Assembly (NCBI RefSeq): GCF_000004825.1
Contig: NW_008805075.1
Location: forward strand, 497,788 to 561,787
Length of the DNA: 64,000 nucleotides
Reading direction: 5' to 3'
Origin: Heterostelium album PN500
Lineage: Eukaryota; Evosea; Eumycetozoa; Acytosteliales; Acytosteliaceae
Shown here one piece after another: positions 1 to 64,000 of the stretch. Below the pieces are notes generated by a model. The model ran no database searches, was not told the DNA's origin, and saw only the letters and a program-made list of their open reading frames with translations. The translations under genes and the position numbers were made by a program. Each line of letters opens with the position of its first letter. Position 1 is the stretch's first letter.

Positions 1-1
1 C

Positions 2-154
2 CTCGAGGCAGAACTCGCTTCACTCCAATTCGAAGAGCAAGCCAAGAGATTAGGTTCCAAGGTCGAAAACGAAAACATTTCATTGGAGAAATACTTGTCA
101 CTCAAGGAAGAGGAATTGAAGAGTGCTGGTGCTCCAAAGAAGAGAACCAAGTAA
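2..154 (+). CDS. C-terminal end of an unknown coiled-coil protein (partial)
   Basis: The frame is open from the window edge to a TAA at 152-154, giving about 50 residues. The peptide is rich in Glu, Lys and Leu with heptad-like spacing and ends in a basic tail (KKRTK), so a charged coiled coil is likely. Codon use and G+C are clearly coding compared with the A/T-rich flank that follows. The 5' part lies outside the window, so the family cannot be determined. The 3' flank contains (AAT)n and (CAA)n tracts and CT/GA-rich runs typical of dictyostelid UTRs. Confidence 0.75.
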   Translation, partial: LEAELASLQFEEQAKRLGSKVENENISLEKYLSLKEEELKSAGAPKKRTK

Positions 155-938
155 ATAATAATAATAATAAATAAAAAAAAAAAACAACAACAAATAACAA
201 ATAACAAATAATCATAAGAGAGAGAGTGTGAGAGAATAATATAAAAATAACATTCTCTTTCTCTCTCTCTCAACTAAACCAACAACAACAACAAACTAAT
301 AAGTATATTATTACACTCAAATTCATATCTTTTTTTCGCCTATCCAAAATGTTTAATAATAAATGTACAATTTTACACTTTATATTTATAGACTCATTGT
401 TAATGTTGAGTTGCTTCTACACCTTTTTGAAGATCTAAAGTAAAATTCATTGTGGTTTCATATTATCACATTATCATTATTATTATTATCTAATAATTTA
501 AAAAAAAAATGGATAACATTGTCAGATCAACCAAGAGGTAATATACTAAAGAAGTTTTATATAATCTTTTCATATAGTATTAATTATATTCTTGAGTTTA
601 AACAAAATATTAAATTATTAATGAAAAGATAAATAAAATGAAATAATTGAGAATTGAAAAAAATCAAAAAAAATTAGACAAGATTTATTCTTTGAAAAAA
701 TATCATGATTAAACAAGAAATCGACATTGTTATTAATTAAGTGTTGTTGGGAACTTGGGAATTTACACCATGTCAATTTTTAATACCTACATTAAACCAC
801 GTAAGTTCAATAACAAAAATTACTTTTTTAATTTTAATTCTTATTTTTTTTAACATTTTTTTTACTAGTTATAAATACTGATGTTTAAATGTTATATTTA
901 ATATCATATGATTTTTCTACAAACAAAATAAAATAAAA

Positions 939-985
<47 letters not shown>

Positions 986-1034
986 TCAAATCATATAATA
1001 ATTGTTATATATTTATAAAATAATATTAAAAATA
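155..1034 (+). other. Intergenic, with a tiny spliced ORF candidate
   Basis: Mostly A/T homopolymer and short-repeat sequence: CT/AG runs near 240-270 and (AAAT)n near 935-975. The one coding-like item is an ATG at 770 followed by ten codons and a consensus donor (GTAAGT at 801). A T-rich acceptor (TTTTTTTACTAG) ends at 868, and joining to 869-888 gives a 16-residue peptide (MSIFNTYIKPLINTDV). It could be a micropeptide, a spliced 5' leader of the gene at 1035, or chance. No other gene is visible. Confidence 0.35.
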
Positions 1035-2064
1035 ATGTCTAATATATTAGAAAATAATAATAATAATAATAATGTTGAAGGAACAACAAATATAAATGAA
1101 GAACATCCAACTACACCACCTTCTCTGTTTGAGCTGAGTTATAATTGGAAGATGTTAGGATTGTTTATGTTGTCGTTGATGGTGCTGCTGTCAGCGTTGA
1201 ATTCGACGACCAGGAAGAAACTGGTGGCAATTCTGAGAGGACTTGGAATAGGTGTAAGAAGAGTACCACGTGTCATCAAAGAACTAAAGAGAAAGGGTTT
1301 CCATTTTAGTGGTTTGATCATACCGATCATCTATCTATTCGGTTTGAACTACACAACTTTTATAACACAGAAATTCGCCTTTAACTTGATGGGTTCAATA
1401 ACTTTAGGTATGCAAACAACAAACAACAACAACAACAACAATAACTAATTTATTTGTTCGACTATATATATAATATAATTGTATAGGTTATTTCATTTGG
1501 GAATGTCTTAGATTGAATATTCCAGCAGTGAAAGAGTTCTGTCTGAAAGCATACGGCGGTATGATGAGAGAGAAAGAACGTGATTCATTCAATGGTGTAC
1601 TCTTTTATCTTTTAGGTTCAACTTTGTGTATATATTTCTTTAGGTAGGTACTAACTATAGTTATTGTAATTGTAAGAGTAATATATATTTAATAATAATA
1701 TGTTTGTTAATTTGTGTATAGACCATTGATTGCAATTGCAAGTATATTGTTTTTGATTATTGGTGATTTCTGTGCGGCTTTAATTGGTATTTCATATGGA
1801 AAGACAAGAATATTTGGAAAGAAATCGTTGGAAGGCACATTGGCAATGTTCTTTGTTTGTCTATTGATTAGTTTAGCATTGTTTTGGCAATCAAATCTGT
1901 GCGAACAATTGGCATTCTGGGGAGCTTTATCTGCAGCTCTGGTCGAATTACTCAACCCATCGTTTATCGATGATAATCTGACAATCCCAATAGTCAGTGG
2001 TTTAATGATAGAATTAATCTCAATTAGACTTCATGCTCAGATTCCAGATCATACCTTATCATAA
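1035..2064 (+). CDS. CTP-dependent diacylglycerol kinase / dolichol kinase family membrane protein
   Basis: Three exons (1035-1407, 1487-1643, 1722-2064) join in frame to 290 residues. After an Asn-rich N-terminus (NNNNNNN), hydrophobic segments alternate with short basic loops, as in ER membrane enzymes of the CTP_transf_1 superfamily. Diagnostic features are a basic RKGFHFSGL block before a TM segment and, in exon 3, GDFCAALIGISYGKTRIFG followed by KKSLEGTLAMF. The latter is the GD-(A)x-IG-x-YG / K-S-x-EG-T signature of yeast Dgk1, Sec59 and VTE5-type kinases. The likely reaction is CTP-dependent phosphorylation of a lipid alcohol (diacylglycerol or a polyprenol) in the ER. Dgk1-type is favoured over Sec59 because of the short length, but the substrate is inferred. 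The ATG at 1035 is the first in frame. Confidence 0.8.
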
Positions 2065-2315
2065 ACAAACTAGTATGATCCTTTAAATAATATAAATAGA
2101 ATATAATATATATAGTATCATTAATAGATAAAACAAAACAACACAAAACAAACTTTGTATAATAATAGTAGATAATAAACATATCTTGTAATTTATGAAA
2201 AAACAAAAGGTATGACGATGACGTCATGAAAAATTTAAAAAAACAACAGACGAGTAGCCAACAAATCTTAGATAAATCATATGACTAACTTTGGTAGAGT
2301 CATTTTAATAAAAAA

Positions 2316-2988
2316 ATGATGATGTTATTACGCATCGCTTCGTTATGAAGATATCGATCTTGCATTACTTGTTTTTGAAAATATGAGGTAAACTACATAA
2401 CTAGTTATGTAGTAAATAATGGAAAAGATGAAATAAGATTGGAAGAACAAACATATGAAAGATTGTTTGAGAGTTGTTGTAACTCTGTTCATAAGGATGG
2501 TGCAGCGGATCTCTACCATGAATTGGTGAATAGCTTTAATATTCCGACAATCAATAAATATGCGTATCTGACAACGTTGGGTATCACTGGTTTCATGAGT
2601 TGGTTGCGTGTACCAAAGAGTAGCAGATCAGGCAGAGGTTGGGTAACAAGTTTACAAATCTCACCAAGTCGATATATATTACCACCAAAACATGAAAATC
2701 ATAAGCAAGTAATAATATTCATATTATTATTCAAACACAAAACAAACTATGAACCAAAAAAAACAAAAACAAAAAAAAAACTAACAAAAAAAAACAAACT
2801 ATTATTTTTTTCTCAACTTTTTTCTTTTTAGATTATTAGAACCCTTCTTGCCAAAAGAGATTCAAAACAAATTGTTGGGTAGATCCTATGCAATAGATTC
2901 CCCTCATCCCTCAAAAGAAACATCAAAAACCGGTGATGATAATAATGATAATGTTGGTAGAAGTGGTGGACTACTGCCATTTGCTTAA
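2316..2988 (+). pseudogene. Truncated copy of the PPR gene at 4954-6492
   Basis: The flank upstream of the ATG, the first codons and the 3' part match the downstream PPR gene closely. The sequence jumps from TTATTA just after the start directly to the end of exon 1 (CGCATCGCTTCG...), deleting about 830 bases of coding sequence. The joined frame hits TGA nine codons later. The first intron is reduced and its acceptor is lost (TATAG/A in the intact copy, AATGG/A here). Exon 2 and the tail ending LLPFA are still recognisable. This is the left, broken unit of a tandem duplication that also carries eIF3i. Confidence 0.88.
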
Positions 2989-3103
2989 TTTTATTTTTTT
3001 GCGAAATTTATGAGAGAGGATAGTTAACTTTAAACTTTTGTTTTTTGTTGTGTGTATCTCTCCTTTTTATTGACGCTGAATCATGGTTTAATTCCATATT
3101 ATC

Positions 3104-4455
3104 ATGGTACGTTTGTATATATAGAAATAAAAGAAAGAAAGAGAGAGATAGATAGATTTATAGGTTTGAAAAGGTTATTAGTATTACAGTATTATAGTTT
3201 TAATTAATTCATTGATCAATCAGTCAATTAAACAACAACAACAACAAACAAGCAGAGATAGACAACAAATAATACTTATAAAAACTATGAAAAAAATAAA
3301 CCTAAAGATCATCATCTCTCTTTAATTTATTATTGCATTTTATAAAGAAAAAAAAAACAAAAAATTGATTATTAATATTTATAAATTATTATTATAGAGA
3401 CCATTACATTTACGTCTCCACGAAAGGCCAATTACTCATATTCAATTCAATCGCGAAGGTGATCTCTTATTTGTAGCAGCAAAGGATAAAACAGTTTCAT
3501 TATGGTACACTTCAAATGGTGAACGTTTAGGAAAATATTCGTGTGGTGGTGTCGTCTACTCTTTGGATGTCGACCAACACACTAAATACATGGTCACTGC
3601 CAGTGCTGACTCCAAGTTGATTTTGTGGGATGTCAAGACCGGAAAACAGATCGAATCAATCTCATTCGAAGTACCTGCTCGTTGGGTTGAATTCTCGCAA
3701 GGTGACAAGCAAATTCTGGTGGTTACCGATAAAGTTATGGGTTATCAAGCTACTGTACATGTCTTTAACTTTGACCCAGAGAATGTTGTAAACAAAAGTA
3801 TGTAGTAATAACATATCATTCATATTAATATCATTATTTAATTATTATTATTATTAATTTAGTTACACCTGCTTTCACTTTGGATCCACTCAATGTTAAG
3901 ATTACTCAAGCAACTTGGTCACCAATGAATAAGACCATTCTTGCATCTTGTGAGGATGGTTTCGTCCGTATCTACGATGTAGAGACGAGACATTTGGTTC
4001 ATACCATCGCCGATCACACCGATACGGTGACAAAGATCGTTTGGATGAAACACAGAATCATGTTTTTGACTTGCTCAGAGGATGGTACTGCCAGACTCTA
4101 CGAAACCAAGACACTCAAACACCTCAAGACTTTTGATACTGGTCGTCCCGTGAATGCCGCCGCTATCTCACCGGTGCTTCCACATATCATTCTTGGTGGT
4201 GGTCTATCTGCAGACTTGGTAACAACCTCCAGAGTAGATTCCTCGCAATTCAAGGTCAGATTCTATCATATTGCTTACGAAGATGAAATCGGAGGTCACA
4301 TCGGTCACATCGGTCCAGTTAACTCCATAGATTTCACTCCAGACGGTAAGACCTTTGCCACCGGTGGTGAGGAAGGTCTCGTTATTATCAATCACCTTGA
4401 CAATTCCTATTTCAAATTTGACAAGGAATTAGATTACGGTACCAATTCTAACTAA
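3104..4455 (+). CDS. eif3I: Translation initiation factor eIF3 subunit i (TRIP-1/TIF34), copy A
   Basis: Coding exons are 3104-3106 (only the ATG), 3398-3797 and 3863-4455, summing to 331 residues, the usual eIF3i length. The protein starts M-RPLHLRLHERPITHIQFN, the conserved eIF3i N-terminus, and consists of WD40 blades (for example KTVSLWYTSNG, SKLILWDVKTG, FVRIYDVETR, GTARLYETKT, KTFATGGEEG). eIF3i is a beta-propeller scaffold of the eIF3 complex on the 40S ribosome. The start assignment rests on ATG directly abutting a GTACGT donor and on AGA-CCA following the acceptor; no other in-frame ATG gives this N-terminus. The C-terminus ends ELDYGTNSN. The copy is intact and differs from copy B at scattered positions (KYSCGG here, TYLCGG there). 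Confidence 0.95.
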
Positions 4456-4953
4456 AAAGTGCTATTGACATCAAGAACTGAAGTTTTTATTAGTTAATCA
4501 AATTGTATTCAAATAAATATCAGTACTTTATAATAATGTCAAATAAAACAGGGTAAAAAAGAGTTTGATCAAAAAAAAAAGTTTTAATCAGCTGATCACA
4601 ATATTGACTATTTAAATGGATCGTGTACTATAATAGAACACAGATAGATATAGAGATGGCGATAGTCACATATAAGATGAATATAATCATAGTGGTGGTA
4701 TTTATTGAGATACGTTAGTGATATATATATTTATATAGGTCAAAGTGAATGAAGATAAATGAGTGATTTAAATGCAAAAGATATCTAATAATAGATAATA
4801 AACAATAAACAATCTTGTAATAATTATTTATGAAAAAACAAAAGGGTGTCATGAAAAATTTAAAAAACATCAGACGGGTCACAAACAATAAAATCTTAGC
4901 TAAATCATATGACTAACTTTGTTATGTGTTGACGAGTCATTTTTTTTTAAAGA
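4456..4953 (+). other. Intergenic between duplication units
   Basis: A/T-rich. The part from about 4790 to 4953 is recognisably homologous to 2150-2315 upstream of the truncated PPR copy, so it marks the left boundary of the second duplication unit. The rest (4456-4790) shows no coding potential. Confidence 0.6.
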
Positions 4954-6492
4954 ATGATGTTATTAAGAAATATTATTAAAAATACAAATAAGAATAATCA
5001 TCACTATTTGTTTGTACATAATTGTAATAGATATAGTAATAGTAATAGTAATCAATGTAATTTTAGTAGTAACAGTAATAATAGATACTTTTGTAGTTTA
5101 CAACAAAAACAACAACAACAACAAAATTCAAACGATAATGATTTATCATCTATAAATAAACATGAAAATGAAATAAATATAGTTCAACAAAGTAATCAAA
5201 AGAAACAATCTCTATCATCAATTGCAAAAGATGAAATTATAACAGAGTTGATTGTTGATAATAGTTCGGTGAATGCTAGCATCATTCAAGGAGATCAAGT
5301 GAATCAGACACCGATCAATCCTTTTGAATATAGTATAAAGACGGTTGAAGATGCTCTACATCTACCGGGTATTCCAAGAGCTGTCGCTCTCGATTCAATG
5401 TATATTGCAGGTTCGATTCACAGTCATCTGAAACAATCGATGGATCTACTGCAGGAACTAGTCGATAACGGTCGAATGGAGAATGCATTTGCACTGTTTC
5501 AAGTGATGGAGCGATACTATGTACCGGTTGCACCAGAGTGTTACACAGCGATGCGCAGACAGATCGAGAAGGCAATGGTAGAGGTGGCACGCTTCAACGA
5601 TGCCATTGCACGAGAAACAGAGCGACCTGGATCGGTGCCAGACAACGAACTCTACATTCCAACTGTCGAGACAATGAACACCGTCCTAAACTACTACACA
5701 GAGACCGACAAACTTCAACAAGCATTCCGAGTGTTTCTCGCCATGAAGATACTCGGTGTCCAACCGAATCAACATACCTACCGATCACTCATCAACGCAT
5801 CGCTTCGTTATGAAGATATCGATCTTGCTTTGCTTGTTTTTGAAAATATGAGGTAAACTTAACATAACTAAACTTAGCTAAACTAAACACAAGTTAACTA
5901 AACTTTATTTACTATACACTATTATTACTATTATAGAAAAGATGAAATAAGATTGGAAGAACAAACATATGAAAGATTGTTCGAGAGTTGTTGTAACTCT
6001 GTTCATAAGGATGGTGCAGCGGATCTCTACCATGAATTGGTGAATAACTTTAATATTCCGACAATCAATAAATATGCGTATCTGACAACGTTGGGTATCA
6101 CTGGTTTCATGAGTTGGTTGGGTGTGCCCAAGAGTAACAGATCAGGCAGAGGTTGGGTAACAAGTTTACAAATCTCACCAAGTCGATATATATTACCACC
6201 AAAACATGAAAATCATAAGTAAGTAATTTCATATTATTATTCAAACACAAAATATAACAAAACAAAACTATTATTACCAAAAAAAAAAACAAAAAAAACT
6301 AACAAACTATCATATTTTTTTATTTATCTCTCCTCCACTTTTTTCTTTTTTAGATTATTAGAACCCTTCTTGCCAAAAGAGATTCAAAACAAATTGTTGG
6401 GTAGATCCTATGCAATAGATTCACCTCCTTCAAAAGAAACCGATAATAATGATAATGTTGGTAGGGGTGGTGGACTACTGCCGTTTGCTTAA
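4954..6492 (+). CDS. Pentatricopeptide-repeat protein, probably mitochondrial
   Basis: Three exons (4954-5852, 5937-6218, 6354-6492) give 439 residues. The N-terminus is Asn/Ser/Gln-rich and basic with few acids, compatible with a mitochondrial presequence followed by low-complexity sequence. From about residue 145 helical pairs of PPR type appear: LLQELVDNGRMENAFALFQ, TMNTVLNYYTETDKLQQA, and PNQHTYRSLINASLRYEDID. PPR proteins bind single-stranded organellar RNA and act in its processing or translation. The tail ends NVGRGGGLLPFA. It is the intact member of a duplicated pair and lies about 270 bases upstream of eIF3i copy B. Two in-frame ATGs (4954, 4957) are adjacent; the first is used here. 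Confidence 0.85.
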
Positions 6493-6758
6493 AACAATCA
6501 ACATTATAAAAGTAATTTAATAAAATGTTGTAATAACATTCAACATGTGGTTTGTTGTTGTTGTAGGCAACAACTTGAGTTTACACTATTAGTTTTCAGG
6601 CATTTATTTAAATAGTTTTTTTGTAAAAAAAATTATTTTTATTTTTATTTTTTTGCGAAATTTGTGAGAGAAGATCGTCGACTTTAAACTTTTGTTTTTT
6701 GTTGTGTGTATCTCTTCTTTTTATTGACATTGAATTCTTAGTTTAATATCATATTATC

Positions 6759-8240
6759 ATGGTACGTTTGTATTTAGAAATAAAAGAAAGAGAGATATTT
6801 TTTTAGGTTTATAGTTTTATAGGTTTATAGGTTTTAGGTTTTTAAAGGTTATTAGTATTACAGTCATAATTTTAATTAATAAAAACAAAAAATTCAAATT
6901 TAAAATCATATGATCATCAGTCAATTAATAGATCAATCAATTATCAGTCAATAAAGAGTGAATAAACAAACAAGCAGAGATATATAGATATATCAAAGTA
7001 GAGAAATAATACTTATAAAAACTGTGAAATATAAACCTAAAGATCATCTCTTCTCTCTTTAATTTATATTTTAAAATTTAAATATAGAAGAAAGAAAACA
7101 AATTATTAATATTGTTTTATTATTGTTAAATATTAATTATTATTATAGAGACCATTACATTTACGTCTCCACGAAAGACCAATTACTCATATTCAATTCA
7201 ATCGTGAAGGTGATCTCTTATTTGTAGCAGCAAAGGATAAAACAGTTTCATTATGGTACACTTCAAATGGTGAACGTTTAGGAACATATTTATGTGGTGG
7301 TGTCGTCTACTCTTTGGATGTCGACCAAAACACTAAATACATGGTCACTGCCAGTGCTGACTCCAAGTTGATTTTGTGGGATGTCAAGACCGGAAGACAG
7401 ATCGAATCAATCTCATTCGAAGTATCTGCTCGTTGGGTTGAATTTTCACAAGGTGACAAACAAATTTTGGTGGTTACCGATCAGATTATGGGTTGTCAAG
7501 CTACTGTACATGTCTTTAACTTTGACCCAGAGAATGTTGTAAACAAAAGTATGTAATAGCATGTCAATTACAATCACATTATCAATTATCATTTATTTTA
7601 ACATACATATTTATTCACTACTATTATTACTATTATCATTAAATTAGTTACACCTGCTTTCACATTTGATCCACCCAATATTAAGATTACTCAAGCAACT
7701 TGGTCACCAATGAATAAGACCATTCTTGCATCTTGTGAGGATGGTTTCGTCCGTATCTACGATGTAGAGACGAGAAAGTTGGTTCATACCATCACCGATC
7801 ACACCAAGATGGTAACAAAGATCGTTTGGATGAAACACAGAATCATGTTTTTGACTTGCTCAAAGGATGGTACTGCCAGACTCTACGAAACCAAGACACT
7901 CAAACACCTCAAGACTTTTGATACTGGTCGTCCAGTGAATGCCGCCGCCATTTCACCTTTGAAGCCACATATCATTCTTGGTGGTGGTCAGTCTGCAGAG
8001 TCTGTAACAACCACTAAAGTAGATTCCACTCAATTCAAGGTCAGATTCTATCATATCGCTTACGGAGATGAAATCGGAGGTCTCATCGGTCACATCGGTC
8101 CAGTTCATTCCATAGATTTCACACCAAACGGTAAGACTTTTGCCACCGGTGGTGAGGAAGGTCTCGTTATTATCAATCACCTTGACAATTCCTATTTCGA
8201 ATTTGACAAAGATTTAGATTACGGTACCAATTCTAACTAA
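6759..8240 (+). CDS. eif3I: Translation initiation factor eIF3 subunit i (TRIP-1/TIF34), copy B
   Basis: Same architecture as copy A: exons 6759-6761 (ATG only), 7149-7548 and 7648-8240, 331 residues, with identical exon lengths and phases. The WD40 blades are intact. Differences from copy A include KTGRQIES, DQIMGCQATV, HTKMVTKIV and FEFDKDLDYG. Introns are diverged in length (387 versus 291 bases for intron 1), while exons remain very similar. That points to an established duplication under coding constraint, or to exon conversion. Function in eIF3 is as for copy A; whether both copies are expressed cannot be seen. Confidence 0.95.
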
Positions 8241-8849
8241 AAAGTGTAATAATCTAAAGAATCCTTAAATAAACATTCAAAGCATTATCAACAAAAAAAA
8301 TAACTTTTTGATTTTACACAGGCAAGTTTTTCTTAATTATTAAAGTTAAAACAATCAAGATCAAAAGTTTAAAAACTTTACCTTAAAGGGATTCACCATG
8401 TCAAATTTTCCAAAGGTTTAATTTCTCCCCAATTTGATAGAACAAGCACATATATATACTTTAAGTACCTAAAGAGCAACTCAGATAACTTCAACATTCA
8501 AAGTTGTAAATGAATTATCTAATATCTTTTTAATATTTTCATATTCTTTAAGTAAAATTAATTAAAAGTATTCTGTCCAATTTCCTTCAAATCACAAAAG
8601 ATTTGAGTGATATTGATGACAAGATACCTTTTTTTCAGAAATTTACCAATATATAATTAAATATTTAATAATTATAATATATGGTTATTAAAAAAATGAT
8701 AAGTTCTTGATATAATTATAATCGACACATGTTGTATTATTTATGGTTTAATTTAATGAATATTCAAAAATAAATAGATCAGCTTTTAAAGAGGAACTTT
8801 TTAACTTTTTTACTGTTTTTTTTAAGATCTGAATGGTGTATTCTATAAA
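8241..8849 (+). other. Intergenic, no feature seen
   Basis: A/T-rich sequence with no sustained frame and no recognisable homology to the neighbouring genes. Homology to the first duplication unit stops almost immediately after the eIF3i stop codon. Confidence 0.5.
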
Positions 8850-9366
8850 ATGGATAATCAAATGGTAAATAAACTAAAGAATACAATTAAGGTTAGAGAT
8901 CGAAAACAGTTCTGATCAAAGATCCAAAAAAATTCCAAATGCATCGTTAATATTCACATTGACACTAGTGGTGGCAAAGCTACAGAGACAATTCCAACTT
9001 AGAGTGTTCTAACTATTCACACTAGTATTAGATGAATCTGTTATCAACATCAATATAATATTGTTATACCCAATGATACGTTTACAATCATCGATCCAAA
9101 CGAGAATCAAATCAACAGTTAAATCACTAATTAGAGATATAGAGATAATCATTAACAACAACAACAAGTTAAACAATCAACCATAATAATACTATACAAT
9201 TAGATAGTAATATCAGAATTAATATCACTTAATAATATTAGTTGTCATTGGTTCTTATAATAATAATAGATTGATTATATTCTTTGATGGTTTAGAATCA
9301 AAGTTTAAGAGTATTAAAAGTCAGTCTGATAGTATTATTCTGATAAATCATTAGATTATGATTTAT
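8850..9366 (+). pseudogene. Decayed copy of the focadhesin 5' region
   Basis: Starting at an ATG, the frame reads MDNQMVNKLKN, matching MDSQLTNKLKN of the focadhesin gene encoded at 41.5-47.1 kb on the other strand. After a stop and a large internal deletion the text resumes with ASLIFTLTLVVAKLQRQ, LFTLVLDESVININI and SLIRDIEIIIN. It continues to the region matching focadhesin TFFDGLESKLNSIKSQSDS. Stops and frameshifts are scattered throughout. The Asn/Gln tract is also present in shortened form. This is clearly a non-functional, opposite-strand local duplicate. Confidence 0.88.
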
Positions 9367-9812
9367 TCCAACCTTTTTTCAACTTAAAAGATATCCAATC
9401 TTCTTTTGTAATTAATTTTGGATATCTTTAAATTTGATTTATTCTCTAAACTGGCTCCCAACAACTTTCGCCTGCGCAATGATTTTGCAAAAAATGTAAA
9501 AATTAAAAAATTAGTGGGGTTATTGTATGATCAGAGTGGTTTTTTTTTATTGCATTCGATTTATGGTCACTAGCAAGAGACAGTTTTGCTTACATCTTTC
9601 GATGAAACCATTTCATTTCGGGGAGATCGATTCAATCATCCTGGTTGTCCTTTTCGAATGAATTTTGATGAAAATAATTATGTATTTTGATGAAAATTCA
9701 ATTTTTTTTTTTGATTATTAAATTTAATTTTAATTTTGATTTATTGTGTAAAAATTGGTTGTTGGGGGCTAACCAACAAAACCAAACACTGTCCATTTTT
9801 TTTCTTTGCTTT
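9367..9812 (+). other. Intergenic, no feature seen
   Basis: A/T-rich stretch between the focadhesin pseudogene and the EEP gene. It carries a short GATGAAAATAATT-type repetition near 9665-9700. No frame is supported. Confidence 0.4.
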
Positions 9813-11236
9813 ATGATCCAGACTACAAGTATTAATAATAGTGATAAAGCCAAGAGAGTAAACCAAAACGACAGACCTATAAACAAAGCCAAACTCGATG
9901 GAACATCCAAAAGGATTAATCCAGGCAAGGACCCACCACTTGCAACAACCAAACCCGTTGGCAAGACCCACCACTTGCAACAACCAAACCCGTTGGCAAG
10001 GACCCACCACTTGCAGCAACCAAACCCGTTGGCAAGGATCCACCACCAATACCAACAAACAAACAACCATCACTAACATACAAACTTACTGGAACATCCA
10101 AAAGAATTGATCCTGGCAAGGACCCACCACCTACAACAAACAAACCCGTTGGCAAGGATCCACCGCCAACACAATTAATAATAGCGTCACACAACATCAA
10201 ATTCTTTGGAACTGATAGTAAATTTAGAAAAATTAAACCTTTTATAGATCAGTATAAAGAACAAAATCTTTCTATCTTGTGCGTTCAAGAATTGTGTGCC
10301 CCATTAAAAGATAATGTGTATGTTACTGAAATAAAACATTTTAAAATTGGTATTAATATATTAATTTCTCACCTTAAGATTGAAGAACCATAAGTCTACG
10401 GAATTTGGAGCCAGATTCTATACTGAAATGAAAGAGATTGGATTCGAAGCATTTTATCCAGACTATAAGACTGGTCGAAAAGGATCTGGAAAGCACTACC
10501 ATAACAATAGTAAGTGTGAATACATTATATTTTTAATTTACCATTTCTAATTAATATGTTGATATAGAAACCAGCTCCGAATATCCATTGATTTTCTTCA
10601 AAACCAGAGACTGTGAGTTTCTTGGTGGAGAGTATATCGGATCAACCACTAAGGAAACTCAACAATTTGATAGAGTTCCTTATCTTTTCAAGATAAGATC
10701 GAAACTGACCCAAAGGGTGTATTTTATTATTAATGTACATTTGTCAACAAATGAAAAAAGAGAGAGAGAGAGTTCAATGAGATTAAAAATTTTTGTGACC
10801 AACCAGAGTACAAGTAAGATTTTGTTCAACCGTAATAGATGAAAATGACTAATATTATTCTTTTAGATCACGATGTATTATTATAGGAGACACAAACATA
10901 TCTGCTAAAAAGGAGTATGGCTCTGTCAAAACTATCTTAGCAGATCATTTTTCTCTCAATGACAAATGCGAGCCTACCAACCAATCATTAAAAAAGAGTA
11001 AGGAATTTGGTGTATCAATCAAATTATTTCCTAACCATATTTATCATTTATTAGTACCAAAACCATATGATCATATCTTCATTCCATGGTCAATGAAAGG
11101 AGAATTTGGAGACCTTCAAATTGAGAAATGTTCTGACAATCTGGACAAAATATCGTGGGTGAAGACAGATCATCTGATGATTTCTACGTCAATATTGGAT
11201 ACAGAGGAGTTCAGTAATAAAGAGTTGGAATTTTAA
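9813..11236 (+). pseudogene. EEP-superfamily nuclease/phosphatase, frame-broken
   Basis: From ATG 9813 the frame reads MIQTTSINNSDKAKRV and enters a Pro/Thr repeat (GKDPPLATTKPV). It then leads to an endonuclease/exonuclease/phosphatase domain: ASHNIKFFGTD, ILCVQELCA (catalytic Glu), VHLSTN, IIGDTN (GDxN) and KTDHLMIS (terminal DH). Exons are about 9813-10317, 10379-10509, 10568-10812 and 10867-11236, with good splice sites. Two frame breaks are visible. One G is missing in a repeat unit near 9967 (AAGACCC where sister units have AAGGACCC). A GA-run at about 10756-10768 is out of phase by two relative to the FNEIKNFCDQPEYK frame that follows. All catalytic motifs survive, so decay is recent or the breaks are sequence errors in repeats. 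The substrate is unknown. Confidence 0.75.
9925..10163 (+). repeat. 36-base GKDPP minisatellite
   Basis: Imperfect tandem and interspersed units of about 36 bases, each beginning GGCAAGGACCCACCA or GGCAAGGATCCACC. They encode GKDPPLATTKPV-like segments in front of the EEP domain. About six units can be recognised, with a unique stretch (PTNKQPSLTYKLTGTSKRI) inserted. Long reverse-strand open frames here are shadows of the repeat. Confidence 0.85.
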
Positions 11237-11702
11237 ATTGATTGATATTTTATAAAATTATATATTATTTTTTTTTAGTTTTTAACTTTTCTATCCAAAA
11301 AACACATTTACAAATAAATATTTAGTCTACAAATATCATAACTTTTTAAATAAACTGCAGTTATCATTTAATAGTAAAGTACTACGACAAAGATTGTTTC
11401 TGTTATTAACATTACTGATTTTATCTTTACTACTTTTGATTAAATTACGATGTTTGATATTAGGTTTAACCTACCTTTCCCTCATGAGGGAAAATGATCA
11501 TGTAAACTTCATTTTCAGTTTTTATAATTTTTCTCTATAGAGCCATTAAATCACTACATTAAAAATATCGTCGTTTTTAATAATTTAATAAAAATTAAAT
11601 TTAATAGAAATAGAATCAGATATGGAATTGTTTTGGGGAAAATGTAATAACCAAATCGAATGGTTTTTTGAAATCTCCAAGCTATGACGAAACAGTAGAA
11701 CG
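11237..11702 (+). other. Intergenic, no clear feature
   Basis: A/T-rich. Around 11622-11690 there is a short coding-like stretch (MELFWGKCNNQIEWFFEI) that may be the upstream exon of the degraded gene that follows. Otherwise empty. Confidence 0.35.
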
Positions 11703-12300
11703 ATATTCATCAAAAACAAAAAACAACTACACTTGTATCCGTCTTTAGCCTCACTTTTCACTTATCAAATTTTGGAAATTCTTTCTTTTGAAACAAGTCA
11801 TCAGATTTCTAATTTCAGAGTTAATCCATACAAAATATTAATCATTTTTCTCGATGCTTTGAAGGATAATACAATGGCTAAACGAGTTGTCAGTCATATA
11901 TTAGATAACATTCGAACATCGATTGTTTGTTGGAGACAGCCTTTTTTGGAAATTAACCTCCACTCGGGTTTTAAAGATATTATTGAGAAACTTATTACAA
12001 CAAAAGATTCATACCCAAGATTATTTTTCATAGATTTTAAAAGGTTGTCGTTTGCTGACAAATTCAAACAAATAGCACAGTTTACAGGACTTCCTTTAGT
12101 TTGGTTTGGTAATCTTTTAAAAGATTAGATATGGATCAGCGGTATTTAAAATGAACCTAAGTCATATATTTAACGAAACAAAATTAAATAGGTGATGTTT
12201 TTGTTTGGATCTCAGGAGGTGGACATTTGAGGAAAATAGCCCTAATCATATCAAAAATGCTTAAAAATTTTAAAATAAAATAAGATTTGTTTAAATATCC
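11703..12300 (+). pseudogene. Degraded unknown gene, copy 1
   Basis: A frame of about 140 codons reads through LASLFTYQILEILSFETSH to FADKFKQIAQFTGLPLVWFGN, then stops at 12126-12128. Beyond the stop the nucleotide sequence continues to resemble copy 2: a shared TTTAGTTTGGTTTGGTAAT, then AGATATGG.ACAG.GGTATTTAAA, then TATATTTAACGAAA. The coding frame is broken there. The family was not recognised; there are no TM or catalytic motifs. It is paired with the copy at 12.8-13.4 kb. Confidence 0.5.
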
Positions 12301-12477
12301 ACATTGCTATATATGAAAATAAAAAACAAAGAAATATAAAACACCCAGGTGTAGGCCTTAAAAAATTTAAATTAAGCTAATTGCCCAAAAATTTGAATTA
12401 TTGAATGACGCCAAATTAACTTTCAACAATTGATAGAAATGTTTTGTTTTTGTGTAAATCCTTTTTTACTAATCAAA

Positions 12478-12591
12478 ATGTTTAGACGTTCCGATATCGA
12501 CAATATAGCAAAAACAAACTTTCTAAAATTGTACGAATTCTTACAAATCAATATTATATCTCCCTGTAGAAATGATAATTTGTCCAATTAA
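12478..12591 (+). CDS. Small orphan ORF, possibly a first exon
   Basis: ATG-initiated 37-codon frame (MFRRSDIDNIAKTNFLKLYE...) ending in TAA. It has a higher G+C than its surroundings and an amphipathic composition. It lies between the two degraded unknown copies and could be the first exon of copy 2. No homology was recognised; low confidence. The remaining sequence from 12301 to 12770 shows nothing else. Confidence 0.25.
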   Translation: MFRRSDIDNIAKTNFLKLYEFLQINIISPCRNDNLSN

Positions 12592-12772
12592 TTTGACTGC
12601 AACCAATACTCCTAAAGTGCAAAAATATTTATGTGCATTTAAAAAAATGTATTATGAATAAATTAATAAAAAATTGAAAAAAATATTAAATCAATGTAAC
12701 TTTTGATTCTAAATATAAAACATATTTTTTTCACTGACAACCATTTAATTAACAAATGTCGACTTTTAGAGA

Positions 12773-13388
12773 GTGTTGCTAAGCTTTCAAAAACTAAACA
12801 ATTTTCCCAATATATATTGGATCATTCATGCGACAACCATAGATAATACAGTAAATATTGCACAATCTAGTGTATTGAACACAAATTCATCTGACAACCA
12901 ATATGCAAGAATTTCACTAGTTTGGTTTGGTAATCAAATAGACAATATCAATACATACACATGTGGTGGAATTAAATCACTTAAAGAGAACAGATATGGC
13001 ACAGTGGTATTTAAATTCAAATTTAGCTATGTATATAACGAAAAAAAACATAAAATATTAATTTGGGTACCCGAAAATACAAAAAGGAGTACAAACCAAA
13101 CTAATAACAAGAAAAAATCAAATAATACTTCAAGACGAAGATGCTTCATTTAGATTATTTGAGCAATTGGATGGATCATATGTCTGGTCTTGTCTTTTTA
13201 ATGACAATGAACGGACACATCCTGAATGGGCTATCGACGAAGCTGTTCTAATAACCCCAGATTCTTGTATTATCTCATTTGATATCGAACATGTGAAAGA
13301 TTCATTATGCGAAAAAATAGCCAAAAGGAAATATAGTTACGATTGTGATCAATTTAAAAAAAAACAGGTTTCAAAAGATAGATATTAA
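12773..13388 (+). pseudogene. Degraded unknown gene, copy 2
   Basis: Two overlapping frames together make one protein-like text. The first runs KLNNFPNIYWIIHATTIDN, then ISLVWFGNQIDNINTYTCGG, then YGTVVFKFKFSYVYN, then ILIWVPE. After a frame slip near 13070 it continues IILQDEDASFRLFEQLDGS, then SCLFNDNERTHPEWAIDE, then CIISFDIEHVKDSLCEKI. The second half contains well-formed beta-strand/acidic-loop sequence, so this was once a real globular protein. The family was not recognised. It shares VWFGN and the following region with copy 1. Confidence 0.55.
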
Positions 13389-13424
13389 ACAATTACATAA
13401 ACTATTCCTATAATAATGAATGTT

Positions 13425-13494
13425 GTTTTTTAACTTACAGAATTTGAAACAGAATCTAAAATGAAAATAGAATGGGTAGATAGTAATCTTGATT
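13425..13494 (-). pseudogene. Fragment of the focadhesin exon 1/intron 1 boundary
   Basis: About 70 bases closely match 46856-46925 in the same orientation. They include the reverse-complemented splice donor (AACTTACAG) and the codons before it. Immediately flanking sequence is unrelated. A relic of local duplication. Confidence 0.8.
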
Positions 13495-13630
13495 AAATTT
13501 TGCTATCTATCTAATAGTTTTGTGTTGGTTCTCATAATAAATACATATGATGTTATGAAATAGGTTAATGTTATAATAGTAATTCAAGGCAAGTAAACAA
13601 GATTTTTAATAATTATTTTTTATTTTATTC

Positions 13631-13750
13631 TTATAAAGCATTTTTGATAAGTTCGTAGCTCTCTTTATCATATCTCAAGTCTAGGGGCTCCACTCCTTTC
13701 TCTCTGCATACTCTTACAAACTCCTTTGTTGTTATATCTTTTGAACAAAG
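13631..13750 (-). pseudogene. C-terminal fragment of an unknown gene
   Basis: On the minus strand a 39-codon frame, open up to a stop at 13631, reads LCSKDITTKEFVRVCREKG then VEPLDLRYDKESYELIKNAL. The composition is strongly coding-like, and an acceptor-like T-rich/AAAAG sequence precedes it. No further exons can be followed upstream. On the plus strand, 13770-13960 carries other frame-broken, G+C-richer text (DHLPAVLDACRCLNQHEETG). The family was not recognised. Confidence 0.4.
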
Positions 13751-14080
13751 TTAATTGAAACACTTGTTAGATCATTTGCCTGCTGTTCTTGATGCATGTC
13801 GATGTCTTAACCAACATGAGGAAACAGGTTATCCTCTCGGTTATCCAGAGTATTAGTTTCTTTGGTAATCTAGTAGTGATTCTGGATGTTATGTTGGTGT
13901 TACCCCATTGCTATTCGATCTAGTCTATCGACCAACATTCCAAAATCATCGAAGGTACTCGCATTTATTTAGTCTATCTCAAAGAAACAATTAATTTTTT
14001 TGAATTTAGATTATTCTTTGGTACTATACTGATATCAATCCAAATAAAAAAATTCCATGACAAAAGAACTTTTCTAAACA

Positions 14081-14155
14081 TCAGCAACAGCAACAGAAAC
14101 AGAAACAGAAACAGAAACAGAAACAGAAACAGAAACAGAAACGGAAACAACAACA
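14081..14155 (+). repeat. (AACAGA)n hexanucleotide repeat
   Basis: About ten units of ACAGAA/ACAGCA. It is followed to about 14370 by Thr/Pro/Asn-type coding-like text (TTATTTQPTVPTVIPITK) in an open frame without an ATG. This looks like a remnant of a Thr-rich secreted or spacer region. The hydrophobic open frame on the other strand is a shadow. Confidence 0.7.
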
Positions 14156-14563
14156 CTACCTATAACAACAGCTACAACAACGCAACCAACAGTACCAACA
14201 GTCATACCAATAACAAAACTTCCACCAACACTACCAACAACTGCCAACAACACAACTAACCGTCAGACCAATAACAAAACTTCCACAAACACTACCAACA
14301 ACAGTGCCAACAACAAAACTTCCACCAAATGTAGCAACAGTCATACCAATAAAAAAACTTACCTACAACAACAACCAACAGTTTTTCCAAGATATATCAC
14401 AAAGCTTTTCCAATTTATATTGTGTTTTAAATTGATATCTAAAAAAAATTAATATTTGTTTCTAAAAATTACTATCCCGTACTATTCACTAACAATCTTA
14501 ATATTGATAATTATTATTATTAAAAAAATATTTTGATCCTATTTATTACTTTCACTAGTGGAT

Positions 14564-14991
14564 ATGGACAACATAGGTAAAGAAAAAACTTTGGTTTTTT
14601 ATTAATTTTTACTAAAATACAATTTAATTTTAATAAACTTTGAAGGAAAAGATAATCAGTTCATTCCTCCTTGCACTCCAATTGATATAAGTAGATTATT
14701 ATCGATCCATCCCAAATCAGTAGTTGTCAAAACAGAGGACAGCAACCCCGATTACACTTCTGCCTTTTCTCCTAATCCCATTAAGAATTGCGTTCTACAT
14801 TCTAAAAATGAGAAAGGTATGTCTTTTTTTTCTTTCTCATTCTTTAGTATATTGACATTCTTGTACCTAAGAGAGATTTATTAGGAAGTCTTCTTTGGTC
14901 GAACAGGACTTGGAAATTGAGAATCTTTACGATTCTTATGACAATTTTAGGACCAATAATAACTATAATTCTCAAATTCGTAAAAGAATAA
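14564..14991 (+). CDS. Short member of the local CTPxxI-SIHPKS gene family
   Basis: Exons 14564-14576, 14646-14816 and 14885-14991 join to 96 residues. They share PCTP-I...LLSIHPKS and NCVL-S-NEK with the genes at 47.3-48.4 and 49.7-50.4 kb, but lack their SAM-like N-terminus and middle. With the acceptor at 14884 the protein ends in a hydrophobic segment (LRIFTILMTILGPIITIIL) and a KFVKE tail, as in a tail-anchored membrane protein. An alternative acceptor at 14871 gives a hydrophilic end in another frame (ENLYDSYDNF...), stopping at 15014 and giving 108 residues. Both frames have homologous text in the relatives. Function unknown. Confidence 0.45.
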
Positions 14992-15014
14992 TCAATCTCT
15001 CTCCAAATCAATAA

Positions 15015-15236
15015 ATTATCAAAAAAAAAAAATAATAAAAAGTAGAGATACTATTTTTGTTACATTTTATTTGTTATATTATTTTGTTTTAGATGTGAAG
15101 CTTCAACCGCTTTTATATGTATTTTCATTATTTAATTTATTTATTCATTATCAAAATCAAGTATTAACTAGTTATGACTCTTGATTATTAACTTCATCTC
15201 TACACTCTCACCTCTCTACACTAACTATCATCTCTA
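15015..15236 (+). other. Short intergenic, no feature seen
   Basis: A/T-rich; 'CTCTACACT' type short repeats around 15200. No frame is supported. Confidence 0.35.
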
Positions 15237-15351
15237 CAAAGTTCTATGATATTGTTATGGCGTCAAAGAGATGGAAGAGATTGAGCATTAACCTGCTTAG
15301 ATCATCGGTCGTCCATTAGCAACTGACAAAACATTCACCGAAAATCGTTAA
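15237..15351 (+). pseudogene. Fragment of selenophosphate synthetase
   Basis: AAAGTTCTATGATATTGTTA matches the FPDIVMV region (58005-58025) of the SelD gene. After a short bridge, GAGATTGAGCATTAACCTGC and the following about 60 bases match 58880-58955 (EIEHQPAWIIGRVLASDKP). Stops interrupt the frame. About 850 bases of the gene are missing between the two pieces. This is a relic of the locus at 57.9-59.0 kb. Confidence 0.85.
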
Positions 15352-15675
15352 CAAAATTTTTTAAACTTTATTCCGAATTTTTTTCAAAGATCCTATCTCA
15401 ATAAAAAAAAATCAATTTTATTTTTCTCATTTTATTTTTATAATATCAATCAATAAAATCTGTCAAAGATATTCTTATGTTGATTGTGTAAACATCAATC
15501 ATCGATCCCTACAAATTTGCTCAAGATACGCTTTTTTATTAAAAATCTAGATTTTGTGGAATATCTATAAAAATCTTGATTTTGCTCTCTAATTTAAGTA
15601 AAATCAATGAACTTTTTATTATTTCTACCTAAAAAGAAACAAAATGTCAATCATTTATTTTATTATTAATTAAAA

Positions 15676-18600
15676 ATGTCCCGATTGATATTTTTATCTA
15701 TTTTATCTCTATTATTTGTATTAAGTATGTATATTTAAAAAGAGTTTTTGTGCAAAAAAATTAGTAAAAATAAAAATATTTAACTTTTTTTTTGTTTTTT
15801 TTAAATTTTTTTTTTTTTTTTTTAAATTTAGATTCTTTTAATACAATTAGAGCAATTGCGATAAACTATAGTATTAGACCAACTTTAGTCGGTAGTTCTG
15901 GTACTTGTTCAAATGCAATCAATTTTATTGTGCAATTAAATTACACTTTGAGAGATTCGGATTTTAAGCCTCTTTACAGTAGTACTCATGATTTTTTTAT
16001 TGCGAATATCGTTAATGATGGAGAGAACCAAATGTTTACATTTGATTTTTCGTATGCAAAGCTTGCCAATACCGACTATCTAAATGTGACATTCAACATT
16101 ACCAGACCATTCGATCCAAGCTTTCCTTTTCCAAATGGTTACTCATTCCCAGTTGGTGAATTTATTTGTAGAAGTAAGTAAATATATCATATTTTTAAAT
16201 GTTTGTATCAATATTGAAAATATATTCTTAATCTCAAACTTTAACTCTATAGATGTTTCAAGTGAACAATTTCAAATAATGAGAAGAGGACAACCATTTG
16301 CAACTAGCTCTGGACTTCAAACTCAAATATTACAATTCAATATTGATCCGTTTTTCTATAAAGTGACTCAGCTAAATTTATTGACATGCACTGCCATAGG
16401 TTTTGAATCTTATTTGGTATGCGCCATCGATCAACCAATGTCAGGAAAGTCAGGTCAATATAATTTAGTTCTTTTGCTATATGCTGGATATTCAGCGATT
16501 CCTCCCAGTATCACAGTAAGAATTGATGGTTATGGAATGACAATCTATCAGAGTATTGAAACTATATTCCCAATAAATAGTAAGTAAATAAATATTAATA
16601 TTTTAAAATAATATTTGTAAATTAATCTTTATTTTTCAAAAGATAATAGAACTACACAATATATATCTGGCGAGAGCTATCCAAATTCAACTGATACGAT
16701 TCAACAAGACTATCAACATATAGACTATAATTATATTATATTCCATAGATTAAAGAATTTCAACTCTCTCCTCCTTCCTAAAGGATACATTTCACCACGT
16801 CCATTCCCTGTCTTTAGAAATGAGACTGATATAGTTTTTACAAGTGTGAGTTCATATCAAAACTCTTCTAGTAAATATACTACCTATTTGTGTGATCGCA
16901 CTTCGGATCTTGTCTACGATTACTCATCAACATTGATTCCATTTGGTATGTAAATAAATATATCAATATTATTATTATAGTTATAATTATTAATCGTTTA
17001 TATTCAATTATATTTTATAATAGATTTTAAAGATACTAGTTCGTTCAGTAATTATATTGACAGTGAGACAAATACTGTGTTTTTCATTACAAATATAAAC
17101 TATCAATCAGCACTCAATATTACAGTATCAATTAAAGTTGATACTCTAGATTTTGCAGTATCAAACTTTTATCCATATGTTTTAGATTATACAAATAATC
17201 CTCCAAGATTTAATTATACATTTTTGTTACCATTTTCGATTGGACCAAATGCAAAACCTATTTATGTAAATATAAGTCCATATTCAATTGCTAGATCATA
17301 TAGTTTACCGAAGAATTCTACAGCACCAGGTAAGTTGATCAACTTGTTTTAACAAACTTTTTAAATAACTATTAACATAAATCAATATTTTTCAGCTCAA
17401 TTTTTAACAGTCTTTGAAAGTTTTGAAATGAGAAATCTGACAGGTAACTCTGTTCTCATTCGTGTAAGAGTAAGATCAAACTATCAGATATTGTACTTCG
17501 TCTTTGCACCTTTGCCAGATTTTATAAATGTTGATAATAGAAATCTAGTGGATGGAAATGAATTCAATGGAACATATGAATTCCAATGTAATTTTGTTAT
17601 ACCCGATTATTTAATTGCATTTGTCACAACAATTTTAATTATTTCGATATATTCGGAATACTTATAATAGAATGGTGATACCTTCCTTCTTACCTGTAAT
17701 TCAATTAAGTATGTTTAACAAACAATTTAATTTATAATCAATTAATTATTAATTTAATTCTTTTTTTTTTAAAAGATATCGAAAGTTTAACATATTTCAA
17801 GTTTTCACAAAACAATATAACATTGGATGGTGGTGATAATATTTTAGAATTAAATATTAGTTTGGCTGATGATATTATCGACATGATAGATTCTGTAAAA
17901 TTCACACTTCCAACTCACAAGAAGACATTTGTTGCACGATATGATCAAAAATTGAATCTTTATGTTTTCAATATAAAACTACCAATCGATTTAAATTATG
18001 GAACTTTAGAATATTATTTATCTATTAATAATATTAATTTTGAATATTTTAATATTTTTGACAAGTATGGTGACAGTGCTTTGTTATTTGTTTCAAAAAC
18101 ATGTAAGTAAAATATTTATTTATTTTTTAAAACCAAACTAATCTAAATATTTATTAATAAATTTGTTTTTAGATAATAAAATTGGATTTTTTAAACCAAT
18201 TGTAACTGAAGTAATATTAACGACATCAGGTTTGGTTGATCCAAATGGACAGATAACAGTTGGTTGGTCAATAAGAATTGTTGAATCATATATTGGTATT
18301 TCAAATGGAACTGTTTCTGTAATTTCAGATCGTGACTATTTGCCAAGAGTAATCAGTTTCAACGAATTAAATTTAATTGAAGGTGATAGATTCAATGGTC
18401 TTTATAATATCAGTTTTGTACTCAATGGCAATTGTGTTTCACAAACCTTCAAGATTGCAAATATTTCATTATTTGACTATGATCAAGAATTAAATAGAGC
18501 TGATTATCTTTTGTTTAGTACTTTGATACAATCAAAAGAACTACCAATTAAATATGATTATCTTTCATTTATTTATGGATCAACAACTTATAAAAATCAA

Positions 18601-20438
18601 TTAACTTCGTCTGTACCAATTTCTTGTAATAGTAAATATCATTAAATTTTATTTAACCAAAATAGATTCTATACTAAATTTTAAATTTTGTTTATTAGAT
18701 CCAGGAGATATTAATCCACCATCAATTAGTAGTTTTACATTCAGTTCATCAGTGGATGTTGGTACTTTGGATAGAACGGTTGAGTTCAATTTAACAACAT
18801 TTGAACTCAGCACTGAATCAGGAGTATCACTTCGACACCATCCAGTTATTCATTTAAATTCAGAGAATACCAATCATATTCAATTGACAACTAATATTGT
18901 TAATATTTCTGGTGATTTTGTAAACTACAATGTCAAAGTTCAACTTCCATTTGCATTTGGAATGAATTATATTTTTGTCAGTGTATTTGGAATTGTCGAT
19001 AACAATTTGAACTACAAAGCATATAATAGTTTGGAATTGAAAAATCTAAATTTCAAATATTACATCAAACGAGAGTTTTCATTGATAACTCCAATCATTG
19101 AACATTCATCGGAATTGACAAACAGAGGTGGATCATTGACAATTTATGGCAAATCATTTGGATTGAACAATGATAATATGGTATCATACATTGATTATGG
19201 AAATGGTTATGAAACAATTGAATTAACTTTCCATTCTGGTATCATTTTACAATTTAAAAACAGAATTAAACCAATCAATTCAAATTTCGTTAAATTCAAA
19301 GTGATAAGAAACTCGATATCATCAAATGAATTCATTATTCCAGTTATTCAATTACCTCCTCTTTCAACACCAACTCCAACTCCAACTTCAGTACCAGTGA
19401 AATGTCCAGGAACACCATCATGCAATAATAATGGACAATGTATCAATTCAATTTGTCAATGTAATCAACCTTGGTATGGTCCATCTTGTTCTTCAAGTAT
19501 GTATTGATTATCAAAATGAATTAAAGAATAAACAACAAACTAATATTCTAATTTTCTAAATAGAAACTATCATTGTTCCAATTCCACCAGCATATCCAGA
19601 ACCAGCAACAGGTACAAATGTAACAACATCTGGAAGTTTAATTACAACATCAATTGAAATCATTGGAATCAGAGAATTGGATGATATCAATAATATCGTT
19701 GAACAATTCAACATCAGTACTTGGAATTTCACAGATCAAACAACACCAACAACCAATCCAAAATATTTCTATTCAACACAAATCAATCAACGATCAACCA
19801 TATTAAATGTGACAATTGAATATTTCAAACAATCAACAAACATCACATTTGCAAATCAGAATCTATTCATTCCACAATCAACAATCAAATTCACAATGAA
19901 TCTGAATTCATATCGATTCAAACAACCAACCAACACATTACAAATATTGATGAAGGCAACGATTGAAAGTGATCAATCAGATGCTTGTTCATCATCTGGA
20001 TTTGGATCAGTGAATGGATCGATTCAATGGATCAAATTGAATGTTGGAGATCAAAGTCTTTATGGAAGATTCTTATCTGATGGTATGATTGATAATACAG
20101 TTACACCAATCAAGAATGTTATCATTGATCAAGATGATGTCGATTCAGAACAAAACAAACAATTCCGATCAGCAATTGTTGGAATCACCATTCCATCATA
20201 TTCAGATTCTGTTGATTTAGATCCTGATTTCTCCAATCTCATTGATGTTGGTTCAAGTGACACCTCTGACTTTATCTGTGCTGATAAGAAAGGATTGTCA
20301 ACTGGTGCAATTGTTGGTATTGTTGTTGGTGGTGTTGTGTTCATAGCTATTTTAGTGGGTGGAATTCTGTTTGCAAAAAGATATCACAAATTTAGAAAAC
20401 AAGATATCAAATTGCAAAACCGTTTATCTAAACATTAA
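15676..20438 (+). CDS. comC-like IPT/TIG + EGF surface protein, left copy (frame broken in exon 6)
   Basis: Ten exons: 15676-15724 (signal peptide MSRLIFLSILSLLFVL), 15832-16173, 16253-16579, 16643-16945, 17024-17329, 17396-17708, 17776-18102, 18173-18631, 18699-19496 and 19564-20438. All introns are phase 1. The ectodomain is Asn-rich beta-sandwich-like sequence. An IPT/TIG-like module (GGSLTIYGKSFG) and one EGF-like module (CPGTPSCNNNGQC to CQCNQPWYGPSC) lie before a conserved C-terminal domain. The protein ends with a TM helix (GAIVGIVVGGVVFIAILVGG) and a short basic tail. This is the layout of the dictyostelid comC/Tgr-type surface proteins, which mediate cell communication. Compared with the right copy, exon 6 lacks eight single bases between about 17628 and 17692. 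The frame is therefore lost there unless the sequence is wrong. Confidence 0.8.
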
Positions 20439-21244
20439 TACAATTTACTATTCAATAAATAAAATAAAAAATTTAATATATCCTAATTTAATTATTTACT
20501 AAGTTCCTATTGTAATCATTTATTACATTTTAATGCAGAGTCTTAATTTAATGATGGGGGTGAATGTTGATTTATATTGAAATAAAAATAATCGTTACAT
20601 TACTTCAAAAGGGAGGTTGATCTTTATCAAGCAACTGTTGATCTTTATCCTGGATTTGCTATAAAATTTGTTTGAATTCAAAGTTTTTGTTTTTGTACAG
20701 ACTTAAAAAAAGAAAAAAGATGAAAAAGATTTAAAAAGGGCAAGATGTTTCTAAACCTTCTAATGAGTTGGTAACTCTTCAGAAGAAATGAGATAAAGAT
20801 GGTGGATTTAATAAAGAAAATTACTATAGATATCTTTCTCGATAAAAAAGTTCAATTAGTGTTTAAAAATGAAAAACTTATGCAAACCTGAATAAAACCA
20901 TCTCTTGAGTCAACTTGGTGCTATCCTCTTCTTTATCTTTTTTTTTCGTTTCTTTATTCAATCTGGAAATTAATAAAAATAATTGTTGTTAAGAATAAGG
21001 CATAGTAGGATTTTCAAAAATAAATTGAGCTCGATTTGTTTTAGTCTATATGGAGATTTTAAAATATATTATTTTCTTTGAATATAATATTTTATTTTTT
21101 ATTTATTTGTAAAATAAAGTAACCATGTTTTAAAGATTAAAATGATTTATTACTTTTGGATAACCCAAAAAAATGAAAAATTTATTCTTATTAAAAGTTT
21201 TTTTTAAAAATTCCATTAGAACAAGATCTTTATTAGGAATTTGA
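20439..21244 (+). other. Intergenic, no feature seen
   Basis: Space between convergent genes. A/T-rich, with small direct repetitions such as TTGATCTTTATC near 20616-20650. No coding frame is supported. Confidence 0.5.
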
Positions 21245-22416
21245 TTATGGTTTGAATCCGACACCAATGACAGAATCACAATCCATAGATGTGAAAGAAC
21301 GAGCGAAATCAAAGTGATATCTTTTGCATAAATCATTTTCTGTAAGATTTTCAATGTTGTTGGTAAAGCCACATTTACTAATATAGTTACATGGTTTGTC
21401 AGATGCTGATTTGAATTCATCTCTTAAAGGTGTTGGCACCAATGACGACATTATTTTGCTCATGAATCCTTGTTTACCCAAAGTTTGAATAACTATAGAT
21501 GATCCACTTGCTGAAATCATTGAAATCTCTTGACACAACATAGCTATCTCTTCGTCAGTCAAATACATTACAAGACCTTCCAAAAGCCAAACGGTAGGTT
21601 TAGTTTTGTCGAATCCAGTTTCTCCAAAACTTGAAATCCATTGTTTGGTTTCCAAGACATTGCTTGCTACACGATGAAGCTTTGCTTTGGAAATTGGTGG
21701 AATCACTTTGACTGCTTTATTCAGAACCATCTCTTTGAATTGGAAAGTCTGTTGGAAATCAACTTCCCAAACGGTTGAACCTTCTGCAAATGGCATTCTT
21801 AAAGCACGTGTATCAAGGCCTGCACCCAAGATTACATATTGTTGAGTTGAAGTGTCTTTAATATTTTTCATAAAAAAGTCATCAATTAAAATATTTCTGA
21901 GAGCGATTCTGATAGTCAATGAATCCATATACACTATACTAAAAGTTTGGATTGATGTGCATTGTTCAATACAATATTTCCTTGACTCTTCAATAGTGGA
22001 GAACTCTAAACCTTTCTTTGAGAATAGATATTTTACCAACTTATTTCTTGCAAATTTAGTGGGAATCATGTTTAAGAATTCTTCCGTCTGGTCCAAGAGA
22101 ATTTCAGTTGATTCTTTTGTACAACAAAAGAAATAGGCATACCTATTTTGTTATTAAATAAAAGTTTTTTATTAGTATCTTTTATAATATTTTTCTGGAT
22201 TTATACCTACGGGTCAAAACTTGCAACTTTCTCAGTAATAACATTTGAGTAAAAAGGTTCTTTCTTGTAGACATTCTCATAGTATGGAATCAATGATTCG
22301 TCGAGCTTCTCAGAGATCTTTAATTGTTCGTTTATGAATGAATTGGTTGCCAAAGCTCTACCACCTGCAATCAATACTGATGTTCTTGCAACTCCTGCTG
22401 TAATATTTTCCTCCAT
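21245..22416 (-). CDS. S-adenosylmethionine-dependent methyltransferase (TIGR00027/LCM-like family)
   Basis: Two exons (22416-22211 and 22142-21245) give 367 residues. The exon join restores SFDPYAYFFCC, the N-terminal pattern of this family. SAM-binding motifs follow: QYVILGAGLDTRALRM (motif I, GAGLDTR), VWEVDFQQTFQFK (acidic motif II), and PTVWLLEGLVMYLT (E-G-x-x-x-Y). The family is related to leucine carboxyl methyltransferases and is common in mycobacteria, fungi and dictyostelids. The substrate is usually unknown; small-molecule or O-methylation is inferred. The gene is convergent with the comC-like gene. Nothing looks broken. Confidence 0.88.
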
Positions 22417-23137
22417 TATTAAAAAAACTAAGACAAAAGAAATATTTATATATATATTTTTAATTAATAATGATTCCTCTTTATTTAAAAGTAGAGATTT
22501 AAGAAATTATTGATTTAAAAAATAAAAAATATATACAAAATAATCTCGCAATTTTTGATATTTCTCATTTCAAAAGTTAAACGTTTTTCATCTAACCTTA
22601 ACCCCCATATATAAAATTACAGAATCAATATAAATAAATACATATTTATTAGTGGTCTGATTGTCATTAATAATGAATTTGTATTTTAATTCGTGACAAA
22701 TAATCACTCTTTTTAGGATTTTTTAAATAAAAATAGTTGTGTGAATTCCCACCTCTTTAAAATAATTGTAATTCATCAGATAATATTTTTTTTATAGTGA
22801 TTTTCTTTTAACTTTCAAAAATTTAATAATCACTAGCACTTCCGAGTATTTTTTATATCAGATAATATTGTTTTTATAGTGATTCGCTATTATTATTTTG
22901 TGATACAATATTATCTGTTTGTAAAAAAAAATTAATCATATAAAAGGATTCAAAGTACAAAAATGTTTCAGTGATGTGTGTTATAAAAATGCTATTAAAA
23001 TTTTGTAATGTATACATTTTTTTAAAAATAATTAAAAGAAATCAATTACTTTTGAACATAAAACTAAATAAGAGTAAATTGTTATTACATTTATATTTTT
23101 TTACATTTCTATTCTTTTTATATTTATATATAAACAA
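22417..23137 (+). other. Intergenic with a structured repeat
   Basis: A/T-rich upstream region shared by the divergent methyltransferase and the IucA/IucC pseudogene. It contains the hairpin/direct-repeat element listed separately (22775-22917). No frame is supported. Confidence 0.5.
22775..22917. repeat. Duplicated ATCAGATAATATT element with hairpin
   Basis: ATCAGATAATATT...TTTATAGTGATT occurs twice, at 22775-22802 and 22857-22884. The second copy forms a perfect 12-bp inverted repeat: CAGATAATATTG at 22859-22870 pairs with CAATATTATCTG at 22906-22917. AGTGATT at 22796 likewise pairs with AATCACT at 22827. It could be a small MITE-like relic or a structured RNA; no flanking target duplication is evident. 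Confidence 0.6.
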
Positions 23138-24797
23138 TGGATAATATAGATTTATTAAATTTTAATATTAATTATTTAAATTTTAATTATTTCAATCAAG
23201 TTTTAATTTTATTAAATCTAATCATAATATAAAAACTACAAATTTTTTAAATTATTTTGTTTGTTCAGAACAATCAAGTTTTGACAAGTTATTTGTATCA
23301 ATCATAAGAGAACAACTCTTACCTTTCACTTCAATACCATTAATATTACAACCAAATTCTATTAATATATTTCAAAATAAGTCATCATCATGTGATAATG
23401 TTCATGAACTATCATTTAAAATAAATAAGTTATATGGATTTCAATTCTTTTCATTTGAACATCCAGTTAAGATTAGATCAATAACAAATAATAATAATAA
23501 TAATGATGATGATGATGAAACAGTAGTAGTAGTGGATAGTTGTTTAGATTTAATCGAACTTCTAAGAGAGAATGCTTCATATTCAGATATTGACAAATTT
23601 AAAGAAGAGATTGTTAATAGTATCTGTAATATGGCATTAATCTCTAGTTGATGATCTTTTGAATGAAATCAAATATATTTCATTAAAGAATAGTCTAAAC
23701 TATCTATCAGAGTATGCTGATTTCAAATCTAAACAAGATAATGAATCATATTTTGATAAATTCTTATTTTATGATCAATTACATGTATGTATTTTTTCTT
23801 TCATTTTTATTATTTTAGTAGTATTAATATTAAATTATATATTTATCAATTCTAGATTCTTGGTCATCATATACATCCAAGTTTTAAACATCGTTGGTTT
23901 CACTTGAAGAAGTAGTTCAATACTCCTATGAATTGAAGAAACAACTTCCTATTCGTTTCATTGGTCTCCACAAGTCTGTCGGTCGATATAGTATGATCGA
24001 TATGAATGATAACCCAACTGACTACTTCTTTAGATTATTTCCATCGTTTGTTAAGGAATCTATTCAATCATATTGCACAGATAACCAGTTGAATATAGAA
24101 GACTATCTGATATGCCCAATGTATCCATTCCAAGACACCAATACTCTACCGAGTCAGTTTCAAGAGGAATTAGATAATCTAACATTAGTCATCTTCCCAG
24201 AGTCTATACAGTTGCCATCATACCCAACTGCGCCAGTAAGAAACTTGATACCGCTACTCCCAGGAAATCATAGTAACAACTACACTGTACCACATATCAA
24301 ATTCTCGATTCCAATTCAATTGACAAACTTTGTTCGGTTATTGCCAAATGATTATATACCAATATGTACATCCATCTCGAAAGTACTAACCAAGATATCA
24401 TCATTGGAGGGATCGCCATTCAATGAGAGAGTTATCTTTCTTCAAGAGCTTGGTGGCATCTATCATTCAAATGAAGAACTTAGATATCAAAACTTTGGTA
24501 CCATTTAGAAAGAGAATTCCTCTGTACCCCTAATGACCAACCGATAAGTTCTTGTTCATTATTTAATCAGTCACCGATTCCAACTAAACAAAGCCAACTA
24601 TCAGCTACAACAATCCATCATTCTATACTCTCTGAACTGATTCACCAATATATCGATACATAGAGTATAACTTCATTAGAAACCGGTGTTAAAGAATGGT
24701 TTAAAATATTCTTCACTTTTGTTGGAACCAAATATCATTCCACTTTCAAAGTATGGTATTGCGCTGGAGTCACACCAACTCCATAATCTTTGCCAAT
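23138..24797 (+). pseudogene. IucA/IucC siderophore-synthetase family pseudogene
   Basis: The text across several frames follows the NRPS-independent siderophore synthetase order. A helical N-terminal region (SSFDKLFVSIIREQLLPF; EEIVNSICNMALISS) is followed by ILGHHIHPSFKHR (GH-x-HP-x-K motif). Then come SLEEVVQYSYELKKQLPI, PTAPVRNLIPLLPG (PT-S-RTL motif), PHIKFSIPIQLTNFVRLLP (IKLS-ITN-R motif) and finally PLSKYGIALESHQLHN. An intron at 23784-23856 is still recognisable. Frame slips near 23650 and 23900 and stops after 24508 destroy the protein. Members condense carboxylates with amines using ATP to make siderophores. Such genes are mainly bacterial and fungal, so an old lateral acquisition followed by loss is plausible but inferred. 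Confidence 0.8.
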
Positions 24798-25244
24798 GGT
24801 AAGTTTAAAAATTCTAAGAGTTTTAATAAAAATTAACTTAAAAACTCTTTAACAATGTCATTAGAATTACTCTATGAAAATGAAGAAATAAGAGATAAAA
24901 ATGATAACTAAGAAAAATGTAAATTCAAAATTACTCAATATACTTAGGATTTGAATCATAAATTGTTTAAAAATTCTCAAAAGAATAATATTAGTAATTG
25001 TTGAAATTAAATAAATTCGGGTAACATTTGACATATAATATGTAATATAATACACCCTGTTAAAAATGTTGATTATTTGCAAAATCTGAAAATTTTTTAA
25101 ACCAATTGAGTTAGTGAAAAAAATAAAAGTCTGAATAGGTCGACTTCTTTCGAAGGAAGTTAAATACTTCTTTAATGAAAGAAATAAAAAATCAGTTTTT
25201 TATACATATAAATACAGTGAATTCATTGTTTTAATATTAAAAAA
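24798..25244 (+). other. Intergenic, no feature seen
   Basis: A/T-rich; a GAAGGAAGTT/AACTTC-type short inverted repeat lies near 25141-25175. No coding frame is supported beyond chance. Confidence 0.4.
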
Positions 25245-25601
25245 ATGAAGATTATAATTTTATTACTTTCTATTTACTTTGTTTTTTCTAACGCTTGTGA
25301 TTTTAAACAAACAACAATTGTATTTGTTCCAACGGATCCAATTCTAATTGATGCCGGACATATATCAGGTCGAGCATGCCTTTTGATTAATCCCCAAAGC
25401 AATGAATATCTATATACTTTTGAGAAAGGGGCAACAAACACAATTGGCGATGCATTTTACAACCTAAAAGCTCATAACAAACTTTATCTCATTGCTGTCT
25501 CAGGAAAAACAACCTATTTTACCAATATAGAGACTCTTGTTGTTTCTGATCCAAGCTCACCTTTTACCTATGTCAGAGTCTCGGCAAAAACAATTGACTA
25601 A
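25245..25601 (+). CDS. Small secreted protein, tandem paralog 1
   Basis: Single-exon 118-residue protein. A signal peptide (MKIIILLLSIYFVFSNA) is followed by a compact Cys-containing domain: two cysteines near the start and at GRACL, then alternating hydrophobic beta-strand-like stretches (YLYTFEKG, YLIAVSGKTTYF, TLVVSD). It aligns by eye with the next gene (signal, AC at the cleavage site, FVP/FIP, GHISG/GYIFG, AC, TFE, F.HL/YNL, SAK near the end). No known family was recognised; an extracellular or vacuolar role is inferred from the signal peptide. The start is the only ATG upstream of the signal. Confidence 0.75.
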   Translation: MKIIILLLSIYFVFSNACDFKQTTIVFVPTDPILIDAGHISGRACLLINPQSNEYLYTFEKGATNTIGDAFYNLKAHNKLYLIAVSGKTTYFTNIETLVVSDPSSPFTYVRVSAKTID

Positions 25602-25959
25602 ATAAAAACAATAACCAATGTTTTTCTTTATCAAAAAAATAAAATAAAAATTTAACAAAAAAAAAGTCTATTATTTGTCTATTGTGTATCATCGCATAAT
25701 AAAAGTCTAAATTATTTAATCTTATTAAAAGTTAGATTATTATAATAACCAAAAATTATTTGACCACTCATATTTTATTAGATGTGGGTGATCAATTAAT
25801 TTATTCATTCGTTTAAAGTCAGAAAAAATATAAAAAATTAAATAAATCAGTAAATTTATAGTTATATTTAGTAAATAAATATGTTTTACTTATATTACGA
25901 AACTTTTATTTAAATTTATTATATTTTATATATATATATAAATATATATGTTTGATCAA
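25602..25959 (+). other. Intergenic between tandem secreted-protein genes
   Basis: A/T-rich spacer with no frame, ending in a TATATATA run directly upstream of the second gene. Confidence 0.4.
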
Positions 25960-26310
25960 ATGAAATTTTTAGTCTTTCTATTTCTTTGGATTTTGGTTAT
26001 TTCAGATGCATGTACTATAGTGAAAACAAGACTAAGGTTTATTCCTTCAGAAGAGGATGTTTACGGTGATCCTGGATATATATTTGGACCGGCTTGCATG
26101 AAAAGAGACATCAATACGAATATCTATACTTTTGAATTTGATAATAGTTTGGAAAATGGAATAACAGATGATTTCGACCATCTAAATCCTTATCTCAATA
26201 TTATGGTAACAATTCCATACCATGTATCAGTCTACTCTGATTTAACATTTTTAGAATTTTCAGAACCATTTCTAAGATTTTCAGCAAAAAATGAATCTAT
26301 ATTTGTATAA
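25960..26310 (+). CDS. Small secreted protein, tandem paralog 2
   Basis: Single exon. I take the ATG at 25960, giving 116 residues, because MKFLVFLFLWILVISDAC aligns with the signal peptide of the preceding paralog. An in-frame ATG 12 bases upstream would add only MFDQ. The mature part contains RFIPSEED, GDPGYIFGPAC and TFEFDN at positions matching paralog 1, and ends SAKNESIFV. Divergence is high, so the duplication is old. Function unknown. Confidence 0.72.
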   Translation: MKFLVFLFLWILVISDACTIVKTRLRFIPSEEDVYGDPGYIFGPACMKRDINTNIYTFEFDNSLENGITDDFDHLNPYLNIMVTIPYHVSVYSDLTFLEFSEPFLRFSAKNESIFV

Positions 26311-27984
26311 CCAAATGCTATAAAAAAATAATAATTTTAAATAAAAATATATTTTTTAAGTTGTGATGATGCTATTGTTTATACGAGGGAGAAACTTTAT
26401 TTTAAAGATTATAAAAAGTTGCATTTGAAAGTCAACAAGAAATAAATTCTTACTTTTAAAATTTATTATAAAGTATAATACTTCTGACTACTTCATAAGA
26501 TTGTTTGCGAAGGAATCCATAACAACTAAACAATAAAGTTTTGATAGTATTAACATATTTAAAAAAAAAATCAATTAAAATTTGTTTTTTTTGTTTTTTT
26601 TTTATTTGATTACACATCATAATACAGAATGTGATCAATCTAGATTCAGATCTTTTATTTTGGTTGACTTTATTGGTGAAGATAAGAAGAGATGTTAAAC
26701 AGACAGATTCAATTGCAAGAATTTGTTGAGTTGTTGTTGTTGGTGTAATGTTCATAGCGATAATAATGCAAAAAATAACTTTTATTTCAAAATGTTTTAA
26801 ATTTAAAAAAAAAATAACTTTTTTTGACCATTATCCATCATTTTTTTGTGTAACGCAATGAAGTCTCTCTATCTTCCTACTTCAACAACCTAACGACTTA
26901 TCACGATGAGAGGAATTTTATTTTTTTTTTTATCTTTTTGTTGGAAAAAAAAAAACATTGGACTATTTTTGATTATTGTAGAACAATAAGGAGGACCTTA
27001 CGTAAAATAATTCTGTGAAAACAATCTGAAACCAAAAAAAATAAATCTGAAAAAAATAAATTAAATTATCATTTTTTTTGCACAAAAACCAAAAAAAGAC
27101 CCAAGAGTGGTTTGATTTTTATCTTTTTGATCAATTTTTAAACATTAACAATATTTTATTTAAATATGTATTATTAAAATTATTTAAATAATAATTATAA
27201 TAGTTCTAAGTTGAATCGATCTAGAATAGAAAGAATAAAAAGAAGAGAAAGAATCAGAATTTTTTTTTAAAAATTACTTTATTTGTTTAATAAATTATTT
27301 TATTTTCACAAGCACAAAAATTAGATACCAAATAAGAGATATTAGATAAATTGATCATCATAGTCATTCTATCTAAAACAATAAATAAATAATAAAAATT
27401 ATAAATAAATTAAAATCAAATCAAATCAAATCAAAACACACAATCATCAACCTTGAACCAACCACGGTAATCCACACTCACTACAATAAAACAATTAATC
27501 AATCAATCAACCAACCATACATACCACCACATTACTGAAAATCATTCACAGGCAACAAAAAGCAGCATATATATATATATATATTGTTTAAACAAACCAA
27601 AAAAACAACAATTCAATTCAATTATAATTACTCTTGCCTCAACTTTAATATCTATATATAGTTAAATTTATATATAAACTTTATAAAATACCCATTTATC
27701 TTCTTTTTCTTTTTTTAAAATCTCATCTCATCTCTTTTCCTTTAAACTACTACTATTTTAAAATTGATTAATCAATTTTGTATTATTAGTGTTTTATTAT
27801 TATATTTTGTTGTTTGTAATTTTAGTAAGTTTACAAAAGTTAAATTAATATTATAGTTTTATTTTTGTATAAAAATAATTAGGTATGACATCAAAGATTT
27901 AAAAGTTATTGAATTGAACAAACTAGTTTGTTTCAAGGTATTAATACTTGTTTTTTTTTTTTGTTTTTATAATCATAGAAAATA
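26311..27984 (+). other. Long intergenic region with one doubtful small minus-strand ORF
   Basis: Mostly A/T homopolymers, with (TCAAA)n near 27415-27435 and an (AT)n run near 27570. It presumably carries the 5' UTR and promoter of the gene at 27985. On the minus strand, 26755 to about 26600 reads MNITPTTTTQQILAIESVCL then TSLLIFTNKVNQNKRSES, with coding-like codons, but it runs into poly-Lys and has no other support. Nothing else is visible. Confidence 0.35.
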
Positions 27985-30900
27985 ATGAGTAAATTACATA
28001 TATCTTCATCGTCGTCGTCGTCATCCTCTGGACATGGACATGTCCATGGTCATGTGGTTCATGGACACGTTGGCTTAATGGATACACAGATCACAAATTT
28101 GGAATCGTTATTGGTCAAGATGGAAGAGACACTGAATGATTCCGACTATAAAGACAACAGCTACAACAAGGTCAGAAAGAGAAAGAACGACAAGGAAGAG
28201 AGACACCTGCTAGCACGTCTCGGTGTATTGATGCGTCATCTCATTGAGTTCAAAGGTGATCGTTCAATGGTGCACATATTCCATCTCCGATTCATACACA
28301 CCGCTCAACCGATAAAACGACATCGTCTCGCCAAGATCACCTCACAAATCACTGAATACATTAGAATTATGAACAAGTCGATACCGGGTGGCGCTGCTGC
28401 TGCTCTTGGAATATCCAACGATTCTCCACCACTCTCACTTAATATCAATAGCAATAGCAACAACAACAACAATGAATCAGAATCACAATTACAACAATCA
28501 TCAAGTATAATATCAAATTCAAGTTCAAACAACAACAATAATAATAACAATTCACCTGGTTTATTACATCTAAGTTTAGTTAATAGTAATAACGGTATAA
28601 ATGTATTAAAAGATAATGTAAAAGATAATAATGTAAAAGATAGTAATAATAATAATAATAATTTAGTAAATAGTTTAAGTAGTAGTAATAATAATAATAG
28701 TATTAATAATAATAGTGGTAGTAATAGTAGTAGTAGTACACCTTCTCCTTCACCTGGACATATGTCACCGGGGTTATCATCATCTTCACCACCACCAGCA
28801 TCATACTTTATTAAAGAGGCACCGGAAGTAAAGATTGCGCGTGAACTACTCGATTATCTTACATCGCATCGTGTCGATCCAGATAACTCTTTGGTTGGCT
28901 GTGAGCTTAGTTCGTCGTATGTAGATGGTCTCTTTAAGTATAGATCACAACACTCTTTCAACAAACGATCTCTTATCAACATGATAAAGAACTGGGGTTC
29001 ACTCAAAGACGAATCACTAATCAAAGATGTAAGACGTATGTCCAACGTACTCAACAGTCTCGATTTTAAACGTGGTGAATTAGTTATCGTTGATATCAGC
29101 AGTAGTAATAATCAACAACAAATAAATCAATTGAAATCATCAAATAATAGTAGTAATAATAATAGTAACAATAACAATAATAACAGTAACGATGATGATG
29201 ATGATTTCTTTGATTTAGATGATATTGATACAAATAATAATAACAATAACAATAATAACAACAATAACTATAATAATAATAATAATAATCAAGATGAATC
29301 AATAGAATTAAGTGGTTCAAATGTATATATTTTCGGTAGATTTGAAGAGGAACATATTAATCGTAGTTGTAAGGTGTATACTAATCCATCGGAGGATTCA
29401 AAGACTGCTCTTGCCACTTTTAATATTGCCAATGTCTACAAACTCAGTCCAGAGATCTTAGAGTTGATTCGCTCAGAGAAGAGTACTAGCAAGTTGATCT
29501 CAGACCCTTCGATTCCTTTCAATCATATGCTCACCTACAAGGAGAATGAAATACTACATCGCTACTTGGAGAGACGTGGTGTCGACAGCTCGTTGCTCAC
29601 TGTAAAGTCGCGTCACTCCACTCTGGGAATAGCGGATCTGCCTGCGTTGAAGAAGGCGATTCACGAAGTGACAGAGTTGGAATGGCATCTCACTACACTG
29701 CCACTGCTGCCCGACATTCTTCAGGTTGCCAAGCAAGAAGCCAAGCCATTCTTGGACAACGTGAGGAAGACGTGCTTCTACATACCGCTACTGCTGCAAC
29801 TGGAAGAGTCGGTGCGTCACATCGAGAGCGATCGAGAGAAGAAACTGCGATCTCGAATTCACCAACTGATCACAACACTCGATGCCATCCTCCAAAAGAT
29901 TATCAGTGAGAAGCGAGAGATTCTCGATGGATCCGCCAAGAACAAGCTGTCGCAGTGGTGGCTTGCTCTGATTCGTGAGAATACAGAATCGTTCCTCTCG
30001 AAACTATCATTCGACTTTAATGCAGTACCTGCCGACTACCTTGAGAAACCACCTCAAAACATTGCTGCCGTAAGATATAATTTGGATTTATTACATAATC
30101 TATTACCATCAAATGTAAGTGTGTTTGAAAGATTATCTTATTATGATAAATTATTAATTATTAAATCGTAATTTTATTTGTATTAATAATAATAATAGGG
30201 TGAAGATACACATATTAGGATTCAATTTAAGAAATTAGTTGAAAAATTAAATCATTCGATCTATCCTGTGATTGAATTGTTTGTTTTGAAATGTAAATTA
30301 GTAATTTTAGATTCGTTCGATGCTTTGGAGAATACATCGATTGCACAGATGGAAACGAGTGGACATCTAGAAATGTCTTATCTAAAGGAGTTGTTCAACA
30401 GACGAAAAGATGTAACCGATAAACATCGTTGTAATCAGATCGAACGACTCTACAAAGACATTGAGTATATCTTGGAGATGAAGCGATTAGAGTTGAACCC
30501 AAGTGAGAAACGATTGGATATTGTGCCGATCTCTGGTATTGCATTCGGTAGACTGCACCGTCTTGAGAATGAAATGAGAACCGTACTCGATATTTGGAAA
30601 CATCTCGATACCAATCACCACCAAGCTCAGCAGCTACAAAATTTGGCAAACTCAATGGCCTCCAGTGGTATCAGTATTGGCAGTGGAAACAACTCACCGG
30701 GACACTCACCAAAGAATTCGTTTCTAAAATTTGGAACTTCTCCTAACAACTCACACGCTGACCACGTTCCACCACAAAAACCACTCCCACAGCCACCAAA
30801 GAAGGCTCCAAAGGAAGAGAAACGTTGGAATGAACCGTATAAACCAATCAGTCGCCTTTTATCGCAACAGATCTTAACTAGTCAGAGGATAAAGACACAA

Positions 30901-31134
30901 CCACTCTCTCAACAACACCGAAATGAGCTAACAGGCAGTGGATCTACTTCCACTCGTGACATACCATCGGCATCATCGATATTCCAACACACCCCACCCG
31001 CTTCGACCACACCAAGCGACTTCCTCCGATCACCATCCCCTTCATCTCAAATGAATTCATCTTCCTCCAACTCTAATTCTGGTGACAGTATTCCATTCGC
31101 AGAAGTCCACGAATATAACAACAGTGATAATTAA
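27985..31134 (+). CDS. Large protein with Ser/Asn low-complexity tracts, family not recognised
   Basis: Two exons (27985-30114, 30199-31134) join in phase 0 to 1021 residues. Order: Ser run and His-Gly-Val repeat (GHGHVHGHVVHGHVG), then a conserved helical segment (RHLLARLGVLMRHLIEFKGD). A long Asn/Ser insert and a second conserved block (EVKIARELLDYLTSHRVDPD) follow, then an acidic Asn/Asp tract and a helical body of about 350 residues (ADLPALKKAIHEVTELEWHL to KLELNPSEKR). The tail is Pro/Ser-rich with PPQKPLPQPPKK, an SH3-ligand-like stretch. There is no signal peptide and no TM segment, so it is probably cytoplasmic. Intact and highly coding; function unknown. The conserved parts are split by homopolymers as in many dictyostelid proteins. 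Confidence 0.85.
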
Positions 31135-31268
31135 TAAACACTTTCACTTTTAAAAAAGTAAACTAAAAAAAAAAGGATATTTAATGATTTGAAAATATAT
31201 TTTGTTTTTGAAAAAAAAGAAGAGATTTATTCTTTTATCTAAAGTATCTCTTGATCTCGTTATTGGAT

Positions 31269-32056
31269 TCAGTTTGTATATAATTTAAAGAATCCTGTTG
31301 TCGGCTCGGTAGTACCTTGCAATGAAGAAGATACGTCGAATGTATCATCAACGAGGTTTGATGATCCATTAGTTATGGAAATAGAATATGACGGATTATT
31401 AAAACCACCGCTTCTGTTAATTTGATTACTATACATTGGAATTCCAAATGAAGATGATAATGATTCTTCATTTTGTTGCTGTTGTTGAAGTTCTGCCTCT
31501 TTTGCTGAAGATCGGTATTTGATGGTCAATTTGGGTGCTTGAGACTCTACCTCATAGTCATAGACAAAACAAACACTCTTTAAAACATAAAAGTTGGTAT
31601 ATAATTCTGCAAGTTGAACTAATTGTTTATGAAACTATAAAAAACAATATAAAATGAGTTATAATTGCAAATTAATAGATAGAAAAAAATGAAATTTGTT
31701 ACCTTGTATGAAAAATAGGTAGATATTAAGAATACAGCTGCACCCACTACGAATATAGGAATTATAAAGATCAATTTCTTGCCATAAACGATTGTGATTA
31801 GACCGGATATCAAAAATGAAAGGAAGAAACCACCGACACCAATGATTAATAGAGGCCACCTTAGTTTTCTGTTGAATGCTCCCAATACATCTTTGAACTC
31901 ATCTCTAGTAAGATTCTCTTGAAGTTCCTCGGGATATTTGTTTACATCAAAAGTATGTATGAACTTCCTACCTGTAATAACTATGCTATCCATATCAGCA
32001 GTGGAGTTTAATTTATGATACTCCATGTTGGATGAAGATATTGATGTGGATAACAT
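31269..32056 (-). CDS. Two-TM membrane protein, family not recognised
   Basis: Exons 32056-31703 and 31634-31269 join in phase 0 (SYK|FHKQL) to 239 residues. The N-terminal half is soluble, with EELQENLTRDEFKDVLGAFN. Two TM segments are close together (PLLIIGVGGFFLSFLISGLI and LIFIIPIFVVGAAVFLISTY). The C-terminal part contains KLTIKYRS, a QQQQQ run and a Ser/Asn-rich tail ending FKLYTN. A hairpin-type membrane topology is likely. It is convergent with the preceding gene. Function unknown. Confidence 0.82.
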
Positions 32057-32575
32057 TGTTTTTTATACTATACTATACTACGATAGTGAAAATAAATATA
32101 TATATAATTTTAAATTGATATAAGAAAGTTTAAATTAATTCTTCCTTACATATATCCTTTCTTCTATTACAACTATACACCTGATAGATCTAACAACAAC
32201 AAATCTAAATTTCGCTAATCTTTTTATTTATGCATAACAGTGATGTATAAAACAAAAATACTAGGAAAAATATTATAATAAAAATATAATAATAAAAGTA
32301 AAAAAATAAAATTAAGATAAAGATAATTTAAATTTAAGTGACCTTATTTTCGAGCCTTCCCCAAAGCACACACAAATATCTTTTTTTGTTTAAAAAAAAT
32401 TAAAAATTTTTACAAGCTGACATCATTTTTTTGTTTTTTTGAGAAAAAAAAATTAAATTTTGTCGACAACAATGTTGTCATGATTGGTTTTATTTTTTGT
32501 TTTTTTTTTTTGGTGATTCCAATAGTGTTGGAATAGGGTTAGATTGGTTTAAAATCTGGTGGGTATGATCTCAAT
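32057..32575 (-). other. Intergenic, no feature seen
   Basis: A/T-rich 5' flank of the two-TM gene and 3' flank of the ATPase. It includes the ATPase 3' region with poly-T runs. No coding frame. Confidence 0.45.
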
Positions 32576-35500
32576 TCAAGATGTAGGCTTGTAACGATTG
32601 ATCAACAAAGATACAACAACCACTGGTAGTGAAGAGAGTAACTCTGAAAGTCCTGCAAATGCTGGTGGAATGGTAAATCCAACTGGGTAGAGAGCACCTG
32701 CAGCAAGTGGAATACCAATAAAGTTGTACAAGAACGACCAACTGAGATTGATTTTGATGACGAGGAATACGAGTCTTGAGAGAGTGATTGCATTGACGAT
32801 ACCTTCGAGGTCGGGTCTCATCAAGACGATGCTGGCGGCTTCGAGTGCAACATCGGTTCCGTTCGATACGGCAATTCCAACGTCTGCTTGGACAAGAGCA
32901 ACGGCATCGTTGACACCGTCACCAATCATAGCAACCTTTCTACGATGCTTGGTTTGGAGCTCCTTGATAGACTCTGCCTTGGAAGCGGGTGTTGCTTCAC
33001 CAAAGAATCCAGTGACACCGAGTTCCTGGGCGATCTTGCTTACTGCTGCAGTGTTGTCACCACTCATGATCCAGATATCCATACCCATACTCTTGAGCTT
33101 CTTTACAATCTTTACTGATTCGTCACGGAGAGTATCCATCATACCGATTACACCAATGATAGAACCGCTCAGTGCAACAATAGTAACTGTTTTACCTTCG
33201 GATTCCAATGTTCTGATTTCACGGAGAATATTCTCGTCGAGTTCGACAAGTTCGTCTTCGTGGATGAATTTCTTGTTTCCAACGAGTACATTGAGACCAT
33301 CAACTGTACAACGGAGACCTCTTCCTGGAACGATCTTTACATCCATTGGATCGGTAAGTTGACACTCGAAGCGAGTTTTGGCAACTTCGACCAGAGTCTT
33401 TCCAATGATGTGTTCACTGCCCATCTCTGCAGAACCGAGGTAGTAGAACAGCTGTTGCTCCGACGCTCCATTGAAGGTAATGTGATTTGTGACATTGAGT
33501 TTACCATTGGTAAGAGTTCCAGTCTTGTCGAATACAACGGTATCGATATTATGGCATTTTTGCATGACTTCTCCACCTTTGAAGATGATACCATTACGTG
33601 CACCGACACCACTTCCAACCATGACAGCAGTGGGTGTGGAAAGAGCAACAGCACAAGGACAGGCAATGACCATTACGGACATGGAGAAGAGCAAACTGAA
33701 TGTAAAGTCACGGGAGGAGATCATCCAAGCAGCAAATACAACGCATGCAATGACGATAATGATTGGAACGAAAATACTGGCAACACGATCGGCTTGCATT
33801 GCGACTGGTGCTTTGTTTGACTGGCATTGTTCAACGAGACGACAGATGTTGGCAATGGTTGAACGAGAGGACTGAGTCGATACTTTCATTTGGAATGCAG
33901 TGGACTGATTGATGGATCCAGAGAATACAAGATCACCTTGTTGTTTGTGGACATTGACAGACTCACCAGTGATAGCCGATTGGTCAAGGAATGCCTCGTA
34001 GTTCTCACATATCGCACCATCGAGAGGTACACGTGAGAATGGGAGAATACGAACAATGTCACCCTTTTGTACAAGACGTACATCAACCACTCTTTCATCT
34101 TTGGCAAGAATTGCGGTCGACGGTTGGAGTGAGATCAGCTTGGTCAATGTATTGGATGCTTGTCCACGTGCCAGTGTCTCTAGGAATCTACCGAGAATGA
34201 TAAGAGTCAAGAGAATGGCACTGGTCTCGAAAAATACAGGGAAGTCTTCCTTCATTACGGCATTGAGGATAATCGAGAGAATCGAATAAAAGTAGGCAAT
34301 CGAGGTGGACAACATTACCAATAGATCCATGTTGGCTCTCTTGTAGAATCGTATCGATTTGTAGGCAGATTGATACATTGGCAAACCAATGTAGAACTGG
34401 ATGGGTGTAGTGAGAACCCAACTGATGAAATGACGGATGGAAAGACCGGTGAACACCTCGTTATCAACACGATTACCATTTGGAATAAAGAAGCTCAGCA
34501 CAACGACTGGAATACAGAGGATGATACTGATAATCAATAGTCTACGGAGCGAATTAATCGAATTGATAGAGTTTTGCTTGGCGTTGTTCATGGTGTTGTC
34601 ATCCACCAATGAGATCTCAACTGGAGATTCGTTGTCGGCTTGGTATGACTGTTGGACTTTGTCATAGAGATCACGTGGTCCGACCGTTTCACTGTCATAG
34701 CTGATCGATAGATAACGAGCTCCACTGGTTTCATTGACAACATCAATAACACCGTCGGTCTCTTTCAATTGATTCATCAAATCAATACTTGGTGCCTTAC
34801 CCTCGGTATTGATACGCAATTGATCGATATCAGCAGGTGGAACTTCAGTTGCATTTACACCAATTGATTTGATAACTTCAATCATTTCACTAAAAATATA
34901 GTAATAAAGTGTTAATATATAATATTAAATTGAAATATGTTTCTATTATTAGCTACTTACTCAACAGATACTAATCCATCATTGTAATCAATGGTTGATT
35001 TCAAAGTATAGAGATTGGTTGAGATTTCAAAGATACCTGGTAATGTCTTGATTTTGGTATCGACATTGTTGAGGCACTCGGAACAACAAGTCAATCCACT
35101 TGGCTCCAAGCTGAGAGTTACTTGCTTTCTCTCACCACCTACTTCCAAGTCGATCATCTCTTCTTCTGGCTCCTCTTGTTTGTAGCCGAAACGAAGACCA
35201 AAGAAATTACCACACTTACGGTAGACGACGGAAGCAGAGAGGGTCTTCTTGGTCTTGGTCGGGATGAGACTGTCTTTACCACCGTAACCGACTTCAATGG
35301 TCAAGCAGCACTTGGTCTCACAACAGCCCTTCTTACAACAGTTACTTGGCGACTCTAAACAGATATCACAGCATTTCTTTTGGACTGTTTTGGCTGGTAC
35401 GACTTTCTTTGCGTGGGAATGTGGCTTCTTGTGGCTGGAGTGGTCGTGTGGCTCAGAACAAGTTGCAGCTTGTTCCTTCTTTGGTGGACAACAACCCTTT

Positions 35501-36846
35501 TTACAATCTTCTCCTGGCTTCTCGACAGTGGAGGTAGTAGTAATAACAACGGTTGGAATGGCCATAGGGTCAGCATTATTCTTGGGTGGACAACAACCTT
35601 TCTTGCAATCTTCCTTCTTTGGAACGGTTTGGGTGGCTTCAGGAGCAGCAACAGTCTCGGTCTTCTTTGATGAACAACATCCTTTTTGACAATTATCTTT
35701 CTTTGGCTCCTCAACAACAGCAGCAACTACAACTGGTTCAACAGTCTCAGTCTTCTTTGAAGAACAACAACCTTTCTTACAGTTGTCTTTCTTTGGCTCC
35801 TCAACAACAGCAGCGACTACAGCTGGTTGCTCAACAACAACACTCTCGGCCTTCTTTGAAGAACAACAACCTTTCTTACAGTTGTCTTTCTTTGGCTCCT
35901 CAACAACAGCAGCAACTACAACTGGTTCAACAGCAACAGTCTCAGCCTTCTTTGAGGAACAACAACCTTTCTTACAGTTGTCCTTCTTTGGCTCCTCAAC
36001 AACAGCAGCAACTACAACCGGTTGCTCAACAACAACACTCTCGGCCTTCTTTGAAGAACAACAACCTTTCTTACAGTTGTCCTTCTTTGGCTCCTCAACA
36101 ACAACGGCAACTACAGCTGGCTCAACAGCTACAGTCTCTGCTTTCTTTGAAGAACAACAACCTTTCTTGCAGTTATCCTTCTTTGGCTGCTGCTCCTCCT
36201 CTGTTTGGACAGTGGTGGCAGGTGTGGTTGGCGACGATTCAGAGGATGAACAACAACCTTTCTTGCAGGCCTGGTTTGTGGCAGGTACCTCATCGGACTT
36301 GGAAGCAGACTCGGTGGAGCAACAACCTTTCTTGCAAGTGGGTGCTTCGTCCTTGTGGGAGTGGAGAGCTACCTCAATTGGAACAGGTTTGACATCGGTA
36401 GAGCAACAACCAGAGGGCTTTGACTCTTGACCGTCAGCGGATTTCTTTTCCTTTGAGCAACATGACTTCTTGGTAGCGGTGGCATCCTCGCTTGGAGAGC
36501 AACAGGAACCAGCGGCAGACGACTTTGGATTACATTGGTCATTCATTGGCTCATCGGACTTGCACAAAGTACTCTCATGTCGTTGATCATCCGATGATGA
36601 AGTACTACAACAACTATCATCATTTGAATCTTCTCCACCAATTAAAGATTGACAACATGATGAAGTTGATGATGATGGTGAATTATTATTATTATTATTA
36701 TGAATAATAGTATTATTTTCTAAATTATGTGAATGTTCATGTTCATGGTTATGTTCATGTCCATGGTGATCGTGATCGTGATTCGAAGATGAAGACGACG
36801 ATGTGGAAGTCGTCGAGGTTAATAAAGGATGATGTGAATCATCCAT
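32576..36846 (-). CDS. P1B-type heavy-metal (copper-like) ATPase with CKKGCC-repeat N-terminus
   Basis: Two exons (36846-34961, 34889-32576) give 1399 residues. The N-terminus has a His/Asp run (NHDHDHHGHEHNHEHEHSH). About 450 residues with eleven C[KQ]KGCC motifs follow, several in near-identical 32-residue repeats (KKDNCKKGCCSSKKAE... VVEEP). Next come HMA-like folds (GLTCCSECLNNVDTKI; CxxC here) and a P1B core: CPC in TM6 (VIACPCAVALSTPTAV), phosphorylation site DKTGTLT, hinge GDGVNDA and YN in TM7. It should export or sequester Cu+ or a similar soft metal across a membrane. Oddities: the conserved SEHP is SEHI, GDGxNDxPAL has Val for Pro, and TM8 shows ELLSS where copper pumps usually have MxxSS. 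Metal specificity is therefore inferred, not shown. Confidence 0.93.
35470..36420 (-). repeat. Coding repeat array for CKKGCC metal-binding motifs
   Basis: The array encodes eleven CKKGCC or CQKGCC motifs. The central six sit in about 96-base near-identical repeats that also encode VVVAAVVEEPKKDN linkers. Long open frames on the plus strand here are shadows of the repeat. Repeat length variation between strains would be expected. Confidence 0.9.
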
Positions 36847-37489
36847 AATTAATGTTTTAAATTTATTTATAAATACAAAAAAACGGAGTGAATATTTTTA
36901 ATGAAGAGTAAAATCACTCCGGCTCAACCATTTAAAGTTAAAAAAAACAATTTAATTTTTATTTTATTTTTATTTTTTGTTTTTTTTTTTTTGTTGTCAC
37001 GTAATTATTTTGATGTTTTTAATAAAAAAATTAAAACAAATAGACTTGTAAAAAAAAAGAATTGGAATTTTCAAATGCAAAGAAACTGGTTTAATTATAA
37101 TTCAATTTGTGAAAATATTTCTATTGATATTGGGTTGTTTGTTTGTTTTTTGGTTTACCATCGTCCCACCAACACCACCAAACACCCCATTGTTCACACT
37201 GAATGAAGAATGAATATTTGCTGTAATAATTAATAGAAACAAACAAAACTATAAAGAATCTCGTAGAGTAATAATTTGTTTTATTTAGTATTTATTTATT
37301 TATTTTTTAGATTTTCAGATTTAATAATAAATAAATGTTATTATTATTATTATAATATCTCTTGATTATTAAGGTTTTTAAATGTTTATATATTGAGGTT
37401 ATAATTATAAAAAAATAAAATGTTTTTTTACAGAATAATTTGGTTTGTTTGTTATAATTTATTAATTAATGATTGATTTTTATTTAATG
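36847..37489 (-). other. Intergenic, no feature seen
   Basis: 5' flank of the heavy-metal ATPase. An ATG frame on the plus strand from 36901 is A/T-driven (Lys/Asn/Phe-rich) and is not supported as a gene. No metal-response element could be recognised by eye. Confidence 0.4.
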
Positions 37490-38310
37490 TTACATGAACA
37501 ATGTAATGGTTGCAATGACTGCAATGATTACGATTGATGAGATGGTCAAGGTGTTGGCGTCGGATGAACCTGGTTGTACGTCAGAGCCAGCACAGGTGTC
37601 ACCGTTGTAACCGGCATTGCAGGTGCACGATGCCTTTGAGGTGTCGTAGATACCACGGTAGCTACAGAATCCAGAACGATCAAAGAAGACGGTGTTGACG
37701 TTGTTGACATCGTAGTAGCATGGGTAGGTTTGATTCTCGGCGTATTTGTTTAGCCAATTGACGGTGGTGGTCTCATCGGAGGAACGCATGCATTGGAAGG
37801 TCGAACAGATGGTATTCTTTTGTGTTTGTCCGTTGGCAGAGAAGGAGACGTCGACACGACCCATAAAGGTCATCGAATCCATATCCTCTTGACAACTGTA
37901 TGGTGTGTAGTTGGGGGGTGGTGGTTTAGCCATCACCTTTCTCATTGAATCGGGTGGATCTATTGTATTTGGTGTACATGTTGCATATGTTGTATAATCG
38001 TTTCTAGTCACTGAACATGTTGTATTTTGAACTGTTGGTGCTGCACCTATAATATATAATAATATATATATAATCAAATTTATTGTTATTAATATAAAGT
38101 GTTCTCATTTTTCTTTCAACAAATATATATCTTTTTATTTTTGTTGATTATACTAAAGTGTTTGTTGGGTTATTCAAATTTGATTGTTCGCTCATTCTTA
38201 TTTGATTTGATTTATTGCTGTATGAATGCTTTGCTTGTAATTTATTATATCATACCTTGAACACAACACAAAAGTGCAGATAAAAGTAATAGAGATACTA
38301 GTTTAATCAT
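37490..38310 (-). CDS. Secreted EGF-like protein, probably GPI-anchored
   Basis: Exons 38310-38256 and 38046-37490 join (CVQG|AAPTVQ) to 203 residues. The signal peptide is MIKLVSLLLLSALLCCVQG. The ectodomain has regularly spaced cysteines and N-glycosylation sites (QNTTC, ENQTY). It ends with an EGF-like knot (ASCTCNAGYNGDTC), a short Ser/Asp spacer and a C-terminal hydrophobic stretch (ISSIVIIAVIATITLFM) with no cytoplasmic tail, as for a GPI-attachment signal. An extracellular surface role is inferred. The family was not recognised beyond this layout. Confidence 0.85.
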
Positions 38311-39283
38311 TATTGCTAAATTTGTGAAATAACAGTTTCATGAAATTTTTATAGCTTGTCAATCAGAGGGCTAATGTTTTTTTTTGCAATCCCCACATAA
38401 TCCATCTTCCGCTATTTTTAATAACGTCATAATAAATTGGGAACAAAAATTTGATTTTTTGTATTTTTTTTTTTTTTTTTGATTTTTGTTTTATAATAAT
38501 GCCACCACACTAACAATTTTTTTGTGACACCTTTGATCATAATGTATGATTCAGATAATCATTGTTTTTAATTTTTTTATTTTATTTTTTATTTTTTTAT
38601 TTGATGATGATTTTGACAGACAGGGAATTCAAAATGGGTTTTCAGATGTCACAACACCAGTAGTGGGCAACTACCATGGTATCATACACCGATATTTTGT
38701 TGGACCACCACATCCCACAAATCTTCTTTAAGATGTTTAATTACCAATGCAGTACTAGTATCCAAGTATCACTTCTCAAGTTTTTTGATTTTTATAAATA
38801 CTAATAAAAAGTTTAACTAGTCAGAATCATAAAAATTGAAAAAAAAAAAAGAAATAATAGAATTTGAATATTCACTAAATTTACTTTGTCATTGTAATAT
38901 TCATTAGATATTTGATATGAAATAGATAAAAGAGAACTTTTACATAAAAACACTCGTTCAAACTGGCATTGGGCAATGTTTTATAAAAAACTTGTAAAAC
39001 TTTGTGGTTTTACTTTGCATCTTTTAATAAAGTCTGGTTGTTTTTTTATCAAGTGATAATACCTAGATTTAATTTATATTTTAATATGTTTTGTAGGGTG
39101 ATTGGTGAATAGTAGTGGTGTGTGATTAATGAATATTATTTAGTGGTTTGTGGTGAAACTCAACTCAAATCTATAAAATAAAAAGATATTTAAAATCATT
39201 ATTCCTATCTTTTTTTATTATTCTTCCATTTTAAACTTATAAGAATACATAATTATCATATAAATATAGAATATTTCTAATAA
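38311..39283 (+). other. Intergenic, no clear feature
   Basis: A/T-rich. A short G+C-richer stretch at 38620-38710 (DRQGIQNGFSDVTTPVVGNY...) is open on the plus strand but lacks a start and partner exons. It is not called as a gene. Confidence 0.35.
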
Positions 39284-39596
39284 ATGGTAAAATTTATTTT
39301 TAAAGTTTTTTAATTTCAAATAATTAATTTTTTTATTTTAATCCCTTATTTAGGATTTCATTGAGTTATACCTAAAAACAGTACTATATGAGCAGCTGGA
39401 TATAATATACGAAGAGTTAGAAATAAAACCAACTACAATGTTGAACGATGAACTTGGGATGGATAACATTGATTTCATAGAGTTTATTCAGAGAATAGAA
39501 GATGATTTAGATATAAAAATAACAGGAAAGCTTGATCATCGGATTGAATGCTTCAACGATTGCGTAATACTAGTAAAAAAAACACTCTGTAAATGA
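39284..39596 (+). CDS. Acyl-carrier-protein-like small protein lacking the phosphopantetheine Ser
   Basis: Exon 1 is only ATG (39284-39286), followed by a GTAAAA donor. After a T-rich acceptor, 39354-39596 completes an 81-residue protein (MDFIELYLKTVLYEQL...). Length and pattern match acyl carrier proteins: helix 1, loop, LNDELGMDNIDFIEFIQRIE corresponding to the L-x-x-DLGxDSLDxVEL-x-x-xE block, EDDLDIKI, and a final helix (DCVILVKKTLCK). The Ser that carries 4'-phosphopantetheine (DSL) is Asn here (DNI), so it should not be a substrate carrier in the normal way. It could be a structural ACP-like subunit or a degenerate ACP. The ATG-only exon is inferred from frame and splice sites. Confidence 0.65.
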
Positions 39597-40026
39597 TTTA
39601 TTAACTTGGAATTAATAAACTGAATTTTTCTGTATTTAAAAATAATTATTTAATCACTCTTACTGAGCACACGCAGAAACTAATTTTGCCGGAAGTACTC
39701 CATTCCCGGTAGTAATATTGACGGTTAATTGGTAATAATAATAATAATCTGGTAGTTTTGGTTGCAAGCATCGGTGCAGAAGTAGGAGTTCAACTACCGG
39801 TTATCTAAACTGACAGCCAAAGGCTACCAGTAGTTTAACAGTTACTTCATACAGGAAACGTAGCTCGGCGCCAACAAAAGCTGCCCAACGAAAAAGACTG
39901 GATCTACCTCAGTTACCAGTACTACCATTAGTGCGACTGTTGCACCAACTAACAAGCATATTACCGCACCCACATCCTTTTTAATGAATCATATTCATCA
40001 CTTATATATATCTTAATTCAATGTTT
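39597..40026 (+). other. Intergenic with a G+C-richer unexplained island
   Basis: From 39670 to 39985 the base composition is much less A/T-rich than other spacers. One plus frame reads KKTGSTSVTSTTISATVAPT near the end, another reads AHAETNFAGSTPFPVV near the start, and frames switch between. This looks like the remnant of a Ser/Thr-rich protein gene. No tRNA-like fold was recognised. Confidence 0.4.
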
Positions 40027-41360
40027 TTATCTACGCATGACCGATACAAATTCGTCTTTAGAGAGATCACCGTTCTTATCGACATCAAAGATGGCGTAGA
40101 CGGTGTCGACCACTTCGTTCGATGGCTCAAACTGGCAGATGACCTTGGCGATATACTTGAACTCGCTCTTGGTGAATGGCTGGTTGATTCCCTTGTAGAG
40201 ATCGATGGAGAGACTGACCTCATCGAGCTTGTTCAACAAACGATTGAAACCAACGAATTGCTCAAATGTGACACCCTTGCTGCCGGTGTTGTTGACGGTG
40301 GTTGGCAACGACTCGACCGACTTCAAGTAGCTGTTACGCATGTTCTCGTTGGCATGCGACGATATCAACAGTCCGAAATCACGCTGTGAGATCTGGCCTG
40401 TGCTCTTGGGATCGTAGAGGTGGAACTCCAGTTGTAGGACATCACGACGAACCTGCTCCAACAGCGACTTGAACTTTTCAAGTGTCAGTGAGTTGTCGCC
40501 ATGCTTACCAAAGAGGGAGTCGACCCAGTCCTGCGAAAGCAGCGACTTTTGGCTGGTGTCAGTCGATGACTTTGTAAAGGCAGAATGATTCTTGAGAATT
40601 CTAAAGATCTTTGTAAACTCGTTGACGTCGATCGAGTTGTCGTGATCGACGCCGAATATCTTGAAGGCAATATCAACACTCTTCTCTGGAATTGACAACA
40701 GAGTCGAGAAGAACATAAACTCACCAAAAGAAATCAAACCGTCACCATCGACATCGGCAATCTTGAATGATATTGGCACCTCTTTAATGTCCAGAGATTT
40801 GTTCTTGGTTGAACCTGGTGATGAAGTCTTGAATTGGTGTGATAAAACAGCACGTACAAAATCATCTAAAGTCATAAAATATTCACCTGACAAGAAAAAA
40901 AAACATACAATATTATTATTTTGTTTCACCTTTTTTAAATATTTATATATTATATGATTGAAAGAATTGATTGTGATTATTAAATAATATTAACTAACTA
41001 CTTACCATTCTTATTTATTGATGCAAATGTTTGGAATATCTTTTCTGGTGTACTGAACTCACGAATACGATCTTGATAGTTGGTGAAGATCTTCTCACGC
41101 CAATTTTGGTTGGTTGGTTCATCGACAGCAAGTACAACCGCTGTGGTTGTTACAACCAAAGCACAACCTATATCAATCCATTTCCATTTCCATTTTATTT
41201 GTTTTTGTTGATTTTGATTATATTGATTGTGTTGTTGTTGTTGTTGACCAGATGAATATAATCTGACTACTGAAGTTCTTCCTACTGGTGTTGAACTTGA
41301 CAATCTTAATGATTGATTCAATCTTTTTGTTGATTGAATAACTAATCTATTTGTAAACAT
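40027..41360 (-). CDS. MICU-like EF-hand regulator of mitochondrial calcium uptake
   Basis: Exons 41360-41006 and 40886-40027 join (INKN-G|EYFMTL) to 404 residues. A basic Ser-rich mitochondrial presequence (RLVIQSTKRLNQSLRLSSST) is followed by a Gln-run and a hydrophobic segment (IDIGCALVVTTTAVVLAV). The MICU hallmark comes next: REFSTPEKIFQTFASI and EYFMTLDDFVRAVL. Canonical EF-hand loops are DVDGDGLISFGEF and DVDKNGDLSKDEF. Two further loops (GVDHDNSIDVNEF, DPKSTGQISQRDF) are degenerate. MICU proteins gate the MCU channel in the intermembrane space in response to Ca2+. The start region is overlapped by a perfect inverted repeat (see 41330-41417). Confidence 0.9.
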
Positions 41361-41417
41361 TATTATTCTTTTTTTCTTATATATATATATTTACAAATAG
41401 ATTAGTTATTCAATCAA
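41330..41417. repeat. 28-bp perfect inverted repeat around the MICU-like start codon
   Basis: 41330-41357 and 41390-41417 are exact reverse complements separated by 32 bases. One arm is the coding sequence immediately after the ATG (codons 2 to 11 on the minus strand). The other lies in the 5' leader or promoter. If transcription starts upstream of it, the ATG would sit in the loop of a 28-bp RNA hairpin. Confidence 0.95.
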
Positions 41418-41548
41418 TTATTTAAAAACAAAAAAAAAATTAATAAAGTTTTCTGTTTTTTTCTATTTTTTGGAATATTTGTTAAATTTTTAGTTATGTG
41501 ATTGAAAACTGCCAAGTGTTAACGAAATTAAAAGAAATTATATTATCT

Positions 41549-44500
41549 TTATTGTAATCCATTTAATATCCAACTTTGTGAAGGTTCTGGTACAGCAGAA
41601 ATCGATTGCAATACCGAGTAGAGTGATCGAACAAGAATTGCTTTCTCTGATTTCTCAATACTATTGAATTTATCTTTGATCAACGAACTCAACCTATCAG
41701 TTACAATAGTATCAAGATTAAAGCTTCTAATAAATATTGGTAATGAATATGCCAATATATTCGATAGATTAATCTAGTATTAATTGAATATTGTGTTAGA
41801 AATTCATTATTTTTTTTCTAATATTATTATGATAAATATAAAAATACTTACATCTAAATTATTTAATTCCAATTGAGTAAATAATATATTGATGTTGATA
41901 CTCGATAGAGAACATGTGATAACGGTCGATAGTAGTTCAATACCGATCGAGTGTTTAGGTGAGAGTTTGAGACAATCGAGGAAATCAATGATCAATTCAT
42001 TGAGTGTTGGGCGGCTACCATCTGTTGGTTGGCCACCGATAAAGATACTCTCGACAATCGATGGAAGGAATGCTTGCAGCATTTGTTGGTAAGGTGATCC
42101 GTTGCTTGCGAAACACCACTGTTTCAGAGTGGCAATCGATTGGAGTGTTATTGGTACTTTTGCAAGTTTGGCCCATCTGGCAAAGACATAGTTCATCTTT
42201 AATGAGTTTTGGAAGGTTTCAGCATTGTTGAGTGATCCACTGATAAGTTGGAATCCAAACTTCTTATCGGGAAGTGCAGATAATCCCGATGCACAATGGT
42301 CGAGTGCTGCCACAACATTACGATCAACAACCATTGTTGTATTATTGCTGTTGTTATTACTCTTAACGAATGGCGATGGAATTGATTTCGAGATGTAATC
42401 GATCGCCAACTTTTTGAATCGAATACGCATGTCATCTGGAAGATGTTCAGCTTGCAATCCATCATAGATTACACTCCATGTCAATTCAAGATTCTTTGAT
42501 GATTTGTTATTATTATCGTTGTCATCATCAACATTATCGTAGACTTTGGTTACATTTTCGAGGAGTGCGAATAGAGAGTCAACTCGAGAAGCGGCAACAT
42601 GAGAGATAGCCAATGGGATGGAGCGTAGTAGTGTTTCCTTTACCATGCTGCTGTTGAATGATTGGATGATGCTGATCCATTCAACATAGACATTGGAGCA
42701 TGTCGATAGTAAGATGTTCTTGGCACAGAATTCAATGCATTTGGAGCGAACCACCTGATTTTGATTGGAAGTGAAAATTCTCTTGATGATCGATCCCCAA
42801 TTAACGATCGGTAGCTTACTTCCATCCACTTGACTAAAGATGGAAAAGACCGATGCGATCTGTTCGTTGGAACTAGATTTACTGTTCAACAAGTTGAATA
42901 GTTTCTTCACTAGAAGTTCATCTGGAAGATGGTCGAGATTGTCTGGGGTATCGTTGGAGGATGAACTGCTGGTTGGAATGGAGAGTGCACCGAGCGATGC
43001 AGCGGCGAATCTCACTACTTTGCTATCGTCGCTTGTGTCATAGATTTGAATGAGTGATTCAACCAGTTGATTGATGAGTGATTGACATTCTTTTCTTCTG
43101 GCTGGATTCGAGTTGATAAAGTCAATGACCCCGGTTGCCAAGTTGCCGTTGAACGAGTGACTGGCATCCTGTGAGAGGATAGGAGCACCAAGGAACACTG
43201 CAGCCGCTACAATACAAGCGATACGATCATTTGCCGACAGGTTTTGTTGTGACAATGTATTGATATACTGCTTAAACTGTGATTCAATGTAGTCAATATC
43301 GAGACTGAACGATTCCGATGCCAACAATTGAATGAGTAAAGCATGTGAAGCAAAGGTAAACAACTTGTGTTTTGGATAGATCGATCTATTGTTATCGAGT
43401 TGACTTATCAGCTCTTTAATTTGATTGTAATCGAGCTTCGAGAGTTTGAACAACACTGTCTTTACCAATGGCAAGACAAGGAGGGTAGCACCAAACAATT
43501 GAGGTGACGATTTTGACAACTCTTGGGATTGTCGATAGATTGCTTCTAGTATCGCAGAGATTTCAATAAGTAGGTTCTCAGATTGTTGGTTATTGATCTC
43601 TTTCAGTGCGGAAACAACGTATCCAATGGAAAGAACCAATCCAACATTCTCTGGTGTATCAGATAGATTGTGGATGTCAAGACAATGGATAAGTTTGGAT
43701 CTATAGACATTTAGCAATGGTTCAATAAGAGTTGCTGGTTTCTTGGCATTACTTAGATTCATTATTGCAATGGCAATGGCTAGATACCATGAGAATTTAG
43801 ATTGACTGTGATCGGTAGACTCTCCCCAGAGCAAAGCTTGTCTTGATTGTACAACCAACGGACTTTCATCGTTGAGCGATGCAATCAAGCATGAAATACC
43901 GATAAAGCATGCACCTTTTGATATGACTGGTTTTTCTTGATTAATCCAATCCAATAGTTTCGACACTACCTGTTCAAATTTGTTGTACGACGACAGAGGA
44001 AGCGATCTTCCAAGACCAGCAAGAGCCAGCACAATATTCTCAGATTGCGAATAAGTTATCTGGTTATTCGAGATCTGCTCAACATGATCCAACAGCAACT
44101 TAAAGATATCATCGAATACTTTATCTCTAACCAAGTTGGGTGCGAGTGGTTGCTTGTCTTTCGCCAGCGACATTCTAGTTTGTTCGTTACGCAACGATGC
44201 TTCCATCATCTCGGACATGAAACGATTCCATCCACCGATTGTCAACATTCTACTGGTGAAATCATCGGCACGACTCGAACTTAGATCGAGACTGGTGAGA
44301 TCGATCAACATCTTACTGAATGCTTTATGGCGAAGTGCAATCATTTTCTTTGATTCACGATTACCCTCTTGTCCCAACGCAGAGAGGTTAGAGAACGACC
44401 AGAGAAGACCGGCTTGAACACCATGGGTAATACCAACACGTGACTCTGTACAATACTCTTGATACAGCTTTGGTTCCACACTATCGACAGCTTCGCCAAT

Positions 44501-47085
44501 ACGAATCGATTTGGTTTGACGAAGATTGGTATGTGCACTCTTAAGAGTACGCTTCTCATTCAACTCCTTCACCAATGCTCTCTTTAGCAACTCTTCAACC
44601 AGTGTCATATTTGTAGTGGTATTGGTGGATATCAACGAGTTGAAATCATATTGAATTAGGTTGGGATCTACCTCTGCATAGGCACCAAGAGTAATGTAAG
44701 CTTCTCGTTCAACGCTGACGTCGGAACACTGTGTAAACTCCCAGAGTCTTGTGACGATATCTCTGATGATATCAGCTTTCTTCTCGTCCATGATGTCAAT
44801 GGGTGTTGCTTTGAGATCGACGACACCATTTCCAAAGAATTGCACCAGGTGTTGACTGACAATCGATTGTCTCTTTACATCCCGGGTGAAGTTCTTCTTT
44901 ATGACATTCCAAGCACTAACGAAACCGAGCACTTCATTCTTACATAGCGAGCTGAGTGCATCCAATGCCAGTGACAGTACAGTTGGATGACTATCACGAC
45001 AGAGCAGAGCAGAGAGTGGAGCAATCATTTCTTGTCCTGCATCGGAATCTACCGAGCATACTTGACGAATGCTTGCTGCCGATGCAATACGCTCTTCGAC
45101 AGTGCTGCAACCATTACCATCTGGACGTATCGCTGTCAACATTGTTTGTAGAGATGTCAGTGCCTTGTCGTTGACCATCCAGATTCTGGTCATTAGACGA
45201 ATAGCTATTGGCATGAGTGACTTCTTGTTTGACGCCATATCGTTGATCATCTTTACGACTACGGGATAGCAGATTCGGTTGGCAGCGAGGTCAGTCAGTG
45301 AATGATAGAGTTGTTTGATAACAACACCCGATTCTTCATGTCTAAGACGATGTATTAACAATGGTAGCAACGGTATCGCTTGCAATGAATCGACAGAGGT
45401 TATCAACGATAGTACAACCAAAGCACGGCATCTAACAGTTGATTGCATTTCAAACTCTTGATTTCTATAGAAAAGGAAAGAGCATAGAATTAACAATAAT
45501 AAATCACAATCTAATGATTTACTGCTACTATCAGACTGACTTTTAATACTATTTAACTTTGATTCTAAACCATCAAAGAATGTAATTAATCTATTATTAT
45601 TATTATTATTACTATTATTAAAGGTTGATAAGAACCATTGATAGCTAATATTAATAAGTGATATTGACTCTGATATTACAATATCTAATTGGATATTATT
45701 ATTATTATTAGTTGATTGTTTAACTTGTTGCTGTTGTTGTTTGTTAATGATTATCTCTATATCTCTAATTAGTGATATGTTTAAAACGTTGATTTGATTC
45801 TCTAGTGTATCGTTTGGTATCGATGATTGTAAACGAATCAATGGATATAATAATATTGGTAGTATATTGATGTTGATAACAGATTCATCTAATACTAGTG
45901 TGAATAGTTGTAGTACTCTAAGTTGGTGTTGTCTCTGTAGCTTTGGTACCACCAGTGCCAATGTGAATATTAGCGGTGCATTTGGAATGTTGGTAGATTG
46001 GCTATTCGATACTGTGGTACTCCAAAGCAGTGAACTATAGCTATCATCACAATCGACAAGATCGAATAGCAATGAGAGTAACACACCAACATCACATCCA
46101 ATATCATTACCATTGCTATTGTTATAGACATTCTGAACAATCAACAATGCAACTCTATGTATGGATGCATTCCATTGTTGTTTCTCACCACTTGAGAATG
46201 AATCTAACAAAGAATCATCTGTAAATCTAACCAACTCTACAAGATCTCTAATTATATCGATCATCATAGTGTTATTATTATTATTATTATTGATAGAGAA
46301 TACAATGGTAGATAACAATACCAGTATTGGAAGTTGAAACATATTGTTATTCATTGCTATTCTACTAATTTGGTGAATAAGTTGATAGGTTGATGAAGAG
46401 GAAGAGGATGATGAAGTGGATGATGATGATAATGTTGATGACCTAATAATGATTGATTGTAATAGTGGTGAAAATGCCTTCCATCTTTGTTCGTAGAGAG
46501 ATACAGGTAGATCTACAGCTTCATCGGTTAAAGACAACTCTATGTATTTTACAAAGGAAACGAGTGATTCTAAGTTGGCACTCTTGATAACCGAGAGAAT
46601 AGCTTGGTTCTTCATGGTGGTCAAAACATCTACTTGCACCATATGTCGAACGACTTCACCAATGATTAGATCAACTCCGACATGACCACATCCAACAGCA
46701 GGCAATGAATTAACCAATGTTTCAATTAACTTTGTTCTTTGTATTCTATTATATTGAACTGCATTCCACAACTAAAAATATAATAATGTATATTCATTTC
46801 ATTTTGTAAAAGATAGTTAGATATATAGTTTTATTAAATTAATAAACTAGTGTTTTATTTTTAACTTACAGAATTTAAAACAGATTCTAAAATGAAAATA
46901 GAATTGGTTGATAGTAATCTTAAAAGTATTTGTAATAGATGATCATTTCTAACAGTGTTATGATTGCTTGAAGGGTCACACAACAACGATGATATTCTTA
47001 GTACTGATTCTCTTTGAACTGAACTGTTTTCAATCTCTAACCTTGATTGTATATTCTTTAGTTTATTCGTCAATTGACTATCCAT
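41549..47085 (-). CDS. focad: Focadhesin homolog (HEAT/ARM-like giant protein)
   Basis: Exons 47085-46870, 46771-41852 and 41773-41549 are all phase 0 and give 1786 residues; human focadhesin is about 1800. The protein is a continuous alpha-solenoid of HEAT-like helical pairs interrupted by Ser, Asn and Gln runs. Matches recalled for the family include a block with RLMTRIWMVNDKAL and SAASIRQVCSVDS, then LALDALSSLCKNEVLGFVSA and WEFTQCSDVSVEREAYITLG. Human FOCAD has equivalent text (MRLMTSLWEKQDRVYP, AACIREIC, LHALCQAEVV). FOCAD stabilises the SKI complex and is found at focal adhesions in animals; which role applies here is unknown. Fragments of its 5' end are scattered at 8.9, 13.4 and 49.3 kb. 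It is intact here. Confidence 0.88.
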
Positions 47086-47343
47086 TCTTCAAAATATTGA
47101 TGTGAAGATAGAAATTAACAATCACATTTAAATTTTTATTTTTTGTTTTTTGGGTATTCTTTCGACAAAAACAACCTGTCGCCCAAAATAGCCACCCGAA
47201 TTTGATCAAAGAAAACTATTTATATATAGATTAGAATGTATTAGAAACGAATAAGAGCTTAGAAATAATAATGAATAGGAAAAAGAAAAACAAAAGAAAT
47301 TTTTAAAGCAAGTTTATTATAATTTAAACAAATATTTTTTATT

Positions 47344-48433
47344 TTATTCTTGTACCACTGTATTGACCATGTGGTTGACTACTCTTTTACGTATTTGAGA
47401 ATGATAGTTACTATTGGACCTATCATTGCAAGAACTATCGAAAAGATTCTCACCCTCCAAGTTCTGTTTTTCCAAAGTATACTTCCCATTATATCTCTCT
47501 AAAGAAGAAGAATGTCAGTTCTATTTTTAAAATCAAAGAAAAAAAAAAGACTTACTTTTCTCATTTTGAGATCGTAGAACGCAATTGGTAAGACTACCCG
47601 CAGACAAAGAAGATGAGAAATCTTTTTGGTCTGGTCCTATTAAAGACACTTTGGAAGGATTTACGTGAGGAAAGCCAAAAATTTCCAATATTGTTTTCAT
47701 TAATGGTTTCGTTTCAATCTCCGAAATTTGTATTTCCTTCTTCCACCATAAGAGTTTGACTGAGAATGAGTCATGTACTTCCACGATATGATATTCCCCA
47801 GGTTTCATTTGTTGGTCTTCTCGAATGTACTTCTCTTCTCCTTCTTTGTCATTTGCTATAATTTTTACAGATTTAGGATGGATCGATAAAGATTTATAAA
47901 TCGAAAGTGGAGTGCAAGGTGCTGTGAATTTCAAATCTGATTCTTTAAAAGAATAGTAACTAATAAACAAAGAGCAAGAACATTATTAAATTTAAAATAC
48001 TAGTGTTTTATTCTTACCTTGGTTGTCAAGCTCCTCTAGATAAAGAAATATAAACATAATATGATAAATATATTAAGATTGTTAGTGATTAGTACTGGAT
48101 AGCAATATTGAGAAAACAAATATGAATATTTTTTTTGATAGATATCAATTTTAACACAATATAAATTGGAAAAGCTTTGAGATATACTAAAACAAGATAA
48201 AATTTTTTTTTTGAGTATTTACCTTTGTTTTTAAGATAGTTTTTGAGCCTGATAATGTCTCCATATTTGAACCCCATATTGATAAGAGGAAATAAATTGT
48301 CCAATTTGAGAGCACTATTAATATCATGAAGAGTTTGAAATCCATTGGTCAACAAAACTTCAGCTGTGATACTAGGACAATTAACGTCTTTAAGTAATTT
48401 CGTAAGGGATTCTATTGTTTGATTTTCTTTCAT
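47344..48433 (-). CDS. SAM-like/CTPxxI-family protein, copy A
   Basis: Four exons (48433-48223, 48035-48018 of only 18 bases, 47942-47556, 47498-47344) give 256 residues. The N-terminal 70 residues look like a SAM/DEATH-type helical bundle (IESLTKLLKDVNCPSITAEV; INMGFKYGDIIRLKNYL). A middle beta-rich domain follows (APCTPLSIYKSLSIHPKS; REDQQMKPGEYHIVEVHDSF; SVKLLWWKKEI). The last exon, in the spliced frame, is hydrophilic (ENLFDSSCNDRSNSNYHSQI). Shifted by one base, the same DNA encodes a TM helix (WRVRIFSIVLAMIGPIVTII) plus KYVKE and stop, as in the relative at 14.6 kb. Function unknown. It has at least three relatives in this window. The ATG at 48433 is the first in frame. Confidence 0.65.
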
Positions 48434-49236
48434 TATTTCTTTCAATATAAATAAGTAAGTGATAAGTTTATAATTATTTCCTACAAGGAGATATATATTT
48501 CAAAATAAAGAGGTTGAAAAATGTTATGAAATTTTATTAAGACCCTATAAAAGAATCCAAAATTTTTGTTTTCTTATTATATATTAAAAAAACAACATCA
48601 ATATAATATTAATTCATACTTTTAATTGGCGCTTAACGGTTGCCGCCAATTTTGAGTTCAAACTGTAAGTTAACGAATCAAATTTAACACTATAGTATAA
48701 TACCATATACCTATAATTTCATTTACAATGTCTAATGATTTTATTTTTGAAATTAAAATCATCAAAAATTATTTTATTAAAATTAATTAAATAATTCATT
48801 TTATTATAATAACATATTCAAAAATAAAAAAAACAGGCGATCATTACCAATGAAGAAACAACAAGCATAATTTTCAATTTTATTAATTTATTTAATTTGC
48901 AACCTGATGAAAATTAAAAAAAAATTGATTGACTGATCTTGATTGCGCAAATGAACCAAATAGATTAATATATATTAATTAAAGAAATGAAAGAAGCAAA
49001 GAGTTTAAGGAATAGAAAAAAGACAAATAATTAGCTATTTGGAAGATAGGTGAAAGAAAAGCAGATGATAGCTTGCATGGGAATCCCATGCAAGGAGATT
49101 TAGTGAGTTAAAGGTGTTCATTGATGATAAAGATTAAATTATCATTGGATGATCTTTTTAAATTGGCATCTAAGTTTTAAATAGCAGATTTTTTGAAAGG
49201 TGCAGAAGTTTCCCTTGGTCAAGACATCGACTTGAT
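48434..49236 (-). other. Intergenic with a perfect palindrome
   Basis: A/T-rich spacer. At 49072-49094, CTTGCATGGGA-A-TCCCATGCAAG is a perfect 11-bp inverted repeat with a one-base centre, standing out in composition. Otherwise no feature; no frame is supported. Confidence 0.55.
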
Positions 49237-49471
49237 ATGTCGAACGACTTCACCAAAGATTAGATCAACTCCGACATGACCACATCCAACAGCAGGCAAT
49301 GAATTAACCAATGTTTCAATTAACTTTGTTCTTTGTATTCTATTATATTGAACTGCATTCCACAACTAAAAATATAATAATGTATATTCATTTCATTTTG
49401 TAAAAGATAGTTAGATATATAGTTTTATTAAATTAATAAACTAGTGTTTTTTTTTTAACTTACAGAATTTT
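49237..49471 (-). pseudogene. Duplicate fragment of focadhesin exon 2 start and intron 1
   Basis: Almost base-for-base identical to 46639-46876, including the exon 2 acceptor, the intron and the AACTTACAG donor. Exon 1 beyond the first few bases is deleted. It begins the second unit of a tandem duplication that continues with copy B of the SAM-like gene. Confidence 0.9.
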
Positions 49472-49684
49472 GAGTCCAACTTTTTTTTAGCAAAAACAAC
49501 CTGTCCCCCAATCTAGCTACTCGAATTTGATCAATTAAAACTATTTATTTATAGATTATAATGTATTAGAAACGAATAAGAGCTTAGAAATAATTTAATA
49601 AGTTGCTCATCATGAATAGGAAAAAGAAAAACAAAAGAAATTTTTAAAGCAAGTTTATTATAATTTAAACAAATATTTTTTATT

Positions 49685-50434
49685 TTATTCTTGTACCACT
49701 GTATTGACCATGTGGTTGACTACTCTTTTACGTATTTGAGAATGATAGTTACTATTGGACCTATCATTGCAAGAACTATTGAAAAGATTCTCACCCTCCA
49801 AGTTCTGTTTTGCAAAATATTTCGAAATTTGTATTTCCTTCTTCCACCATAAGAGTTTGACTGAGAATGAGTCATGTACTTCCACGATATGATATTCCCC
49901 AGGTTGCATTTGTTGGTCTTCTCGAATGTACTTCTCTTCTCCTTCTTTGTCTTTTTCTATAATTATTGCTGATTTAGGATGGATCGATAATGATTTATAA
50001 ATCGAAAATGGAGTGCAAGGTGCTGTGAATTTCAAATCTGATTCTTTAAAATGAATAGTAACTAATAAACAAAGAGTAAGAACATTATTAAATTTAAAAT
50101 ACTAGTGTTTTATTCTTACCTTGGTTGTCAAGCTCCTCTAGATAAAGAAATAAAAACATAAAAAGTGTGAAGAATAATGGTTAAAGTCAAAAAATTTAGA
50201 TTAATGTTAGTAGTTAATGAAAAATTAGTTACCTTTGTTTCTAAGATAAACTTCAAGTTTACTTAGATCTCCAGGTTCAAAGCCCAGTTCAATAAGAACA
50301 GAAAAATGGTTTTTGAGATAATTATTGATAGAACTAAGAGTGTCAAATCCTTTTTTTAACAAGATTTCTGGTTTGATACTTGGGCAGTCTGCATCTTTAA
50401 GTAATACTGTAAGGGAATCGAATGTTTCTTTCAT
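49685..50434 (-). CDS. SAM-like/CTPxxI-family protein, copy B (internally shortened)
   Basis: Exons 50434-50233, 50137-50120 (18 bases, identical to copy A) and 50043-49685 give 192 residues. The N-terminal SAM-like part (FDSLTVLLKDADCPSIKPEI) is diverged from copy A, whereas the middle (APCTPFSIYKSLSIHPKS; EYHIVEVHDSFSVKLLWWK) is nearly identical. An internal deletion fuses the middle directly to the C-terminal exon (QISKYFAKQNLEGENLFN). This removes the NCVLRSQNEK region and one intron but keeps the hydrophilic frame open. It may be functional or a young chimera. Confidence 0.55.
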
Positions 50435-50829
50435 CTTTTTAAAATTATAATATCTTAAAAAGAGAATCTAATAGAGATAAAATACATAAAGATAATTGAG
50501 TTTTTTGAGATTAAATTTACAATATAAATTTCCAAGATAAATATTATTCTTTTTTTATAATATTTAATAATATTAATCAAAAGTAATACATAATTAAAAC
50601 AATAACCTTATTTTATTGGTAATTAAAAAAAATTGTTTTAATATTTGCATCCAAAACTTTTTCAAAATAGAGGTAGTCCAGTATTGTTCTTTTTATTTGG
50701 TTTTAAAACTATTCCAATGAATTTTCACTATTTTAACCATCTTTTTTAGATAGAAAGTTAATTCGTTAATATTATTAAATTGTTATATTTATTTTTCAAT
50801 TGATTTTATTTTTGATGGACCCAAACGAA
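50435..50829 (-). other. Intergenic, no feature seen
   Basis: A/T-rich spacer between the SAM-like copy B and the 3' end of the right comC-like gene. Homology to the left arm's 3' flank ends at the stop codons. Confidence 0.45.
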
Positions 50830-53800
50830 TTAGTTTGAAAGCTGGTCAATTTTTGTTATACGTTTTTTCAATTTGAGATCTTGTTTTCTAAATTTGTGAT
50901 ATCTTTTTGCAAACAAAATTCCACCAACCAATATAGCTATGAACACAACACCACCAACAACGATACCAGCAATTGCACCAGTTGACAATCCTTTCTTATC
51001 AGCACATATAAAGTCAGAGGTGTCACTTGAACCAACATCAATGAGATTAGAGAAATCAGGATCTAAATCAACAAAATCTGAATATGATGGAATGGTTATT
51101 CCAACAATTGCTGATCGGAATTGTTTGTTTTGTTCTGAATCGATATCGTCTTGATCAATGATAACATTCTTGATTGGTGTAACTGTATTATCGATCATAC
51201 CATCAGATAAGAATCTTCCATAAAGACTTTGATCTCCAACATTCAATTTGATCCATTGAATCGATCCATTCACTGATCCAAATCCAGATGATGAACAAAC
51301 ATCTGATTGATCACTTTCAATCGTTGCCTTCATCAATATTTGTAATGTGTTGGTTGGTTGTTTGAATCGATATGAATTCAGATTCATTGTGAATTTGATT
51401 GTTGATTGTGGAATGAATAGATTCTGATTTGCAAATGTGATATTTGTTGATTGTTTGAAATATTCAATTGTCACATTTAAGATGGTTGATCGTTGATTGA
51501 TTTGTGTTGAATAGAAATATTTTGGATTGGTTGTTGGTGTTGTTTGATCTGTGAAATTCCAAGTACTGATGTTGAATTGTTCAACGATATTATTGATATC
51601 ATCCAATTCTCTGATTCCAATGATTTCAATCGATGTTGTGATTAAACTTCCAGATGTTGTTACATTTGTACCTGTTGCTGGTTCTGGATATGCTGGTGGA
51701 ATCGGAACAATGATAGTTTCTATTTAGAAAATTAGAATATTAGTTTGTTGTTTATTATTTAATTCATTTTGATAATCAATACATACTTGAAGAACAAGAT
51801 GGACCATACCAAGGTTGATTACATTGACAAATCGAATTGATACATTGTCCATTATTATTGCATGATGGTGTTCCTGGACATTTCACTGGTGCTGAGGTTG
51901 GTGTTGGAGTTGGAGTTGAAAGAGGAGGTAATTGAATAACTGGAATAATGAATTCATTTGATGATATCGAGTTTCTTATCACTTTGAATTTAATGAAATT
52001 TGAATTGATTGGTTTAATTCTGTTTTTAAATTGTAAAATGATACCAGAATGGAAAGTTAATTCAATTGTTTCATAACCATTTCCATAATCAATGTATGAT
52101 GCCATATTATCATTGTTCAATCCAAATGATTTGCCATAAATTGTCAATGATCCACCTCTGTTTGTCAATTCCGATGAATGTTCAATGATTGGAGTTATCA
52201 ATGAAAACTCTCGTTTGATGTAATATTTGAAATTTAGATTTTTCAATTCCAAACTATTATATGCTTTGTAGTTCAAATTGTTATCAACAATTCCAAATAC
52301 ACTGACAAAAATATAATTCATTCCAAATGCAAATGGAAGTTGAACTTTGACATTGTAGTTTACAAAATCACCAGAAATATTAACAATATTAGTTGTCAAT
52401 TGAATATGATTGGTATTCTCTGAATTTAAATGAATAACTGGATGGTGTCGAAGTGATACTCCTGATTCAGTACTGAGTTCAAATGTTGTTAAATTGAACT
52501 CAACCGTTCTATCCAAAGTACCAACATCCACTGATGAACTGAATGTAAAACTACTAATTGATGGTGGATTAATATCACCTGAATCTAATAAATAATTAAG
52601 ACTTAGAATATAAAAATCTTTTTTATTGGTTAAATATAATTAATACTTACTACTATTACACAAAAGTTGTACATTTAATTGATTCTTATAAGTTGTTGAT
52701 CCATAAATAAATGAAAGATAATCATATTTAATTGGTAGTTCTTTTGATTGTATCAAAGTACTATACAAAAGATAATCAGCTCTGTTTAATTCTTGATCAT
52801 AGTCAAATAATGAAATATTTGCAATCTTGAAGGTTTGTGACACACAATTGACTTTGAGTACAAAACTGATATTATAAAGACCATTGAATCTATCACCTTC
52901 AATTAAATTTGATTCGTTGAAACTGATTACTCTTGGCAAATAGTCACGATCTGAAATTACAGAAACAGTTCCATTTGAAATACCAATATATGATTCAACA
53001 ATTCTTATCGACCAACCAACTGTTATCTGTTCATTTTGATCAATAACTAAATTTGAATTTAATAATATTACTTCAGTTACAATTGGTTTAAAAAATCCAA
53101 TTTTATTATCTAAAAACAAATTTATTAATAAATATTTAGATTAGTTTGGTTTTAAAAATAAATAAATATTTTACTTACATGTTTTTGAAACAAATAACAA
53201 AGCACTGTCACCATACTTGTCAAAAATATTAAAATATTCAAAATTAATATTATTAATAGATAAATAATATTCTAAAGTTCCATAATTTAAATCGATTGGT
53301 AGTTTTATATTGAAAACATAAAGATTCAATTTTTGATCATATAGTGCAACAAATGTCTTCTTGTGAGTTGGAAGTGTGAATTTTACAGAATCTATCATAT
53401 CGATAATATCATCAGCCAAACTAATATTTAATTCTAAAATATTATCACCACCATCCAATGTTATATTGTTTTGTGAAAATTTGAAATATGTTAAACTTTC
53501 GATATCTGTTTAAAAAAAGAATTAAATTAATAATTAATTGATTATAAAATTAAATTGTTTGTTAAAACATACTTAATTGAATTACAGGTAAAGAAGGAAG
53601 GGTATCACCATTCATATTATAAGTAATTCCAGAATAATATCGGAAATAATTAAAATTTGTCGTGACAAATGCAAATAAATAATCAGGTATAACAAAATTA
53701 CATTGGAATTCATATGTTCCATTGAATTCATTTCCATCCACTAGATTTCTATTATCAACATTTATAATATCTGGCAAAGGTGCAAAACTGAAATACATTA

Positions 53801-55607
53801 TTTGAAAGTTTGATCTTACTCTCATTCGAATGACAACAGAATTACCTGTCAAATTTCTCATTTCAAAACTTTCCACTACAGATATATATTGAGCTGAAAT
53901 AATATTTAATTTTAATAAATATTAAATAGTAGAGTAAATAATTAAGGTTGAATAAATACCTGGTGCTGTAGGGCCTTTTGGTAAATTGTATGATTTAGCA
54001 ATTGAATATGGACTTATTTTTGCATAAATTTGTTTTGAATTTGGTCCATCTGAAAATGGTAACAAAAATGTATAATTAAATCTTGGAGGATTATTTGTAT
54101 AATCTAAAACATATGGATAAAAGTTTGATACCGAATACCTTAGGGTATCAACTTCAATAGACAAGTATATATTGAGTACTGATTGATAGTTTAAATTTGC
54201 AATGAAAAAGACAGTATTTGTCTCGTTATCTATATAGTCACTGAATATACTATTATCTTCAAAAACTATATCATTTAAATTAACAATTTAACAATAAGAA
54301 AGAATTAATTTCCAAAAAATTCTACTTACATAATCCAATCAATGTTGATGAGTAATTCTCGTAGACAATATCCGAAGTACTATCACATAAATAGGTAGCA
54401 TATAATCCAGTAGAGTTGTAATATGTATTCTCATTTGCAAAAACTATATGAGTCTCGTTTCTAAAGACAGGGAATGGATGCGGTGTATAAATATTAGGCA
54501 AGAGAATAGAATTGAAATTCTGAAAATAATTGAAAATAATAAAATTATAGTCTATATATTGATAATCTCGTTGAATTGTTACTCCTGAATTTGGATAGCT
54601 CTCGGTATATAAATATTTGGTGGATCTATAAACTGATGAAAAAAATTAATATACATTATTAATAATATTTATATATATAAATTTACCATCTATTGGGAAT
54701 TTAATATCAATACTCTGATAGATTGTCATTCCATATACATTAATTCTTACTGTGACATTGGAAGGAATTGATGTATATCCGGGATATAAAAAAAGTACTA
54801 GAATATATTGGCTCAACTTTCCTGACTTAGGTTTTGCAATTGTACAATTAAAATAAGAATCAAAACTTAATATTGAGCATCTCAAAAAATTTAGAGGAAT
54901 TTGTTGGTAGAATAACGGATCAAAATTGAATTGTATTATTTGAGTTTGAAGACCAGAACTTGTTGCCAATGGTTTTCCTACTTTCACAATTTGAAATTGG
55001 GCACTTGAAAAATCTACAAATATAAAGTGGGATATTAAATTTTAGTATAATATTTTTTTGATACAATATGTATTTTTGATACATTTTTTAAAACTGTTTA
55101 TATATTTACTTCTACAAATAAATTCACCAACTGGGAATGAGTAACCATTTGGAAAAGGAAATGTTGGATCGAAGGGTCTGGTAATGTTGAACGTAACATT
55201 TTGATAGTCGGTATTGGATGGTTTAATATAAGAAAAATCAAATGTAAACATTTGGTTCTCTCCATCATGAACAATATTCGCAGTCATAAGATTTGAGTAT
55301 AAGTACTCAGCTTTAAAATCAGAATCTTTTAAAGTGTAATTTAATTGCACAATGAAATTGATTGCATTTGTACAAGATCCAGATTCATCGATTAAAGTAG
55401 GTTTAATTCTATAGTTTATAGAAGTTGATGTAATTGTATTAAAAGAATCTAAAAAAATTAAAAAAAGTTTAGATTGTATTTTAAAGATTTAAAAAAATGG
55501 TTAGATATTTTTATTTTTACAATTTTTTTGCACAAAAAATCATTTTAAAAATACAAACTTAATACAAATAATAAAGATAAAATAGATAAAAATATCAATC
55601 TGGACAT
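50830..55607 (-). CDS. comC-like IPT/TIG + EGF surface protein, right copy (intact)
   Basis: Ten exons: 55607-55559, 55448-55110, 55013-54687, 54632-54330, 54265-53960, 53893-53573, 53505-53179, 53109-52651, 52584-51787 and 51719-50830. They sum to 4119 bases, giving 1372 residues. Layout is as in the left copy: signal peptide MSRLIFLSILSLLFVL, long Asn-rich ectodomain, IPT/TIG module, one EGF-like module, conserved domain, TM helix (GAIAGIVVGGVVFIAILVGG) and basic tail ending KIDQLSN. Exon 4 uses a CAG acceptor at 54633, six bases upstream of an out-of-phase TAG, which keeps the frame. The 3' half is almost identical to the left copy; exons 2-6 differ substantially. A cell-surface recognition role is inferred from the family. 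Confidence 0.88.
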
Positions 55608-56160
55608 TTTTAATTAATAATAAATGATTGACATATGTTTCTTTTTAGGTAGAAATATGATTGATTTTACTTAAATTGATGAAAAATATCAAGATTTTTA
55701 TGATTTTTTACTAGATTTTTAATTAAAAAGCCCCTAAATTAATATCTACCACAAAGTATAGGGATCGTAGATAATAGGTAAAAGAAATAGATCTTTTAAA
55801 TTTTTAAAATTTTATTATAGATATTTAAAAAATTAAAGAAATTAATTTGATATTATCTAGAAAGATATTTTATTTTTTATTTTTTATCGGCTGTGCAGAA
55901 AAGAATGTTGATCTAGAAAAGAACATCTTCATGATTTTTTTTTCAAATTATTAGAGACGATGATTAGAAAAATTTATTAAGTTTTGAACAAAAAGAATAA
56001 TTAATGATCATCGGTTTAAAGTTGAGAATCTTTTTACTTTTTATCACACAACTTTTATTCAATAATTTTTGTTTATTCATATAGATTGCATTCAGGAGCA
56101 GGTGGTTGATTATTTTATGTTTACTTATTTCAGAATGATTATAATAGGACAAGCAACTAT
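55608..56160 (-). other. Intergenic; homology to left-arm 5' flank, then nothing
   Basis: About the first 200 bases upstream of the ATG are alignable with 15450-15675 of the left arm (for example CTACCTAAAAAGAAAC and AAATCTAG). Further upstream the sequence is A/T-rich without features. Confidence 0.5.
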
Positions 56161-56400
56161 AGTAGAGCGAGGAGTGTAGATATTTACACTACTAACTGAT
56201 TCATAAGAGATACAATTGTTAATATTCTCACTCTCCAAGTTTAGTTCCAAATCAGTCTTGCCAATAAATCTATCTGAGGAGAAAGAAGAATGTTAATTAT
56301 ATTAAAGAAATAGCCAAGAAAAACAATAAAGACATACCTTTCTCATTTTTAGAACTTTGAACGAAACATGGAAGGGTGCCAGCAGATACACAGTAACTAA
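56161..56400 (-). pseudogene. Fragment of the SAM-like/CTPxxI family
   Basis: On the minus strand, SAGTLPCFVQSSKNEKG with a GTATGT donor is followed by a short intron ending CTCAG at about 56273. A terminal-exon relic (W-x-x-TWRVRILTIVSL) comes next. It corresponds to the NCVL-S-NEK region and last exon of the genes at 14.6 and 47.4 kb. Stops interrupt it and the rest of the gene is missing. It sits at the same position relative to the right comC-like gene as the 14.6-kb member does to the left one. Confidence 0.7.
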
Positions 56401-56852
56401 TATAATCGCGTAAAAGCTTAGCATTATGCTTTTTTTTTTTTGCGTATTAGCAAAATACCTTTTTTGGATGTCTGGGGAGTCTTTTTGATTGATCATTGTT
56501 TTTAACATACCAAAAAAAGCAAAAAAAATGAAAAATTTAATTAAATTTTATTTATTTCGATTTTTCATTGGTCAACTCACTTTCAACCTCGATATATCAG
56601 GAATGTAAATGCAAATGATATTTTAGAGGGTAAAAAAAAAATTGAATACTACAAATCATAACCATCTCCTTTTCATTGCGTTATGAAATCACATTTTTTT
56701 TTTTGAAAACCGATTTTTTTTTTTTTTTTTTTTCATTCAAATAATTGAATATTTATATAAATGATTTGTTTAAAAACATTGAAAATTTTAAGTGAACATC
56801 ACAAATCGCTGATAGTTATAAATTAAAATATTAAATAAATAGTAAAGGTAAA
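56401..56852 (+). other. Intergenic, no feature seen
   Basis: A/T-rich with poly-T runs near 56695-56735. A minus-strand frame through 56302-56508 is only an extension of the neighbouring fragment. No gene is supported. Confidence 0.4.
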
Positions 56853-57727
56853 ATGGATATACCAAAGACATATGAGGAATTCATTATTTGTGATGAGGTA
56901 ATGAAACAAAGATTATTTGCTGAAATCACAGGTAAACAATTTTCAACGGAGAGTCTAGAGAAAATTTGAATAACTCGTTGTCTGAGTTAGGACGTGTAGA
57001 AACCAATCAAATAATAGGAACAGATTCTGAGAATATTCAACATCTATTTCTAATCATAAAAAAATTAGTAGACACAATAATGCTTCTAAGCAAAAGAGTA
57101 TCTAAAATAAATAATTATGTATTTGGTATATCCATTTTACCTTTACTATTTATTTAATATTTTAATTTATACCATCTGATAAATTGATTTTTATTAGAGT
57201 ATTTAGGATTGTATTCGAACATTGTACGATTTTTGAAATATATATTATTTTCAAAAAAAAACACAGTGAATCCCCCGGCCGTACCTCAGCGTCAACATGT
57301 ACGTGCTGTTGCTCAAACTCTTCAGCCTGCTGTCGTTCAAGTTCTTCAGCCTGCTTTGACTCAATCTCCTCAGCCTGCTTTCCCTCAATCTCCTCAGCCT
57401 ACTTTCGATCAATCTCCTCGGTCTGCTGTCGTTCAGGTCCATCATCCTATTGGTGTCAATGAGCTTTGCCAACTTCCTGCTAACAATGGAAATACGTTAT
57501 ACTCACAACCAATGTATTCTAATCAATTTGATCCAAATACATTTAGATTAGTTGACCACTCTGTTTACACGACCAATAATAGTTTATACATAGCTGGGCA
57601 ACTTCAATCCCAGCACCCTCAATATAATAGCATTGGTACTGTACCAGTCAACAACTCTAATAATACAGCTCTAATTCAACAATCACCAGGTACACCAATC
57701 CTAGCCAGAAAAGACCCAAAAATTTAA
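56853..57727 (+). CDS. Pro/Gln-repeat protein with an apparent frame break, unknown
   Basis: ATG 56853 opens MDIPKTYEEFIICDEVMKQR then LFAEITG, which in frame reaches TGA at 56966-56968. One base out of phase, the text continues as ENLNNSLSELGRVETNQII then IIKKLVDTIMLLSKRVSKIN and splices from 57125 (GTATAT donor) to 57198. The final exon is a hydrophobic stretch followed by five or six 8-9-residue repeats (LQPALTQSPQPAFPQSPQP) and an Asn/Gln-rich tail ending ILARKDPKI. The break near 56935 has no room for a normal intron, so it is a frameshift, a sequence error or an unrecognised first exon. The repeat part has distinctly higher G+C. Family not recognised. Confidence 0.5.
57307..57450 (+). 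repeat. 24-27-base coding repeat (CAGCCTGCT...TCAATCTCCT)
   Basis: Five to six imperfect units encode QPA-(F/V/L)-x-Q-(S/V)-(P/L) on the plus strand. The C/T-rich sense strand stands out from the surroundings. The minus-strand Arg/Leu-rich frame is a shadow. Confidence 0.75.
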
Positions 57728-57857
57728 TTAATAAAAAATAGAAATTTTTCATTTTCACACAACACAATTTTCGAAATTTTTACAACACAAAAAATCGCAG
57801 AGTTGTTTTTTTTTTTAATTCTTTATTCGAACTTAATATTACCTTCATTATAGATAA

Positions 57858-59011
57858 ATGAGTAAGAAAGAAGAACTACTGTGTAGGCTAACAGACTACA
57901 CAAAATTAAAAGGGTGAGGATGTAAGATACCTCAGAAGGAACTGCTCTCCCTTCTCGAAGGTATCGGTGATGGTATTGGTTATGATTGTGCTATCGTTCC
58001 TACAAAGTTCCCTGATATTGTTATGGTTACTACAACTGATGTATGTATTATCTAATCTAAAGAATAAATATTTTATTCTAATTAATTTTATTATTATTAC
58101 TATATATTTTACTTTAGTTCTTCTTCCCAAATGTCGATGATCCTTATCTAATGGGAAAGATTGCTTGTGCCAATGTATTGTCTGATTTATATTCTTTTGG
58201 TATCGATGAATGCGATAACATGTTGATGTTATTGGCTGCCTCCACCGATATGACACCGGAGAACAGAAATTGGAGTACTCGTGGTTTGATTCAAGGTTTC
58301 AATGACCATTGTAATCTCGCTGGTACCAAAGTAAGAGGTGGTCAGACCGTGAAGAATCCATGGCCTCTCATTGGTGGTGTTGCCACCGCCATCATTCGTA
58401 AGGATGAAATGATCATGCCAGTCAATGCCGTGCCAGGCGATGTTCTCGTACTCACCAAACCACTCGGTACTCAGGTGTGTGCCAATTTCCACCAGTGGAT
58501 TCGTCAGCCTGAGAAATGGGCCAAGATCGCCGATATTGCAACTGTCGAGGAAGCAGTGGAAACCTTCACCTATGCCACTCAGTCGATGGCGCGTCTCAAT
58601 CGTATTGGTGCGCGTCTGATGAGAAAGTACGGTGCACATGCCGCCACCGACGTCACAGGTTTCGGAATTGCCGGACACTCTGACAATCTTGCAAAGAGCC
58701 AATTGCAACCGGTCGTCTTTGAGATTCATACACTCCCGATTATCGAGCACATGAAGAAGATCGACGTTCACCTCAATAACAATTGGAATCTTTGTCGTGG
58801 ACTTTCCGCCGAGACTAGCGGTGGATTACTCATAGCAATGCCAGAAGACAAAGCCAGAGAATTCGTCAAAGAGATCGAAGAGATTGAGCACCAACCTGCT
58901 TGGATCATCGGTCGTGTATTAGCATCTGACAAGCCAGTCACTGAAAATCGTTCTGTAGTCATTGATAACCCAACCATCTTGGAAATTAAACCAAATCAGA
59001 ATTTTAACTAA
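57858..59011 (+). CDS. selD: Selenophosphate synthetase, selenocysteine-containing (SPS2/SelD)
   Basis: Exons 57858-58040 and 58118-59011 give 358 residues if the TGA at 57915-57917 is read as selenocysteine (residue 20). The context is TKLKG-TGA-GCKIPQKEL, the G-U-G-C-K catalytic loop of SPS2 proteins. Beyond it the frame is fully open and matches the family: DGIGYDCAIV, VMVTTTD|FFFPNVDDPY across the intron, MGKIACANVLSDLYSFG, GFNDHCNLAGTKVRGGQT, HAATDVTGFGIAGHSDNL, and LSAETSGGLLIAMPED. The enzyme makes selenophosphate from selenide and ATP for Sec-tRNA synthesis. The ATG at 57858 leaves a 19-residue N-terminus before Sec, short for eukaryotic SPS2; an upstream exon cannot be excluded. A 115-base relic of the gene lies at 15.2 kb. 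Confidence 0.95.
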
Positions 59012-59746
59012 AAGTAATAATATCAACCCAACAAATCAACCAAATCAATCAAATCAACCAAACCAACCAATATAGCAAACAAACAAACAAACAACAAAAC
59101 AATGTATAAAATAAATCAAAATAGAAATAATGACATCATATTTTTAGGTTTCATAGTCGACAAGATAATTGCAAACCAATTTGAGCAGAAATTGGAATTT
59201 GTATAATTATCTTTTGAAGACAATGGAATAGATATTTTAGATCTTTCACAGTAATTACCATTTAAAAGTTATACCTGTAATGACTTGTAGTTGTACTAAT
59301 CTTAACAAAGAATATGATTACAATGAAAATAATCTGTTGTATCATTAACTGGCAATAATTATTGAATAAATTTAATATAATCGTCTAAAAATAGAAATAA
59401 TAATATTATAAATATTAAAATTGATGATTTTTTTTTTATTACCTCAAGAAGAATTATTGTAAAGTTATAAATAAATTTGATTACTAAATACATTATTTAA
59501 CAATTTGAACTAATTTGGTTTTAAGATTTGATGAATGGGTTTTACAATCATCTTTAAATCTTTAAATCTTTTTAAAGATTGTTAAAACAAATAATGTGGT
59601 TTTACAAAATGTAAATAAAAATTAAAGAGTATTTGAGTAGAAATTGTAAAAAGATAATAGTATAAATAGATGATATTTTTATTTTATATAAATCATTCTA
59701 CAATAAAATATATAATATTAAAAGTAAAATCTAAAATTCTAATAAA
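59012..59746 (+). other. Intergenic / SelD 3' region with hairpins
   Basis: (CCAAN)n and (CAAA)n tracts follow the stop. A long imperfect hairpin occupies 59162-59213: AAGATAATT and CCAATTT pair with AAATTGG and AATTATCTT around a GAGCAG loop. A second A/U-rich stem, 59323-59365, starts with ATGA and closes on GA. A SECIS element is expected here if SelD is decoded with Sec, but neither stem meets the full consensus by eye. Confidence 0.5.
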
Positions 59747-60199
59747 ATGAAAGTTTTAATCTCCCTTTTTGTTTTGATGGCTGTTGCCTTGACCAGTGCC
59801 CACTATAACTGTGGTTCCAACATTTGTAATCCATATTACTCATGTGTTTTGGATGGACATGACTACGGATGTATCTTTAGATGTGATCGTGTTATCTTAA
59901 CTCAAAAGGTTGTAAAGCAATGGACTGATGACAACGGTAGCAAACCATACACTCAAGTCGAAGTAACCATTAGAAACAATTCTCCACGTCCAGTTAATAA
60001 CGTTGTTATTGGTGCTGCAGATGGTACCTTGAACATTAGAGACGCAACATCCATCTGGAACATTGCTGTAGTTGGAGCTGATTTTACTCTCCCATCCTAC
60101 GCCTCGACTTTGGGTGCTGGCCAAACCTTCACTTTTGGATACATCAACAAGGGAAATCAACCAGCCAACATGTACCTCAAGTACGTCCATGTCCTCTAA
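59747..60199 (+). CDS. Secreted CBM49-type cellulose-binding protein
   Basis: Single exon, 150 residues. The signal peptide is MKVLISLFVLMAVALTSA. A small Cys-rich knot (CGSNICNPYYSC to YGCIFRC) is followed by one carbohydrate-binding domain of CBM49 type. This shows ILTQKVVKQWTDDNG, YTQVEVTIRNNSPRPVNNVV, SIWNI, DFTLPSYASTLGAGQTFTFG and YI near the end. Such domains bind crystalline cellulose and occur in dictyostelid stalk, spore and cyst wall proteins. There is no catalytic domain, so a structural matrix role is inferred. Confidence 0.88.
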   Translation: MKVLISLFVLMAVALTSAHYNCGSNICNPYYSCVLDGHDYGCIFRCDRVILTQKVVKQWTDDNGSKPYTQVEVTIRNNSPRPVNNVVIGAADGTLNIRDATSIWNIAVVGADFTLPSYASTLGAGQTFTFGYINKGNQPANMYLKYVHVL

Positions 60200-60353
60200 A
60201 TTCATTGACTTACAACAACAATCAATCTATTTATTAAAATTATTAAATTAATTTTAAAAAAAGATCAACATTAAATATATATTATTTTGATATCTTAAAA
60301 AATATATACTCTCCTTTTTTTTTTTTTGATATTTGTTTTTTATATTATTGTTA

Positions 60354-61541
60354 TTATTTTATTTTATTTCTTAAAACATAATTATTTAGTAAATCTAATG
60401 ATTCTTTGTGATGTTTAGATAGAGGTAGAACAAATGGACTATTTAATAATCTATCAAGTTCGATGATCGATATTTCTGTGTGATTCAATAGCCACTCAAC
60501 CATTTGATAATAGTTGATTGAGATTGCTTTAATAACAGCCCGTATAATACTGTTTGGATCAATTGGAGTAATTTTATAGTAGATTTCTTTCTTCTGGTTA
60601 TATAATAGTTGTAACATTTCCAAATTTCCGTGTTTGAAGGCATTATCAAATGCTTCTCGAGTGTATGTTCCTTCTGGTCGATGTGTTTGCAACCATATTA
60701 ACATTTCAATATTGTTGTTTTCTACAGCATGGTTGATTGCAAATTTACAATTACCAATTTGTTTGTCATGCAACCATTTCATTATATCTAATCGATTTTT
60801 CAATGCTGAATAGTCGATCAAAGGACAGATATCTGGTTCAAATATATGCTGATCTTTGTTTTGTTCAGCGAGGTATTCCAATACATGAAAATGTCCGCCT
60901 TCAATTGCCATGTGGAACATCGAGCTGTGCACTCTATCTTGAGATCTGTTTTCTGCCAGATACTCGATCATGTCAACTCGACCAATCTGTGCACATGCAT
61001 CAAACACTGTTGATTGGTCATCTTCTTCTTTAACGTAGCTAGTTCCTACTTTTGGTACAATATACTTTAATATTTCTAAATCTTGAGAAAACGGTGCAAC
61101 CAACATTGATTCATAATAATCCCAATGGTTTGAATAGGAACACAAGAATTCAACCGTTTTGATATTCCCGTTTGTCATTGATGCGCAGTACAATAAATCT
61201 CCTTTGGTCACCGCATCTAACTTTTCTTCTGTATCGACATATTTACTAAATAGCATTCTTAGTACATCCAAACTTCCACTACGGGCTGCATTTATTAGGA
61301 TTTGACTATTTCTATCTAATAATTGAAATTCAGAAAAGCTGTGTATTTCATTTCTTTCAAAATATTCCTCTAATAGTTGTAAATAATTGTTGCCTGACAA
61401 AACATGAGGATAGTCTATTAACTTTGAGTAGTTGAATGAAACTTGTTTTTTAATCTTTTGGTGTATATCACTAACATTTTGAAATATTGTTTTATTGATT
61501 ATCTTATTATTGAATACTTTTTGAAATAAACTCTGTTTCAT
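60354..61541 (-). CDS. Ankyrin-repeat protein
   Basis: Single-exon 395-residue protein. After a basic N-terminus (KQSLFQKVFNNKIINKTIFQ) it shows degenerate ankyrin repeats of the type expanded in dictyostelids: AARSGSLDVLRMLFSKY, CAQIGRVDMIEYLAENR, AIEGGHFHVLEYLAEQN, ALKNRLDIMKWLHDKQ, AVENNNIEMLIWLQTHR and AFKHGNLEMLQLLYNQK. No catalytic or membrane motif is present. A protein-interaction role is inferred. Stop and start are clear and the frame is intact. Confidence 0.88.
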   Translation of the reverse strand: MKQSLFQKVFNNKIINKTIFQNVSDIHQKIKKQVSFNYSKLIDYPHVLSGNNYLQLLEEYFERNEIHSFSEFQLLDRNSQILINAARSGSLDVLRMLFSKYVDTEEKLDAVTKGDLLYCASMTNGNIKTVEFLCSYSNHWDYYESMLVAPFSQDLEILKYIVPKVGTSYVKEEDDQSTVFDACAQIGRVDMIEYLAENRSQDRVHSSMFHMAIEGGHFHVLEYLAEQNKDQHIFEPDICPLIDYSALKNRLDIMKWLHDKQIGNCKFAINHAVENNNIEMLIWLQTHRPEGTYTREAFDNAFKHGNLEMLQLLYNQKKEIYYKITPIDPNSIIRAVIKAISINYYQMVEWLLNHTEISIIELDRLLNSPFVLPLSKHHKESLDLLNNYVLRNKIK

Positions 61542-61935
61542 CTTTTAAATAAACATAATTTATAAAAATATAAATTTTTTGTATGTTTTTTTAAATGACA
61601 CCATACCAATCACACATTGTAGATTTTTATCGTGTTGGGCTAAAAAGCCAACATATGTTTCCTTTTGATTTTTTTTTAAAAGCCCAAAAATCAAAAAAAT
61701 TCTTGCACAGGCGAATTTTTGTTGATTAAAAGTAATAAGTTTAGTTTAAAAGTAATCTAATGTCTTTCATCTTTTGTTGCATGATATAGTTTTAGAAAAG
61801 AAACGTTTTGGAGCCTAAGATGTGAACTACCCAACTAAACAATCAAATCAAACTTCTAAACAAAATAAAAAATCACACATTTATTATTATTACTATTAGC
61901 ATTATTATTTTATTTTTATTTTAAGAATGATTCAT
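61542..61935 (-). other. Intergenic, no feature seen
   Basis: A/T-rich spacer, the 5' flank of the ankyrin gene and 3' flank of the E3 ligase. Short repeats of TTATTATTATTAC type near 61880. No coding frame. Confidence 0.4.
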
Positions 61936-64000
61936 TTAAAACTCTCTGACGTTTCTACAAATACCACAACCGAGTGCAAACTCTGTTCCAGTCTTTGGAT
62001 GGTCGACATGAAGTGGACAATCATCACCGGGCAATTCGATACCTCCTGGACCAACCGGACACTGAGGATGAGTGTTTCTACTTGTGAGTTCTGTGTGATG
62101 ATTATGACAGGTTTCACAGAAATGATGAGTTCCAAAGCAGAACCAAATGGCAACGGAGCAACAGTAACGACATTTGAATTCGAGATAGTCTTTTCCGTGT
62201 TTCGGACAGATAGGTAGTACGTCGTCAGATGAACAACCTCCGCATATCAACTCCTCGGGATTGAACTTCTCTGGTGCAGCCATGGCAGCAGCGCATTGAT
62301 TGGAGCCACCAAAGTATGGCTGTTTACATTTGAAACAGAGATAGTAGGCGAATTGGTCCATGATGTAGCCATCCAAATTCTGGTGGTATTTACCGCCTGG
62401 CAACAAGAGTGGATCCTTTTGAATACCCAAAAAGTCGATTCTCAGCTTACCCTTTCTGATGATTTCATTGCCAATGTTATCGATTACATCGGTGATTGAT
62501 TTGAGCGATTGATGATGGATTGATGTCTTACAGATCGGACACTTTGAGAAACCAAGTGTGATTCTAGCACCGTTCCAACGTTTCTCCAAGAGTTGCTTAC
62601 AACAATCTTGATGGAAAACATGTCCACAGTCGAGCTGGATCGATGGCGCCTCAGAAAGATTCTCTGTCCAACAGATCATACAGAAATCATCTTGATCTTG
62701 AGTGAGCTTTTTGCATTTCGATGAATGCGAGTGTTCTGAAGTGGTGGTGGTGGTTGTAGTCTCACTGGTAGTGGTAGTGATCAACTCTGGTTTCTTGCAA
62801 CCATGAAGACATGGTAGACATTCATCTTCATCACGGATACCATAGCACAAATGTCCACATTGGTGAATCTTGGTACAAGAGTTGGCTGCCTTTTGTTTAC
62901 AGTCAGCACTCGAACAGACACCAGAGATACCGTGTGATGGAATCAGATTCTGGAGATCCAATTTTTGTTTGCAGAAACGACATGTCTCTGAGCTGGAGAT
63001 ATTGATGGTCTGGACGATTGCCTTTTGCTTCTCGCAGTCCAATACAAACAGAGTGGACGAGAGTTTCAAACGAATACAATTCTCGTGGACTTCAAGGGAA
63101 ATAACATCGTTAACCAATGGGGATCTAACGTGTTCTCTCTTTGCTTTTGGCATGTGAACGAAACGGTCACATTCCGAACATAAATTGGTCTGACAATTGT
63201 TGCAAAGCACACTTGCTTCAGTGACACCGTCATCGTGATTCTGGCAAGTCTTGACCTGTGTCTCAGACGAGATATTAGATGTGTTGATGGTTGAAATGAC
63301 CTTTTGATTGCCAAAGACAATTAGCAGTGCCGATAGAGCACTCCACAGCTTGGTAGAGTTGAGATAGGTGTTGATTGGTTGGGTGGCTGCAACTCTCATC
63401 GAAAGGATAGAGTTGACCAATTCATCTTCGATCGATTGTCTCCATGATTCCGATTTGTTCATCAGATCCTTGACTAGCTCGATCAATGCTTTACCATTGG
63501 CAATTGATAGCTCACCTTCGAGTACATTCGGTAGCAATGAATCCATGGTGTAGTTGTGAGCGAGTGGATTCGATCCACCTTTGACTTGGACATAAATTGG
63601 TTTGGAAATAATCAGCAACATATATTGGATGAATGAGAGGTTCGAGACGGTAACATTCGATTGTTCTTGCATGAACTCTGTAAAGAGTGTTGGTTTAAGA
63701 TTAATCAACATTCCCTTGCAAATGTTGATACAGAGATGTTGGATACGTTCGGCACCCTTGTGAAGCAGTGGGAGCAATGCGAAAATCGATGACTTCGATG
63801 GGATAAAGGATTTTCCTTCTTCAGACTCCATCAACGACGACAAGGTTGTGAGCAGTTCGTTGAGATAGGCGTCTTTGTTTGGTTGATCCTTGACATTGTT
63901 CCATCCGATGCCATCGAGATGAATGATCTCCTTTTGAACCTCGGAGGAAATGAGTGAGAAGATCTGTTTCTGAATCTTGGAGACTCCGTTCGATGAGAGC
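61936..64000 (-). CDS. MYCBP2/Highwire/RPM-1 (PHR, RCR-type) E3 ubiquitin ligase, C-terminal part
   Basis: The frame is open from the window edge to TAA at 61936, giving 687 residues of a larger protein. Order: an alpha-helical region, a B-box-like zinc motif (CQNHDDG...CNNCQTNLCSECDRFVH), and a Cys-rich stretch (CRFCKQKL; CGHLCYGIRDEDECLPCLHG). A RING follows (FCMICWTENLSEAPSIQLDC; GHVFHQDCC; KCPICKTSI), then a tandem-cysteine domain (YIMDQFAYYLCFKCKQPYFG; GGSNQC; EFKCRYCCSVAIWFCFGTHH; FCETCH) and the terminus EFALGCGICRN. The last two blocks track MYCBP2 closely. MYCBP2 relays ubiquitin through two essential cysteines in the tandem-Cys domain and esterifies Thr. The equivalent cysteines (GGSNQC and HHFC) appear present, so an RCR mechanism is likely. 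Confidence 0.93.
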   Translation of the reverse strand, partial: LSSNGVSKIQKQIFSLISSEVQKEIIHLDGIGWNNVKDQPNKDAYLNELLTTLSSLMESEEGKSFIPSKSSIFALLPLLHKGAERIQHLCINICKGMLINLKPTLFTEFMQEQSNVTVSNLSFIQYMLLIISKPIYVQVKGGSNPLAHNYTMDSLLPNVLEGELSIANGKALIELVKDLMNKSESWRQSIEDELVNSILSMRVAATQPINTYLNSTKLWSALSALLIVFGNQKVISTINTSNISSETQVKTCQNHDDGVTEASVLCNNCQTNLCSECDRFVHMPKAKREHVRSPLVNDVISLEVHENCIRLKLSSTLFVLDCEKQKAIVQTINISSSETCRFCKQKLDLQNLIPSHGISGVCSSADCKQKAANSCTKIHQCGHLCYGIRDEDECLPCLHGCKKPELITTTTSETTTTTTTSEHSHSSKCKKLTQDQDDFCMICWTENLSEAPSIQLDCGHVFHQDCCKQLLEKRWNGARITLGFSKCPICKTSIHHQSLKSITDVIDNIGNEIIRKGKLRIDFLGIQKDPLLLPGGKYHQNLDGYIMDQFAYYLCFKCKQPYFGGSNQCAAAMAAPEKFNPEELICGGCSSDDVLPICPKHGKDYLEFKCRYCCSVAIWFCFGTHHFCETCHNHHTELTSRNTHPQCPVGPGGIELPGDDCPLHVDHPKTGTEFALGCGICRNVREF

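Follow-up and report, generated by a model that had tools for sequence, protein, structure and literature searches.

Heavy-metal (P1B) ATPases with cysteine-rich tails outside their HMA domains have been described in fungi (yeast Pca1, Aspergillus PcaA; PMC5909057, PMC10654040) and in plants, where HMA4 carries a non-HMA tail with 13 CC pairs (PMC6255694). Functional accounts of these tails differ. Copper resistance due to yeast Pca1 has been ascribed to metal binding by its N-terminal cysteines and not to ATPase activity (PMC5909057). The di-Cys motifs of HMA4 bind ∼11 Zn below 10 nM, and their replacement by di-Ala gives only partial complementation in planta (PMC6255694). Other findings speak against a buffer role. 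The His stretch of HMA4 adds nothing to high-affinity binding, and deletion of the di-Cys motifs raises zinc resistance in yeast (PMC6255694). Deletion of Aspergillus PcaA, or its expression in yeast, leaves copper tolerance unaltered (PMC10581124), and Amanita AsCRD1 is reported to confer tolerance by transport, not immobilisation (PMC5924815). Whether the long tails of eukaryotic metal pumps sense metal, making these pumps 'transceptors', is a question raised in a 2023 review (PMC10654040). Among the social amoebae, Dictyostelium discoideum is copper-tolerant and has three Cu-ATPases (PMC3777012, PMC5758549); a chemical assay for metallothionein gave no signal, although the annotation lists one putative metallothionein gene (PMC3777012).

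Here we analyze a gene from Heterostelium album PN500, located in a window of 64,000 nt (contig NW_008805075.1), to which all coordinates refer. Like Pca1 and PcaA, its product has a long Cys-rich N-terminal tail and an HMA domain ahead of the membrane part; the CPC motif is also present in PcaA. Cysteine content is 8.9% (56/628) in the tail-encoding exon versus 8.2% in the first 400 aa of PcaA (PMC5909057, PMC10654040). Pca1 and PcaA are described with a single HMA domain (PMC5909057), whereas this protein has one HMA domain (HMA1) plus a Cys-less one (HMA2). The published descriptions of the two fungal pumps, on which our comparison is based, mention no tandem CKKGCC array. The P1B copper exporters Aspergillus CrpA, Candida Crp1 and Fusarium CrpF likewise have N-terminal Cys motifs in addition to their HMA domains. 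A. nidulans CrpA has two CxxC motifs and three GMxCxxC HMA domains, and the descriptions of these exporters mention no CKKGCC repeats. In Arabidopsis HMA4, too, a cytosolic extension at one end of the protein holds numerous CC pairs and a His stretch and is credited with high-capacity chelation. This pump differs in that its tail is C-terminal, it transports Zn/Cd, and the motifs are di-Cys pairs, with no CKKGCC unit in its description. A preliminary description of the locus implied that such pumps normally carry HMA domains only. The tails of Pca1, PcaA and HMA4 make that contrast too strong. What appears to be new, judged against the published descriptions, is the design of the repeat, a tandem CKKGCC array.

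A two-exon gene for a P1B ATPase

Two exons on the minus strand (36846..34961 and 34889..32576) encode a predicted P1B ATPase of 1,399 aa. In exon 1 (34961..36846; 628 codons plus 2 nt), ORF and splice analysis place the ATG at 36846 and an open frame down to 34961. This exon contains the entire Cys-rich tail and most of HMA1, and it matches the organism's own genome at 100% over 629 aa. Exon 2 (32576..34889) encodes the ATPase body, based on splice prediction and on profile and PDB matches. The predicted intron (34890..34960) is 71 nt long, has GT-AG ends and 84.5% A+T, and lies inside HMA1. Because its removal restores HMA1, we treat the exons as one gene. The fusion of the array to a P1B ATPase, proposed at the outset, is supported by this splice and by the profile matches of the body. 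The pump had been placed within 34961..36846, which holds for the tail; the membrane part lies outside, in exon 2. Exon 1 is free of N, and the array units differ from one another by synonymous variants, which together argue against simple misassembly. An in-frame stop lies shortly after the intron begins, and a transcript that kept the intron would yield the tail as a free Cys-rich protein of 629 aa.

The cysteine-rich tail and its CKKGCC array

Exon 1 (628 aa) specifies 56 Cys and 20 CC pairs. From the N-terminus, the tail has a His-rich run (36727..36786, aa 21–40), already noted in the preliminary description, and a Ser/Asp-rich stretch with five CC pairs (36403..36657, aa 64–148). Then follows the array of C[KQ]KGCC motifs (35320..36336, aa 171–509). 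All eleven motifs originally reported were located in exon 1, on the minus strand and in the expected frame, starting at aa 171, 194, 226, 258, 291, 323, 356, 386, 414, 448 and 504. Ten are CKKGCC and one is CQKGCC. A second His patch (35413..35448, aa 467–478) separates motifs 10 and 11. Among 20,000 composition-preserving shuffles, C[KQ]KGCC occurred at most once (mean 0.00025), and CC averaged 4.9 with a maximum of 13.

Units 3–8 form a core (35620..36183, aa 222–409) with units of 84–99 bp (28–33 aa), every length being a multiple of three. Units 3–7 are near-identical and carry a hydrophobic VVVAAVV-like stretch; unit 8 is more diverged. Two unit types, AETVAVEP and AESVVVEQP, alternate across units 3–6. 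TRF reported two periods, 99 bp (4.6 copies, 90% matches) and, spanning two units, 195 bp (2.8 copies, 91%). These periods and the near-identity of the units support growth of the array by tandem repeat expansion. Pooled pN/pS over units 3–8 is 0.27, a ratio that, being taken between paralogous units, is biased by exchange. Comparisons of unit 8 with each other unit gave more nonsynonymous (13–17) than synonymous (9–12) differences, as counts. CKKGCC is kept in 10 of the 11 motifs, also where the outer units have diverged. The sequence thus shows an array that arose by repetition and is constrained at the protein level, along with the predicted exon structure and the P1B body.

Neither the whole protein nor three tail pieces matched a Pfam metallothionein profile, and exon 1 had no NCBIfam match. 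Metallothioneins are small soluble proteins; this tail belongs to a pump with a predicted length of 1,399 aa. For the C-terminal 144 aa encoded by exon 1, AlphaFold2 gave no usable model (mean pLDDT 33).

Pump body and HMA domains

The catalytic body matches the P1B profile TIGR01525 at 557 bits (cut-off 346), along with PF00122 and PF00702. The copper model TIGR01511 scores 531 bits (cut-off 397), and the cadmium model TIGR01512 is also passed, at 350.2 bits (cut-off 313.5). The best PDB relative of exon 2 is the rice copper pump HMA4 (8q73/8q75, E 9e-146). P1B motifs are intact: TGES at 936, CPC of TM6 (33653..33661, aa 1039–1041), the DKTGT phosphorylation site (33515..33529, aa 1083–1087) and GDGVND at 1285. 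The latter is followed by AVAL, versus (S/A)PA(L/M) in the comparators. TM7 contains the Nx6YNx4P motif of P1B-1 copper pumps (PMC5924815), as NLSWSFLYNFIGIP, with YN at 32723..32728 (aa 1350–1351).

TM8 departs from the P1B-1 pattern Px6MxxSSx5S. Its sequence, PAFAGLSELLSSLPVVVVS, has Glu in place of Met (32642..32644, aa 1378), and the last Ser is shifted by one residue towards the C-terminus; the x5 position is occupied by Asn in E. coli CopA. The Met is kept in the two other strong P1B matches of the own genome (paralogues C27 and C38), in E. coli CopA, in rice HMA4, and in 7si3 and 3j08. Likewise, the N-domain HP dipeptide is replaced, with SEHI for SEHP (His kept, Pro to Ile), whereas 4/4 comparators keep HP. 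By its profile match and its remaining motifs, the body still belongs to P1B. We therefore class the pump as P1B and copper-type by profile; with Glu at the TM8 Met position, to call it a proven Cu(I) pump of P1B-1 would go too far. Given the Glu and HI replacements, it is uncertain which ion is transported and even whether the pump is fully active. Fungal Pca1-type pumps may likewise carry Glu in TM8, and a literature search for one TM8 string of this type gave no match.

HMA1 is split between exon 1 (34963..35124, aa 575–628) and exon 2 (34826..34889, from splice prediction and domain scan), and its CxxC lies within TCCSEC. It scores 20.8 bits against PF00403, below the gathering cut-off of 24.8, and is absent from the whole-protein Pfam scan list at E 1. 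Matches to ATP7B and CopA in the PDB are weak. In an HMA scan of the own genome, all seven matches fell elsewhere; the intron splits HMA1 in genomic DNA. The HMA-like domain HMA2 (34631..34819) lies beside the membrane part; its counterpart in the alignment with rice HMA4 is the second HMA domain of that pump, which also lacks CxxC. HMA2 scores 22.1 bits against PF24534 (HMA_PCA1; cut-off 24.5), while the equivalent region of C38 gave no match. Rice HMA4 scores nearly as well (20.5 bits), so the profile is not specific, and we do not take its score as evidence of Pca1-clade membership. The rice pump differs from ours in keeping the TM8 Met and HP, and its aligned part stops short of an N-terminal tail. 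The HMA region had been called degenerate, which fits the sub-threshold HMA1 and the Cys-less HMA2 but overlooks the CxxC that HMA1 keeps.

Proposed function and alternatives

We propose that this protein is a dictyostelid P1B heavy-metal pump with a tethered, metallothionein-like thiol tail, which would act as a Cu(I) buffer and sensor feeding the pump. Upon a rise in cytosolic Cu(I) (or Cd/Zn), thiolates of the CxxxCC and CC motifs in the presumably disordered tail would bind many ions, with flanking lysines partly balancing the thiolate charge. Thiol exchange would then hand the ions to the HMA1 CxxC and on to the membrane CPC, for export from the cytosol. The tail would thus both buffer and feed, and its metal load would probably also signal the metal level to the pump. 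We infer metal binding, transfer, ion identity and the location and regulation of the pump from sequence. Several lines of evidence point to this reading: the numbers of C[KQ]KGCC motifs and CC pairs, both far above shuffles; unit lengths in multiples of three with a pooled pN/pS of 0.27; a single gene whose intron, once removed, restores HMA1; the copper-type body (TIGR01511, the rice HMA4 match, CPC and YN); and the Pca1 and HMA4 precedents. The setting agrees too, in that copper-tolerant D. discoideum has three Cu-ATPases and the genome studied here has three pumps with CPC and YN. Counted against it are the TM8 and HP replacements, the PcaA, AsCRD1 and HMA4 findings cited above, the nonsynonymous excess of unit 8, linkers between motifs that are conserved too, and the capacity of tandem repeats to expand neutrally. 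On balance we give it a probability of about one half. The suggestion of a metal buffer or delivery domain, made in the preliminary description, is a reasonable one and has published precedents. A bolder version, which we consider unlikely, is that the exporter tail takes the place of a soluble metallothionein in dictyostelids, with capacity set by repeat number and the transport site retuned through the TM8 Glu.

The tail might instead work chiefly as a metal-sensing degron or trafficking switch that sets pump level or location. In yeast, Cd binding to the Cys-rich N-terminus of Pca1 hides a hydrophobic degradation signal, and the pump reaches the plasma membrane (PMC10654040, PMC11050377). 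By analogy, metal could mask a degradation or retention signal here, storage being incidental, and the VVVAAVV-like stretch of units 3–7 could serve as a repeated hydrophobic signal. Eleven repeats, however, exceed what such a switch needs, and we think this explanation possible but doubtful. Slippage or unequal exchange could also have enlarged a pre-existing short Cys-rich tail largely neutrally, with copy number unselected. Dictyostelid proteins are repeat-rich, the repeats show the two-unit period, and a plain tail lacking the array may exist, since a 105-aa, KKGCC-free open frame with 11 Cys lies upstream of the C38 paralogue. Moreover, HMA4 with 11 versus 13 di-Cys motifs shows no functional difference (PMC6255694). 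The pN/pS ratio and the retention of CKKGCC in diverged units argue otherwise, making unselected growth quite unlikely.

In another reading the substrate or selectivity has changed, and the tail acts as a filter for Cd, Zn or another ion on a pump that is no longer strict for Cu(I). The TM8 Glu, unlike the Met of all copper pumps compared, and the passing score of the cadmium model agree with this, and a review suggests that terminal domains may be selectivity filters (PMC10654040). Yet CPC, YN and SS are intact and the copper model scores higher, and we hold this to be improbable. Finally, CKKGCC could mark sites of lipid attachment (S-acylation or prenylation-like) instead of metal sites. 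C-terminal KKGCC resembles Rab prenylation tails, and a singleton site in the own genome (L024) ends in KKKGCC followed by a stop. Prenylation requires a C-terminal position, though, whereas these motifs are internal, in a tail that also contains His patches and an HMA domain; this makes lipid attachment extremely improbable.

If the thiol tail does serve the pump, countable near-identical units would allow buffer capacity to be varied unit by unit, making it possible to tease apart buffering, sensing and transport. Such a tail could also be part of the explanation for copper tolerance in amoebae where a chemical assay detected no metallothionein although one putative gene is annotated (PMC3777012).

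KKGCC repeats elsewhere

In the own genome (32.9 Mb), the CKKGCC array was found once, and three pumps have CPC and YN. Outside the gene there are 22 AARAARGGNTGYTGY sites, and none of the 10 that were read is an array. Among the matches listed in a search of open-licence literature, the array did not appear as a common published feature of dictyostelid ATPases.

A viral or plasmid origin was rejected, with no pump-linked array found. The pattern search of viral contigs returned one stretch, where the motif falls in stop-to-stop frames of 14 and 25 aa. For the same question, a related-locus search with exon 1 gave one candidate, not confirmed, and one with exon 2 gave two ATPase relatives at 31% identity. 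An 88-aa piece of the array had no tblastn match among plasmids and phages with the low-complexity filter on.

Bacterial genome contigs, searched with the first Lys codon fixed as AAG and a gap of 60–90, yielded six loci. At one, the motif falls in frames of at most 23 aa. The other five have it in open frames of 84–185 aa (two Undibacterium, one Burkholderiaceae, two Planctomycetes); none is a pump, and for the sequences covered by this pattern we rejected the idea of bacterial pumps with KKGCC arrays. These proteins also have KKGCC in repeats but are small, standalone and not fused to a pump, and the bacterial and amoebal repeats are presumably convergent. Spacing is mostly 7–19 aa in the Burkholderiales and 25–27 aa in the Planctomycetes, and three of the proteins have, by eye, an apparent signal peptide.

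Gene structure and the cysteine-rich tail

The stretch at 34961..36846, singled out in the preliminary description, corresponds exactly to the first of two predicted exons of a P1B ATPase gene on the minus strand. Exon 1 (36846..34961) is separated from exon 2 (34889..32576) by a predicted 71-nt GT-AG intron (34960..34890; 84.5% A+T), and splicing would yield a protein of 1,399 aa, with the tail in exon 1 and the pump body in exon 2.

The 628 residues of exon 1 contain eleven C[KQ]KGCC motifs (ten CKKGCC and one CQKGCC), 20 CC pairs and 56 cysteines, 52 of the latter within the first 514 residues. No more than one motif appeared per shuffle in 20,000 shuffles of the protein, versus the eleven observed. 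Motif-to-motif spacings are 23, 32, 32, 33, 32, 33, 30, 28, 34 and 56 aa, and Tandem Repeats Finder (TRF) gave periods of 99 and 195 bp. Two linker types alternate in units 3–6, so units were probably duplicated in pairs. Pooled over units 3–8, pS was 0.348 and pN 0.093; the ratio of 0.27 suggests that the array peptide has been kept over time, although inter-unit exchange can bias pN/pS, the stretch is short, conservation extends to the linkers, and, by count, nonsynonymous changes (13–17) outnumber synonymous ones (9–12) when unit 8 is compared with the others. A plus-strand open frame of 274 aa, rich in Gln and Leu, runs antisense to the array (35568–36392) and is probably a by-product of in-frame repeats rather than a gene. 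Further tandem repeats in the window lie at 9924–10060 (36/71-bp units), 14166–14320 (61-bp units) and 57304–57435 (24-bp units).

N-terminal of the array are a His-rich run (aa 21–40) and five CC pairs (aa 64–148); a second His patch (aa 467–478) lies between motifs 10 and 11. Downstream of the array is a putative HMA domain, HMA1, whose CxxC sits inside TCCSEC and which weakly resembles ATP7B and CopA. It scored 20.8 bits against PF00403, under the cut-off of 24.8, and PF00403 was not among the matches of the whole-protein scan; an HMA scan of the organism's own genome (32,926,113 bases, 39 contigs; window at C14:497788-561787) gave seven matches, none in this gene. A second HMA-like domain, HMA2, lies next to the membrane part and lacks cysteine. 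The second HMA of rice HMA4, likewise without CxxC, aligns with it. The 'degenerate HMA region' noted earlier is thus half right: HMA1, though below the Pfam cut-off, keeps its CxxC, and HMA2 has no cysteine. An AlphaFold2 model of the final 144 aa encoded by exon 1 had a mean pLDDT of 33 and was set aside.

The pump body

The pump exceeded the cut-offs of both TIGR01511 (copper; 531 versus 397 bits) and TIGR01512 (cadmium; 350.2 versus 313.5 bits), and its closest solved structure is the copper pump HMA4 of rice (E 9e-146). CPC, DKTGT, TGES and the TM7 YN are intact. When the protein was aligned with two own-genome paralogues (on contigs C27 and C38) and with E. coli CopA and ZntA, three departures were seen: ELLSS for MxxSS in TM8, HI for the HP dipeptide found in all four comparators, and NDAVA for ND(S/A)PA. 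All three copper-type comparators keep the TM8 Met, as do the aligned sequences of rice HMA4, 7si3 and 3j08. By profile, then, the pump is copper-type; because one P1B-1 signature (TM8 MxxSS) fails, it is not classed as a proven Cu(I) pump.

Relatives in the same genome

Searched against its own genome at E 0.001, the exon 1 protein found only itself among the best candidates scored. Exon 2 gave 16 matches, the strong ones being itself and the C27 (42%) and C38 (40%) pumps, both with CPC, YN and MxxSS; the other 13 were at E 2e-14 or weaker. The sequence AARAARGGNTGYTGY occurs at 32 sites (reversed control, 11), 10 of them within the array-bearing gene, and no array was found at the 10 sites inspected among the 22 outside it. 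KKGCC-encoding sites at G000:C27:350236, 355960 and 361652 share a strand and lie ∼5.7 kb apart; perhaps they are copies of one repeat.

A 105-aa open stretch from an ATG (L032:720-1034) lies upstream of the C38 pump; it has 11 cysteines (CSCSCVKCLC, SCC, NCGCESNSCC), lacks KKGCC and is followed by GTAAGT. From its position and this GTAAGT, we infer that it belongs to the mRNA of the C38 pump. In that case, a Cys-rich tail of this plain kind may have existed before the array arose.

Possible role of the tail

The likeliest role for the tail, to which we give a probability of about one half, is that of a tethered thiol buffer that would feed metal to the pump and inform it. Two precedents count against this: the Cys-rich tail of Aspergillus PcaA had no effect on copper tolerance (PMC10581124), and in the Arabidopsis zinc pump HMA4 the His stretch and the exact number of di-Cys motifs mattered little (PMC6255694). 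The main rival, appreciably less probable, is a degron or trafficking switch like that of Pca1, which, like PcaA, has N-terminal cysteines (PMC10581124, PMC5909057, PMC10654040 and PMC11050377). Such an action of the tail need not mean that the pump is a Pca1. PF24534 (HMA_PCA1) lacks specificity as a Pca1 marker: rice HMA4 reaches 20.5 bits and the present pump 22.1, both under the cut-off of 24.5.

Neutral repeat expansion seems unlikely; that the tail filters substrate for a retuned pump is more doubtful still, and lipid attachment is highly improbable.

Related systems are treated in papers on CrpA/CrpF/Crp1 pumps (PMC7549990, PMC6514546, PMC5447758), Amanita AsCRD1 (PMC5924815) and Dictyostelium copper biology (PMC5770829, PMC3777012, PMC5758549); a paper on copper ATPase evolution reports only two metal-binding domains found in Dictyostelium (PMC3308323). 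No dictyostelid or KKGCC-bearing pump was found among the papers listed by searches of the open-licence literature, judged partly by title and abstract start; because only this literature was covered, absence in print is not proven.

KKGCC repeats in other organisms

A paired KKGCC pattern matched one stretch in viral_contigs, with the motif in frames of 14 and 25 aa, and six in genome_contigs, none of them a pump. In five of the six, the motif lies inside an open frame of 84–185 aa; in L042, the remaining one, no frame that contains it exceeds 23 aa. Two Undibacterium proteins and one from Burkholderiaceae have AKKGCC repeats and, by eye, an apparent signal peptide. Two Planctomycetes proteins have KKGCCGG, in repeated CCGGRE...LHDKKGCCGGE-like units (L038:3570-4028; L043, minus strand, 185-aa frame), and a Pfam scan of the L038 protein gave no match. 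We take the bacterial repeats and the pump tail to have converged on a favourable thiol unit. Two Burkholderiales loci (L039:3706-5326 and L041:165-1857) share a gene order, possibly a conserved metal-handling trio: first comes a small AKKGCC-repeat protein that appears to be secreted, next a related protein (assigned to DUF6969 in L039; its L041 counterpart similar by eye) and last a YHS-domain protein (PF04945 in both).
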